Shown: positions 1-52,730 of the stretch, piece by piece | How the letters are laid out: each line of letters opens with the position of its first letter | Position numbering within the stretch: position 1 is the first letter of the stretch | Origin: Mycobacterium sp. UM_WGJ | Lineage (GTDB): Bacteria > Actinomycetota > Actinomycetes > Mycobacteriales > Mycobacteriaceae | Assembly (NCBI RefSeq): GCF_000455125.1 | Contig: NZ_AUWR01000007.1 | Location: 1-52,730, forward strand | Direction of reading: 5' to 3' | Length of the DNA stretch: 52,730 bases | The notes under the pieces: generated by a model | What the model saw: the letters and a program-made list of their open reading frames with translations, nothing else | The model's database searches: none | Told to the model about the DNA's origin: nothing | Program-made: the position numbers and the translations under genes

Positions 1-38
1 ACCGGCGGCCATCGTCGTGTTGCGCGGTGGCCGCGCTA

Positions 39-3000
39 TCAGCTCGGGGGGATGACCCCGCCGCCCTTGCCGCCCTCGCCGGGCTGCCCGGGCGGGCCGG
101 CGGTGCCGCCGCCGACAGCCGAACCGCCACCGCCGGCGGGGCCACCAGGCCCGGCGGCGCCGGGGCCACCCGGAGTGCCATCGGCGCCGTTGCCACCGTC
201 TTGGCCCGCGGTGCCGTTGGGGTTGTTGGCCGCACCGCCTTTACCGCCGAGGTTGCCGCCGGCCGCGTTTCCGCCGCTGCCGCCGTTTCCGCCGCTGCCG
301 CCGTTACCGCCGGCGCCACCGTTGGGGTTCGTCGCGCTGCCGTTACCGCCGCTCGCGCCGGCACCACCGGCGCCACCGTCGCCGCCCCTGCTGCCGTTAC
401 CGCCGGCGCCACCCTTGCCGCCGTCGCCGCCGTTGCCGGAGTTGCTGCCGCCGAGGCCGCCGTCGCCGCCCTTACCGCCGTAGCCACCGTCGGCGCCGTT
501 GGACCCGTTGCCGCCGGTACCACCGGTGCCACCGGCACCTGCCGACTCGCCAGGCGCGCTACCGGCGTCGGCGCCGGTACCACCGCTGCCGCCGTTTCCG
601 CCCTTGCCGCCGATTCCGGTGCCATTGCCGCCGGTGCCGCCAGTGCCGCCGTTGGGGTTGCCGGACTGATCGCCGTCGGTGCCGGCCGACCCGGTCCCCC
701 CGGTCGTGCCGGGGCCGGTCGGGGCATTGGCGCCCTTACCGGCGTCGCCACCGTTACCGCCGTTTCCGTCGGCGCCGGCGTTGCCGCCCTTGCCGCCGTT
801 GCCGCCGTACTGGCCAGTGCTGGTCGCATCGGCACCCTTGCCACCGTTGCCGCCGTTACCGCCGGTGCCGGTCGATCCGGCCTTGCCGTTCGCGGCTTGG
901 CTCCCGTCACCGCCGGTGCCGCCCGTGCCGGCGGTTCCTGCTGTGCCACGGTCGCCGCCGTCACCACCGTTGCCGCCGTGGCCGCCGTGCGCGCCCGATC
1001 CGGTGGTGTTGGTGGCGATCCCGTCGCCGCCGTTGCCGCCGTTGCCGGCGTTACCGGCGTTACCGGCGTTGCCGCCCTTGCCGCCAGCACCGGCGCTGCC
1101 GCTGCCGCTGGCCCCGGTACCGGCCGCGCCACCGTTGCCGCCACTGGCGCCGTTGCCACCGTTGCCGCCGCTGCTGGCGTCGCCGCCGGCGGAGCCGTCC
1201 GGGTTCGCGGTGGTGCCATTGCCCCCGGTGGTGCCGTTGCTGCCGTGGCCGCCGTTGCCGCCGTTGCCACCAGCACCGCCGGTTCCACCGTTGCCCCCGA
1301 CGCCGGAGTTGGTGCCGCCCAGACCGCCCGCACCGCCGTTACCGCCGGCGGTGCCGTTGCCGCCGTTGGTGCCGTCGACGCTCGAGTCCGTGGAGTTGGT
1401 GCCGTTGGCGCCGTTGAAGCCGTTGCCGCCCGCACCGCCGTTACCACCCCGGCCATCGGGACCGGCGTTACCGCCCTTGCCGCCGTCGCCGCCGGTCTGG
1501 TTCGCGTTGGTCGCCGTACCGCCCTTGCCGCCGGCGCCACCGTCGCCGCCGGTCGCATTGGCACCGGTGGAACCGTTGGCCGCCTGGGTGGCTCCGTCGC
1601 CGCTGGTTCCGCCCTGGCCGCCGGCCCCGGCCGTACCACGCACGCCGCCGTCGCCACCGTCGCCACCGTTGCCGGCCGCCGCACCGGCACCACCGCCTAG
1701 GCCGGCGCCACCGGCACCGCCGTTACCGGCGCTGCCGGCGTTTCCGCCCGCACCACCGACTCCGCCGTCGCCGGCGTTGCCATCCTTGCCGTCGGTGGCA
1801 GTGCCGCCGACACCGCCGTTGCCGCCACTACCACCCGTGCCGCCGATACCGCCGTTGCCGGCGTCGCCGCCGTCCGTACCGTTGCCGCCCGGCAGGGTGG
1901 CGTCGATACCAGCGGTGCCGTTGGCGCCGCTTCCGCCGATACCGCCGACGCCCCCGGCCCCGCCGACACCGCCGTTTCCGGCGTCACCGGAGGTGGTGCC
2001 CCCTGCGCCACCGGCGCCACCGTTACCACCCTGGCCGCCATCGCCGCCGAGGGTGCCGTTGCCGTTGCCGTCGGTCACACCCGCCAGGCCGTTGGCACCC
2101 GTACCGCCGGCGCCGCCGTCACCACCGATGCCGATGGCCCCGGCGTTACCGCCGCCACCACCGTTACCGCCGTTGCTTCCCGGTGCGGTCGCGTCGAATC
2201 CTCGACCGCCGTTACCGCCGTTGCCTCCTGCGGTGGCGTCCGCGCCGACTGCGCCGTCAGTTCCGGCGGTACCGCCGCTGCCACCGGCGCCGGCTCCGGC
2301 GCCGGTGCCGCCCAGGCCGGCCTGTCCGCGGTTGCCGCCGTCGCCGCCCTTACCGCCGTCGGGGTTGTCGGCGTCACCGGCGGCACCGGTTCCGCCGTTG
2401 CCGGCGTTCCCGGCGTTCCCACCGTCACCGGCGTTCCCACCGTCACCGTTGCTGCCACCGTCGCCGTTGGCCGCGGTGCCGGCATTGCCGCCCACGCCGC
2501 CATTGCCGCCCACGCCACCGTTGCCACCATCGCCGGCGTTACCGCCCGCGCCGTCGTCGACGCCGGCCACCCCGGTCGCTCCGTCCTGACCGGTACCGCC
2601 GCTGCCGCCCGTTGCGCCGTTGCCGCCGTCGCCTCCGTCGCCGGCGTTACCAGCAAGCGCACCGCCGTTGCCGCCGGCGCCACCGGCACCACCGTGGCCG
2701 CCGGCACCGCCGGCACCGCCGGCTGCGCCGGGCACGTCGCCGTCAGTACCGACTGCGCCCAGCGCACCGCTACCGCCGGCTGCACCGTTGCCGCCATTGC
2801 CGATCAGACCACCGTGGCCGCCGGCACCGCCGGCCCCGCCGTCGGCACCCGGAACGGCGTTCGGGTCAGCGGAGGCGTCATAGCCCGCGCCGCCGTTGCC
2901 GCCGTTGCCGTGAATGCCAGTCACTCCGGTCCCGGCCACGCCGTCGAGACCGTTGACACCGCTGGCCGGGTTGCCGCCGGTGCCGTGCACGCCGGCGACT

Positions 3001-5027
3001 CCGGCGACGCCCGCCGTACCGGGGTCACCACCGTTGCCGCCCTTGCCGCCGTTGGGGTTTTCGGCGTTGCCGGCCGCGCCGTTGCCACCGTTGCCGGGGG
3101 TGTTGGCGTTGCCGCCGTTACCGGCGTCGCCGCCGTTGCCGTTGAGCCCGACCACGCCGTTGTAGACGACTCCCGCGTTGCCACCGTTACCGCCGGCGCC
3201 ACCGTCACCGCCACTGCCGCCGCGACCACCATCCTGGCCGTCCTGGCCCGGAAGGATCCCGTCCGCGCCGTTGGCACCGGCTCCGCCGTCGCCGCCATCC
3301 GCGCCGTTGCCACCGTTGCCGCCATTGCCGGAGTTCCCGGCATCGCGTCCACCGGCGCCACCGTGTCCACCGTTGCCGCCGTGACCGCCGACCTTGCCGT
3401 CCACACCGGCGTCGCCGGGGTTGGCGCCGTCGGCACCGGCGGCGCTGTCGCCGCCATGACCGCCGTTACCGCCGTTACCGCCGTCGCCGATCCGGCCTGC
3501 GGCGCCACCGTTTCCGGCAGCACCACCGTTCTGACCCTGGCCGTCGGCGAGCACGCCGCCGTTGCCGCCGTTACCACCGTGACCGCCGTTGCCACCACTG
3601 ATGGCCACCGCACCGTCCGCGCCGGAGGCGGCGCGGGTGCCGTCGCTGTTCAGACCACCGAGGCCCGCGATGCCGACGATGCCACGGTCACCGCCGGCGC
3701 CACCGTTACCGCCGTCGCCGGCGGACAGGCCCGTTCCGTCGTTACCGCCGTTGCCGCCGTTGCCGCCGTTGCCGCCATTGCCGGCATTGCCGGCGTCACC
3801 GGCGCTGCCGCCGGCCCCGGCCACACCGGACGCACCAGCCGGGTGGATGCCGAGGAATCCGCCCGCGCCGCCCTTGCCCGCGTTTCCACCGGCGCCTCCG
3901 TTGCCGCCGTTGCCACCGTTACCGGCGTCCATGCCGTCTTGTCCGGGCAGGCCGCTGCTGACGCCGGCGCCACCGGCGTTGGTGCCATGCAGGCCGTTCT
4001 GACCATCACCGCCGGCGCCGCCGTCGCCGCCGACACCACCATTGCCGCCGTTGCCCGCGGCACCGAACAGCAAGCCCGCGCGGCCGCCGGCACCACCGTT
4101 GCCGCCGATGCCGCCGAAGCCGCCGTGATCACCGCTCGCGCCGAACGTGGCTCCGTCGGCACCGTCGCCCCCGAAACCTCCGGCGCCACCGGCACCACCG
4201 GCCCCGCCGTTGCCGATGAAGATGGCCGCGCCGCCGGTTCCACCGAAACCACCTGCGCCACCGCCGATTCCACCGACACCGCCGGCACCGCCCAGGCCTC
4301 CGTTGCCCAGCAGCCAGCCACCGGCACCGCCGTCACCACCGTTACCGGCGTCGCCACCGGCAATACCAGCGAGTCCGGCGCCACCGGCGCCGCCGTTGCC
4401 GATCAGTCCGGCCGCTCCGCCGATCCCACCGTCGGCATTGATGGCGTCACCGGCCACCCCGGCGCCGCCGTCGCCGAACAGGAAGCCACCGTCGCCGAGG
4501 TTGCCGAAGAGTCCCGAGCTGCCCAGCAGCGAGTCGTTGACACCGTCGAAGCCGTCGATGCCGTTACCGATCAGCCCCCGGCCGAACAGGTCGACGAAGG
4601 GCTGGTTGACGAGGTTGAGCAGCGGTTCGGCGTAGCCCATCAGGTCTTGGCTGATGGCGTACAGCGGTAGGTAGACGTAGTTCTGGAAGCCCGTGTAGAG
4701 CACATGGTCCATCTCCGCCAGCCAGGGGCCCAACGGCTGTGTCGGGTCGAAGGCGAAAATGCTGGAGTCGAACGCGGCACCCGCGTCCAGGCCGTCCAGG
4801 ACGTCGGCCGACGACCCGGTGAGCCACAGGTCCGAGCCCGCGGACCACGAGTCGAACATCTCCAGGATGGGCTGCGAGAACAGGTCGTCGAAGTCTGCGC
4901 TGGCGGACGGAGCGGTTGCGACCGGGCTCACCCCGAAGGCCAGGAATGCGCCGACTGCGCTTCCGGCGCCGGCCACCCGCCCAGCGAAGCCACGGGCACT
5001 TTGCCGACGGTCACGACTCTGTTTCAT
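39..5027 (-). CDS. PGRS-repeat secreted protein lacking a PE domain
   Basis: The protein has 1662 residues. It opens with an Arg-rich n-region and a hydrophobic stretch (about residues 15-40) ending SASA-D near residue 44, which looks like a Sec or Tat-like cleavable signal peptide. Residues 45-175 are non-repetitive and include a [11 protein letters not shown] stretch resembling the junction found in PE_PGRS proteins. The remainder is tandem Gly-Gly-X/Gly-Asn-Gly repeats ending in VIPPS. No PE domain is present. I chose the ATG at 5027 because GGGAG lies 7 bases upstream; an in-frame ATG at 5054 has no comparable site. The function is unknown; surface or cell-wall exposure is inferred from the family. 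The long open frames on the opposite strand are repeat and GC artefacts. Confidence 0.85.
60..4490 (-). repeat. PGRS glycine-rich tandem coding repeat
   Basis: This is a degenerate 9-base periodicity (GCC GCC GTT/ACC types on the + strand) encoding GGX and GNGG units for about 1470 codons inside the PGRS gene. It is very GC-rich and would be prone to slippage, recombination and assembly error. There are no unique spacers, so it is not a CRISPR array. Confidence 0.85.
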
Positions 5028-5451
5028 GCCGAATCTCCCAATTTCTGAATTCATTGCCTAATTAATCGCCGGTTCAGCATGAAATCCGCGAACCGTTACG
5101 AATCACTCGCGCTGCAAGCTAGCCGAATTTGACGTCGCCGACGAATTGAAAATTAGGTAGTCCCAGAGCCTCGCGCTGCGATAAACCATGATTGACCTGA
5201 GAATTAGCCGAAATTGAGAGGTGCGCCATATGGGCGACATCACGATTTACAGACGGCTGTGACCACCGCCACGAATTAGGTAATATTGCTTACGGGTCAG
5301 CCCCCATATTGAAATAGCAACGGCCCTGAAAAAGGACTAACGGCCCTATCGCACGATCGCAGGCCTCGGCAGGACAACCGTCTGGACCAGTTGCGGATGG
5401 GAAATCGCCATTCGGCGATAGCCGGGTGACCGGCAGCGGTATAACCACCCC
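5028..5451. other. Relatively AT-rich intergenic region between divergent genes
   Basis: About 420 bases separate the PGRS gene and the serine hydrolase, which are divergent. The stretch 5040-5300 is much richer in A and T than its surroundings and has several GAATTAG-like pieces near 5150, 5200 and 5275. It must hold the PGRS promoter, but I cannot place -35/-10 elements for it with confidence. No convincing coding sequence is present. Confidence 0.6.
5440..5451 (+). promoter_or_regulatory. Putative leaderless -10 element (TATAAC) for the serine hydrolase gene
   Basis: TATAAC at 5440-5445 is followed by 6 bases and then the ATG at 5452, which puts a predicted transcription start at or next to the start codon. 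No Shine-Dalgarno sequence precedes this ATG, as expected of a leaderless mycobacterial mRNA. The -35 region is weak. Confidence 0.45.
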
Positions 5452-6684
5452 ATGGTGCTCAAGGTCAAGGTTCCCCAGGATCTGATCGACGGCGACGTCG
5501 AGGTGGGCTACGGCAAGGTCGCCGATGCATTCCGGACCAACTTCGCAGCAGGCCGTGAGGTGGGCGCCGCGGTCGCGGTGTACCGCGACGGCGTCAAGGT
5601 CGTTGACCTGTGGGGCGGCTACCGCGACGGGGTTACCCGCCAACCATGGCAGCAGAACACCATGGTCAACGTCTTCTCCACCACCAAGGGCGTGGCGGCC
5701 CTGACCGTGGCACTGGCGGTCTCGCGGGGACTCTTCGGCTACGACGACAAGGTGGTAACCCATTGGCCCGAGTTCGCCCAGGCCGGCAAGGGTGACGTCA
5801 CGATCCGCCAGCTGCTGGGCCATCAGGCCGGACTGAGCTCGCTGAAGCCCGCCCCCACGCTGGCCGACGTCGCCGCCCCGGCACGACTGGCGCCCATGCT
5901 GGCCGCCCAGAAACCCCTGTGGGCGCCCGGCACCCGGCACGGCTATCACGCGATCACGTTGGGCTGGTATGAATCTGAGCTGATCCGTCGCACCGACCCG
6001 GCGGGTCGCACCCTGGGCCGGTTCTTCGCCGACGAGATCGCCCGGCCGCTCGGGCTGAACCTGCATATCGGCCTGCCGACTTCGGTAACCCGCGATCAAG
6101 TGGCGGTGCTGCACCAGTGGAAGCGCGCCGAGTCCCTACTGCACCTCAATGTGATGCCGGCGGCCCTGGTGGCCGCGTCGTTCAATCCGTTCGGGCTGCT
6201 GGGACGAGCCAGCTCCATGCCACGCGACGTCAAACCCTGGGACGGCGACTACAACCGCGACGAGGTGCGCGCCGTGGAGATCCCGTCCGCTAACGGGATC
6301 GGTTCCGCTTCGGCGATCGCGCGGCTCTACGGCGCAGCGGCCACCGCGGATCCAGCACTACCGCTGAGTCCCGGTGTGCACGACGAACTCACCGCGAAGC
6401 CGGCACCACCGGCTCGCGGGGAACGCGACAAAGTGTTGGGCGTCGAGGTGGTGTTCTCGCTGGGCCTGTCCAAGCCGGCGTTTGGTTCCGCCTTTGGGTC
6501 GTCGGACAGGGCTTATGGCACACCGGGTTTCGGTGGCTCTTTCGGATTCGCCGATCCCAACACCGGTATCGGCTACTCGTATGTGATGAATCGCCTGGGA
6601 TTTCACCTCTACAGCGATCCGCGCGAACTCGCGTTGCGCCAGGCATTGTTCCGCGACGTGTTGAGCTGCCGGCTGCAGTCCTAA
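5452..6684 (+). CDS. Beta-lactamase-fold serine hydrolase (class C/EstB-like esterase)
   Basis: 410 residues. The family consists of esterases and peptidases with the beta-lactamase/penicillin-binding fold. The S-x-x-K motif is STTK, with nucleophile Ser76 and Lys79. Tyr165 in GYHAIT is the likely second-motif tyrosine, and a Gly-rich PGFGGS stretch near the C-terminus fits the third motif. Length and layout resemble the M. tuberculosis LipL/LipE type proteins. No signal peptide is evident, so it is probably cytoplasmic. The substrate is not predictable. It is convergent with the DUF732 gene and has its own leaderless-type promoter. Confidence 0.85.
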   Translation: MVLKVKVPQDLIDGDVEVGYGKVADAFRTNFAAGREVGAAVAVYRDGVKVVDLWGGYRDGVTRQPWQQNTMVNVFSTTKGVAALTVALAVSRGLFGYDDKVVTHWPEFAQAGKGDVTIRQLLGHQAGLSSLKPAPTLADVAAPARLAPMLAAQKPLWAPGTRHGYHAITLGWYESELIRRTDPAGRTLGRFFADEIARPLGLNLHIGLPTSVTRDQVAVLHQWKRAESLLHLNVMPAALVAASFNPFGLLGRASSMPRDVKPWDGDYNRDEVRAVEIPSANGIGSASAIARLYGAAATADPALPLSPGVHDELTAKPAPPARGERDKVLGVEVVFSLGLSKPAFGSAFGSSDRAYGTPGFGGSFGFADPNTGIGYSYVMNRLGFHLYSDPRELALRQALFRDVLSCRLQS

Positions 6685-6706
6685 CGACGACGGCGTGCAG
6701 ACCGAA

Positions 6707-7012
6707 CTACATGTATTGGGGGCAGTAGTGCGCCGTCGAGATCGCGGCGAACTGTCCAGCCGTCTGGATGGTGAAGCCCGGGTTGGTGGCCTGCACCGCG
6801 ACAACGGTGTCCATCGGGGACAGTCCGGCGTCCATCAGCTGGCACACCGCACGGCCGGCCGACACGGTTGCCTGGTCGCCGGCGCGGTGGCTCAGCCCGG
6901 CACCGGAGAGGGTGGCCAGAAACTGCCCATCGACGCCCGACGGCGCGGCGTTGGCGGGGGCGGCCAAGACGACCATCGCGCTCAAGCCTGCCAGCATCAG
7001 TAACCGTTTCAT
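6707..7012 (-). CDS. Small secreted DUF732 protein
   Basis: The protein has 101 residues from the ATG at 7012 (an in-frame ATG at 7024 would add four). The N-terminus MKRLLMLAG followed by a hydrophobic run and APANAAPS is a typical Sec signal peptide. The mature part carries the DUF732 pattern: GVDGQFLATL, a Gly-rich turn, CQLMDAG, and a C-terminal AAISTAHYCPQY. The two cysteines could form a disulfide outside the membrane. DUF732 proteins are mycobacterial exported proteins of unknown function. It lies about 75 bases downstream of sppA on the same strand and may be read through from it. Confidence 0.8.
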   Translation of the reverse strand: MKRLLMLAGLSAMVVLAAPANAAPSGVDGQFLATLSGAGLSHRAGDQATVSAGRAVCQLMDAGLSPMDTVVAVQATNPGFTIQTAGQFAAISTAHYCPQYM

Positions 7013-7099
7013 GGCTCTAAGCATGGGCGGCGTCGGTTAAAGACGTGTTTCCGAGCTTTTACTGCGGCGAAGAGAATTGTTGCTTCTGCGTTACGCCTT

Positions 7100-8869
7100 T
7101 CACCAGCGCGACTCCCCCAGCCACAGCACCTGCGCGCCGTTGACCGAGCGTTCGACCTGGTCGACCATCCCGGTCAGCGACCGCACCAGCAGACCGGCGA
7201 CGGCATCGGACAGCGCTGCCGCCGGCTGCGACGATTGGCGCGGCCGGACGAACTCCCACAACGACGAGCCGGGATAGGACACGGTGCGGACCTGCGCGTC
7301 CGCGTCGAGCCCGGCCAGCACCTTGGCGCGGCGTACCGCCGTGCGCAGCCCGCCCAGTTCGTCGACCAGCCCACGTTCGGCCGCGTCGGCACCGGTCCAT
7401 ACCCGTCCGCGTGCCACCGCGTCCACCGCATCGGTGGACAGGTTGCGCCCTTGCGCCACCCGAGCCACGAAATCGTTGTAGAACAGGTCGGCTTCGGTCT
7501 CGACCTGTCCTTGCTGCTCGGCGGTGAACGGGGCGTTAATCGACCAGGCATCGGCGTTGGCGCCGGTACGTACCGTGTCGGTTCCCACTCCAAGGCGGTC
7601 TTTGAGCTGACGGGCGACCAGCTTGCCGGTCACCACCCCGATGGATCCGGTGATGGTGCCGGGATTGGCCACGATGGCGTCGGTGCCCGCGGAGATGTAG
7701 TACCCGCCGGAGGCCGCGACCGCGCCCATCGAGGCCACTACCGGCTTGCCCGCCGCGCGGGCCTGCTGCACCGCGCGCCAGATGGTCTCGGACCCGGTGA
7801 CCGAGCCGCCCGGGCTGTCCACCCGCAGCACGATCGCGGCGACCTCGTCACCGGCCGCGGCCTCACGCAGCGCCGCGGCGATCGTGTCGCCACCGACATT
7901 GCGGTTGCCCAGCGGCGACAACTGCGGCCCGCCCGAGCCACTGACGATCGCCCCGGAGACCGTCACTACCGCGATCGCCGGCTTGGGCTTACGCCCAGGC
8001 AGGGTGGGCCCCGAACCGCCGGCCGTGGCGTGGGCATAGCGCCCCAGATACAGCCGCGGTGGTGCGTCGTCGTCGGCACCGGTGGTGTCCTGCGCACCGG
8101 CCAATACCGCGATCCGGTTGTAGGCCTCGTCGCGGAATCCGATCCGGTCGATCAGGCCCGAGGCCACCGCGTCGTCACGCAGCAGCGGCGCCTTGTCGGC
8201 GAGGGCATCGACCGCGCCGGCGTCCAGTTTCCGGGATTCGGCGACGGCCGCGCGCACCTGGGCGTGCAGGCTCTCCACCAACGCGGTGTCGGCCTCGCGG
8301 TGCGCGTCGGTGTAGGAGTCCTGGGTGAACAGATTGGCCGCCGACTTGTACTCGCCGCGGGCGACGAACTGCGCCTCGATGCCGGCCTTACCCAGCGCGC
8401 TGCGCAGGAAGGTCGCATTGGTGGCGAAGCCGATCAGCCCGACCGTCCCCGACGGCTGCATCCAGACCTCGCCGAACGCCGAAGCCAGGTAGTACGACAG
8501 CGTGCCCGGGTAGGTTTCGGCCCACGCCAGCGATGGCTTCACGGCCGCGAACTCGGCGATCGCCGCCCGCAGCTCCTGCACCGGTCCGGCGGCCGCCGCC
8601 GACAGCTGCACGCGGGCGATCAATCCCGCGACGCGCGGGTCCTCGGCAGCCCGGTGGATGGCGGCCACCACATCACGCAGCACCGGTGGCCGGCCACCGG
8701 ATCGGATCAGGGCCAGCGGGTCGAAGGCACCGGTCTCGTGGGGCAGCTCCTGCAGGTCGAGTTCGAGGATGACGCCATCGGGCACGCCGTGGTGCCGGGC
8801 GGTGTCGATGCGACGGGCGACGCCGCGCAGGTCGTCCAGGCCGGGGACGCCGGTCAGCAAGGAGAACAT
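7100..8869 (-). CDS. sppA: Signal peptide peptidase SppA, 67K type
   Basis: 589 residues. SppA is a self-compartmentalising serine protease that clears cleaved signal peptides at the membrane. It has two tandem ClpP-like halves, as in long SppA proteins. The general-base lysine is Lys175 in EYKSAANLF, and the nucleophile is Ser387 in GAVAASGGYY; DSPGGSVTG precedes it as the oxyanion-type loop. The open frame continues upstream to 9052, but that part overlaps rplO and runs through a terminator hairpin, so I start at the ATG at 8869 (MFSLLTGVPG). Location next to rplO matches M. tuberculosis Rv0724. Confidence 0.9.
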   Translation of the reverse strand: MFSLLTGVPGLDDLRGVARRIDTARHHGVPDGVILELDLQELPHETGAFDPLALIRSGGRPPVLRDVVAAIHRAAEDPRVAGLIARVQLSAAAAGPVQELRAAIAEFAAVKPSLAWAETYPGTLSYYLASAFGEVWMQPSGTVGLIGFATNATFLRSALGKAGIEAQFVARGEYKSAANLFTQDSYTDAHREADTALVESLHAQVRAAVAESRKLDAGAVDALADKAPLLRDDAVASGLIDRIGFRDEAYNRIAVLAGAQDTTGADDDAPPRLYLGRYAHATAGGSGPTLPGRKPKPAIAVVTVSGAIVSGSGGPQLSPLGNRNVGGDTIAAALREAAAGDEVAAIVLRVDSPGGSVTGSETIWRAVQQARAAGKPVVASMGAVAASGGYYISAGTDAIVANPGTITGSIGVVTGKLVARQLKDRLGVGTDTVRTGANADAWSINAPFTAEQQGQVETEADLFYNDFVARVAQGRNLSTDAVDAVARGRVWTGADAAERGLVDELGGLRTAVRRAKVLAGLDADAQVRTVSYPGSSLWEFVRPRQSSQPAAALSDAVAGLLVRSLTGMVDQVERSVNGAQVLWLGESRW

Positions 8870-8940
8870 GATTTTGAGCCTACCGGCGCGGCCGGACAGA
8901 TCCGGGTCACCCGGTGCGCGCAGGAACTCGCCGTCGAACG

Positions 8941-8979
8941 CAGAATCGCACCCCACCGGGCCGGTGGAGTGCGATTCTG
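8941..8979 (-). terminator. Long hairpin terminating the spc-type ribosomal operon after rplO
   Basis: Two 19-base arms (8941-8959 and 8961-8979) are complementary except for one position that becomes a G-U wobble in minus-strand RNA. The hairpin starts 24 bases past the rplO stop and lies before the sppA start. There is no U-tract, as is usual for mycobacterial terminators. It probably separates ribosomal-protein expression from sppA. Confidence 0.65.
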
Positions 8980-9002
8980 TAGCTTCGTCGCGCCGCGGCG
9001 AT

Positions 9003-9443
9003 CTACAGCTCGGTGGCGGTGCCCCCGGCTGCGGTGATCTTGTCTCGGGCACTGCCGCTGAACTTGTGCGCGGTGACGTCGGCCTTGACTGTCAACTTGC
9101 CGTCGCCGAGCACCTTGACCAGGGTATTCTTCCGGACTGCGCCCTTGGCGACCAGCTCGTCGAGACCGATGGTGCCACCCTCCGGGAACAACCGGTTGAT
9201 GTCACCGACATTGACGACCTCGTACTCGGTGCGGAACCGGTTACGGAAGCCCTTCAGCTTGGGCAGCCGCATGTGGATCGGCATCTGCCCACCCTCGAAC
9301 CGGACCGGCACGTTCTTCCGTGCCTTGGTGCCCTTGGTGCCGCGACCCGCGGTCTTGCCCTTGGAACCCTCACCGCGGCCGACGCGGGTCTTCTTGGTGT
9401 TCGACCCGGGCGCTGGGCGCAGGTCGTGCAACTTGATGGTCAT
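9003..9443 (-). CDS. rplO: 50S ribosomal protein L15
   Basis: 146 residues with the standard L15 N-terminus [14 protein letters not shown] and the basic Gly-rich [19 protein letters not shown] segment that reaches into 23S rRNA. It binds late in large-subunit assembly. Its ATG overlaps the rpmD stop codon by four bases (ATGA), so translation is coupled to L30. It is the last ribosomal gene of the run and is followed by a strong hairpin. Confidence 0.97.
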
Positions 9444-9622
9444 TCTGCTTCCTCCACTTGCACGAGGTGGTGAACAACCCGGATCAGCCCACGAGTCTGC
9501 GGGTTGTCCTCACGCACCACCGACTGGCGGATCTTGCGCAAGCCCAGGGTGCGCAGGCTCTCGCGCTGCTTCCAGCGCGCACCGATGGTGCCGCGGACCT
9601 GGGTGATCTTCAGGTTAGCCAT
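9440..9622 (-). CDS. rpmD: 50S ribosomal protein L30
   Basis: 60 residues, [11 protein letters not shown] to VQVEEAE. It is a small large-subunit protein with the typical Trp-Lys-Gln and GLRKI..SVVREDN segments. The ATG at 9622 lies 2 bases after the rpsE stop, and the stop overlaps the rplO start. The longer open frame upstream overlaps rpsE and is not coding. Confidence 0.96.
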
Positions 9623-9624
9623 GA

Positions 9625-10323
9625 TTACGCCGTGCCTTCCCGCGCCGCGGCGGCAGCCAGAGCTTCGCTCTCGCGACGTGCCTTGAGCATCGCGGCCGGC
9701 GCAACATCTTCGATGGGCAGGCCACGACGGGCCGCCACCTCTTCGGGACGCTGCAGCATCTTCAGCGCGGCAACGGTGGCGTGCACCACGTTGATCGCGT
9801 TGTCGCTGCCCAGCGACTTGGACAGGATGTCGTGCACGCCCGCGCATTCCAGCACGGCACGCACCGCGCCGCCGGCGATCACACCGGTACCCGGGCTGGC
9901 CGGGCGCAGGAACACCACGCCGGCGGCCGCTTCACCCTGGACGGGGTGGGTGATGGTTCCACCGATCAGCGGCACCCGGAAGAAGCCCTTGCGGGCTTCC
10001 TCCACACCCTTGGCGATCGCGGCAGGCACTTCCTTGGCCTTGCCGTAGCCGACGCCGACCAAGCCGTGGCCGTCGCCGACGATCACCAAAGCGGTGAAGC
10101 TGAACCGGCGGCCACCCTTGACCACCTTGGACACCCGGTTGATCGCGACGACGCGCTCCAGGTAGTTGCTCTTGTCGCCGTCCCGGTTGTCGCGGCCGCC
10201 ACGGCCGCCATCGCGGCCACCACGTCCACCGCGGTTGTCACGGTTGTCGCGCCCGTCGCTGCGGGGGGCACTGCCCGTGTCGGGACCTGCCGAGGAGGCC
10301 CCTGTCGGCTGCTCCGCCATCAT
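9625..10323 (-). CDS. rpsE: 30S ribosomal protein S5
   Basis: 232 residues. The S5 core begins at about residue 52 ([21 protein letters not shown]) with the double-stranded-RNA-binding fold followed by the S5 C-terminal domain; S5 contributes to decoding accuracy and the mRNA entry channel. It is preceded by an N-terminal extension of about 50 residues dominated by Arg, Gly, Asp and Asn ([12 protein letters not shown] style), as in other mycobacterial S5 proteins. GGAAGGA upstream supports the start at 10323; a second ATG follows directly. Confidence 0.96.
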
Positions 10324-10354
10324 GCGGTCCTTCCAGTCATCTTCACGTCAGTCA

Positions 10355-10762
10355 TCAGAAGTTCAATCCGCCCTCGCGCGCCGCGTCGGCCAGCGCCGCA
10401 ATGCGCCCACCGTAGGTGTAGCCACCGCGGTCGAACACCACGTTCTCGACGCCGGCGGCCTTGGCACGCTCAGCGATCAGCTGGCCGACCCGCACACTGT
10501 GGGCCTTCTTGTCGCCGTCCACACCCCGCACGTCGGCCTCGATCGAGGACGCCGCGGCCACCGTGTGACCAGCAAGGTCGTCGACCAGCTGGACGTGGAT
10601 GTGCCGCGAGGAGCGGTGCACGACCAAGCGCGGACGCTCGGCGGTGCCGGACACCTTCTTGCGCAGCCGCGCGTGCCGACGAATCCGGTGCGCACGCCGA
10701 ACCTCGGAGATGTTCTGCCCGACGGGTTTGCGGTCCGGGGTGCCTGTTTGTGATTGCGCCAT
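10355..10762 (-). CDS. rplR: 50S ribosomal protein L18
   Basis: 135 residues. L18 binds 5S rRNA in the central protuberance. The start [13 protein letters not shown] is followed by the conserved [18 protein letters not shown] basic region and the C-terminal [28 protein letters not shown] signature. The gene starts 2 bases after the rplF stop. The gap to rpsE is 31 bases, the widest in this part of the operon. Confidence 0.97.
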
Positions 10763-10764
10763 GA

Positions 10765-11304
10765 CTACTTACCTGTCTTTCCGACCTTGCGGCGAACCTG
10801 CTCACCCTCGTAGCGCACGCCCTTGCCCTTGTAGGGGTCGGGACGACGCAGACGGCGGATGTTCGCCGAGATCTGGCCGACCTTCTGCTTGTCGATGCCC
10901 GAGACCGAGAACTTGGTGGGCGTCTCCACCGCGAAGGTGATGCCCTCCGGAGCCTTGATCAGCACCGGGTGGCTGTAGCCCAACGCGAACTCCAGGTCGC
11001 TGCCCTTGAGCGCGACGCGGTAGCCGACGCCGAAGATCTCCATCTTGCGGACGTAGCCCTCCGACACACCGGTGACCAGGTTGGCCAACAGGGTGCGGCT
11101 CAGGCCGTGCAACGACCGGTTGCGCCGGTCGTCGTCCGGCCGGGTCACCACGAGGGCGCCGTCATCGTTGCGAGCAACGTTGATGGGCTCCGCCACCGCG
11201 AGCTCCAGGGTGCCCTTGGGCCCCTTGACCGAAACGTTCTGACCATCGATGGTCACGTCGACCCCGGCAGGAACCGGGACCGGCTGCTTACCAATACGCG
11301 ACAT
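10765..11304 (-). CDS. rplF: 50S ribosomal protein L6
   Basis: 179 residues from the ATG at 11304 ([19 protein letters not shown]), the usual length for mycobacterial L6. Two L6 repeats are visible; the C-terminal [16 protein letters not shown] contacts 23S rRNA near the factor-binding site. The open frame extends upstream into rpsH but that part is not L6-like, so I use the internal start, 13 bases after rpsH. Confidence 0.96.
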
Positions 11305-11317
11305 GTCTGCTACTCCC

Positions 11318-11716
11318 TCACCACACGTACGCGAGGACTTCGCCGCCCACGCCCTGCCTGGCCGCCTGACGGTCGGTGAGCAGACCCGAGGACGTGGAGA
11401 TGATCGCCACGCCCAGGCCGCCGAGCACCCGTGGCAGGTTGGTCGACTTTGCGTAGACCCGCAGGCCCGGCTTGGACACCCGGCGCAGACCGGCGAGGCT
11501 GCGCTCCCGGTTCGGGCCGTACTTGAGGTTGACCACCAGCGCCTTGCCCACCCGGGCGTCTTCGACGTGGTAGTCGGTGATGTAACCCTCACGCTTGAGG
11601 ATCTCGGCGATGTTCGCCTTGATCTTCGAGTGCGGCAGGGTCACCTCGTCGTGGTACGCCGAGTTGGCGTTACGCAGACGGGTCAGGAAGTCCGCGATCG
11701 GATCCGTCATAGTCAT
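11318..11716 (-). CDS. rpsH: 30S ribosomal protein S8
   Basis: 132 residues. S8 binds the central domain of 16S rRNA and is the classic translational repressor of the spc operon in Gram-negative bacteria. [33 protein letters not shown] is the conserved N-terminus, and [27 protein letters not shown] the conserved C-terminal RNA-binding end. It follows rpsZ by 19 bases. Confidence 0.97.
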
Positions 11717-11735
11717 TTAGGCTGCTCCTCCACCC

Positions 11736-11921
11736 TCACCAGCTGCTCTTCTGCACACCGGGCAGCTCGCCGGCGTGCGCCATTTCGCGCAGGCAGATTC
11801 GGCACAGGCCGAACTTCCGGAGCACCGCGCGTGGGCGGCCGCACTTGTTGCAGCGGGTGTAGGCGCGCACCGCAAACTTGGGCTTGCGGGCCGCCTTGAT
11901 AACCAACGCCTTCTTAGCCAT
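11736..11921 (-). CDS. rpsZ: 30S ribosomal protein S14, zinc-binding (C+) type Z
   Basis: 61 residues. The two Cys pairs (CNKC and CRIC) form the zinc ribbon of the C+ paralogue, the version used when zinc is sufficient; mycobacteria usually keep a zinc-free C- paralogue elsewhere. [23 protein letters not shown] marks the true start at 11921. The longer open frame upstream lies inside rplE and is not coding. The gene starts 2 bases after the rplE stop. Confidence 0.96.
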
Positions 11922-11923
11922 GG

Positions 11924-12487
11924 TCAGTTCTCCTTGAACGGAAAGCCGAGCGCCCGCAGTAGCGCTCGTCCTTCGTCGTCGTTGGTCGCCGAAGTGACGA
12001 CGGTGATGTTCATCCCCCGCGGACGGTCGATGGAGTCCACGTCGATCTCGTGGAACATCGACTGCTCGGCCAGCCCGAAGGTGTAGTTGCCGGAACCGTC
12101 GAACTGCTTGGCCGACAGTCCGCGGAAGTCGCGGATACGCGGCAGAGCGATCGAGGTGAGCCGGTCCAGGAACTCCCACATCCGGTCACCGCGCAGGGTG
12201 ACCCGAGCACCGATCGGCATGCCCTCGCGCAGCTTGAACTGTGCGATGGACAGGCGGGCCTTACGGATCTCCGGCTTCTGGCCGGTGATCGCGGCCAGGT
12301 CGGTGACCGCGTTGTTGATCAGCTTGGCGTCCCGGGCGGCTTCGCCGACACCCATGTTCACCACGACCTTCACCACGCCCGGGATCTGCATCACGTTGGC
12401 GTAGTTGAACTGCTGCTGGAGCGAGTCACGAATCTCTTCGCGGTACTTCACCTTCAGCCGCGGCTGAATCTTCTCTGCAGTCGTCAT
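11924..12487 (-). CDS. rplE: 50S ribosomal protein L5
   Basis: 187 residues. L5 binds 5S rRNA and contacts the P-site tRNA region. Conserved blocks are [20 protein letters not shown] and, near the C-terminus, the [27 protein letters not shown] end. It sits 2 bases after rplX and 2 bases before rpsZ, in a tightly packed operon. Confidence 0.97.
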
Positions 12488-12489
12488 CT

Positions 12490-12807
12490 CTAGATGTCCT
12501 TGCCGTTGCGCTTGGAGACGCGAACCTTCTTGCCGGACTCGGCGTCCACGCGGTAACCGATCCGGGTGGGCTGTCCGTCGGAGTCGACGACCATCACGTT
12601 GGAGACGTGGATCGGGGCCTCTTGGGTGACGATCCCGCCCGAGGAGGCGCCGGCCTGGTTGGCCGAGTTCGCGACGTGCTTCTTGATCCGGTTGACGCCC
12701 TGGACCAGCACGCGGTTGCGGGTGGGGAAAGCCTGCAGGACCTTGCCCTTGGCACCCTTGTCCTTGCCGGCGATGACCAGGACGGTGTCGCCCTTATGGA
12801 CCTTCAT
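12490..12807 (-). CDS. rplX: 50S ribosomal protein L24
   Basis: 105 residues. It carries the KOW motif near the N-terminus ([22 protein letters not shown]) and initiates 50S assembly by binding the 5' end of 23S rRNA. The ATG at 12807 directly abuts the rplN stop codon at 12808-12810 with no gap, which suggests coupled translation. Confidence 0.97.
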
Positions 12808-13176
12808 CTACAACACCTCCGGTGCCAGCGAGACGATCTTCATGAACTTCTTCTCGCGCAGTTCGCGACCGACCGGCCCGAAGATGCGGGTTCCGCGCGG
12901 GTCGTTGTCGGCCTTGATGATCACGGCCGCGTTCTCGTCGAACTTGATGTAGCTGCCGTCGGCGCGGCGACGCTCCTTGACGGTGCGCACCACGACGGCC
13001 TTGACGACATCACCCCGTTTGACGTTGCCGCCCGGGATGGCGTCTTTGACGGTTGCGACGATGACATCACCGATGCCTGCGTATCGCCGCGACGAGCCGC
13101 CGAGCACCCGGATGCACAAGATCTCCTTGGCGCCGGTGTTGTCGGCGACCTTCAACCGCGATTCCTGCTGAATCAC
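12808..13176 (-). CDS. rplN: 50S ribosomal protein L14
   Basis: 122 residues, the standard L14 length, with the [24 protein letters not shown] signature. It forms an intersubunit bridge and binds ribosomal silencing factor RsfS. The start is GTG at 13176 (read as [12 protein letters not shown]), with AGGAG 5 bases upstream; an in-frame upstream ATG at 13272 would add residues unlike L14. It is the first gene of the distal ribosomal run, cut off from rpsQ by the sulfatase genes, so it needs its own promoter. Confidence 0.96.
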
Positions 13177-13319
13177 CAGATCTCCTAAATAATCGAGTCG
13201 ACGCGCGGCACGCCAAGCGGCATGCCGGATTCTCCCCGGTCGTGCATGGTCTTCTTCATTGCCGAAGTGCACGCAGGGCCAACTTGCGCTGGCCGAGGTC
13301 TGCTGACGGCAACCCCTTG

Positions 13320-13348
13320 AGCTTAGGCGACGGATCTCTCAACACCAA
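13320..13348 (-). promoter_or_regulatory. Candidate SigA-type promoter for the rplN-rplO run
   Basis: Reading the minus strand, TTGGTG (13348-13343) and TAAGCT (13325-13320) are spaced by exactly 17 bases, in the 286-base gap between the FGE gene and rplN. The start would lie about 140 bases upstream of rplN. The match is by eye only, but a promoter is required here because the upstream genes are not ribosomal. Confidence 0.4.
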
Positions 13349-13462
13349 ATTGCTGGCCAAGCGGGACGCAGGGCGCCAGCGCCTCCTGGGGACGACGGCC
13401 GCCGTTCTGGTCCAGGCCAGCCCTCTGCTCCAGCATCCCAACGACCCCGGGGCAGGTGGCGG

Positions 13463-14332
13463 CTAGCGCAGATCGGCCGCGCACCGAAACCCGATATGGC
13501 TGGTGGCGGTGTCCTGCGACTGCGGGGACCGGGCCGCGGGCCGGTAGCGGTGGCAGTACTCCGGCGCGCACAGATGCGATCCGCCCTTGAGGGTCTGACT
13601 GATATCCGGGTGGGCGGGGCCGGCCGGCGCGCAGCAGGCCTTCGGCGGGGTGTCGAGCCGGTGGTGGGCCGAGAACTCGGTGGCCGTCCACTCCCAGACG
13701 TTGCCGATCATGTCGACCAGTCCCCAATCGTTGGGCGGAAACGTGCCCACCGGCGAGGTCCCGGCCCAGCCCAGGGCGCCGTCGTTGCGGTAGGGAAAGT
13801 CGCCCTGCCAGGTGTTGGCCATCAACGCACCGCTCGGCTTCTCCTGCTGCCCCCACGCATAAGTGCTCGTGCTCCCGGCCCGGGCGGCGTACTCCCACTC
13901 GGCTTCGGTCGGCAATCGCCGCCCCGCCCACCGGGCGTACGCCGCCGCGTCGGGATAGGCCACCTGGACCACCGGGTGGTCCGGCTTGTCCTCGACGGAG
14001 CTGTCCGGTCCGAACGGATGCCGCCAGCTGGCGCCGGGGATCCAGCGCCACCACTGCCGCCAGTCGCGCAGGTCGACCGGTCCGTCACTGCGGTGAAACA
14101 CCAGTGCGCCCGGTTCGGTGTCGCCGTACCGTGCGGCATCGAGTTCCTGCTCGGCCAGCGTCACATAGCCGGTTGCGGCGACGAATGCGTCGTACTGCGT
14201 GTTGGTCACCGGATGACGTTCCAGCGCGAACGACTGCACCGCCACGGTGTGGATGGGCGCCTCTTCGGGGTAGAAACTCGTCGAGCCCATCCGGAACACC
14301 CCGGCCGGGATCTCGACGAGGTCCGTCAGCAT
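13463..14332 (-). CDS. Formylglycine-generating enzyme (sulfatase activator)
   Basis: 289 residues. It oxidises the Cys of the CxPxR motif in sulfatases to C-alpha-formylglycine, which makes them active. The FGE-sulfatase fold signatures are GNVWEW, RRLPTEAEWEYAARAG and LKGGSHLCAPEYCHRYRPAAR; Cys255 and Cys260 match the copper-binding catalytic pair. The C-terminal HIGFRC is conserved. I chose the ATG at 14332 (MLTDLVEIPAG), which agrees with the recalled start of M. tuberculosis Rv0712; a TTG at 14362 with a better AAGGA could add ten residues. It follows atsA by 4 bases and its obvious client is AtsA. Confidence 0.93.
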   Translation of the reverse strand: MLTDLVEIPAGVFRMGSTSFYPEEAPIHTVAVQSFALERHPVTNTQYDAFVAATGYVTLAEQELDAARYGDTEPGALVFHRSDGPVDLRDWRQWWRWIPGASWRHPFGPDSSVEDKPDHPVVQVAYPDAAAYARWAGRRLPTEAEWEYAARAGSTSTYAWGQQEKPSGALMANTWQGDFPYRNDGALGWAGTSPVGTFPPNDWGLVDMIGNVWEWTATEFSAHHRLDTPPKACCAPAGPAHPDISQTLKGGSHLCAPEYCHRYRPAARSPQSQDTATSHIGFRCAADLR

Positions 14333-14336
14333 CACA

Positions 14337-16685
14337 TCAGTCTCGCGAAAATGCTGCCGCAACAGTCCTTTTCACATCCAGGTACGGCTCGCCGCTGACA
14401 TCCACGGCGACGTCGGCGATGGTCCCGCCGGTGAAGGGGAACGGTGCACGGTACGCCGAAGACACCGCCTGGCCGGTGTTACGTCCGACGCTGACTCCAC
14501 CACCGGCCAACGCGAACGCGCCCGGCTGGGCGACCATGTCGGGCAGGGTGGCGACCACCTCATCGTCGATGTACAACGAGGCCTCTCCGACCGGCGTGTG
14601 GCTGCCTTCGACCGTTCCGGTGCGCTCGAACCGGATTCCGAAAATGTGCTGACCCGACGGAATCGGACCGGGCGATGACAACCACTGTTCGCGCTCACCG
14701 AGGAAGTTGTAGACGTAGTGCAGTTTGCCGTCCTGGACGAACAGTGCGTGACCGCCGTGCCGGGCGCCCTGCTTGAACAGCAGTCCCTCCGCGGTAGCGG
14801 AATCGACCGTGACACGCGCCAATACCGAGAATGACCGGCCACGCAGCTCCACGCACGCCCCCAACGGCACCTCGGCGGTGTTCGGGTAGTAAGTGTAGCC
14901 GTTACGGTCGCCGGACAGATAGGGCCGCTGGCGGGTGGTCATCTCGAAGATGTTCAAGTCCGCCAACGGCAAACCGTTGTACTTCTCGGCCTCGGCGAAC
15001 CACAGCGCCTGCAGCTCTTCGAGTTTCTCCGGATGCTCTGCGGCCAGGTCGTGGCACTGACTGCGATCCTCCGCGAGGTGGTAGAGCTCCCACCGGTCGT
15101 CATCGAAGTGGCTCCAGCCCGACGGGGTCGCCGCATGCACCGTGTTGGCGAACCAGCCACGGTGCCAGATTCCGCGGGTGCCCAACATCGTGTAGAACTG
15201 GGTGTGCTTGCCGGTGTCCGCACCCGGATCAAGCAGCGCCGCTTTGAAACTCACGCCTTCCAGCGGTTGCTGGGCGACGCCGCGCACGGTCTCCGGCGGC
15301 GTGATACCGAGCAGGTCATAGACCGTCGGGGTCACGTCGCACACATTGACGTAGGTGTCGCGCACCTCGCCGCGCGCGGCGATACCGTTGGGCCAGCTGA
15401 CGATCGCCGGGTCGGCGATGCCACCCTCATGGGAGGCATAGCGCTTGTAGAGCTTGTAGGGCGTGTTGAACGCCATCGCCCAACCGACCGGGTAGTGGTT
15501 GTAGGTCTCCGGACTGCCCAGCTGGTCGAAGAGCTTCATCGCCTCTTCGACCGTGTCGATGTAGCCGTTGAAGAACTTGTTCTCGTTGGGCGAGCCGTTC
15601 GGACCGCCCTCACCGCTGGCGCCGTTGTCGGAGATCACCACGACGATGGTGTTGTCGAGTTGACCGGACTCCTCCAGGTAGTCCAGGATCCGCCCGATCT
15701 GGGCATCGGTGTAGGTCTGGAAACCCGCGAACACCTCGGCCATCCGGGCGAACAGCCGTTTCTCGGAGTCATCGAGGCTGTCCCACGGGCGGACCGTGTC
15801 CAGCAGCGGCCAGGGCTGGCCGTCGGCACTGGTGACGCCGGCGTAGGGGTTGACCTCGGACAGCTCGGTGTCCTGCGGTACCAGCCCCAGCTTCTTCTGG
15901 TTGGCCAGCACGACCTCTCGGTACGCTTCGTAGCCCATGTCGAAGCGTCCGGCGTAGCGGTCGGCCCACTCGGCGAACACATGGTGCGGGGCATGGCCGG
16001 CACCCGGGCAGACGTAGCCGAACCAGGGCTTGCCGGGTGCGATGGTCTGCGCATCGCGGATGAATTCGATTGTCTTGTCGGCGATGTCCTTGGACAGGTG
16101 GTAGCCGTCCTCGGGTGTGGCCGGCGGCGCGACCGGGTGGTTGTCATACACCAGGTCCGGGTACCACTGGTTGGTCTCGCCGCCCATGAAGCCGTAGAAC
16201 CGCTCGAAGCCCCGCTGGGTGGGCCAGTGCCGGCGGGTGGCGGCCAGGTTGGACTCTTCCAGCGGGGTCAGGTGCCACTTGCCGACACAGAAGGTGTTCC
16301 AGCCCTGTTCGGCGAGAACCTCGCTGAGCAGGGCGGTTTCGAACGGAATGCGCCCGCTGCAGTTGGGAAAGCCGTCGGTGAACTCTTCGATGGTGGCCAT
16401 GCCGACACTGGTGGCGTTACGCCCGGTCAGCAGCGAAGCCCTGGTCGGAGAGCACAGGGCGGTGGTGTGGAACTGCGACAGTCGAACGCCACGCTCGGCG
16501 ATCCGACTCATGGTGGGCATCTCCACCAGGCCGCCGAAGCAGTCCCAGGTGGCGATGCCGGTGTCGTCCCAGACCAGATACAACACGTTGGGCGCGCCTT
16601 CGGGAGCCGTCGGCGCCGCGAACGGCCCCCAGTCCGGCTCCGAATCCCGGATATCGAGACTGACCTTGCCCGTGAATTCCACCAT
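14337..16685 (-). CDS. atsA: Type I arylsulfatase (AtsA-like)
   Basis: 782 residues, about the length of M. tuberculosis AtsA (Rv0711). It hydrolyses sulfate esters. The active-site motif is C78-S-P-T-R with ASLLTGR following; Cys78 is the residue converted to formylglycine. The N-terminal VWDD (Asp40/41) and VVISDNGASGEGG supply metal ligands. The C-terminal third is a beta-rich domain. No signal peptide is seen, so it acts in the cytoplasm or is exported by another route. The FGE gene follows 4 bases downstream, forming an enzyme-activator pair. Confidence 0.93.
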   Translation of the reverse strand: MVEFTGKVSLDIRDSEPDWGPFAAPTAPEGAPNVLYLVWDDTGIATWDCFGGLVEMPTMSRIAERGVRLSQFHTTALCSPTRASLLTGRNATSVGMATIEEFTDGFPNCSGRIPFETALLSEVLAEQGWNTFCVGKWHLTPLEESNLAATRRHWPTQRGFERFYGFMGGETNQWYPDLVYDNHPVAPPATPEDGYHLSKDIADKTIEFIRDAQTIAPGKPWFGYVCPGAGHAPHHVFAEWADRYAGRFDMGYEAYREVVLANQKKLGLVPQDTELSEVNPYAGVTSADGQPWPLLDTVRPWDSLDDSEKRLFARMAEVFAGFQTYTDAQIGRILDYLEESGQLDNTIVVVISDNGASGEGGPNGSPNENKFFNGYIDTVEEAMKLFDQLGSPETYNHYPVGWAMAFNTPYKLYKRYASHEGGIADPAIVSWPNGIAARGEVRDTYVNVCDVTPTVYDLLGITPPETVRGVAQQPLEGVSFKAALLDPGADTGKHTQFYTMLGTRGIWHRGWFANTVHAATPSGWSHFDDDRWELYHLAEDRSQCHDLAAEHPEKLEELQALWFAEAEKYNGLPLADLNIFEMTTRQRPYLSGDRNGYTYYPNTAEVPLGACVELRGRSFSVLARVTVDSATAEGLLFKQGARHGGHALFVQDGKLHYVYNFLGEREQWLSSPGPIPSGQHIFGIRFERTGTVEGSHTPVGEASLYIDDEVVATLPDMVAQPGAFALAGGGVSVGRNTGQAVSSAYRAPFPFTGGTIADVAVDVSGEPYLDVKRTVAAAFSRD

Positions 16686-16925
16686 TGCTCACTCCGTCGT
16701 CGACCCCCGGAACGGATGAGACACTACCGGCCCGGTGACGGCGCGGCAGCGTTTGAAGGCCGGGGCCGCTCGCGCGTCCTCGATGTTCGGTTGTCCCGGC
16801 CCGGCGGTGATCGGGCGGGCTCCTCGGAAGCGGCGGATCTTGGATGTTTGGCTCGCGCCCGCAGCGGGTCGCCCGGTCACCGCATTTTCATGCAGTCTGG
16901 GGGGAACCATGAGACGGACACATCG

Positions 16926-17569
16926 ATGAGGGCGCAGCATTCATTGGGGCTCAATCTGTCCTGGCTGCGGGTGACCACGGTGTTTCTGATCGACATCGCC
17001 ATCTTGTGGGTTGCCGGTCATTGGCCGGTGCAGCTCGGGCCTGCCGAACGCGCCTGGTGGCCGGCGGTGGGCCTGGCGGCCGTGCTCACCACGGCAGCAC
17101 TGATCACCCACCGCAGGGTGCCGCTGACGGCAATCGCGCTGGCTCGGCTATTCGATGGATCCGCCGACGCCGACGCCGGCTGAAGCAGAAAGAGCGCAAG
17201 GGGCCCAAGCGGTTCGCGGCCACGTTCTGGATGTCGCCGCGCGACATCTGCACACAGAATCTGGAGAAGCTGTGGCTGCCGGAGACCGACACGACCGCGG
17301 TCACGGTGCGCCTGACGCGACACCAGGGCCGCACCCGGATCGCGGTGCTGGTGCGCTATCACAGCGCGAGCAGATTGCGCAGGAACGCGTCGGCCGGATT
17401 GAACCGTCTCAATGGCCGCCAATTGACGGCGTTGAGTACCAGCCTGCCGACGCCGAAACAACGCACCCTGGCGGTGCCGGCGCGAGTGCTCAACGGCCAG
17501 GATTCGGTGCAGGTTCCGCTCGGTGCCACCGCGCCGCAACCGTTGGCGCGCGTCACAGTACCGGCGTGA
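16926..17569 (+). pseudogene. eccE5: Internally deleted, frameshifted eccE5 (ESX-5 type VII secretion) relic
   Basis: The first 85 codons (ATG 16926 to stop 17181-17183) encode MRAQHSLGLNLSWLRVTTVF and two hydrophobic segments, closely resembling the recalled N-terminus of EccE5 (MKAQRRFGLALSWPRVTAVF). From about 17170 a second frame encodes FWMSPRDICTQNLEKLWLPE, VTVRLT, VRYHSASRL and AGLNRLNGRQLTAL, matching the EccE5 C-terminus ([43 protein letters not shown]). Roughly 175 central residues are missing and the frame shifts at the junction near 17160-17180. EccE5 is a membrane component of the ESX-5 secretion complex. No other ESX gene is nearby, so this is a displaced relic; a short two-helix peptide might still be made. 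Confidence 0.75.
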
Positions 17570-17589
17570 CCTGCCCCCAGGCACGACGA

Positions 17590-17615
17590 AGCCCCGCGAC
17601 GCAGGTCGCGGGGCT
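17590..17615 (-). terminator. Perfect 11-bp hairpin between rpsQ and the eccE5 relic
   Basis: Stem AGCCCCGCGAC (17590-17600) pairs perfectly with GTCGCGGGGCT (17605-17615) around a GCAG loop. It lies 37 bases past the rpsQ stop and just past the end of the convergent relic, so it could stop transcription in both directions. No U-tract follows on either strand. Confidence 0.65.
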
Positions 17616-17651
17616 CGGTCGTTACTACGGCGTCGTTACGACGGCGCCGAA

Positions 17652-17969
17652 TTACTTGGCCTTTTCCAGGATCTCGACCAGGCGCCAGCGCTTCGACGCC
17701 GACAACGGACGGGTCTCCATCAGCGACACACGGTCGCCGATGCCGGCCGTGTTGTTCTCGTCGTGCGCCTTGACCTTCTTGGTGGTCCGGATGATCTTGC
17801 CGTACAGCGGGTGCTTCACGCGGTCCTCGAGCTCGACGACGATGGTCTTTTCCATCTTGTCGCTGACCACGTAGCCGATCTGGGTCTTGCGGCGGCCCCG
17901 CGGGGTCTCGGTGCGCGCAGTGTGCTTGGGACCCTTCTCCGCGGCGTTAGCCTTTGCAGCCTGTGCCAT
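17652..17969 (-). CDS. rpsQ: 30S ribosomal protein S17
   Basis: 105 residues. The S17 core ([36 protein letters not shown]) binds 16S rRNA early in small-subunit assembly, and there is an N-terminal Ala/Lys-rich extension of about 28 residues, shorter than the one recalled for M. tuberculosis. The ATG overlaps the rpmC stop by one base (TAATG). It is the last gene of the rpsJ run and is followed by a hairpin. Confidence 0.96.
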
Positions 17970-18211
17970 TACGATGCCTCGCCTTCAGAACCAGCGGGAC
18001 CGGACGCCAGGCCCAGTTCCCGTTCGCGCAACACCGTGTAGATGCGCGCGATCTGGTGGCGCACCGTGCGGAGCCGACGGTTGTTGGTGAGCTGCCCGGT
18101 CGCCATCTGGAAACGCAGGTTGAACAGCTCCTCTTTGGACTCGCGCAGCTGCTCGACGAGTTCGTCGCCGTTCAGCTCGCGCAGTTCGCCAGCGGTAACT
18201 CCCACTGCCAT
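17969..18211 (-). CDS. rpmC: 50S ribosomal protein L29
   Basis: 80 residues. L29 sits at the peptide exit tunnel near the docking site for trigger factor and [36 protein letters not shown] is the family signature. It has a short Gly/Ser/Ala-rich C-terminal tail and overlaps by one base with both neighbours. Confidence 0.96.
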
Positions 18212-18627
18212 CAGAACTGCTCCTCTCGGGTCACGATGCGCGCCTTGATCGGCAGCTTGTGGATCGCCCGGGTCAGTGCGGCGCGGGCAATGGCCTCATT
18301 CGGGTAGCTCAGCTCGAACAGCACCCGGCCCGGCTTGACGTTGGCTACCCACCATTCCGGCGAGCCCTTACCGGAACCCATGCGGGTCTCGGCGGGCTTC
18401 TTGGTCAGCGGACGGTCCGGGAAGATGTTGATCCACACCTTACCGCCACGCTTGATGTGCCGGTTGATGGCGATACGAGCCGACTCGATCTGCCGGTTGG
18501 TGACGTAGGCGTGCTCCAGTGCCTGGATGCCGTACTCACCGAACGTCACCGCGGTGCCGCCGCTGGCGATACCGCGCTGCTTGGGGTGGTGCTGCTTGCG
18601 GTGCTTGACCTTACGGGGAATCAACAT
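18211..18627 (-). CDS. rplP: 50S ribosomal protein L16
   Basis: 138 residues, the standard length. [19 protein letters not shown] and the [25 protein letters not shown] block are diagnostic. L16 positions tRNA in the A and P sites near the peptidyl transferase centre. It starts 2 bases after rpsC. Confidence 0.97.
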
Positions 18628-18629
18628 GA

Positions 18630-20082
<1,453 letters not shown>

Positions 20083-20086
<4 letters not shown>

Positions 20087-20364
20087 CGGCGCTTAGCCTT
20101 CCGGTCGTCTTTGATGTGTCCCTTGAAGGTGCGCGTCGGAGCAAATTCGCCGAGCTTGTGCCCGACCATCGACTCGGTGACGAATACCGGGACATGCTTG
20201 CGGCCGTCGTGTACGGCGAACGTGTGCCCGATGAAGTCCGGGATGATCGTCGACCGACGTGACCAGGTCTTGATGACCTGCTTGGTGTTCTTCTCGTTCT
20301 GGACGTCGACCTTCTTGAGCACATGCTCGTCGACGAACGGACCCTTCTTGAGGCTGCGTGGCAT
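20083..20364 (-). CDS. rpsS: 30S ribosomal protein S19
   Basis: 93 residues, [19 protein letters not shown] to [10 protein letters not shown]19 is in the small-subunit head beside S13. [48 protein letters not shown] is almost universally conserved. The true start is at 20364, 17 bases after rplB; the upstream in-frame extension lies inside rplB. Confidence 0.97.
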
Positions 20365-20381
20365 CGCTTTCCCTCCGATTC

Positions 20382-21218
20382 CTAGCGCTTCTTGCCGGTG
20401 CGCCGGCGTCGGACGATGAGCTTGTCGCTGGGCTTGTTCGGCCGGCGGGTGCGACCCTCCGGCTTGCCCCACGGGCTGACCGGGTGCCGGCCGCCGGAGG
20501 TCTTGCCCTCACCACCACCGTGCGGGTGGTCCACCGGGTTCATGACGACGCCACGGACGGTGGGGCGCTTGCCCTTCCACCGCATACGTCCGGCCTTACC
20601 CCAGTTGATGTTGGCCTGCTCGGCGTTGCCCACCTCGCCGACAGTGGCGCGGCAGCGCACGTCGACGCGGCGGATTTCACCGGAGGGCATACGCAGCGAG
20701 GCGTAGGCGCCTTCCTTACCCAGCAGCTGAATGCTGGACCCAGCGGAGCGGGCCAGCTTGGCGCCGCCGCCCGGGCGCAGCTCCACGGCGTGCACCAGGG
20801 TGCCCGCGGGGATGTTGCGCAGCGGCAGGTTGTTGCCCGGCTTGATGTCGGCGTTGGCGCCCGACTCGACCACGTCGCCCTGCGACAGACCCTGCGGGGC
20901 GATGATGTAGCGCTTCTCGCCGTCCAGGTAGTGCAGCAGTGCGATGCGGGCGGTGCGGTTCGGGTCGTACTCGATGTGCGCGACCTTGGCGTTGACGCCG
21001 TCCTTGTCGTGGCGACGGAAATCGATCACGCGGTAGGCACGCTTGTGACCGCCACCCTTGTGCCGGGTGGTGATCCGGCCGTGGGCGTTACGCCCACCGT
21101 GGCCGTGCAGCGGCCGAACCAGCGACTTCTCCGGGTGAGAGCGGGTGAGCTCAGCGAAATCGGAGACGCTGGCACCGCGACGACCGGGGGTCGTCGGCTT
21201 GTACTTGCGGATTCCCAT
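20382..21218 (-). CDS. rplB: 50S ribosomal protein L2
   Basis: 278 residues. L2 is needed for subunit association and peptidyl transfer. [19 protein letters not shown] and the C-terminal [31 protein letters not shown] (with the key His) are diagnostic. It starts 27 bases after rplW, one of the larger gaps in the operon. Confidence 0.98.
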
Positions 21219-21245
21219 GTCAGTTAGATCTCTCTCTCACTCCGG

Positions 21246-21548
21246 TCAGGCCGGTGCGGCGAACAGGTCGATCGGCTTGCTGCCGGGCGCCAGAGTCACA
21301 ATGGCGCGCTTGGTGTCCTTGCGCTTGCCGTAGCCGGTCCGGGACCGCTTGCGCTTGCCCGGCCGGTTCGCGGTGTTCACCGACGCAACCTTGACCGCGA
21401 AGATCTTCTCGATCGCGATCTTGATCTGCGTCTTGTTGGTGTCGGGGTGCACGACGAACGTGTACACGTTGTTCTCGATCAGCCCGTAGGACTTCTCGGA
21501 GATGACCGGCGCGAGGATGATGTCGCGGGGATCGGTGATGGTCGCCAT
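21246..21548 (-). CDS. rplW: 50S ribosomal protein L23
   Basis: 100 residues. L23 forms part of the exit-tunnel rim and docks trigger factor. [35 protein letters not shown] and [23 protein letters not shown] are the family blocks. It overlaps the rplD stop by one base. Confidence 0.97.
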
Positions 21549-22204
21549 CAGGCCGAAACCTCCTCGGTTTTGGCGGTGTGAGCCTCGATGTAGGAGTTCA
21601 GCGCCTCGACACTGAACACCACGTCGTCGGCCCGCAGCACATCGTGGGTGTTGAGCTGGTCCGGGGACAGGATGTGCACACCCGGCAGGTTGCGCACGCT
21701 CTTGGCGCCCGTCTCGTCGGCCCGGCCGATGACCACCAGCACCTGCTTGCGGTCGGTGATCGAACCCAGGAACGTCTTGGCGTCCTTGGTCGACGGGGTC
21801 TGTCCGCTCACCAGCTCGGTGACCGCGTGGATCCGGCCGTTGCGCGCCCGGTCCGACAACGCTCCACGCAGGGCGGCGGCGATCATCTTCTTGGGGGTGC
21901 GCTGGCTGTAGTCGCGCGGCTTGGGGCCGTGCACCACGCCACCACCGGTGAACTGCGGCGCCCGGGTCGAACCCTGGCGGGCCCGGCCGGTTCCCTTCTG
22001 CCGGTAAGGCTTACGGCCACCGCCGCTGACCTCACCGCGGGTCTTGGTCGAGTGCGTACCCTGACGGGCCGCGGCCAACTGAGCGATCACCACCTGGTGC
22101 ATGAGCGCGATGTTGGCGGGAGCGTCGAACAGCTCGGCGGGCAGCTCAACCGAGCCACTCTTCTTGCCGTCCGGAGTCTTGACGTCAATCTTGATGCCGG
22201 CCAT
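21548..22204 (-). CDS. rplD: 50S ribosomal protein L4
   Basis: 218 residues. L4 lines the exit tunnel; the loop [37 protein letters not shown] is diagnostic. In E. coli L4 also autoregulates the S10 operon; I see no E. coli-like leader here. It overlaps rplC by one base. Confidence 0.97.
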
Positions 22205-22857
22205 TACTTCTCACCCTTTTTGATCGCGCTGCGGACCAGAACCAGCCCACCGTTGCGGCCCGGAATGGCGCCCTTGATCAACAGCACACCGTTCTCGGCG
22301 TCAACCTTGTGCACCACCAGGTTCTGAGTGGTGACCCGGTCGCTGCCCATCCGGCCCGACATCCGGGTGCCCTTGAACACCCGGCCCGGGGTGGAGCAGC
22401 CACCGATCGAGCCCGGCCGGCGGTGCACGGCCTGAGCGCCGTGACCGGCGCCCTGACCGCGGAAGCCGTGCCGCTTCATGGTGCCGGCGTAACCCTTGCC
22501 CTTGGAGGTTCCGGTGACGTCGACGTAGGTGCCGTCGGCGAAGATCTCAGCGGTCAGCTCCTGGCCGACCTCGTAGGCGGCTGCAGCGGCCTCGTCGTCG
22601 AGTCGCAGCTCGGCGAGGTGACGGCGGGGGTTCACGCCCGCAGCGGCGTACTGACCGGTGACCGGCTTGTTCACCTTGCGGGGGCTGATCTCGCCGTAAG
22701 CGAGTTGGACGGCGCTGTAGCCGTCGCGCTCCGGGGTACGGATGCGGGTCACCACGTTGGGCCCGGCCTTGACGACCGTGACCGGCACGACCTTGTTGTT
22801 CTCGTCGAACACCTGCGTCATGCCCAGTTTGGTACCCAAAATACCTTTGCGTGCCAT
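22204..22857 (-). CDS. rplC: 50S ribosomal protein L3
   Basis: 217 residues, the usual mycobacterial length. [29 protein letters not shown] and the loop near the peptidyl transferase centre ([22 protein letters not shown]) are diagnostic. Substitutions in that loop region are linked to linezolid resistance in M. tuberculosis (established for Cys154Arg). It starts 14 bases after rpsJ. Confidence 0.97.
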
Positions 22858-22871
22858 GGTTTTCGGTGCTC

Positions 22872-23177
22872 CTACTGAATGTTGACGTCGACGCTGGCCG
22901 GCAGATCGATGCGCATCAAGGCGTCAACGGTCTTCGGCGTGGGATCGAGGATGTCGATCAGCCGCTTGTGGGTGCGCATCTCGAAGTGTTCCCGCGAGTC
23001 CTTGTACTTGTGCGGGGACCGGATGACGCAATACACGTTCTTTTCGGTCGGCAGCGGCACCGGGCCGACTACGGACGCACCGGTACGAGTGACCGTCTCA
23101 ACGATCTTGCGCGCCGAGGCGTCAATCGCCTCGTGGTCGTAGGCCTTGAGCCTGATGCGGATCTTTTGTCCCGCCAC
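22872..23177 (-). CDS. rpsJ: 30S ribosomal protein S10 / NusE
   Basis: 101 residues, standard length. S10 is a head protein of the small subunit and also acts as NusE in antitermination. [18 protein letters not shown] and [30 protein letters not shown] are diagnostic. The start is GTG at 23177. It is the first gene of the S10 operon, with a long untranslated leader upstream. Confidence 0.97.
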
Positions 23178-23634
23178 GCTTCTGCTACCTCACTCCTGCA
23201 AAGGGGGTTCGTTTTTCGAACCCTTCGTGCCCCAGCTCGTCTGTTTCGGACCCGTGGGTCCGGTGTCGACACTGCGCTGGGCGCTGCCGCCGCTGTTTAC
23301 CTGTCCTGGTCCACCGGTCCCCGCGGTCGGGCGTGTCGCCCTCACACGGACCCGTGCACGGCGAAAAAGCTCCGTACCGCGAGAATGGGACCGGACGCGC
23401 CCGGGTGGGCGCTGGTCGTATGCCCAGCCAGGGACAACCCCGGCGCAGGCGAACCTGAATAGTATGCCCCAGATCGGGTCAGCGGCCAAATCCCCGCGGT
23501 TTGGCGACGCTCGACGAAGGAGAGCCGACTCTGGAACCGCGGCATCAACCCCGCGATCGAGCTCCCGAGCCTTCGGCCCGGCTGCCCCCGAGCCGCCCGC
23601 CCGCTGAACTTACTTGCCGGTAAGGTAGCTCGAT
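23178..23634 (-). promoter_or_regulatory. S10 operon promoter and leader region
   Basis: About 457 bases separate rpsJ from the divergent DUF4442 gene with no gene inside. On the minus strand TACTAT at 23464-23459 is a good -10 candidate (a weak TTGGCC-like -35 lies about 19 bases further upstream), giving a leader of about 275 bases. Inside the leader, CGGACCCGTGGGTCCG at 23247-23262 is a perfect palindrome and CGGACCCGTG recurs at 23347. The leader could carry regulatory structure; none matches a family I recognise. Confidence 0.4.
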
Positions 23635-24108
23635 GTGACCGGATCTACCAGTACTTATCAGGCCTGGCGACGGCTGGCGGGGATCCCCGGCGGCACTCGA
23701 CTGTTCTCTGCCGCGGCGATGGCCCGGGTCCCCTACTTCGCGTCGGTGCTGCCGCACGTGGTGCGGATGGAGCCCGGGCTGGCAGAAGTGCTGGTGCCCA
23801 AGTGGCCCTTCGTCTACAACCACCTGCACACCGTGCACGCGATTGCGTCCTGCAACGCCGCCGAGGTCGCGATGGGGATGCTGATGGAGGCCACCGTCCC
23901 GCGCAGCCACCGCTGGATCCCCAAGGCGATGAACGTGGCCTACCTGGCCAAGGCGACCACGTCGTTGCGGGCGACCGCCCGGTTGGATCCGCCGGAATTC
24001 GGCTCGATCGTCGAAGGCACCGAGGTGGTGGTGCCGGTCAGCATCACCGACAAGTCCGGCGTCGAGGTGGTGCACGCCGACATCACCACCTGGGTCACGC
24101 CGGCCTGA
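23635..24108 (+). CDS. DUF4442 hotdog-fold protein
   Basis: 157 residues from a GTG start at 23635 with AAGG about 9 bases upstream; an overlapping ATG at 23633 is immediately stopped. The PKWPFVYNHLHTVHAIASCNAAEVAMGMLME block, with its His and the long helix, is the hotdog-fold thioesterase-like core of DUF4442. Such proteins probably act on acyl-CoA or acyl-ACP thioesters, but the substrate is not known. It is divergent from the S10 operon and convergent with the carboxylesterase gene. Confidence 0.8.
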   Translation: MTGSTSTYQAWRRLAGIPGGTRLFSAAAMARVPYFASVLPHVVRMEPGLAEVLVPKWPFVYNHLHTVHAIASCNAAEVAMGMLMEATVPRSHRWIPKAMNVAYLAKATTSLRATARLDPPEFGSIVEGTEVVVPVSITDKSGVEVVHADITTWVTPA

Positions 24109-24122
24109 ACTGTGCTCTGCCC

Positions 24123-24168
24123 GCCGAGCCGGCCCGCCCAATGAAGCCGAGCCGGCCCGCCCAATGAA
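24123..24168. repeat. Two perfect tandem copies of a 23-bp unit
   Basis: The unit GCCGAGCCGGCCCGCCCAAT plus GAA occurs at 24123-24145 and again at 24146-24168 with no mismatch. It fills the 70-base gap between the convergent DUF4442 and carboxylesterase genes. It could be a VNTR-like locus. Confidence 0.9.
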
Positions 24169-24178
24169 GAAGTGAGAG

Positions 24179-25831
24179 TCAGCCGCGCAAGGTCGCCCAG
24201 AAGTCGCACTGGTGCTCGGCGGCGAAGTCGGTGATCGTCCGGCTTCCGTCGGTCCGCAGCGACATCCACCGCCGGTCGGGGCCGGTTCCGATCGCGGGCC
24301 AGTCGGGTTGATCCACGGCGATCGGCGCACCGGTCACCACGAACCCGGTCCAGTACTCGATCATCTGGTCGGACAGCCGGCGCTGGGCGGGGTCCAGCGG
24401 CGGGGCACCGCCGATGTCGAAGAGATAGCGCATCTCCAGCGAGTGGGTCGCGCCGATCGGGAACGGCACCTGGTCGAACAACTCCGGAGCCGGTGCGTGC
24501 GGGTCATCGAATTCGTAGCCGTAGACGGGCGCGCCGCCGCTCAGGCCCCGGGCCATCCGGTCGGCCAGGCAGGCGAAGATGTCGTCCGTCGCAGCGGCCG
24601 CGTAGGCCAGCGAGACGCTGCCGTCGAACCGGCCCGGCGGATAGTGCTCGGCGACCGCAGCGGCCGAGTCGCGGCCGAAGGTATCGCGCAGCTCCTCGGG
24701 GTATTCCGCGGCGGTGATCTCCTGTCCGACGCGGAGATATCGCAGCGCGACGAACATGGTGAACTCATCACGGTTGACCCCCAGCAGCACCGGCGTGCCC
24801 GCCGGCCCGCCCTCGGCCGGCGACTCCCGGAACACCCGCACCGGATCCTTGGGCAGCAGCGCGCCGCCGACCACCGGCCCGCTGAGGCGATCCGTGCCGA
24901 ACCGCGAGTACCACAACGGCTTGGCCAGCCGCTCGGGCGGCAACGCCCGCAGGCACGACGCCGTCTGCTCGTCCGGGTCCTGCGGTGCGGTGGCTCGCTC
25001 GCCGCATCCCAGCGATTCGGTGTACTCACGGCTGATCCGCTGCGCCTCGGATACCTCGACCTGGGCCTGGCACGGCCCGCTCTGAATGATGGCGGCCCGG
25101 AACAGGCCGGCGGAGTCGGGGGCGGCCAGGTGGTCACAGACCGACATACCGCCGGCAGACTCGCCGGCGATCGTCACTTTGTCTGGGTCACCGCCGAATT
25201 CGTCGATATTGTCGCGAACCCAACGCAGGGCCGCCTGCTGGTCGGCCAGGCCATAGTTGCCGGGGTCCCCCAGCGCCGGGTCGGCCAGGAAGCCCAGCGC
25301 CCCCAGCCGGTAGTTGATCGTGACGACGATGACGCGTCCGCGGACGGCAAGCCGTTGCGCGTGGTAGATGTCGCCGGCCCCCCGCATGAAACTGCCGCCG
25401 TGGATCCACACCATGACCGGGAGCGGTTCGGCGGCTGAGCCGGTGGGCGTCCAGACGTTGAGCGTCAGGCAGTCCTCGCTGATCGGGTCCACGTCGGCGG
25501 CGTCCGGTTGGATGCACCAGGGCCCGCGTCTGACCGCGTCACGCACGCCCGGCCACGCCGGCATCGGCGCCGGGCGTTGCCACCGCAACGGCCCCACCGG
25601 CGGCGCGGCGTACGGGATCCCTTGAAACAGCCGGTGATCCGGACCCACGGCGCCCCTCAGCAGGCCAGAGCCGGTCCGCACCACGTCGGCGTTGAGCGCG
25701 ACCGCCCGGGGCCCCACGCTCGGGTGCGACGCCGCCCCGTCCGAGCGCGCGCACCCGCCGGCCAGCACCGCGGCCAGCGCCAAGACGACGGCGCCGACCC
25801 GGCGACCCCACCGACACGATCCGATCGACAT
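24179..25831 (-). CDS. Type B carboxylesterase lipoprotein
   Basis: 550 residues from the ATG at 25831. The signal peptide ends in the lipobox LAGGC, so Cys27 should be lipidated and the enzyme anchored outside the membrane. The carboxylesterase type B features are LFQGIPYAAPPVGPLRWQRP, EDCLTLNVWTP, the oxyanion WIHGGSF and the nucleophile elbow GESAGG (Ser225). VNRDEF and GATHSLEM near the C-terminus carry the likely acid and His. It hydrolyses carboxylic esters; the natural substrate is unknown. An in-frame start 45 bases upstream would spoil the signal peptide. Confidence 0.88.
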   Translation of the reverse strand: MSIGSCRWGRRVGAVVLALAAVLAGGCARSDGAASHPSVGPRAVALNADVVRTGSGLLRGAVGPDHRLFQGIPYAAPPVGPLRWQRPAPMPAWPGVRDAVRRGPWCIQPDAADVDPISEDCLTLNVWTPTGSAAEPLPVMVWIHGGSFMRGAGDIYHAQRLAVRGRVIVVTINYRLGALGFLADPALGDPGNYGLADQQAALRWVRDNIDEFGGDPDKVTIAGESAGGMSVCDHLAAPDSAGLFRAAIIQSGPCQAQVEVSEAQRISREYTESLGCGERATAPQDPDEQTASCLRALPPERLAKPLWYSRFGTDRLSGPVVGGALLPKDPVRVFRESPAEGGPAGTPVLLGVNRDEFTMFVALRYLRVGQEITAAEYPEELRDTFGRDSAAAVAEHYPPGRFDGSVSLAYAAAATDDIFACLADRMARGLSGGAPVYGYEFDDPHAPAPELFDQVPFPIGATHSLEMRYLFDIGGAPPLDPAQRRLSDQMIEYWTGFVVTGAPIAVDQPDWPAIGTGPDRRWMSLRTDGSRTITDFAAEHQCDFWATLRG

Positions 25832-25910
25832 GGTCGAAGAGCCTAATCGGGGTGGATCAGCCCAAAGCACCGCCACGACGGCCGGAGATCCGCAACACTG
25901 GCTTCAAACC

Positions 25911-25922
25911 TGACACGTGTCA
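25911..25922. promoter_or_regulatory. Perfect palindrome TGACACGTGTCA upstream of P450
   Basis: A 12-base perfect palindrome lies 23 bases before the P450 ATG at 25946, a typical place for a TetR- or MarR-type operator. It differs from both the CTGTCG half-sites of the mft genes and the TACTGTAA palindromes of the catabolic region. Confidence 0.45.
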
Positions 25923-25945
25923 AAAATATTGTCGAGGAGCAGGGT

Positions 25946-27199
25946 ATGAGCACACCGATCATCGACCAGGCCGCCCAGGTGTTCGTCGACCCCAGCGCCT
26001 ATGCCGATGAGCCCCGTCTGCACGCAGCCCTGACCCATCTGCGCGCACACGCACCGGTGTCGCTGGTCGACCATCGGCCCTACCGCCCGTTCTGGGCCAT
26101 CACCCGCCACGCCGACATCATGGAGATCGAACGCGACAACCAGCTGTGGATCAACGCGCCGCGTCCCCTGCTGGCGCCAGCCGACGCCGACGACCTACAG
26201 CAATCCCTGCTGGAGTCCGGGATGGGTCTGCGAACGCTGATCCACATGGACGATCCGCAACACCACAAGATGCGCGCAATCGTCTCAGACTGGTTCCGCC
26301 CCAAGGCCATGCGAATGCTCAAGACCCGCATTGACGAGCTCGCCGCACAGTACGTCGAGAAGATGGTGCAACTCGGCCCGGAGTGCGACTTCGTCCAGGA
26401 GGTCGCGGTCAATTACCCGCTGTTCGTCATCATGTCGCTGCTGGGGCTGCCGGAGACGGACTTCGGTCGCATGCTGCGGCTGACCCAGGAATTGTTCGGC
26501 GGCGACGACGAGGAGTACCGCCGCGGCCTGACTCCCGAGGAACAGCTGCCGGTGCTGCTCGACTTCTTCTCCTACTTCGGAGCGCTGACCGCGGCGCGGC
26601 GCGCACAACCCACCGAGGACCTGGCCTCCACGATCGCCAACGCGACCATCGACGGCGCACCGCTGTCGGATGTGGACAGCGCCTCTTACTACGTCATCAT
26701 CGCCACTGCCGGCCACGACACCACCAGCGCGGCGATCAGCGGTGGCCTGCGGGCACTGGTCGAACACCCCGATCAGCGCGAGCGGCTGCGAGCGGACCTG
26801 CGTCTGATGCCGACCGCGGTCGAGGAGATCATCCGCTGGGTGACGCCGGTCAAGGAGTTCATGCGCACCGCCACCGCCGATACCGAGGTGCGCGGTGTGC
26901 CCATCGCCGAGGGCGAATCGGTTTATCTGTCCTACGTTTCGGCCAACCGCGACGAGGACGTGTTCGACGACCCGTTCGCCTTCGACGTCGGGCGCGACCC
27001 GAACAAGCATCTGGCGTTCGGCCATGGTGTGCACTTCTGTGTGGGATCGGCTTTGGCGCGTATGGAGATCAGTAGCTTCTTCAACGCTCTGTTGCCGCGG
27101 CTGGAGGCCATCGAACTGGCCGGTGAGCCGCAGTTGGTGTCGACGACGTTCGTCGGCGGCCTCAAGCACCTGCCGATCCGCTACCGGCTGCGGTCCTGA
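25946..27199 (+). CDS. Cytochrome P450 next to the mycofactocin genes
   Basis: 417 residues, soluble bacterial class. The I-helix motif is TAGHDTTSA, the K-helix ExxR is EEIIRW, and the heme-thiolate loop FGHGVHFCVG has Cys365. It hydroxylates an unknown hydrophobic substrate using electrons from ferredoxin; neither ferredoxin nor reductase is encoded here. GAGGAG precedes the ATG at 25946. Its 3' end overlaps the convergent mftG by 19 bases. It may supply an alcohol whose oxidation depends on mycofactocin (inference from position only). I cannot assign a CYP number. Confidence 0.92.
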   Translation: MSTPIIDQAAQVFVDPSAYADEPRLHAALTHLRAHAPVSLVDHRPYRPFWAITRHADIMEIERDNQLWINAPRPLLAPADADDLQQSLLESGMGLRTLIHMDDPQHHKMRAIVSDWFRPKAMRMLKTRIDELAAQYVEKMVQLGPECDFVQEVAVNYPLFVIMSLLGLPETDFGRMLRLTQELFGGDDEEYRRGLTPEEQLPVLLDFFSYFGALTAARRAQPTEDLASTIANATIDGAPLSDVDSASYYVIIATAGHDTTSAAISGGLRALVEHPDQRERLRADLRLMPTAVEEIIRWVTPVKEFMRTATADTEVRGVPIAEGESVYLSYVSANRDEDVFDDPFAFDVGRDPNKHLAFGHGVHFCVGSALARMEISSFFNALLPRLEAIELAGEPQLVSTTFVGGLKHLPIRYRLRS

Positions 27200-28629
27200 C
27201 CGCACAGCAGTGTCACGGCACGGTGCGCGAGCATCGCGATCGTCGCGTGCGGCCCGCGACTGGTGATCCGGGGCAGCGCCGAGCCGTCGATCACCCACAG
27301 CCCGTCGATGCCACGCACCCGGCATTGCGCGTCGAGCACCGCGGTCTGGTCGCCGTCGGCTCCGATCGGCGCACTACCGCACAGGTGCTGTGATGTCGAC
27401 CAGCGTGGTTCGGCACCAACATCGCGCAACGGCAGCATCTGCTTGACCAGGTCCACTCCGCGGCGCAACGCCAGCAGATCCTCGGGCTCGGTGTCATAGC
27501 GGTGTTCGATGCGAGGCGCTACCTGCGGGTCCGCCGAGATCAGGCTTATCCGGCCGCGAGCACGTGGAGTCATCAGCGCAACCCCGATCTGCGGCTGATC
27601 GGGCGTGACGGCCTCACCGACCATGGTGGCGAAACCTGCTGTGTAGGGCCGGATCTCCAAGTTCTCATAATGCAGCACGGTCTCCAACACGGGGCGACCC
27701 GGCGTGCCCGGCCATTCCGCCGCCACCAGCCATTCCGGGTGATCCGCACAGTGCGCGCCGACGGGAAGCGCTGCCCGCACCGCGACACCCGCGTCGCGCA
27801 GCATCGTCTCCTCACCGACACCGGACAGCATCAACAGGTGCGCTGAACCAATCGCCCCGGCGCACAGCACGATTCGATCCGCCGTCAGTGTGAGGGGACC
27901 CTGATCGCCGATCGCTTCGACTGCGATGGCTCGGCCGGCTTCGATGGCGATGCGGACCGCCCGAGTCTGGGTGAGCACCGTAAGGTTGTCCCGCGACAGC
28001 GCCGGCCGCAGGTATGCGATACCCGGCCCAGCGCGTACGCCGTCGGCAGTGATGTTGAGCGGCACGGCGCCCGCGCCGTATTTCGTGGTCAGCGTCGCGT
28101 CGTTGAGATCGTCGATCCAATCGAACCCTGCTCGCTGCACGGCATCATTGAATCGCTTTGTGTTATTGCACATTTCACGGGTGCGACGAACCGGTATCGG
28201 GCCGGCGTCGCCGTGCTGGGGGCCCTGGAAGTCGAGGTCGGTCTCGACGGCCCGAAAGGACTCCAGCAACTGCTCCCACGCCCAGCCCGCCGGGTAGCCG
28301 GCGAAGTCTGCCGGCAGCCCCCGGCAGAAATACCCCCCGTTGACCGCGCCGGAGCCTCCCACAGCCGCCCCCCGCACGATCGTCAGCGCATTGCCGGCCC
28401 CGCTGATCAGCTCGGCGCGGTAGCGATGCACCAGCCGGCTGGCAGGGCCGATCGGCAACGTCAGCGCGTCGGCGGTCTGGGCGGCTAGGACCGGATCCTG
28501 GAGCCCTGGGCCCGATTCCAGCACCGTGACGGTGTACGAAGGATCCGACGAGAGCATGGCCGCGACAATCGATCCCGCGCTTCCAGCCCCCACCACCAGC
28601 GCATCGCTGTGTACCACCGGAACGGTCAA
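27181..28629 (-). CDS. mftG: Mycofactocin system GMC oxidoreductase
   Basis: 482 residues. MftG is an FAD enzyme of the glucose-methanol-choline family, reported to reoxidise mycofactocinol and pass electrons to respiration. The N-terminal Rossmann motif ALVVGAGSAGSIVAAML binds FAD; GAAVGGSGAVNGG is the second GMC block; the C-terminal GLWVIDGSALPRITSRGPHATIAMLAHR is the GMC signature end. It starts 6 bases after mftF, so it belongs to the mftEFG stretch. Confidence 0.92.
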   Translation of the reverse strand: MTVPVVHSDALVVGAGSAGSIVAAMLSSDPSYTVTVLESGPGLQDPVLAAQTADALTLPIGPASRLVHRYRAELISGAGNALTIVRGAAVGGSGAVNGGYFCRGLPADFAGYPAGWAWEQLLESFRAVETDLDFQGPQHGDAGPIPVRRTREMCNNTKRFNDAVQRAGFDWIDDLNDATLTTKYGAGAVPLNITADGVRAGPGIAYLRPALSRDNLTVLTQTRAVRIAIEAGRAIAVEAIGDQGPLTLTADRIVLCAGAIGSAHLLMLSGVGEETMLRDAGVAVRAALPVGAHCADHPEWLVAAEWPGTPGRPVLETVLHYENLEIRPYTAGFATMVGEAVTPDQPQIGVALMTPRARGRISLISADPQVAPRIEHRYDTEPEDLLALRRGVDLVKQMLPLRDVGAEPRWSTSQHLCGSAPIGADGDQTAVLDAQCRVRGIDGLWVIDGSALPRITSRGPHATIAMLAHRAVTLLCGQDRSR

Positions 28630-28635
28630 GGCGGC

Positions 28636-30048
28636 CTAGCTGCGAATCTGCGGCTTGAGCGCGGCAAGGTTGCGTTCGCGCACCACCCCGGTCCACAGGC
28701 CGGCGCCGTAGGCCAGATCGTCGACTCGTTTGAGCAGCAGATAGGCCGGCAGCCCCAGGGGCCGGGACTCGTCTTCACTGCGGGCGTGCCGCAGCCAGTC
28801 CACCACCCCGTCGGCGACGGCCGCCAGCAGGAGCGCCTTGCGGCACCGCTGTGACACACACGCTGCCAGTATGGCGACCGGCCAGTAGTGCCGGCACAGT
28901 GCCGAGGCGAGCTGCAGCCCGGCGCTCGCCAGTCCGCGCAGCGTCACCATCAGGACATCCGCCGGCGCGGTGTCTGGGCCTCGCATAGACCGGGCCACCC
29001 TGTGTCCGGTCAGCGCGGCGATCGCCAGCGAGACCAGATAGCCCAGCGCCGAGCCGAGCGCCATCAACGCCCAACCCGCCAGCGCCCAACCGGAGATCAC
29101 CACGGGTGCGGCTTTGTCGGGATGACGGGCCGACAGCGGTGCCGCCGAGCCTCCGTAAAAAGCTTTGCGCGCCACCCAGTCCCGCAGATCCACCCGATGA
29201 TCGTGGGCAACCTGCGCGATCGGCTCGTAGCGCAGCCTGCTGCCCGCGTCCACCAACCGCCAGCACAGGTCGACGTCTTCACCGGAGTGCAGTGCCTCGT
29301 CGAAGCCACCCAGCTCGCGTAGCGTGCTGGAGCGGCAGATGATGGCCGCGCTGGGGACGTAGGCGACCTTGCCGTATGGCACCACCGGCGCTTCGCAACC
29401 GCCCAGGTCCAGCGACGAACGGATCGCCTCGTACCGCGCGACCAGGTGACCGCTGTCGGCCATGCCGACGATGCGGGGGGCGACCAGAGCCACGGCCGGG
29501 TCGCAGAAGTGCCCCAACAGGGCCTCCAGCCAGCCCCGGCGCGGCACCACGTCGGAATCCAGGAACGCCACGAAATCCGTCGTGCAGGCCCTCAACCCGG
29601 TGTTACGTGCGGCCGCCGGGCCCCGGTTCTCCTCGTGGCGCAGCACCTGCACCTCGCAGCAGTGGGCTGCGGTCAGATCTTCCTGGCGGATCGGGATCTG
29701 CGATCCGTCGTCCACCACCACGACGCGCAGTCCGCGCAACGCCGTTACCAGCCGTTGCAGCCCGATGATGTTGTCTCGCACCGGAATAACCACAGTCACG
29801 TCTCGATATGATGGCCCGCCGGCGGGCCGTGGGTGGGCGACGGTGGCGTCGAGCAGGGTTCTGGCCAGTTGTGCGCTGACGGCGTCGCGTACTTCCAACC
29901 GGCCATCGGACAGCATCCCCTGGGCGGCCGGCGCCAGCCGGAGCAGCCGGGTCGGCGAACCGCCCAGCAGGGTGGATCCCCGCCCCAGGACCCGCACCTT
30001 CCGATCGACCTGCACGGCGAAGCCGTCCGGCAGCCGAGCCGCGCTCAT
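28636..30048 (-). CDS. mftF: Mycofactocin glycosyltransferase
   Basis: 470 residues. MftF attaches beta-1,4-glucose units to the mycofactocin core. The GT2 fold starts near residue 85 ([21 protein letters not shown]), the DxD metal motif is [17 protein letters not shown], and [10 protein letters not shown] follows. The N-terminal 80 residues are a wHTH-like domain characteristic of MftF. Hydrophobic segments near residues 315-345 suggest membrane association. Its ATG overlaps the mftE stop by 4 bases. Confidence 0.94.
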
Positions 30049-30791
30049 CGCAGCATCCCATCCGGGCCGGGGGCCCAGGCACCGATGGCCGCCAGCCCGG
30101 CGTCGACCATCTCGCGGAAGATTCGCTGTCCCTCACCGGCGGTAGCGGTGGTGGGGTCCCCCAGCACCCCGACGGCGCTCACCGCGGCGACGCCGCCGTC
30201 GCGCATTGCGGGCAGCAACTCCGCCAATGGCGCGCGATTGCCCGGCAACGCCCGGTCGAACCCCACGCTGTCCGGCGAAAGATGCAGCAGCAGAGACGTT
30301 TCGGTGTGACCTGCGTGAGCATCGGCGCCCGGGGCGGCGCACGGAAGCCAGGCCACGTCGCGGCCTTCGAACCGCAGCAGGCGTACCGCTTCGACCAGGG
30401 CCGGCACATTGCCGCCGTGGCCGTTGACGAAGACCACCCGCTGCGCCCAGCAGCAGGCGGAGCGGCCGTACTCCAGCAATAGCTGGATCAGCGCCTCGGT
30501 GCCGATCGAGATGGTGCCGGCAAAGCTCTGATGCTCGCCGCTGGCCCCGTAGGCAATGGCCGGCGCGACCGCCGTGCCGGGCCCCGCCCCGGCACCCGCC
30601 GACCGCTCGGCCAGCTGCTGGGCGAGCGCCCGCGCGACCCGGGTATCGGTGTCCAGCGGTAGGTGCGGGCCGTGCTGCTCGGTCGACCCCACCGGGACCA
30701 GAAGCATCATCCCCCGCCCCGGCAGCTGACCTTGTAGCTGGTTCTGCAGCTCGCTCCACGTCGATCTACCGAGCTCGCCGCCAACCGCCAT
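30045..30791 (-). CDS. mftE: Mycofactocin precursor peptidase (creatininase family)
   Basis: 248 residues. MftE is a metal-dependent peptidase that releases the modified C-terminal Val-Tyr unit (AHDP) from MftA. The creatininase metal-binding motifs are [17 protein letters not shown] and VFVNGHGGN. There is no Shine-Dalgarno sequence; instead TACCAT at 30803-30798 ends 6 bases before the ATG, the geometry of a leaderless promoter. Together with the 195-base gap after mftD this suggests that mftEFG has its own promoter. Confidence 0.93.
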
Positions 30792-30797
30792 CGGACG

Positions 30798-30848
30798 ATG
30801 GTAAGCGAATTCACCTGTCGTACACCAGTTGTTGGCGACTACGACAGG
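30798..30848 (-). promoter_or_regulatory. Putative leaderless promoter and inverted-repeat operator of mftEFG
   Basis: Arms CCTGTCGTA (30814-30822) and TACGACAGG (30840-30848) are a perfect 9-base inverted repeat with a 17-base spacer, just upstream of a TACCAT -10 candidate (minus strand 30803-30798). The arms would cover the -35 region. The CTGTCG/CGACAG half-sites also occur in the mftA-mftR intergenic region, so the same regulator, possibly MftR, may act at both. Confidence 0.5.
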
Positions 30849-30986
30849 CGTTAATTTTTCGCGGCAGAGGCCCGAAATGGTCTCAGCTGATCACGTCCGT
30901 CCCGTACGCCACGGGCGTATCAGGACTGGCGCCGATTTAGCAGGTGGATACGCAGCTCCGACGAGAGGCGGACCCCGGCCGGCCGC

Positions 30987-32177
30987 CTAGACCCCGGCGG
31001 CGGGCACGCCGAGCGCCCGGGTGAATCCGGCCGGAATCAGGATGTCGTCCGCAGTCAGATCGTGCACCGAGGCCCGGCCGAGGCCCATCAGGGCCGAGTC
31101 GATGCCGCCCCGGAGGATGTCCAAGACGTTCTCCACCCCGGGCTGTCCGGCGGCGCCCAGCCCCCACAGGTAGGCGCGTCCGATCATCACCGCACGCGCT
31201 CCCAGCGCCACCGCCTTGACGACATCGCTGCCCCGCCGGATGCCACCGTCCAGCAACACTTCGATCTGGTCGCCCACAGCCTCGGCGATGGCCGGAAGCG
31301 CCCGAATCGTCGCCGGGGTGCCGTCCAGGTTGTTGCCGCCGTGGTTGGAGACTGAGATGGCCGAAACACCCGCGTCCACAGCACGTTTCGCATCGTCCAC
31401 CCTCATCACGCCCTTGAGCATGAAGGGCCCGCCCCACAGCTCACGCAGCCAGGCGATGTCTTCCCAGGTGGGCGGCGGGGTGCCCATCCACTCCCCGTAG
31501 GCCTGGAAGAACGGCGGCCCGGCCTCGCCGGGGCCCGCTTGGTTGGGCACCCGCAGGCTCGGCGGACGCATGGTCTTGGCCCAGCGCAGGAACCATCCGG
31601 GCCTGGTGAGAGCCTCCGGCATCATCTTGACCATGGTCTTGAGGTCCATCTTCTCCGGGATCGTGGGACTGCCCCAGTCCCGCCCGTGCGAGAAGCTCCA
31701 GTCGGTGGTGGCGATCATCCCGACGGCCCCGGCCGCCCGGGCACGCTCTGCCCGCTCGGCGATCGCGTCGCGTCCGCCCAGCCAGTAGATCTGAAAGAAG
31801 GTCTTGGGGTTGGCCGCGATGACCTCTTCCATCGGCTTGCTGGCAAACGATGAGAGACCCATCGCGGTGCCGCGCGCCGCGGCCGCCCGCGCGACGGCCA
31901 CCTCGCCCTCCGGGTCGACCGCCTGCACGCCGGTCGGCGAGATCATCACCGGCATCGAGATCTCTTGCCCCATCACGGTTGTCGACAGTTCGCGGCTGGC
32001 CGGTACACCCACCACGTGCGGGGCGAATCCCAGTTCGCTGAACGCCGCCACGTTGTCGCTGACCGTCAGACCCTTTTCGCTGGCCGAGATCAGCGAGGAG
32101 TAAGCGGACTTCGGGAGCCGCTTTTTGGCTCGTTCCTGGGCAATAGCGACAGTTTCGAACCAGACATTACGAGCCAT
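30987..32177 (-). CDS. mftD: Mycofactocin FMN-dependent dehydrogenase
   Basis: 396 residues. MftD, of the lactate-oxidase-like alpha-hydroxyacid dehydrogenase family, deaminates AHDP to pre-mycofactocin. SVSNHGGNNLDG contains the catalytic His; LLDGGIRRGSDVVKAVALGARAVMIGRAYLWGL is the FMN-phosphate site. It starts 2 bases after mftC. A 195-base non-coding gap then separates it from mftE, which is unusual in an otherwise overlapping cluster; that gap holds a small TACGCC/GGCGTA hairpin at 30905-30919. Confidence 0.94.
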   Translation of the reverse strand: MARNVWFETVAIAQERAKKRLPKSAYSSLISASEKGLTVSDNVAAFSELGFAPHVVGVPASRELSTTVMGQEISMPVMISPTGVQAVDPEGEVAVARAAAARGTAMGLSSFASKPMEEVIAANPKTFFQIYWLGGRDAIAERAERARAAGAVGMIATTDWSFSHGRDWGSPTIPEKMDLKTMVKMMPEALTRPGWFLRWAKTMRPPSLRVPNQAGPGEAGPPFFQAYGEWMGTPPPTWEDIAWLRELWGGPFMLKGVMRVDDAKRAVDAGVSAISVSNHGGNNLDGTPATIRALPAIAEAVGDQIEVLLDGGIRRGSDVVKAVALGARAVMIGRAYLWGLGAAGQPGVENVLDILRGGIDSALMGLGRASVHDLTADDILIPAGFTRALGVPAAGV

Positions 32178-32179
32178 GA

Positions 32180-33373
32180 TCAGATTGGACTTTCATTGCA
32201 GAGGCGGGCCGGCGGACGCATCGACAGCGTCAACGGCACCACAGTGGTGATCGGCTTGCCGCGGGAGTGGTCCGTGGCTGGGCGGGGCTTGGTGCGATCG
32301 GCGGCCAGCGCTGGTGCACCGTAACCCTGGACGCATTCCGGATCGGGTCCATCCAGTGGCAGGCCGGTGAAGAACTTTGCCGCCATGCAGCCGCCCCGGC
32401 AGCTGTCGTAGTGGTCGCAGCTTCCGCAGGCGCCGGCGGACTGCGGCTCCCGCAGTTCACGAAACAGCGGGGCGTTCTTCCAGACGTTGCCGAAGCCCGT
32501 CCCAAATCCTGAGTCGGACAGCACGTTTCCGGCCAGAAAACGGTCGTGGATGGCGAATGGGCAGGCGTAGACATCACCGATGGGGTCGATGAGGCACACC
32601 ACGCGCCCCGCACCACACATGTTCAGCCCGGCCAGCGCGCCGGGCGCGCCGAGGCCGGACAGGTGGAAGAAGGAGTCGCCGGTGAGCACCCGCTCCCCGT
32701 TGGCCACCAGCCAGTCGTAGAGCTGAACCTGCTGGTCGGCGGTCGGGTGCAGGTCATCCCACACGTCGGCGCCTCGTCCCGATGGCCGCAACCGGGTGAT
32801 GCGCAGCGTGGCGCCGAAGCGGCTGGCCAGGGCGGCGAAGTCATCAAGCTGGTCGATGTTGTGGCGGGTTGCGACGACTGAGATCTTGGCGTCGGAGAAT
32901 CCGGCCGCGGCGAGGTTCTCCAGGGCCCGGATCGCCATGTCGAACGAGCCGGGGCCGCGGATCGGGTCGTTGACCGCTGCGGTGGCGCCGTCCAGGGAGA
33001 TCTGGACGTCGACGTAGTCGCTGGCTGCCAGCTTGGCCGCCACCTCGGGGGTGATTCGCAGACCGTTGGTGGAGAACTTCACCCCGACGTGGTGCTCGGT
33101 GGCGTAGTCCACCAGTTCCCAAAAGTCCGAGCGCACTGTGGGTTCCCCGCCACCGATGTTGACGTAGAACACCTGCATGCGTTCGAGTTCGTCGATGATG
33201 TCCTTGCATTGCTGCGTGGACAGCTCGCGGGGGTCGCGCTTACCCGACGAGGACAGGCAGTGCACGCACGCCAGGTTGCAGGCGTAGGTCAGCTCCCACG
33301 TCAGGCAGATCGGAGCGTCAAGCCCGTGCTCGAACTGTTCGATAAGCCGGGGCACCGGTGCCACGGAAGTCAT
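32180..33373 (-). CDS. mftC: Mycofactocin radical SAM maturase
   Basis: 397 residues. MftC decarboxylates the C-terminal Tyr of MftA and then forms the Val-Tyr carbon-carbon bond. The radical SAM cluster motif is Cys32-x3-Cys36-x2-Cys39 (ACNLACVHC). The C-terminal SPASM region (CGAGRVVC, CPFAIHDRFLAGN, CGSCDHYDSCRGGC) binds auxiliary Fe-S clusters. It overlaps mftB by 4 bases. Confidence 0.96.
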   Translation of the reverse strand: MTSVAPVPRLIEQFEHGLDAPICLTWELTYACNLACVHCLSSSGKRDPRELSTQQCKDIIDELERMQVFYVNIGGGEPTVRSDFWELVDYATEHHVGVKFSTNGLRITPEVAAKLAASDYVDVQISLDGATAAVNDPIRGPGSFDMAIRALENLAAAGFSDAKISVVATRHNIDQLDDFAALASRFGATLRITRLRPSGRGADVWDDLHPTADQQVQLYDWLVANGERVLTGDSFFHLSGLGAPGALAGLNMCGAGRVVCLIDPIGDVYACPFAIHDRFLAGNVLSDSGFGTGFGNVWKNAPLFRELREPQSAGACGSCDHYDSCRGGCMAAKFFTGLPLDGPDPECVQGYGAPALAADRTKPRPATDHSRGKPITTVVPLTLSMRPPARLCNESPI

Positions 33374-33675
33374 TGGCCCTCCCTGGGCATCAGCATCTTC
33401 GAATCCGCCAGCACGCGCAGCGCATGCAGGTACGGACCCTGATCGACATCGTCGACTCCGGCTGCGCGGCAGGCGGATCGGACATCGTCGTGGTCCGGAA
33501 GAGACCGCACCACCTCGACAATGGTGCGGTTCTTCAGGAACGACAACTTACGGGTGCCGAAGTGGTACAGCAGCGCACCAAACGGCTCCGGGCGGAGCGC
33601 CACCTGCGGGTGCAGCTCCCAGCCGCGGTCGGGGTCGAACGCTGTTGCCTCCGAGGCCACGGCGACCTCCGGCAT
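33370..33675 (-). CDS. mftB: Mycofactocin peptide chaperone (RRE)
   Basis: 101 residues from the ATG at 33675 (MPEVAVASEATAFDPDRGWELHPQVALRPEPFGALLYHFGTRKLSFL). MftB is the RiPP recognition element that binds MftA and presents it to MftC. The start lies 2 bases after the mftA stop; an in-frame start 18 bases upstream would overlap mftA. Confidence 0.94.
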   Translation of the reverse strand: MPEVAVASEATAFDPDRGWELHPQVALRPEPFGALLYHFGTRKLSFLKNRTIVEVVRSLPDHDDVRSACRAAGVDDVDQGPYLHALRVLADSKMLMPREGQ

Positions 33676-33677
33676 GG

Positions 33678-33773
33678 TCAGTAGACGCCGCACATGCCGT
33701 CGATGGACACCTCTTCGACCAGGCTTTCGGTCACGAGCTCGGCATTGGTGTCGTTCTGCTGGTTCTGGTCCAT
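33678..33773 (-). CDS. mftA: Mycofactocin precursor peptide
   Basis: 31 residues, MDQNQQNDTNAELVTESLVEE followed by VSIDGMCGVY. The C-terminal IDGMCGVY core with terminal Val-Tyr is the diagnostic substrate of MftC and MftE. AGAAAGG 8 bases before the ATG at 33773 supports the start. It is the first gene of the mft cluster and is divergent from mftR across about 105 bases. Confidence 0.96.
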   Translation of the reverse strand: MDQNQQNDTNAELVTESLVEEVSIDGMCGVY

Positions 33774-33800
33774 GACGCGGGCCTTTCTCACGTTCGGGTT

Positions 33801-33838
33801 CGACAAAGGACTGTCGTGTCGGTCACAATCTCGGACAG
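33801..33838. promoter_or_regulatory. TGTCG-repeat operator region between mftA and mftR
   Basis: CGACA (33801) and TGTCGTGTCG (33812-33821) form an inverted repeat, and CTGTC (33811-33815) faces GACAG (33834-33838). A further CTGTCAG abuts the mftR ATG. MftR is known to repress mftA; this cluster of half-sites is the natural candidate operator, by position rather than by a remembered consensus. Confidence 0.45.
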
Positions 33839-33878
33839 AATATGGCATCGAGTGCCGTAAAGGAAGTGGGGCTGTCAG

Positions 33879-34475
33879 ATGGGCGGTACGCCGGGTCCGC
33901 AGCCACGCGCCGGGCGGCGTCGCTCCACCACCCCGCAGCACATCACCGACGTGGCGATCGACCTGTTCGCCGCCCGCGGATTCGGCGAGGTCAGCGTTGA
34001 TGACATAGCGCAGGCCGCCGGCATCGGCCGTCGCACGGTGTTCCGGTACTACGCCAGCAAGAACGCCATCCCGTGGGGAGACTTCGACGCGCACCTGCAC
34101 CAATTGCGGGAACTGCTGGACGCTATCGAGCCCGCGGCGCCACTCGGTGACGCGCTGCGTGCGGCGCTGTTGGCGTTCAACACATTCGGCGCGAGTGAGA
34201 CAGCGCGGCACCGCCGACGGATGCGGGTGATCCTGCAGACCGATGAGCTGCAGGCCTACTCGATGACGATGTACGCCGGCTGGCGCAACGTCATCGCGGA
34301 GTTCGTGGCACGCCGGGCGGGTCTGGACGCCGATGAGCTGCGTCCGCAGACGGTGGCGTGGATGATGCTGGGGGTGGCGCTCAGCGCATACGAACGCTGG
34401 CTGGGCGATGAGTCGCTGGTGTTGCCACAGGTCCTCGGCGAGGCGTTCGACGCCATCCGCGGTGGCCTGGACTGA
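33879..34475 (+). CDS. mftR: TetR-family regulator of mycofactocin synthesis
   Basis: 198 residues. The N-terminal TetR helix-turn-helix is [43 protein letters not shown] (about residues 21-64); the C-terminal half is the MftR-type ligand domain with helices around residues 90-190. MftR is described as a repressor released by long-chain acyl-CoA. AGGAAG lies about 13 bases before the ATG. It is divergent from mftA and convergent with the LLM oxidoreductase. Confidence 0.93.
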
Positions 34476-34485
34476 GTATCAGCAG

Positions 34486-35532
34486 TTACCCCGCGATATC
34501 GCGATAGGCGGCCACTACCGGCTCCAGTTCGTCTGGGGTGGCACCGTGCATGATCAGCGCGTCGGCACCGTAGCCGAACTCCTCGCGGATGCGCTCGGCG
34601 CAGCGCCGGGCGGAGCCGGTGGCCGCCGGTTCCAGCCACTCGTCGGGGATCAACGTCGCGATGTGCTCGATCTGCGCGGCGGTGGCCTTGTGGTCGATAC
34701 CGCCCGGGATCGATGTCACCACCGGGTCTTCGCGGAAGCGCTGCAGCACGGCCGGGTCCCAGTTGTTGGTGCGCACCAGCAGGTCGCCGTAGCCCTGTAG
34801 ATAGGTGGCCAGGCGCGCCACCGTTTTTTTGAGCCGCAGATCTTCGGGCAGGTGATCGCCCACGGTGGCGAAGCACGACCACACCCGCACGCTGGCAGGG
34901 TCGCGGCCGGCTCGTTCCGCGGCGTCCTTCACCGTTTTCACGCTGCGCTGCAAGGTCTCCGGAGTGAAGTAGGTATGCAGGATGACGTCGTCGAACAACG
35001 TGCCGCCCAACTCGAGCGTCTTCGGCCCGAACGCCACCAGCGCCAGCCGGATGTCTTCATGGAAGTCCGGGTCCAAGAACAGCACCTGATAGCGGCCGAT
35101 CGGCCCGTCGTGACCCAAGATCACCTCGCCTGTCCAGAGTCGGCGCATCACCTGCGCGAAGTCGGCCATCTGCGCGGTGGTGACGTTCGGGATCCCGAAC
35201 GCGGCGTACATGGCAGCCACACCGCGGCCGATGCCCAGGGTGAACCGTCCCCCGGACAATCGGTGCATGGTGGTCGCCCATGACGCGGTGATCAATGGAT
35301 GGCGGGTGTTGTGATTGGTTGCCGCGGTGGCGATCTGCATCCGGTCGGTGACCGCACACGCGGCCCCGACCAGCGACGACGCCTCTTTGACGTTCCAGCG
35401 CTCGGAGATGAACGCGGTCCCGAACCCGAGGCCCTCCCCACGGCGGGCTTCATCCATCAGTGCGGCCGGGCCTTCCCCGCCGGCGCCGGCCAGCAAGTAG
35501 TAGCCCAGTTCGTCGAGGACCCGGTCAGTCAT
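34486..35532 (-). CDS. LLM-class F420-dependent oxidoreductase, MSMEG_2249-like
   Basis: 348 residues from the ATG at 35532 with AAGGGG upstream. The luciferase-like TIM barrel shows LGFGTAFISERWNVKEASSL, ATAATNHNTRHPLITASWATTMHRLSGGRFTLGIGRG and a C-terminal IREEFGYGADALIMHGATPDELEPVV. It probably uses F420H2 to reduce, or F420 to oxidise, an unknown substrate. The ATG overlaps (ATGA) the stop of the decayed SnoaL-like gene, so it was probably once translated by coupling in that operon. Confidence 0.88.
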   Translation of the reverse strand: MTDRVLDELGYYLLAGAGGEGPAALMDEARRGEGLGFGTAFISERWNVKEASSLVGAACAVTDRMQIATAATNHNTRHPLITASWATTMHRLSGGRFTLGIGRGVAAMYAAFGIPNVTTAQMADFAQVMRRLWTGEVILGHDGPIGRYQVLFLDPDFHEDIRLALVAFGPKTLELGGTLFDDVILHTYFTPETLQRSVKTVKDAAERAGRDPASVRVWSCFATVGDHLPEDLRLKKTVARLATYLQGYGDLLVRTNNWDPAVLQRFREDPVVTSIPGGIDHKATAAQIEHIATLIPDEWLEPAATGSARRCAERIREEFGYGADALIMHGATPDELEPVVAAYRDIAG

Positions 35533-35690
35533 GCCCAAACCCCTTGCTTGTAGCCGTCATTCCACACCTCGGTGATCCTGCCGTCGATCACGCGGAACAC
35601 TTCCATACTGGAACCAGGACTTCGCGAACCACCGGCGTGTCCCGGCCGGGAAAGACGTCGAGCGCATCGGCCTCGGCAGTGGTGACCGAG
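35529..35690 (-). pseudogene. SnoaL/NTF2-like gene remnant
   Basis: The end SSMEVFRVIDGRITEVWNDGYKQGVW is the typical C-terminus of a SnoaL-like polyketide-cyclase/NTF2-fold protein. The preceding piece, TTAEADALDVFPGRDTPVVREV, lies in a different frame, so there is a frameshift near 35605-35615. The N-terminal half is gone where the fragment meets the flavin monooxygenase remnant. Its stop overlaps the LLM oxidoreductase start by 4 bases. Confidence 0.65.
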
Positions 35691-35692
35691 CG

Positions 35693-36016
<324 letters not shown>

Positions 36017-36044
36017 TCAGTTGGATGCCGTGGGAGGAAATGCC

Positions 36045-37055
36045 ATGAAGGTTCCGTTCACCTGGAAGGTCACCGGCTGGTTCATGATCGGCTGGTCACC
36101 GGAGTTCGCCGCCGGAACCACCCGTGCTCTGCATTACTTCGGCGAGGACCTGGTCGCCTACCGCGACGCCGACGGCGAAGTGCATGTGATGGAGGCGCAC
36201 TGCAAGCACATGGGCGCCCACCTGGGCCACGGCGGCACGGTGGTCGAAGACCGGGTCGAGTGCCCGTTCCACGGCTGGCAGTGGGGCCCCGACGGCTGCA
36301 ACAAGTTCATCCCCTATCAGCCGGACCGGCCGAACAAGGCGTTGCGCCTGCGGGTCTACCCGGTCCGCGAACAGCACGGCTGCGTGTTCGCATGGCACCA
36401 CCCCGACGGCGCCGAACCCCACTGGGAGATGCCCGACATCTTCGGCAAGTTTCCGCAGTTCCCCGCCGGTCCGCAGGACTACTACCGGGCCTACCCGGAG
36501 TTCTCCCGACGCCTGGAGGGCGAACCGGTCCACCCGCAGATCGTCGCCGAGAATGCCGCTGACAGCGCACATTTCCGGTACGTGCACCACGCGACGGTGA
36601 CGCCGAGGATGCTCGATTGGAAGATGGCCGACCAGGAATGGCAGTTCGTCGCAGGCTGGCCCGACGAGCGCGCCGACGACCCGGAGCAGATGGCGTTGCG
36701 GTTCCACAGCCATCTGTTCGGGCTCGGCGGGGCGATCAGCATCTTCGAGGGCGTGCAGCAGCATCGGCTGATCTTCACCTGCACCCCGGTCGACGAGGGC
36801 CGCTCGGACCTGTTCTATTCGATTTGGTGGCCGCGGATTCCCGGTGATGACTCCGAGGCACCGCCGGATGACGTGCGCACGCGGGTCGAGAAGCAGTTCC
36901 TGACCACCGTCGAAGACGACCTGGGAATCTGGCGCTACCAGCGCTACATCCAGAATCCGGCACTGTCCAAAGTCGACGCGAAACCGTTTATGACGCTGCG
37001 GAAATGGGCGACACAGTTTTACGATGTGCCGCCCACCGAGGCCGTCTTGACATGA
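36045..37055 (+). CDS. Rieske non-heme iron oxygenase (KshA-like alpha subunit)
   Basis: 336 residues. The Rieske [2Fe-2S] ligands are Cys53-x-His55 (HCKHMGAH) and Cys73-x2-His76 (CPFHGWQWG). The mononuclear iron site is N170-x2-D173-x2-H176-x4-H181 (ENAADSAHFRYVHH). The layout resembles the oxygenase of 3-ketosteroid 9alpha-hydroxylase, but the reductase partner is not in the window. GGGAGG 7 bases before the ATG sets the start. It overlaps the next gene by 4 bases (ATGA). TTACGGTA at 36003 resembles one half of the operator found in front of other genes here. Confidence 0.9.
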   Translation: MKVPFTWKVTGWFMIGWSPEFAAGTTRALHYFGEDLVAYRDADGEVHVMEAHCKHMGAHLGHGGTVVEDRVECPFHGWQWGPDGCNKFIPYQPDRPNKALRLRVYPVREQHGCVFAWHHPDGAEPHWEMPDIFGKFPQFPAGPQDYYRAYPEFSRRLEGEPVHPQIVAENAADSAHFRYVHHATVTPRMLDWKMADQEWQFVAGWPDERADDPEQMALRFHSHLFGLGGAISIFEGVQQHRLIFTCTPVDEGRSDLFYSIWWPRIPGDDSEAPPDDVRTRVEKQFLTTVEDDLGIWRYQRYIQNPALSKVDAKPFMTLRKWATQFYDVPPTEAVLT

Positions 37056-37669
37056 CCGCCGCGCTGGCGGACCTGGTAGCGCCTGCGCACACCGCACTGA
37101 TCACCCAGGAGCTGCAGGGCGCGGTGGTGGGGCCTGACGCTGGCCTGGCGGCCCTCGCCGACGAGGCGCGCCGTGAGGCATTGCCCAACATCAGCCGGCT
37201 GCTGCCGGCGGCGCGGTCGGTCGGCGTTGCGGTGGTGCACTGCCTGGTGCACCGTCGCCCGGACGGCTTGGGTTCCAACCACAACGCGCGGTTGTTTTCC
37301 GCCGGCCGCCGCGCGGTGCGCATCGATCCGGGCAGCGCCGGTGCCACCCTGCTGCCCGAGTTCGGGCCGGAGCCGGCTGACCTGGTACTCAGCCGCTACC
37401 ACGGCCTCGGGCCGATGGGCGGAACCGATCTGGATGCAATCCTGCGCAACCTGGGAATATCCACCGTTGTCGCGGTGGGGGTCTCGCTGAACGTCGCCAT
37501 CCCCAACCTGGTGATGGACGCGGTCAACGCCGCCTACCGCGTGGTGGTGCCCCGCGACGCGGTGGCCGGTGTCCCGGCCGAGTACGGTGCTGCCATCATC
37601 GACAACACGCTGTCGCTGCTGGCGACGATCACCACCACACAGGAGCTGATGGACACGTGGCAACCCTGA
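37052..37669 (+). CDS. Isochorismatase-like protein lacking the catalytic triad
   Basis: 205 residues. The fold is clear: the first strand TALITQELQG, then NHNARLFSAG, the DLVLSRYHGLGPMGGTDLDAIL block and the VVAVGVSLNVAIPNLVMDAVNAAYRVVVPRDAVAG core. The Asp-Lys-Cys residues of cysteine hydrolases appear replaced: Glu for Asp in the first strand, no Lys before RY, and Ala at the nucleophile position (GVSLNVA). It may be a non-hydrolytic relative. It is coupled to the Rieske gene (ATGA) and to the ligase gene (13-base overlap), so it belongs to their pathway. Confidence 0.8.
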   Translation: MTAALADLVAPAHTALITQELQGAVVGPDAGLAALADEARREALPNISRLLPAARSVGVAVVHCLVHRRPDGLGSNHNARLFSAGRRAVRIDPGSAGATLLPEFGPEPADLVLSRYHGLGPMGGTDLDAILRNLGISTVVAVGVSLNVAIPNLVMDAVNAAYRVVVPRDAVAGVPAEYGAAIIDNTLSLLATITTTQELMDTWQP

Positions 37670-39306
37670 CCCAGTTCACCGTGCCGGAGGTCACCGACGC
37701 CGTGGCCGCGGCGATTCCCGACCGCGACATGATCATCCAGGGCGACCGGCGCTACACCTACGCGCAGATCCTCGAGCGGTCCAACCGGCTGGCGTCCTAC
37801 CTGCACTCTCGCGGGCTGGGGTGCCACACGCCGCGGTCGGACCTGTCTGCGCACGAGACCGGCCAGGATCTGTTGGGGATCTACGCCTACAACGGCAACG
37901 AGTTCGTCGAAACCCTGCTGGGCAGCTTCCGGGCCCGGGTGGCGCCGTTCAACGTCAACTACCGCTACGTGCGCAAGGAATTGGCCTACCTGCTGGCTGA
38001 TTCCGGCGCCACCGCGCTGGTATATCACGCCGCGTTCGCCCCCACCCTGGCCGAGGTGCTCCCCGAGCTTCCCCAGCTAAAGGTGCTCATCCAGATCGCC
38101 GACGACTCCGGCAACGCCCTGCTCGACGGGGCGGTCGACTACGAAACGGTGCTGGCGGACAGCTCCCCGGAGCCGCCACCGGTGCAACCCTCACCCGACG
38201 ACCTGTATGTGCTCTACACCGGTGGCACCACCGGGATGCCCAAGGGCGTGCTCTGGCGTCAGCACGACATCTTCATGGGCTCGTTCGGCGGCCGCAACCT
38301 GATGACCGCCGAAGAGGTCAGCTCCATCGATGACATCGTGGGGCCGGCCGGGGCGAACCCGGGGATCAAGCTGATGATCCTGCCGCCGCTGATCCACGGC
38401 GCCGCGCAGTGGGCCGTGATGACCGCGATCAACACTGGCCAAACCCTGGTCTTCCCTTCGGTTGTGGACCATTTCGACGCCGATGACGTGGTACGCGCCA
38501 TAGAGCGGGAAAAAGTGATGTCGGTGACCGTGGTCGGCGACGCGATGGCCCGGCCGCTGCTGGATGCGATCCGCAAGGGCAGCGCCGACGTGTCGTCGCT
38601 GCTGGTGGTGGCCAACGGCGGCGCCCTGCTGACGCCATATGTCAAACAGCAGATCGTCGAGACCCTGCCCGGCGCCATGGTGATCGACGGGGTCGGCTCG
38701 TCGGAGACCGGCGCCCAGATGCGTCACATGTCGACCTCGGGTGCCGTCTCCACCGGAACCTTCGCCGGCGGACCGGACACCTGCGTGGTGGCCGAGGACC
38801 TTGGGGCCGTGCTGCAACCCGGGCACGACGGGCTGGGCTGGCTCGGCCAGCGCGGCTACGTCCCGCTGGGCTACAAGGGCGATGCAACCAAGACCGCCGC
38901 GACGTTCCCGGTGATCGACGGGGCGCGCTTCGCCGTTCCCGGCGACCGGGCCCGGCACCTGGACGACGGTTCGATCGAGCTACTCGGCCGGGATTCGGTG
39001 ACGATCAACTCCGGTGGGGAGAAGATCTTCGCCGAGGAAGTCGAGACGGCGCTCGCCTCACATCCGGGTGTCGTCGACGTGGTGGTCGCCGGACGGCCCA
39101 GCGAACGCTGGGGCCAGGAGGTGGTGGCCGTGGTGGCCCTTGCCGAGAATGCCGCCGTCACGGCCGCCGAACTCATCGAGCACGCCGGCGGGTCACTCGC
39201 CCGCTACAAGCTGCCCAAAGCAGTCGTGTTCCGGTCGACGATCGTGCGCAGCCCGGCCGGCAAGGCCGACTACCGGTGGGCGCGCGAACAGGCCGAGCAG
39301 GGCTAG
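37657..39306 (+). CDS. Acyl-CoA synthetase, FadD19-like
   Basis: 549 residues from a GTG start that overlaps the preceding gene by 13 bases, with AGGAG upstream. It activates a carboxylic acid to its CoA thioester via an acyl-adenylate. The P-loop is LYTGGTTGMPKG (about residues 186-197), followed by IDGVGSSETG and the A8-type SINSGG equivalent TINSGGEKIFAEEVE; the catalytic Lys lies in SPAGKADYRW near the C-terminus. The spacing of motifs resembles FadD19, the ligase for C24 sterol side chains, as I recall its sequence, but the substrate here is unknown. Confidence 0.9.
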   Translation: MATLTQFTVPEVTDAVAAAIPDRDMIIQGDRRYTYAQILERSNRLASYLHSRGLGCHTPRSDLSAHETGQDLLGIYAYNGNEFVETLLGSFRARVAPFNVNYRYVRKELAYLLADSGATALVYHAAFAPTLAEVLPELPQLKVLIQIADDSGNALLDGAVDYETVLADSSPEPPPVQPSPDDLYVLYTGGTTGMPKGVLWRQHDIFMGSFGGRNLMTAEEVSSIDDIVGPAGANPGIKLMILPPLIHGAAQWAVMTAINTGQTLVFPSVVDHFDADDVVRAIEREKVMSVTVVGDAMARPLLDAIRKGSADVSSLLVVANGGALLTPYVKQQIVETLPGAMVIDGVGSSETGAQMRHMSTSGAVSTGTFAGGPDTCVVAEDLGAVLQPGHDGLGWLGQRGYVPLGYKGDATKTAATFPVIDGARFAVPGDRARHLDDGSIELLGRDSVTINSGGEKIFAEEVETALASHPGVVDVVVAGRPSERWGQEVVAVVALAENAAVTAAELIEHAGGSLARYKLPKAVVFRSTIVRSPAGKADYRWAREQAEQG

Positions 39307-39311
39307 CGTCG

Positions 39312-40757
39312 TCAGCCGCGTTTGATCCGCCGGCGAGTCCGGTTGCGCGCCGAGCGCAGCATCGCGTCGGCGTAGAAGCGCATCGCGGGCCGAAACGGCG
39401 GCGCCGCACTGCCGGTCATGCTGAACGGCAGGTCGGAGCCGACCACCGTCCGGTGGTGACTGAACGCGTCGAAGCCCGCCTTGCCGTGATAGGCGCCCAT
39501 TCCGCTGCGCCCCACCCCGCCGAAAGGGGCACCGGCGGGAATCATCTGCGCGGCAAAGTCATTGCGCGCAACCCCACCGCTTCGGGTGCGGCGCACGAAA
39601 TCCCGGAAGTTCTTGCCGGCGGGTCCGAACCAGTAGGCCACCAGCGGCGCAGGGCGGGCGTTGATCTGATCGATCGCCTCGTCGAGGCTGCGGTAGGGCT
39701 GCACCGCCAGCACCGGTCCGAAGATCTCCTCCTCGGCGATGCGCATGTTCGCATCGATGTTGCGCACGATGGTCGGGGCGATCTTGCGGGTGCCGCGGTC
39801 GGGCAACACCTCCCCGTCGGGTGCGACGGCCTCCACCAGCGCACCGCGCTCCCGTGCGTCGTCGATCAGGCCCAGCACCCGATCGAAGTTGGCTTCGTTG
39901 ACGCTGGAGCAGTAGTCGCCGTTGGCGATAATGGTCGGGAACATCTGCTGCAGCGTGGAGCGGGCGGTGTCGATGAACGCCTCCACGTCGCGCTCGGGAA
40001 CCAGCACGTAGTCGGGGCACACACAGACCTGGCCGCCGTTGACCATCCGGGCCGTGGCGATCCGTTTCGCCGAGCGCGCGATGTCGGCATCGGGTGCGAC
40101 CACCACGGGGTTCTTCCCGCCCAGCTCCAAGGTCACCGGCACCAGGTTGTCGGCCGCGGCGCGCTGCACCAACGCGCCCACCGAGGGCGATCCGGTGAAG
40201 AACATGTGGTCGAACGGCAGTCCCGCGAACTCGGCCGCCACCGCGGCCCCGCCGGTGACGACGGACAGTTCGTCGTCAGCGAAGTAGGACGGTGCGAGCT
40301 GCTTCATCAATTCGCCTGTGTGCTCGGTGATCTCGGACATCTTGATCATCACCCGATTTCCCGCCGCGAACGCTGCCGCCGCCGGCACAACCACCAGCTG
40401 AAGCGGGAAGTTCCACGGGCCGATGATCCCGACCACGCCCAGCGGGCTGGGCTGAACCTCAGCCCGCAACCCGGCCAGTCGCGCTGCCCGCATCACCTTC
40501 GACGACCGCATCCATTGCCGGACATGGGATCTGGTGTGCTCGATCACCGGGATCATGCCGACCAACTCAGTGGCCAACGACGCGGCCCGCGACCGGGTGC
40601 CGAAATCCTGCGCCATCGCATCCACCAGAACGTCGGTGTTGTCCAGCACCAGAGCCACCAGCCTGTCGATCCGGTTACGCCGCACGGCCGCATCGGGCGG
40701 CCCGTCGGCGACGAAGGACCGGCGCTGGGTCTCCAGCAGGTTGCGCAGTTCGGTCAC
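39312..40757 (-). CDS. Aldehyde dehydrogenase (ALDH3/coniferyl-aldehyde type)
   Basis: 481 residues from GTG 40757, which overlaps the stop of the upstream gene (GTGA). It oxidises an aldehyde to an acid with NAD(P). Key blocks are GIIGPWNFPLQLVVVPAAAAFAAGN, the general base in LELGGKNPVVV, and the nucleophile Cys245 in NGGQVCVCPDY. The short N-terminus and C-terminal FSHHRTVV fit ALDH3-like enzymes. It is convergent with the FadD19-like gene, 5 bases apart, and could make that ligase's acid substrate. The upstream in-frame extension to 40940 overlaps the next gene and is not coding. Confidence 0.88.
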   Translation of the reverse strand: MTELRNLLETQRRSFVADGPPDAAVRRNRIDRLVALVLDNTDVLVDAMAQDFGTRSRAASLATELVGMIPVIEHTRSHVRQWMRSSKVMRAARLAGLRAEVQPSPLGVVGIIGPWNFPLQLVVVPAAAAFAAGNRVMIKMSEITEHTGELMKQLAPSYFADDELSVVTGGAAVAAEFAGLPFDHMFFTGSPSVGALVQRAAADNLVPVTLELGGKNPVVVAPDADIARSAKRIATARMVNGGQVCVCPDYVLVPERDVEAFIDTARSTLQQMFPTIIANGDYCSSVNEANFDRVLGLIDDARERGALVEAVAPDGEVLPDRGTRKIAPTIVRNIDANMRIAEEEIFGPVLAVQPYRSLDEAIDQINARPAPLVAYWFGPAGKNFRDFVRRTRSGGVARNDFAAQMIPAGAPFGGVGRSGMGAYHGKAGFDAFSHHRTVVGSDLPFSMTGSAAPPFRPAMRFYADAMLRSARNRTRRRIKRG

Positions 40758-41572
40758 GACAGGTCCAGTGGCCCGTTCTCGGCCACGGTCCGCAACTGAC
40801 CCAGTTCGACGCCCCGGTCCGCGGCGGCCTCGATGCAGGCCGCCACATCCTTGCGCATAAAGGGCGCAACGACTTTGGCGAAGCTGTCCACTCCCCCGGC
40901 CGACTGCACATAACCCGCAGCCCGGCTGCCGCCACTGCACTGCGACAGCGCCTCGAAAAGACTGGTGTCGCGAACCCCGAGGCTCTTGCCCAGCTCGACC
41001 GCGGCGGCGACCAGTTGCGCATTGGCGGCGAACAGCACGTTGTTGATCAGCTTGAGATTGAGCGCGGTGCCCAGCGGACCGGTGGTGATCACCGGATCGG
41101 CGTAGGCGGCCAGCACCTCGCGGGCGCGGGCCACCGCGTCGTCGGGGCCGCCGAGCAGCACGGTCAGGTTACCCGCGGCGATGTCGTGGGCGCCGCCGCT
41201 GACCGGCGCATCGACCAGCACCGGCCCATCGGGAAACGCTGCGATCAAGTCGGTCAACGTGCTCACCGTCCCGGTGGTGTGGGAAACCACGACTGTGCTG
41301 GAGTCGGCATGGGCCATCAGCCCGTCGGGTCCGCCGGCAACCTCACGCAGTTGCGCGTCGGAGAACAGGCAGCTGATCACGATGCCGGCATCGCGGGCGG
41401 TCGCGGCCACCGAGTCGACCGGTACGGCGCCGACGTCTGCGAGCCGCTCGCGCACCTCGGGCCGGCGCGCGTACACCTGCACGCGATAGCCGGCGGCGAC
41501 CAGGCGCGCGACCATCGGTTCGCCCATCTGGCCGGCTCCCACGAATCCGACGACTTGGCCGGTTGCGCTCAT
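40754..41572 (-). CDS. NAD(P)-dependent beta-hydroxyacid dehydrogenase (3-hydroxyisobutyrate dehydrogenase-like)
   Basis: 272 residues. The N-terminal Rossmann motif FVGAGQMGEPM, the substrate loop DAPVSGGAHDIAAGNLTVLLGG and the catalytic Lys in LNLKLINNVLF are all present. The family oxidises short beta-hydroxyacids or reduces semialdehydes. It is followed in the same operon by the aldehyde dehydrogenase and is divergent from the SDR gene across 125 bases. Confidence 0.9.
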   Translation of the reverse strand: MSATGQVVGFVGAGQMGEPMVARLVAAGYRVQVYARRPEVRERLADVGAVPVDSVAATARDAGIVISCLFSDAQLREVAGGPDGLMAHADSSTVVVSHTTGTVSTLTDLIAAFPDGPVLVDAPVSGGAHDIAAGNLTVLLGGPDDAVARAREVLAAYADPVITTGPLGTALNLKLINNVLFAANAQLVAAAVELGKSLGVRDTSLFEALSQCSGGSRAAGYVQSAGGVDSFAKVVAPFMRKDVAACIEAAADRGVELGQLRTVAENGPLDLS

Positions 41573-41697
41573 TCTCGGCTCCTCAAGGCGGCTTTCGGCT
41601 ATCCGGTAAGGGCAACCGTAACATTGTCCGCAAGCGCCGAATTAGTTACAGTCGTGCTTACTGTCGACTTTTCGGGTACACCAGAAGGCTGGCCAGG
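41573..41697. promoter_or_regulatory. Divergent promoter region with ACAGT/ACTGT half-sites
   Basis: This gap serves both the hydroxyacid dehydrogenase and the SDR. It holds TTACAGT at 41646-41652 and TTACTGT at 41658-41664, so ACAGT and ACTGT face each other across 7 bases. The pieces resemble the TACTGTAA/TTACAGTA halves seen upstream of later genes but are not arranged in the same order, so this is only a possible diverged site. Confidence 0.3.
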
Positions 41698-42483
41698 ATG
41701 ACCAACCCGCAGCGCAAGGTCGTGGTCGTGGGCGCGGGGTCGGGAATCGGCGCCGCCACCGCCGCGCACTTCTACGAGCGCGGAGATTTCGTTCTGGCCG
41801 TCGACGTGGGCACCCAGGACACGCCGGCGTCGCAATACGCCCGCTGCGACCTCCGGGATCCGGCGGCCATCGCTGAGTTCGCCGCCGGGATCGGCGACGG
41901 CTGGGACCTGCTGGCCCACGTCGCCGGACTACCGGGCACCGCCTCGACTGCCGATGTGCTGACAGTCAACTATCTGGGCATGCGCCTGATGACCGAGGGC
42001 CTGCTGCCGCGACTTCGTCGCGGTGGGGCGGTGGTCGCGGTGGCGTCGACGGCGGCACTCGGGTGGGAGCAGCGCATCGCGGTGCTCAACGGCCTGCTCG
42101 AAGCGACCGACGCGCAGGCAGTCCTGCGCTGGCAGGCCGGCCAGGACCCGGCCTACCCGGTCTACAGCACCTCCAAGCAGGCGATGATCCTGTACGCCAA
42201 GCGGCGCGCCGCGACGGCACACGCCGAGTACGGCGTACGGATCAACACGGTGAGTCCGGGCCCCGTCGAAACGCCGATCCTGCCCGACTTCGAGCAGTCG
42301 ATGGGCAAACAGCTGCTCGACACCGTCCGCGCCACTGTCGGCCGGCACGCCGGCGTCGACGACATCGTGCCGGTGATCGACTTCCTGGGCTCCCCCGCCG
42401 CCAGATGGATCGCCGGCCAGGACGTTCTCGTCGACGGCGGGTTCATCACCGCGATCACCGCCGGCACACCCATCCCCGCGTAG
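41698..42483 (+). CDS. Short-chain dehydrogenase, 3alpha-hydroxysteroid dehydrogenase/carbonyl reductase-like
   Basis: 261 residues from the ATG at 41698. The cofactor motif is VGAGSGIGAA (12-18), and the active site has Ser117 (VAVASTAAL) and Tyr156-x3-Lys160 (YSTSK). The short cofactor loop and the long insertion between Ser and Tyr resemble the 3alpha-HSD/carbonyl reductase group more than the mycofactocin-dependent SDRs (no typical GAARGQGR insert). It probably interconverts an alcohol and a ketone on a cyclic substrate. A P450 gene follows 18 bases downstream in the same operon. Confidence 0.88.
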   Translation: MTNPQRKVVVVGAGSGIGAATAAHFYERGDFVLAVDVGTQDTPASQYARCDLRDPAAIAEFAAGIGDGWDLLAHVAGLPGTASTADVLTVNYLGMRLMTEGLLPRLRRGGAVVAVASTAALGWEQRIAVLNGLLEATDAQAVLRWQAGQDPAYPVYSTSKQAMILYAKRRAATAHAEYGVRINTVSPGPVETPILPDFEQSMGKQLLDTVRATVGRHAGVDDIVPVIDFLGSPAARWIAGQDVLVDGGFITAITAGTPIPA

Positions 42484-42501
42484 GCCCCCCGAGAGGAAAC
42501 C

Positions 42502-43782
42502 ATGACACTGGATTCATCACCCGCCACACCGACATCGCCGCACCCCTACCATCGCCACGACATCTCCGAAACCGAGTTCTGGGGCAAGGACTTCCGGACC
42601 CGGGACGAGACGTTCGCGACGCTGCGCAGCGAACCGGGCCTGACCTGGCACCGGCCGATGGAGTCCGTGTTCCCCCATCAGGAGACCGGATTCTGGGCGG
42701 CGACCCGGCACGCCGACGTCAAATTCATCAGCCAGCACGAAGAGCTGTTCTGTTCCAGCGAAGGCGTCAGCGTCGACCCGATGCCGGCCGAGATCCAGCG
42801 CAACATGACGTTCTTCCTGGCGATGGACCCACCCGATCACACCCGATACCGCAAGCTCATCAGCTCGGGATTCACGCCGCGGCAGGTCCGGCGCATCGAG
42901 GATCAGATCAAGGCCAACTCCCGCAGCATCGTCGACGACCTCCTGACCCAGTTGCGCAGCGGCGACCAGATCGACTTCGTCGCAAGCTGTTCCGGCATAC
43001 TGCCGATGCGCACCGTCTCCGACATGATCGGCATCGACCCTGCCGACCAGCAGAAGGTCGCCTACGCGGCCGAGTGCCTGTTCAGCAGTAGTGACGACGA
43101 GTACACCTCACTGGAGGAGCGGGCCGTACACGTCATGACGCAGTTGGGCGTGCTTGCCGGCTCCGGCGTCGAGCTGGCACAGCGCCGCCGCGCCGAACCG
43201 CACGATGACCTGATGACCGCGTTGGTCAATGCCGAGGTCGACGGCCACCGTCTCACCGACTCCGAGCTCGGCTCATTCATGGTGCTGCTGGGCTCTGCGG
43301 GCAACGACACCACCAAGCAGGCCACCACGCACGCATTCAAGGCCCTCGTCGAACATCCCGAGCAGCGCGACTGGCTGCTGGCCGACTACGACAATCGGAT
43401 CGGCGGGGCGGTCGAGGAGTTCGTGCGCTGGGCGACGCCGGTACTCGTCTTCGCCCGCCACGCGGTGGTGGACACCGAGGTCGCCGGGACCGAGATCAAG
43501 GCCGGCGAGAAGGTGGCGATGTACTACTGCTCGGCCAACCGCGACGAGTCGGCGTTCGACCGGCCGCACGAGTTCGACGTCACCCGTGCCACCAACCCAC
43601 ACCTGGGCTTCGGCGGCGGTGGCGCGCACTACTGCCTGGGAACCCACGTCGCCCGGATGGAGCTGCGCCACTTGTTCTACGAACTGCTCACCCGGTTGCC
43701 CGAGGTCACCCTGGGCGAGCCGGAATACCTGCAGAGCACCTTCGTGCACGGCATCAAGCGGCTGCCGATCAGCCTGGCCTGA
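42502..43782 (+). CDS. Cytochrome P450 (SDR-linked)
   Basis: 426 residues. The I-helix is GSAGNDTTKQ, with Asn in the usual acidic position; the K-helix ExxR is EEFVRW; the heme loop FGGGGAHYCLG has Cys378. The N-terminal HPYHRHDISETEFWGKDFRTRDETF is of the type seen in actinobacterial steroid/terpene P450s. GAGAGGAA precedes the ATG. It is in one operon with the SDR, so hydroxylation followed by oxidation of the new alcohol is a reasonable inference. No ferredoxin gene is adjacent. Confidence 0.9.
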   Translation: MTLDSSPATPTSPHPYHRHDISETEFWGKDFRTRDETFATLRSEPGLTWHRPMESVFPHQETGFWAATRHADVKFISQHEELFCSSEGVSVDPMPAEIQRNMTFFLAMDPPDHTRYRKLISSGFTPRQVRRIEDQIKANSRSIVDDLLTQLRSGDQIDFVASCSGILPMRTVSDMIGIDPADQQKVAYAAECLFSSSDDEYTSLEERAVHVMTQLGVLAGSGVELAQRRRAEPHDDLMTALVNAEVDGHRLTDSELGSFMVLLGSAGNDTTKQATTHAFKALVEHPEQRDWLLADYDNRIGGAVEEFVRWATPVLVFARHAVVDTEVAGTEIKAGEKVAMYYCSANRDESAFDRPHEFDVTRATNPHLGFGGGGAHYCLGTHVARMELRHLFYELLTRLPEVTLGEPEYLQSTFVHGIKRLPISLA

Positions 43783-43809
43783 CCCTGGTGCCATACTTGC
43801 TCAATCATC

Positions 43810-43828
43810 TACTGTAATCCTTACAGTA
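43810..43828. promoter_or_regulatory. Operator A: perfect palindrome TACTGTAA-TCC-TTACAGTA
   Basis: Two perfect 8-base arms surround a 3-base spacer, ending 28 bases before the GTG of the next P450. It is the best copy of a palindrome found again at 46659 and 49847. The length fits a TetR- or GntR-type dimer. Confidence 0.75.
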
Positions 43829-43856
43829 TGTAGCTACACCCGACGGGAGATCAGCC

Positions 43857-45068
43857 GTGGACAGCCAGGTCGACGACATCGCTGCCGCACTCGACAAGCC
43901 GGCCGACTACCTGAAGAACCCCTATCCGTACTTCCGGAGCAAGCGAGAGGGACTCGGAGTCTTCCCCGGAACGGTGATGGACTACTCCAAGACCCCGGCA
44001 TCGCTTCGGCCCAAGACCCCATTCGCCGCGGTCTCCTTCGAGGCGGTGAATCAGGTCTTCCGCGAGGCGGATTCCTTCAACTCGCACATCTACGACGTCA
44101 CGATCGGGCTGTTCATCGGACCGACGATCCTGGCAATGGAGGGCGAACCGCACCGCAAGCATCGCAATCTGGTCTCGGCGGCGTTCAAGCGGAAATCCCT
44201 GGTGCACTGGGAACCAGAGGTGGTCCGCCCGGTCTGCAGCGCTCTGATCGACGAGTTCATCGCCGACGGCACCGCCGATCTGGTGTCCGGCTTCACCTTC
44301 GAATTCCCCACCCGGGTCATCTCCAAGCTGCTGGGCCTGCCCGAAGAGGACCTGCCCTGGTTCCGCCAGCGCGCGATCGAGCTGATCAGCTACGCCGCCG
44401 ACTACCAGCGGGCATTCGCCGCTTCGGCGGAGTTGAAGGACTATTTCCTGGCCCAGATGGAAAAACGCAAGTCCCACCCGACCTCCGACATCATCGGCGA
44501 GTTGGTCACCGCGGAGGTCGATGGCGAAAAGCTCAGTGACGAAGCGATCTTCTCGTTTCTTCGCCTGTTGCTGCCGGCCGGCCTGGAGACCACGTATCGG
44601 GCCACCAGCAACCTGCTGTACCTGCTGCTCACCCATCCCGAACAGTTCGCCGCGGTGCGCGCCGACCACGATCTGATCGGCGCCGCCATCGAGGAAGGGC
44701 TGCGCTACGAGACGCCGCTGACCACGGTGCAGCGCACCGCCATCCGCGACACCGCGGTGGCCGGCGTCGAAGTTCCCGCCGGCGCCGTCGTCGACGTCTG
44801 CATCGGGTCGGCGAACCGCGACGAGGCCCGGTGGGAACGGCCGGAGGAATTCGACATCTTCCGCAAATGGATTCCGCACATCACGTTCGCCGCCGGCGAG
44901 CACACCTGCATGGGCCTACATCTGGCCCGCATGGAGATGCGGGTCGCGATGGAATGTCTGCTCGACCGCCTCGGCGAGATCACCCTGCTCACCGATGACA
45001 ACCCGCACATCTACGGGCAGCCGTTTCGCTCCCCGCGTTCGCTGCCGGTGACCTTCACCGCCCGATAA
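43857..45068 (+). CDS. Cytochrome P450 under operator A
   Basis: 403 residues from GTG 43857 with GGGAG 7 bases upstream. The I-helix is LPAGLETTYRATS, with Glu at the acid position, the K-helix region is EEGLRYETP, and the heme loop FAAGEHTCMG has Cys351. The N-terminus DYLKNPYPYFRSKREG is short, with no membrane anchor. It is the third P450 of the window and is transcribed alone; it ends convergent with the second aldehyde dehydrogenase. The substrate is unknown. Confidence 0.9.
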   Translation: MDSQVDDIAAALDKPADYLKNPYPYFRSKREGLGVFPGTVMDYSKTPASLRPKTPFAAVSFEAVNQVFREADSFNSHIYDVTIGLFIGPTILAMEGEPHRKHRNLVSAAFKRKSLVHWEPEVVRPVCSALIDEFIADGTADLVSGFTFEFPTRVISKLLGLPEEDLPWFRQRAIELISYAADYQRAFAASAELKDYFLAQMEKRKSHPTSDIIGELVTAEVDGEKLSDEAIFSFLRLLLPAGLETTYRATSNLLYLLLTHPEQFAAVRADHDLIGAAIEEGLRYETPLTTVQRTAIRDTAVAGVEVPAGAVVDVCIGSANRDEARWERPEEFDIFRKWIPHITFAAGEHTCMGLHLARMEMRVAMECLLDRLGEITLLTDDNPHIYGQPFRSPRSLPVTFTAR

Positions 45069-45102
45069 GTCTGCCGGCTCACGCCCGCGCGGCGGCTGCG
45101 GG

Positions 45103-46638
45103 TCAGGTGCCGCGCGGTTTGCGGTAGCCGATCGTCTTGGTCTCCAAGTACTGCGCGAATCCCTCGATTCCGCACTGCCGGCCCCAGCCGCTGCTCTTGT
45201 AGCCGCCGAACGGCGCGTCGGCGCCGTAGTACATGCCGCCGTTGACGCCGATTGCGCCGGTGCGGATCCGGCGCGCCACGTCCAGTGCCCGTCCGTTCGA
45301 TGCCGAGACCACCGCACCGGCCAGCCCGTAGGCGCTGTCGTTGGCGATGTGCACCGCCTCGTCGTCGTCACTGAACGGCAGCATCACCAGCACCGGCCCG
45401 AACACCTCCTGCTGCGCGATGGCGGCGCTGTTGTCGACCCCGACGATCACCGTCGGCTGCACGTAGTGTCCGCCCGCCAGCTCGTCCGGCAGGCCGGTGA
45501 CTTCGCCGCCGCCGGTGGTGATCTCGGCACCGTCGCGGCGAGCCTGCGCGTAGGCGTCGAGCACGCGCTGCTTCTGTGCGGCGCTGATCAGCGGGCCGAC
45601 CAGGGTCTGCGGCAGCGCCGGGTCGCCCACGGTGACGGCCGCGAAGGCCGCGGTGACCGAGGCGACTAACTCGTCGAAGAGGCTGGCATGCACCAGCATC
45701 CGGGTGGTGGCCGCGCAGGCCTGCCCGGCGTGCACGCACACTCCGACTGCTCCGGGGATCACCTTGGCCGGGTCGGCGTCGTCGAGCACGATCAGCGCCG
45801 ACTTTCCCCCCAACTCCAGGAAGGTCCGCTTCATGGTGTCGGCGCTGTTGCGGGCCAGCAGCTTGCCGACCGCGGTGGATCCGGTGAAGGAGACCATGTC
45901 GACCCGCGGGTCGGTGCCGAGCAGTCCGGCGACCTCGTTGGACGGCGTGGGCACCACGTTGAGGACCCCGGCCGGGATGTCGGTGCGCTCAGCGACCAGG
46001 CGGCCCAGCCGGGTGGCGTTCCACGGGGTGTTCGGGTCGGGCTTGAGCACCACGGTGTTGCCGGCCGCCAGGGCAGGCCCCAGCTTGTTGAGGATCACCT
46101 CGACCGGAAAGTTGGACGGCGTGATCGCCGCAACCACACCGACCGGCTCCTTGACGACGGTGCGGACGTTGCGGTCGCCGAACAGTCCGCCACCGTCGAG
46201 TCGCCGCTCCCACTCGAATTCGTCGATCAACCGTCCCGGGTAGCGCAGCCCGTCGACGAGGGGCCAATCCAGCTGTGCCAGTTGGGTCGTCATCACCGGG
46301 CAGCCGACCTCGGCGATCAGCTCGGTGCGCAGTTCTTCCTTCTCCGCCTCCAGCGCCGACTGCAGTTGCGTCAGACAGCGCTTGCGCAGCTCGCGATTGG
46401 TCGACCAATCGGTGTCATCGAACGCCCGCCGGGCCGCACCGATCGCCTGGTGCATGTCACTGCGATCGGCCGCCGCGGTGGTCCCCAACAACTGCCCGGT
46501 GGCCGGGCTGTGATTGCCGAACTCCGCACCCGAGGCCGCCGCCACCAATTTGCCGTCGATCAGCAGGCGCGACTCGGCCGCCGCAGCAGCCCGTTCGCCT
46601 ATCTCCACGCTGCTGGCCCGCTGTCCGACGGCGCTCAC
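45103..46638 (-). CDS. Aldehyde dehydrogenase, ALDH1/2-like
   Basis: 511 residues from GTG 46638 with AAAGGGA upstream; an ATG overlapping it is immediately stopped in its own frame. Blocks: AITPSNFPVEVILNKLGPALAAGNTVVLKPDPNTPW, FTGSTAVGKLL, the general base in LELGGKSALIVLDD, and the nucleophile Cys308 in HAGQACAATTR. It oxidises an aldehyde with NAD(P). It is divergent from the CoA-transferase, and the intergenic gap contains operator B. Confidence 0.9.
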   Translation of the reverse strand: MSAVGQRASSVEIGERAAAAAESRLLIDGKLVAAASGAEFGNHSPATGQLLGTTAAADRSDMHQAIGAARRAFDDTDWSTNRELRKRCLTQLQSALEAEKEELRTELIAEVGCPVMTTQLAQLDWPLVDGLRYPGRLIDEFEWERRLDGGGLFGDRNVRTVVKEPVGVVAAITPSNFPVEVILNKLGPALAAGNTVVLKPDPNTPWNATRLGRLVAERTDIPAGVLNVVPTPSNEVAGLLGTDPRVDMVSFTGSTAVGKLLARNSADTMKRTFLELGGKSALIVLDDADPAKVIPGAVGVCVHAGQACAATTRMLVHASLFDELVASVTAAFAAVTVGDPALPQTLVGPLISAAQKQRVLDAYAQARRDGAEITTGGGEVTGLPDELAGGHYVQPTVIVGVDNSAAIAQQEVFGPVLVMLPFSDDDEAVHIANDSAYGLAGAVVSASNGRALDVARRIRTGAIGVNGGMYYGADAPFGGYKSSGWGRQCGIEGFAQYLETKTIGYRKPRGT

Positions 46639-46658
46639 CCCATCCCTTTCGGAACCCC

Positions 46659-46677
46659 AACCGTAAATATTACAGTA
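46659..46677. promoter_or_regulatory. Operator B: AACCGTAA-ATA-TTACAGTA
   Basis: The same 8-3-8 layout as operator A, with a perfect right arm and two mismatches in the left arm. It lies in the divergent gap between the aldehyde dehydrogenase (GTG 46638) and the CoA-transferase (about 46743) and could control both. Confidence 0.65.
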
Positions 46678-46742
46678 GAATACTTCAATTGGTTCTCCAG
46701 AGGTTCGCACGGCGGCAGGAGCGCGCTGAGTTGATCAAGGTC

Positions 46743-47957
46743 ATGGACGGCTTCCGGGTACTGGAGGTCGCGCAGTTCACGTTCGTCCCGGCGGCCGGGG
46801 CGATCCTGGCCGACTGGGGAGCCGACGTCATCAAGGTCGAGCACCCGGTGCGCGGCGACACCCAGCGCGGCTTCATCCGAATGGGCGGCTTCGAACTCGA
46901 CCCCGACCGACATCCGCTGATCGAACATCCCAACCGCGGCAAGCGCAGCGTCGGCATCGACGTCTCAACCCCGGACGGCCAGCAGGTGCTCTACGAGCTC
47001 GCCGCCTCCGCCGACGTATTTCTGACCAACTACCTGCCCCGGGCACGGCAGAAGAACAAGTTCGATGTGGAGCACATCCGCGCCGCGAATCCGAACATCA
47101 TCTATGCCCGCGGCAGCGCATACGGCGACAAGGGCCCCGAGCGCGACACCGGCGGCTTCGACGGCACCGCGTTCTGGACCCGCAGCGGAGTGGGGCACGC
47201 CCTGAGCCCCGAGCAGCTCGGTGCGCCACTGTCCCAGGGGATCCCGGCGTTCGGCGACTCGGTCGGCGGCATGAACATCGCCGGCGGCGTCGCTGCCGCG
47301 CTGCTGCATCGCGAGCGCACCGGGGAAGCCCTCGAGGTCGACGTCTCGCTGCTTTCCACCGCATGGTGGGCGGCCGGCGCCAGCGTGACCCAGGGCATGG
47401 AGACCGGCGAAGCCATGCGTGCACTTATGCCGCAATCCGGCGGCTTACCGGCGAATCCGTTCCTGGGCAACTACACCACCTCCGACGGCGGCACCATCAA
47501 TCTGTGCATCGTCAGCCCGACCGGATACATCCGGGACACCTTCGAGCATTTGGGCATTCCCGATGCCGCCGACGACCCCCGCTTCTCCGACGTCCTGCCG
47601 CTGATGCAGAACGCCGAGGCGGCCGGCGCACTGATCGTCGACGCAATCGGCTCCAAGCCCTTCGAATACTGGCGTCAGCACCTCAAGACCATGAGGGGCC
47701 AGTGGGCACCGTTCCAGAGCCTGGTCGACCTGGGCTCCGACGAACAGGCCATCGCCAACGACATGATCGTCGAAGTCGAAGCCGGCGACGGTGGGCCGGC
47801 GTTCAAAGTGGTCCGCGGTCCGGTCCAGTTCAACCATGAACCGCTGGAGACGACCCGCTCCCCGCAGGCATCCGAGCACACTGAGATCGTCTTGATGGAA
47901 CTCGGGATCGACTGGGACCGCATCGAAAAGCTCAAGGAGTCAGGCGCTATCGCCTAG
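46743..47957 (+). CDS. Class III (CaiB/BaiF family) CoA-transferase
   Basis: 404 residues. It moves CoA between carboxylic acids. The N-terminal FRVLEVAQFTFVPAAGAILADWGADVIKVEHPVRGD is the family signature; the catalytic Asp is probably Asp140 in GGFDGTAFW after ARGSAYGDKGPERD. The C-terminal domain (FEHLGIPDAADDPRFSD and VVRGPVQFNHEPLETTRSPQASEHTE) is also typical. The start is uncertain: TTG at 46731 has AGGAG at better distance, while ATG 46743 begins the conserved sequence. It is divergent from the aldehyde dehydrogenase and convergent with the thioesterase. Confidence 0.9.
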   Translation: MDGFRVLEVAQFTFVPAAGAILADWGADVIKVEHPVRGDTQRGFIRMGGFELDPDRHPLIEHPNRGKRSVGIDVSTPDGQQVLYELAASADVFLTNYLPRARQKNKFDVEHIRAANPNIIYARGSAYGDKGPERDTGGFDGTAFWTRSGVGHALSPEQLGAPLSQGIPAFGDSVGGMNIAGGVAAALLHRERTGEALEVDVSLLSTAWWAAGASVTQGMETGEAMRALMPQSGGLPANPFLGNYTTSDGGTINLCIVSPTGYIRDTFEHLGIPDAADDPRFSDVLPLMQNAEAAGALIVDAIGSKPFEYWRQHLKTMRGQWAPFQSLVDLGSDEQAIANDMIVEVEAGDGGPAFKVVRGPVQFNHEPLETTRSPQASEHTEIVLMELGIDWDRIEKLKESGAIA

Positions 47958-47969
47958 CCGGCGCCGGAC

Positions 47970-48761
47970 CTACCCATCGTATTTCCGGTCGGCGTCGAAA
48001 TTGAGGTTCGCGATGGCGGTCGACACACCGCTGCCGATCGGGCCGAGAGTGTCGAACAGGCTCGCGCTTCCGGTCGCCACGCCCGCGTCGCTGTAGTGGG
48101 TCAGCGCCGCCAGGCCGATGTACGGGCCGACGGGCAGCCTGCTCAGGGTCAAGGTGTAGTCGGCGTTGATGAACCCCAGCCCCTTGGTGCTGAAATTCGT
48201 CAGCGAGGCGGTGACGTCGACGGCCATCGCCGCCCGGACGAACGGCGTCAGCTCTTCGCCCTCGACCAGGTCGCGGATCTCACGCAGCCACGCATAGCGA
48301 GGCCCGGCGTGCTGCCACGGGATGACTGTGCCGTCCTCGGTGCCGTAGGCCCGGATGAACATGGGCACCGAATCGTCCAGTCTGGCCGGTTCTTCCGGGA
48401 CCGGCGGCAGGTGGACCTCGGTGGTGAAGAAGTCACCGTCGGGCTGCGTACCGCGGCGCAGGTACAGCGCCGAAGCACGGGCCACCAGCTCGCCGCCCTG
48501 CGTCATCTCGGCGTCGATCGCACGCATCCGCGAGCCGGAGCGAACCACCGACGCATCGACCCGCAGCGGTGCACAGGCCACCCGGCGCAGGATCTCGACG
48601 GTCAGTCGCGCCGGCTGCAGGCCGTCGTCTCCCACGTGCTGCTCGACGGCACGGGCCAGCAGTCCGCCCACCACCTGTCCCCCGAGGGTCGGCCCCCACC
48701 CGCCGTGCGCGATCGGGTTCGGCACCAGGTCGCCGTCACGACGAACCACAAAAGGAATCAT
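47970..48761 (-). CDS. Acyl-CoA thioesterase, double-hotdog (TesB-like)
   Basis: 263 residues from the ATG at 48761, which overlaps the stop of the upstream gene (ATGA). GGWGPTLGGQVVGGLLARAVEQ is the first hotdog helix, and the C-terminal GLGFINADYTLTLSRLPVGPYIGL with a SASLFDTLGPIG end is the second; the family hydrolyses acyl-CoA esters. It could free CoA from a dead-end intermediate of the pathway. The open frame continues to 48830 but that part overlaps the upstream gene. Confidence 0.82.
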   Translation of the reverse strand: MIPFVVRRDGDLVPNPIAHGGWGPTLGGQVVGGLLARAVEQHVGDDGLQPARLTVEILRRVACAPLRVDASVVRSGSRMRAIDAEMTQGGELVARASALYLRRGTQPDGDFFTTEVHLPPVPEEPARLDDSVPMFIRAYGTEDGTVIPWQHAGPRYAWLREIRDLVEGEELTPFVRAAMAVDVTASLTNFSTKGLGFINADYTLTLSRLPVGPYIGLAALTHYSDAGVATGSASLFDTLGPIGSGVSTAIANLNFDADRKYDG

Positions 48762-49777
48762 GTCGTACTGCGCTCCAGGTAGAACTGTGCGGCACGGCGG
48801 ATCGCGTGCTCGGTCGGTTCCGGGTGCCATCCCAGTTCCCGGGTGGCCTTGCCGTGGTCGGCGGGCGATGTCAGCGCCATCAGGCGTGCCCCCGTTGCGG
48901 TGAACGCGAAGTCACGACGCAGCAGAGCGCCCAGGGCGCTCACCAGGTGGCCCGCCACATGCAGGATCGACATCGGTACACCGATACGTGGCGGTGTGGC
49001 TCCGACCGCTTCTGCTGCGATGGTGAGCATCTCGCGCTGGCTCATATACCGCTCGGAAATGATGTAACGCTCACCGATCCGTCCGCGGTCTGCGGCCTGC
49101 AGCATCGCGCGGGCGGCGTCGTCGATTCCCACCACCTCCGAACCCACGCCACGCACGTAGGCCGGCATCCTGCCCAGCGCGGCGAACTGAACGAGCATGC
49201 CTTGGCGCGGCTGCCAATCCGGTGGGCCGTACGGATTCGACACGTTCGTGATCACGGCCGGCAGGCCGCGGTCGGCGACATAAGACAACACCACGCGTTC
49301 GGCCTCACGACGGGAGGCGATGTAAGCGCCGCCTTGGTCGGCCCAGTTGAACGGCGTCTCTTCGTCCACCGTTTCGCCGTTACGGCCCACCGCGATAGTG
49401 CCGATGGTGCTCAGGAACACGAACCGGTCCAGGTCGGCGTCGGCGGCCACCTCCACGACGTTGCGCAGCCCCTCGACGTTGGTGCGGAACAACGGCGCGG
49501 GGTCGCGGAGTTCAGCCCTGGTGTCGACGACGCAGTAATACACGACGTCACGATCCGCCATGGCCGCGGCGACGGCCTCAGTGTCGAAGATGTCGCCATA
49601 GTGCCGCTGAATGTCGAGTCCGTCGATCCCCTGGGTAGAACTCGAACGGCGTAACAGCACCCGCACATCGTCACCGCGGGCGACCAGGTGGCGGGTGACG
49701 CAGGCACCGACGTTTCCGCTGGCGCCCATGACGAGCGCACGCCGCCGATCGACCGCCGACTCATCGTTCGAAGTCAT
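48758..49777 (-). CDS. NAD-dependent epimerase/dehydratase family protein (extended SDR)
   Basis: 339 residues. The Rossmann motif is MGASGNVGACV (18-24). The catalytic Tyr152 lies in GGAYIASRREAE, where the usual YxxxK lysine is replaced by Arg156. FLSTIGTIAVGR carries the Ser/Thr. It resembles dihydroflavonol-reductase or 3beta-HSD-like proteins, which act on cyclic hydroxy/keto groups. AAGGGG precedes the ATG. It is in one operon with the thioesterase and divergent from the DUF35 gene; operator C sits between. Confidence 0.85.
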   Translation of the reverse strand: MTSNDESAVDRRRALVMGASGNVGACVTRHLVARGDDVRVLLRRSSSTQGIDGLDIQRHYGDIFDTEAVAAAMADRDVVYYCVVDTRAELRDPAPLFRTNVEGLRNVVEVAADADLDRFVFLSTIGTIAVGRNGETVDEETPFNWADQGGAYIASRREAERVVLSYVADRGLPAVITNVSNPYGPPDWQPRQGMLVQFAALGRMPAYVRGVGSEVVGIDDAARAMLQAADRGRIGERYIISERYMSQREMLTIAAEAVGATPPRIGVPMSILHVAGHLVSALGALLRRDFAFTATGARLMALTSPADHGKATRELGWHPEPTEHAIRRAAQFYLERSTT

Positions 49778-49846
49778 CCCCGGGCCCCTTACCGTGACCG
49801 TCGGGCACTGGGAGAACCCCGCTGGTCAACTCGCGCCATCGTACAT

Positions 49847-49865
49847 TACTGTAAGCATTACAGTT
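49847..49865. promoter_or_regulatory. Operator C: TACTGTAA-GCA-TTACAGTT
   Basis: The 8-3-8 palindrome with a single mismatch in the last base, in the 113-base divergent gap between the extended SDR (ATG 49777) and the DUF35 gene (ATG 49891). It ends 25 bases before the DUF35 ATG, close to the 28 bases seen for operator A. Confidence 0.7.
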
Positions 49866-49890
49866 AATAGACCCATTGCGGGGAGGTCCC

Positions 49891-50304
49891 ATGCAGAAGG
49901 CGCTAGCTCCCGACATCTCGACCTGGCCGGAGGTAAGCCCACAGCTGGTCGGCAGTCGCTGCGCGGACTGCGACGCCACGGTCTTTCCGGCCCAGCCGCG
50001 CTGCCCGAGCTGCAGCGGCGACAAGATGAGCCGGGAACTGCTGCCGCGCACCGGAACCCTGGTGGCCTGGACCACCCAGGGCTTTCCGCCTGGGGCGCCG
50101 TATCTGGGCCCCACCGGAAAGGACTTCGTGCCGTACGGCGTGGGTCTGGTACAGCTCGGCGATGTCATCCGGGTCGAAGGCCGCCTCACCGAGAACGACC
50201 CGGACACACTGGAATTCGGCATGCCGGTTGAGTTGGTCATGGTGCCGTTCACCTCCGACGCCGAGGGCAACGAGATCATCACCTTCGCCTTCCGGCCGGT
50301 TTAG
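49891..50304 (+). CDS. DUF35 zinc-ribbon/OB-fold protein
   Basis: 137 residues. The zinc ribbon is Cys24-x2-Cys27 and Cys38-x2-Cys41 (CADC, CPSC), followed by an OB fold (GTLVAWTTQGF to MVPF). DUF35 proteins such as ChsH2 bind acyl-CoA and form complexes with thiolase-like partners. GGGGAGG before the ATG at 49891 fixes the start. The thiolase-like gene follows 10 bases downstream, the usual partner arrangement. Confidence 0.9.
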   Translation: MQKALAPDISTWPEVSPQLVGSRCADCDATVFPAQPRCPSCSGDKMSRELLPRTGTLVAWTTQGFPPGAPYLGPTGKDFVPYGVGLVQLGDVIRVEGRLTENDPDTLEFGMPVELVMVPFTSDAEGNEIITFAFRPV

Positions 50305-50314
50305 GAGATCGGCA

Positions 50315-51463
50315 ATGGCCAATGAGGTAGCGATCATCGGAGTCGGGCTGCACCCGTTCGGGCGCTTCGAGGGCAAGTCTGCGATGGCGATGGGGGTCGA
50401 CGCCATCTTCGCCGCGGTCGCCGACGCGCGGGTGGACTGGAAAGACATCGGCGCCGCCACCGGCGGCAGCTGGACGGTGGCCAACCCGGACGCGATCGTC
50501 GGGATGGTCGGGCTGTCGGGCATCCCGTTCACCAACGTGTTCAACGCGTGTGCCACCGCGGCCAGCGCGGTCAAGGTCTGCGCGGACGGTATCGCGCTGG
50601 GCGACTACGACATCGGCATTGCCGTCGGCCTGGACAAACACCCCCGCGGGGCGTTCACCGAAGACCCGGCGCTGGTCGGGATGCCGCGGTGGTACGCGGA
50701 GAACGGCCAGTATCTGACCACCCAGTTCTTCGGCATGAAGGCCAATCGTTACCTGCATGATCACGGCATCTCCCAGCAGACGCTGGCCAAGGTCGCCGCC
50801 AAGAACTTCCGCAACGGCGCGTTGAACCCCAACGCCTTCCGGCGCAAGCCGATCTCCGAGGAGGACATCCTGGGCTCGGCGATGCTGAACTACCCGCTGA
50901 CCCAGTACATGTTCTGCGCCCCCGACGAGGGCGCGGCGGCGGTGGTGATGTGCCGCGCCGACATCGCGCACCGCTACACCGACAAGCCGGTGTACCTGCG
51001 CGCGGTGGAGGTCCGCACCCGGCGCTACGGCGCCTACGAGGTGAACACCACCTTCGCCCCGGTCACCGAGGACGTGGCTCCCACCGTGTACGCCGCCCGC
51101 GCCGCCTTCGAAAAGGCCGGTGTCGCACCCAAAGACGTCGACGTGATCCAGTTGCAGGACACCGATGCCGGGGCCGAGGTCATCCACATGGCCGAGTGCG
51201 GCTTCTGCGCCGACGGCGACCAGGAGAAGCTGCTCGCCGACGGCGCGACCGAGATCAGCGGGCCACTGCCGGTCAACACCGACGGCGGCCTGATCGCCAA
51301 CGGCGAACCGATCGGCGCCTCGGGACTGCGCCAGATTCACGAGCTGGTCCGCCAGCTACGCGGTGAAGCGGGCGATCGCCAGGTGCCGGGCGAGCCGAAG
51401 GTGGGGTTCGCCCAGCTCTACGGCGCACCGGGCACCGCTGCGGCCACCATCCTGACCCGCTAG
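50315..51463 (+). CDS. Thiolase-superfamily lipid-transfer-like protein (Ltp2/SCP-x thiolase type)
   Basis: 382 residues. The first half has the thiolase nucleophile loop FNACATA with Cys79. The usual GHPxGATG near the C-terminus reads NGEPIGASG, with Glu331 where classical thiolases have His. That substitution, and the adjoining DUF35 gene, argue for an Ltp2-like retro-aldolase or another non-classical role, not ordinary thiolysis. TAGGAG before the ATG at 50315 supports the start. It lies in an operon with DUF35 and the amidohydrolase. Confidence 0.88.
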   Translation: MANEVAIIGVGLHPFGRFEGKSAMAMGVDAIFAAVADARVDWKDIGAATGGSWTVANPDAIVGMVGLSGIPFTNVFNACATAASAVKVCADGIALGDYDIGIAVGLDKHPRGAFTEDPALVGMPRWYAENGQYLTTQFFGMKANRYLHDHGISQQTLAKVAAKNFRNGALNPNAFRRKPISEEDILGSAMLNYPLTQYMFCAPDEGAAAVVMCRADIAHRYTDKPVYLRAVEVRTRRYGAYEVNTTFAPVTEDVAPTVYAARAAFEKAGVAPKDVDVIQLQDTDAGAEVIHMAECGFCADGDQEKLLADGATEISGPLPVNTDGGLIANGEPIGASGLRQIHELVRQLRGEAGDRQVPGEPKVGFAQLYGAPGTAAATILTR

Positions 51464-51479
51464 CAGCAAGGACCACGCC

Positions 51480-52709
51480 ATGAGTCAGTTCCGTGACGCA
51501 CCGATCTTCGATGCCGACCAACACATGTACGAAACCCCCGAGGCACTGACCAAACACCTGCCGGAGAAGTACGCGCGGGCAGTCCAATTCGCCCAGATCG
51601 GCCGTCAGACCCGGATCATCATCAACGGCAAGGTGAGCGACTTCATCCCCAACCCCACCTTCGAGCGGGTCGCCGCGCCGGGTGCACACGAGAAGTTCTT
51701 CGCCGGGGAGAACACCGAGGGCCTGACTCTGCGCGAGATGCAAGGCCCCGCCATCGAAGCACCGGCGGCCACCCGCAACCCCACGGACCGGGTCGCCGAA
51801 CTTGACCGCCAGGGCGTCACCGAAGCGTTGAACTACCCCACGCTGGCCAGCCTGGTCGAGCACTCCAGTGCCGACGACCCCGAGCTCACCTTGGCCATCA
51901 TCCACGCGTTGAACCAGTGGATGGCCGAACACTGGACCTATAACTACGGCGGCCGGGTGTTCTCCACGCCGATCATCAACCTCTCCGAAGTCGAGGGCGC
52001 CCAGCGGGAACTGGAGTACATCCTCAGCCAGGGTGCAGCGGTGGCGCTGATCAAACCCGGACCGGTCAACGGTATCCACGGTTGGCGCTCCCCGGCGCTG
52101 CCGGAGTTCGACCCATTCTGGCGTGATGTGGAATCTGCCGGCCTACCCATCGTGCTGCATGCCAGCTTCCCGCCGCTGGACGACTACGTCGGCCGCTGGG
52201 AACCGCCCTACACGCAGAACTTCATGACTCAGAGCGCATTCCGCTGGATGGTGTTGGGGCACCGGGAGATCGCTGACATGATCACCGCGCTGATCTGCCA
52301 TGGCACCCTGACCCGCTTCCCCAAGCTGCGCATCGCCAGCGTCGAGAACGGCAGTTCCTGGATCCGGCCGCTCTTCGATGACTTCGGGGACCTCTACAAG
52401 AAGATGCCGCAGAACTTCCCGGAGCATCCGCACGACGTGTTCCGGCGCAACATCTGGGTCAGCCCGTTCTGGGAGGGCGCCGTCTCCGATGTGGTGGAGA
52501 CCGTCGGCTGGGACAAGGTGCTGTTCGGGTCGGACTATCCGCATCCCGAGGGGCTGGCCGAGCCGAATGGATTCTGGAAGTACGCCGAGGGCATGGACGT
52601 CCGGCGGACCTATGACTTCATGGGTGACAACGCTCGCCGGTTCATGGGACGCCCGCTGGCGAACCCGGATCCGGCCGCGCTCACGCCACCGGAGCTCGCC
52701 GACGCCTGA
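51480..52709 (+). CDS. Amidohydrolase-2 family metal-dependent hydrolase
   Basis: 409 residues, complete. The family has a TIM barrel with one metal. The N-terminal IFDADQHMYE (Asp11, Asp13, His15) replaces the common DxHxH strand, His in GLPIVLHASFPP and the Asp of VLFGSDYPHPEG supply further ligands, and GDNARRFMG is the usual end. Members decarboxylate or hydrolyse cyclic and aromatic acids; PNPTFERVAAPGAHEKFF is common in actinobacterial members of unknown substrate. It starts 16 bases after the thiolase-like gene and is the last complete gene; 21 non-coding bases remain after it. Confidence 0.87.
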   Translation: MSQFRDAPIFDADQHMYETPEALTKHLPEKYARAVQFAQIGRQTRIIINGKVSDFIPNPTFERVAAPGAHEKFFAGENTEGLTLREMQGPAIEAPAATRNPTDRVAELDRQGVTEALNYPTLASLVEHSSADDPELTLAIIHALNQWMAEHWTYNYGGRVFSTPIINLSEVEGAQRELEYILSQGAAVALIKPGPVNGIHGWRSPALPEFDPFWRDVESAGLPIVLHASFPPLDDYVGRWEPPYTQNFMTQSAFRWMVLGHREIADMITALICHGTLTRFPKLRIASVENGSSWIRPLFDDFGDLYKKMPQNFPEHPHDVFRRNIWVSPFWEGAVSDVVETVGWDKVLFGSDYPHPEGLAEPNGFWKYAEGMDVRRTYDFMGDNARRFMGRPLANPDPAALTPPELADA

Positions 52710-52730
52710 CGTTCGTTGACGCTGCGTTCA

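Follow-up and report, generated by a model that had tools for sequence, protein, structure and literature searches.

The stretch of 52,730 bases analysed here (the window) carries three copies of a palindrome of 8-3-8 architecture, TACTGTAA-N3-TTACAGTA, each located in front of genes for catabolic enzymes, which raises the question of whether these copies serve as operators and, if so, which regulator reads them. We propose that all three are the predicted operators of one TetR-family repressor, a 249-aa protein encoded on the syntenic contig C24, and we assign this reading a probability of roughly 0.83.

Palindromes in front of catabolic genes

An earlier note on this DNA had reported three palindromes with 0, 2 and 1 mismatches, and both positions and mismatches were reproduced; at up to 3 mismatches they are the only matches in the window, and 100 dinucleotide shuffles of the window gave a mean of 0.01 matches and a maximum of 1. 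Candidate operator 1 (TACTGTAATCCTTACAGTA, 43810-43828, 0 mismatches; no strand is assigned to any of the three) is a perfect palindrome that precedes its putative target, the cytochrome P450 gene P450 b (43857..45068, + strand, Pfam p450), with a gap of 28 bp to the GTG start at 43857. Candidate operator 2 (AACCGTAAATATTACAGTA, 46659-46677, 2 mismatches) lies between two divergent putative targets with starts chosen by eye, namely an aldehyde dehydrogenase (ALDH) gene (45103..46638, - strand, probable GTG at 46638, Pfam Aldedh), whose product scores 607 bits against TIGR04284, under the cut-off of 775, and a family III CoA-transferase gene (46743..47957, + strand, probable ATG at 46743, Pfam CoA_transf_3). 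Candidate operator 3 (TACTGTAAGCATTACAGTT, 49847-49865, 1 mismatch) is likewise flanked by divergent putative targets, a gene for an epimerase/3beta-HSD-like NAD(P) protein (48758..49777, - strand, ATG at 49777, Pfam Epimerase and 3Beta_HSD) and one for a ChsH2-type OB-fold protein (49891..50304, + strand, ATG at 49891, Pfam OB_ChsH2_C and zf-ChsH2). An acyl-CoA thioesterase-like gene (47970..48830, - strand, Pfam 4HBT_3) is located downstream of the epimerase-like gene in the same orientation and probably shares its transcription unit, and the OB-fold gene probably forms another unit with the genes for a thiolase/lipid-transfer-type protein (50315..51463, + strand, Pfam Thiolase_N and C) and an amidohydrolase (51480..52709, + strand, Pfam Amidohydro_2).

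The placement of the sites in intergenic regions upstream of catabolic genes, two of them in divergent promoters, as described in the earlier note, is upheld by our gene calls, for which start codons were chosen by eye. Since one tandem and two divergent promoters are involved, five transcription units could be served. A scan of 43700-49950 with a strict sigma-70 consensus found no promoter.

Conservation and genome-wide distribution

Promoters of orthologous genes were gathered via the protein rather than via the motif, and the best 30 loci were retained for each set (genomes with a match: 107, 54 and 114 of 148). The motif proved to be conserved upstream of orthologous genes in relatives, as the earlier note's reading entails: P450 b orthologues are preceded by a copy with up to 2 mismatches in 30/30 loci and by a perfect copy in 30/30, and copies with 1-2 mismatches precede the ALDH/CoA-transferase orthologues in 30/30 loci and the OB-thiolase orthologues in 27/30, while equal-size intragenic control pieces always had at least 6 mismatches. 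In these alignments the arms are near-invariant (2.00, 1.82 and 1.99 bits for sites 1, 2 and 3, the third set comprising the 27 site-bearing loci only), and the spacers (0.60, 0.27 and 0.96 bits, respectively) and flanks (0.31-0.88 bits) drift.

The host genome is Mycolicibacter-like and comprises 4.47 Mb. The palindrome occurs in it at 4 places with up to 2 mismatches versus 0 for the reversed-pattern control, and at 5 places versus 4 with up to 3 mismatches, so that the latter count is not above background. A degenerate version of the motif, modelled on the operators of relatives and scanned genome-wide at up to 1 mismatch, is present at 6 places (3 in the window, 2 on C24 and 1 on contig C11), compared with 0 forward and 1 reverse in the control. 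All 6 are intergenic according to our own gene calls, C24:16196 only given ATG 16139 as the true start; the random scatter that would have spoken against the earlier note is thus not observed. On sequence grounds, the three palindromes behave like operators.

A candidate regulator outside the window

The only regulator that the earlier note had recognised in the window, mftR (33879-34475; 286 bits against its family model, cut-off 225), is indeed the sole match to TetR_N there. The note had also suggested looking for a TetR or GntR gene bearing the palindrome in its own promoter, and such a TetR gene was found at G000:C24:18033-18782, about 18-22 kb past the right end of the window as placed by synteny only. 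Its 249-aa product combines an N-terminal helix-turn-helix (PF00440, TetR_N, 1.2e-13) with a C-terminal ligand domain (PF02909, TetR_C_1, 2.4e-10), both above cut-off, and its divergent promoter contains a degenerate palindrome, TACCATAGGCTTTACGGTA, at C24:17909 with 4 mismatches to the consensus. Among the best 80 of 303 relatives, 77/80 TetR loci have a palindrome copy (up to 4 mismatches, within 400 bp) and 3/80 lack one, compared with 153/3592 random control windows. Weaker copies also precede genes around TetR in the same best 80 of 303 relatives, a count that leaves out matches below 45% identity or too close to the locus edge and in which genes scoring 0 of 51-71 act as the control in place of random windows; the regulon therefore seems larger than the three sites. 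In the present genome the thiolase gene adjoining the C24 TetR has no site (best, 7 mismatches).

The TetR_C_1 domain is common to the C24 TetR and the tetracycline repressor TetR, and the nearest solved structures for an orthologue are TetR-derived and tetracycline repressors (E 1e-16 to 1e-11 for many of 45 matches). The orthologue L036 nevertheless reaches only 82 bits against the tetracycline-repressor model (cut-off 265), and unlike tetracycline TetR the C24 protein is 249 aa long and has catabolic neighbours, with no efflux pump seen adjoining. An AlphaFold2 model of TetR was poor (mean pLDDT 57).

Regulator and sites also occur together across 148 genomes, a set that is uncorrected for kinship and whose tables were transcribed by hand. 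Sites with up to 2 mismatches are present in 104/118 genomes that encode the TetR (none in 14/118) and in 5/30 that do not, with means of 3.08 sites versus 0.46 for the reversed-pattern control in the former and 0.20 versus 0.20 in the latter. Both TetR and site are present in 91/91 genomes with a P450 b orthologue, and 13/27 TetR-encoding genomes without P450 b still have at least one site. The local catabolic regulon under one regulator proposed in the earlier note is supported by these sequence comparisons, with the refinement that the regulator is encoded outside the window and linked to it only by synteny.

Alternative regulators

The genome contains 106 TetR_N matches, i.e., 105 besides the C24 TetR, and hence the choice of the C24 TetR depends on its linkage, autoregulation and co-occurrence. 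With so many candidates, and with an operator at the C24 TetR's own gene that is weaker than the window sites, another, unlinked regulator could read the palindromes and the C24 TetR gene could be merely one more target. We regard this as improbable, although it is the strongest of the alternatives, given that the C24 TetR gene lies in synteny with the targets, that each of the 91 genomes with a P450 b orthologue also encodes it, and that genomes lacking it hold only background numbers of sites.

It is very unlikely that the sites belong to an Rv0767c-type regulator and its 'motif X'. The corresponding locus in this genome (C81) includes an ALDH above the Rv0768-type cut-off, P450s and a divergent 212-aa gene, which from gene order we take to be the Rv0767c orthologue; it bears GGACA-N2-TGTCC palindromes, unlike the three sites. 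In the portion of the source available to us, 'motif X' is reported for phytosterol-induced P450, ALDH and SDR genes, target classes similar to the present ones, and membership of the TetR family and a reported autoregulatory site are further likenesses (PMC6593523). The difference is judged from the C81 palindromes. As a prior description of the present motif, PMC6593523 is provisionally spoken against by that portion of its text and by the C81 palindromes.

MftR is a slightly poorer candidate still, even though its gene lies some 10 kb away from site 1 and it resembles the C24 TetR in family, neighbourhood and divergent promoter. Its C-terminal domain is TetR_C_14 rather than TetR_C_1, and the part of PMC8728441 available to us gives its footprinted operator as the palindrome T-N2-GGCA-N5-TGCC-N2-A, which none of the three sites matches and of which the window's one exact copy, at 33841, lies just before mftR; MftR as the cognate regulator was rejected on operator sequence. 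Finally, a palindrome within a transcribed leader would fold, but an RNA hairpin or attenuator, or chance (0.01 matches expected), is hardly credible for arms that are preserved base by base, with no compensatory substitutions, beside a drifting spacer, at sites of which 2 and 3 sit between divergent genes.

Proposed mode of control

Our best reading is that the C24 TetR is a repressor, probably freed by a pathway intermediate, which is predicted to control a P450/beta-oxidation regulon. Each 8-3-8 palindrome would be occupied by a TetR dimer. Both arms carry TACAGT in outward orientation, and the mycobacterial -10 element is TANNNT; the outward TACAGT fits this element, so a bound dimer would cover and block both -10 elements of a divergent pair. 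The C24 TetR would also repress its own gene and nearby beta-oxidation-type genes through the weaker, degenerate copies, and release would be brought about by a pathway metabolite, for which the likeliest candidates are an acyl-CoA and an early oxidised intermediate. We infer the -10 overlap, the binding, repression over activation and the ligand.

Some relatives encode a second, shorter TetR beside strong sites. A more tentative possibility, which we consider rather unlikely, is a two-tier switch in which duplicated TetR sensors of some relatives compete for one operator set. Perfect and near-perfect palindromes would shut the upper-pathway promoters (P450, ALDH/CoA-transferase and OB-thiolase) tightly, and the regulator and beta-oxidation core would be adjusted through degenerate ones. 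Duplication would have given a full-length and a ~213 aa copy with an almost unchanged DNA-reading region, and their different ligand pockets might order the pathway in time.

Relation to known systems and putative pathway

KstR and KstR2 are mycobacterial TetR-family cholesterol regulators with palindromic operators before many catabolic genes and their own genes. Their regulons resemble the present system in P450, KshA-like, CoA-ligase and thiolase targets, whereas their operator consensus is not known to resemble TACTGTAA-N3-TTACAGTA and the regulator protein is different. No prior description of the operator or of the locus was found among the papers listed by searches of open-access full texts, nor of the operator in the available portions of PMC8728441, PMC6593523, PMC4482099 and PMC10470581.

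For this catabolic locus, which adjoins the mycofactocin genes and is both large and widely conserved, the analysis yields a candidate regulator, an operator and a list of targets; the system is of a common kind, solidly annotated, rather than a new mechanism. The C11:108454 site is a candidate further member, identical, spacer included, in 8/8 loci (the present genome and 7 close ones); because the spacer is equally kept, this identity cannot be ascribed to the arms in particular. An operator-reporter readout on candidate substrates could show which compound the pathway breaks down, and the identity of the substrate might bear on why it adjoins mycofactocin genes. The closest PDB chain to the thiolase at 50315..51463 is a benzoylsuccinyl-CoA thiolase subunit. 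The presence of KshA-like, ChsH2-like and PRK07798-type genes is a hint that the substrate could be an isoprenoid, either polycyclic or branched.

Palindromic sites and their genomic setting

The palindrome TACTGTAA-N3-TTACAGTA is present at the three places claimed for it by the earlier note, 43810-43828 (0 mismatches to the consensus), 46659-46677 (2 mismatches) and 49847-49865 (1 mismatch), and no other place in the window matches at ≤3 mismatches (chance expectation 0.01). Across the genome (4.47 Mb in 116 contigs, the window being the whole of contig C7), it occurs at 4 places with ≤2 mismatches vs 0 for the reversed pattern, and at 5 vs 4 places with ≤3 mismatches. The two places outside the window lie on contigs C11 (108454, 2 mismatches) and C24 (16196, 3 mismatches). 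A degenerate pattern modelled on sites in relatives, TACYRWARNNNTTWCRGTA, matches the genome at 6 places with ≤1 mismatch (control 0 forward, 1 reverse), namely the three window sites, C24:17909, C24:16196 and C11:108454. The C24:16196 site is 57 bp upstream of the probable ATG of an ECH gene (15297-); the diverged palindrome at C11:108454 (L055:9955-9973) separates carboxyltransferase and APH/EcKL-like kinase genes and is unchanged in 8/8 loci examined. About 8 kb from the latter is a second OB-fold/thiolase pair (L055:17858-19442), with 80% and 62% identity to the window's pair.

Near the window sites are genes for two cytochromes P450, an aldehyde dehydrogenase (ALDH), a family III CoA-transferase, a thioesterase-like protein, an epimerase/3beta-HSD-like protein, a ChsH2-type OB-fold protein, a thiolase and an amidohydrolase. 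Genes further left encode a KshA-like Rieske oxygenase (closest PDB match: 3-ketosteroid 9alpha-hydroxylase, E 1.2e-33), an isochorismatase-fold protein and an acyl-CoA synthetase exceeding the cut-off of PRK07798, the type to which FadD19 belongs, and they include mftC-mftG with mftR, assigned by family models.

Conservation in relatives

Orthologues were gathered by protein, with the motif left out of the selection, and upstream regions were inspected in the best 30 loci per set. The conservation upstream of orthologous genes that the earlier note had anticipated is borne out for P450 b (43857..45068, +; 30/30 loci, all with a perfect palindrome starting 41-68 bp ahead of the gene start), ALDH/CoA-transferase (30/30, 1-2 mismatches) and OB-thiolase (27/30, 1-2 mismatches). 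The other 3/30 OB-thiolase loci have no palindrome (best 6-7 mismatches), and control intragenic pieces of equal size never fall below 6. For P450 b, ALDH/CoA-transferase and OB-thiolase, respectively, information content is 2.00, 1.82 and 1.99 bits in the arms and 0.60, 0.27 and 0.96 bits in the spacer, with 0.31-0.88 bits in the 20-base flanks across the three sets (OB-thiolase values computed from the 27 site-bearing loci alone). Arms fixed to the letter around a drifting spacer look like the pattern of a protein-bound two-fold site, and binding is predicted from this sequence pattern. In many relatives (L234, L235, L238-L249 and similar loci) the operator is ~50-80 bp ahead of the thiolase, vs ~470 bp, as if the OB-fold gene were missing between them.

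A candidate TetR regulator

In relatives, the palindrome is also found close to a TetR gene, whose orthologue here is at C24:18033-18782 (249 aa, TetR_N + TetR_C_1); its 14 closest named relatives are all from Mycolicibacter (L072-L085, 85-95% identity). The earlier note had suggested looking for a regulator with the palindrome in its own promoter, and this gene has one: TACCATAGGCTTTACGGTA (C24:17909, 4 mismatches) sits between it and a divergent enoyl-CoA hydratase gene. Relatives carry TACTATAGGACTTACAGTA and similar sequences in this promoter. Among the best 80 named of 303 relatives, ≤4 mismatches are reached within 400 bp upstream of TetR in 77/80 and ≤3 in 63/80; random windows from the same loci, some expected to contain true sites, reach ≤4 in 153/3592. 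The genome has 106 TetR_N matches, including another on the contig of this TetR (C24:34829) and one in the window, mftR, the sole such match there. In a related genome (G101), the amidohydrolase and TetR share one contig (C97), and the gene matching the left end of C24 adjoins the counterpart of the window's last gene. This gene order suggests by synteny that TetR lies ~18-22 kb right of the window edge, the join of the two contigs being inferred.

The motif (≤2 mismatches) and TetR (E ≤ 1e-40) were sought in 148 genomes: 104 have both, 14 TetR without sites, 5 sites without TetR and 25 neither (Fisher p 9e-14, kinship ignored). Genomes with TetR have on average 3.08 sites vs 0.46 for the reversed pattern, those lacking it 0.20 vs 0.20, and at least 3 sites occur in 62/118 vs 0/30. 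A P450 b orthologue (≥598 bits) is present in 91 genomes, every one of which also has TetR and one or more sites; the 27 TetR-bearing genomes without this orthologue comprise all 14 site-less ones and 13 with sites.

Two described regulators were considered as owners of the sites. The orthologue of Rv0767c is credited with 'motif X' in PMC6593523. At the gene-order-matched locus on contig C81, an Rv0768-type ALDH gene and a divergent 212-aa TetR-type gene are separated by a region with two palindromes (L164:8007, 8130) of another sequence, GGACA-N2-TGTCC, which may be the operator underlying 'motif X', the comparison being made via this locus. MftR is out, as its footprinted palindrome, given in PMC8728441 as T-N2-GGCA-N5-TGCC-N2-A, has its one exact window copy (TATGGCATCGAGTGCCGTA) at 33841-33859, directly upstream of mftR.

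Extent of the regulon

In a gene-by-gene walk through C24 in 80 named loci (≤4 mismatches), upstream matches were found for TetR (76/80), the divergent ECH 17105- (40/42), the pair 20903-/21664+ (48/49 and 57/65), SDR 16291- (30/65), ECH 15297- (25/71) and thiolase 18779- (10/50), and for the remaining genes in 0-3 of 51-71. Matches before 17105- and 16291- show the sequence of the TetR operator in reverse complement and so are probably one and the same site. In the present genome, TACTGTAGCTATCACGATA (4 mismatches) lies in the 20903-/21664+ promoter, and no palindrome precedes the C24 thiolase. This distribution points to strong symmetric operators at the window's upper-pathway genes and weaker ones at the regulator and beta-oxidation-type genes.

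Proposed mechanism

Each palindrome arm contains an outward-reading TACAGT. The -10 element of mycobacterial housekeeping promoters is TANNNT, which this hexamer fits by sequence; a strict sigma-70 consensus scan of 43700-49950 gave no promoter. A palindrome-bound dimer would sit over the -10 on either side, and a single site could in this way shut a divergent promoter pair. Release may be by a CoA-ester or early pathway intermediate, by analogy with MftR, released by acyl-CoA, and KstR2, whose ligand is HIP-CoA (PMC8728441 and PMC6593523, respectively).

Variation at related loci

At 35693-35953 (-) there is an 86-aa remnant of a flavin monooxygenase, full length (541 aa) in L035, to which alignment is limited to residues 6-84 (80% identity). 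In relatives its promoter bears a strong operator; here the promoter offers nothing closer than 5 mismatches (36004), as though gene and operator had decayed together.

At least two TetR-profile matches (E ≤ 1e-40) occur in 33/148 genomes. A second TetR of 213 aa, absent from the present genome, lies between P450 b and ALDH at L035:16599-17240 and L046:10995-11636; it has 49% identity to the C24 TetR over 226 aligned positions, with the GVGVTSIYWYFR stretch unchanged. Should the two copies share one set of operators, the system would act as a two-sensor switch; this is the boldest of the readings and a less likely one.
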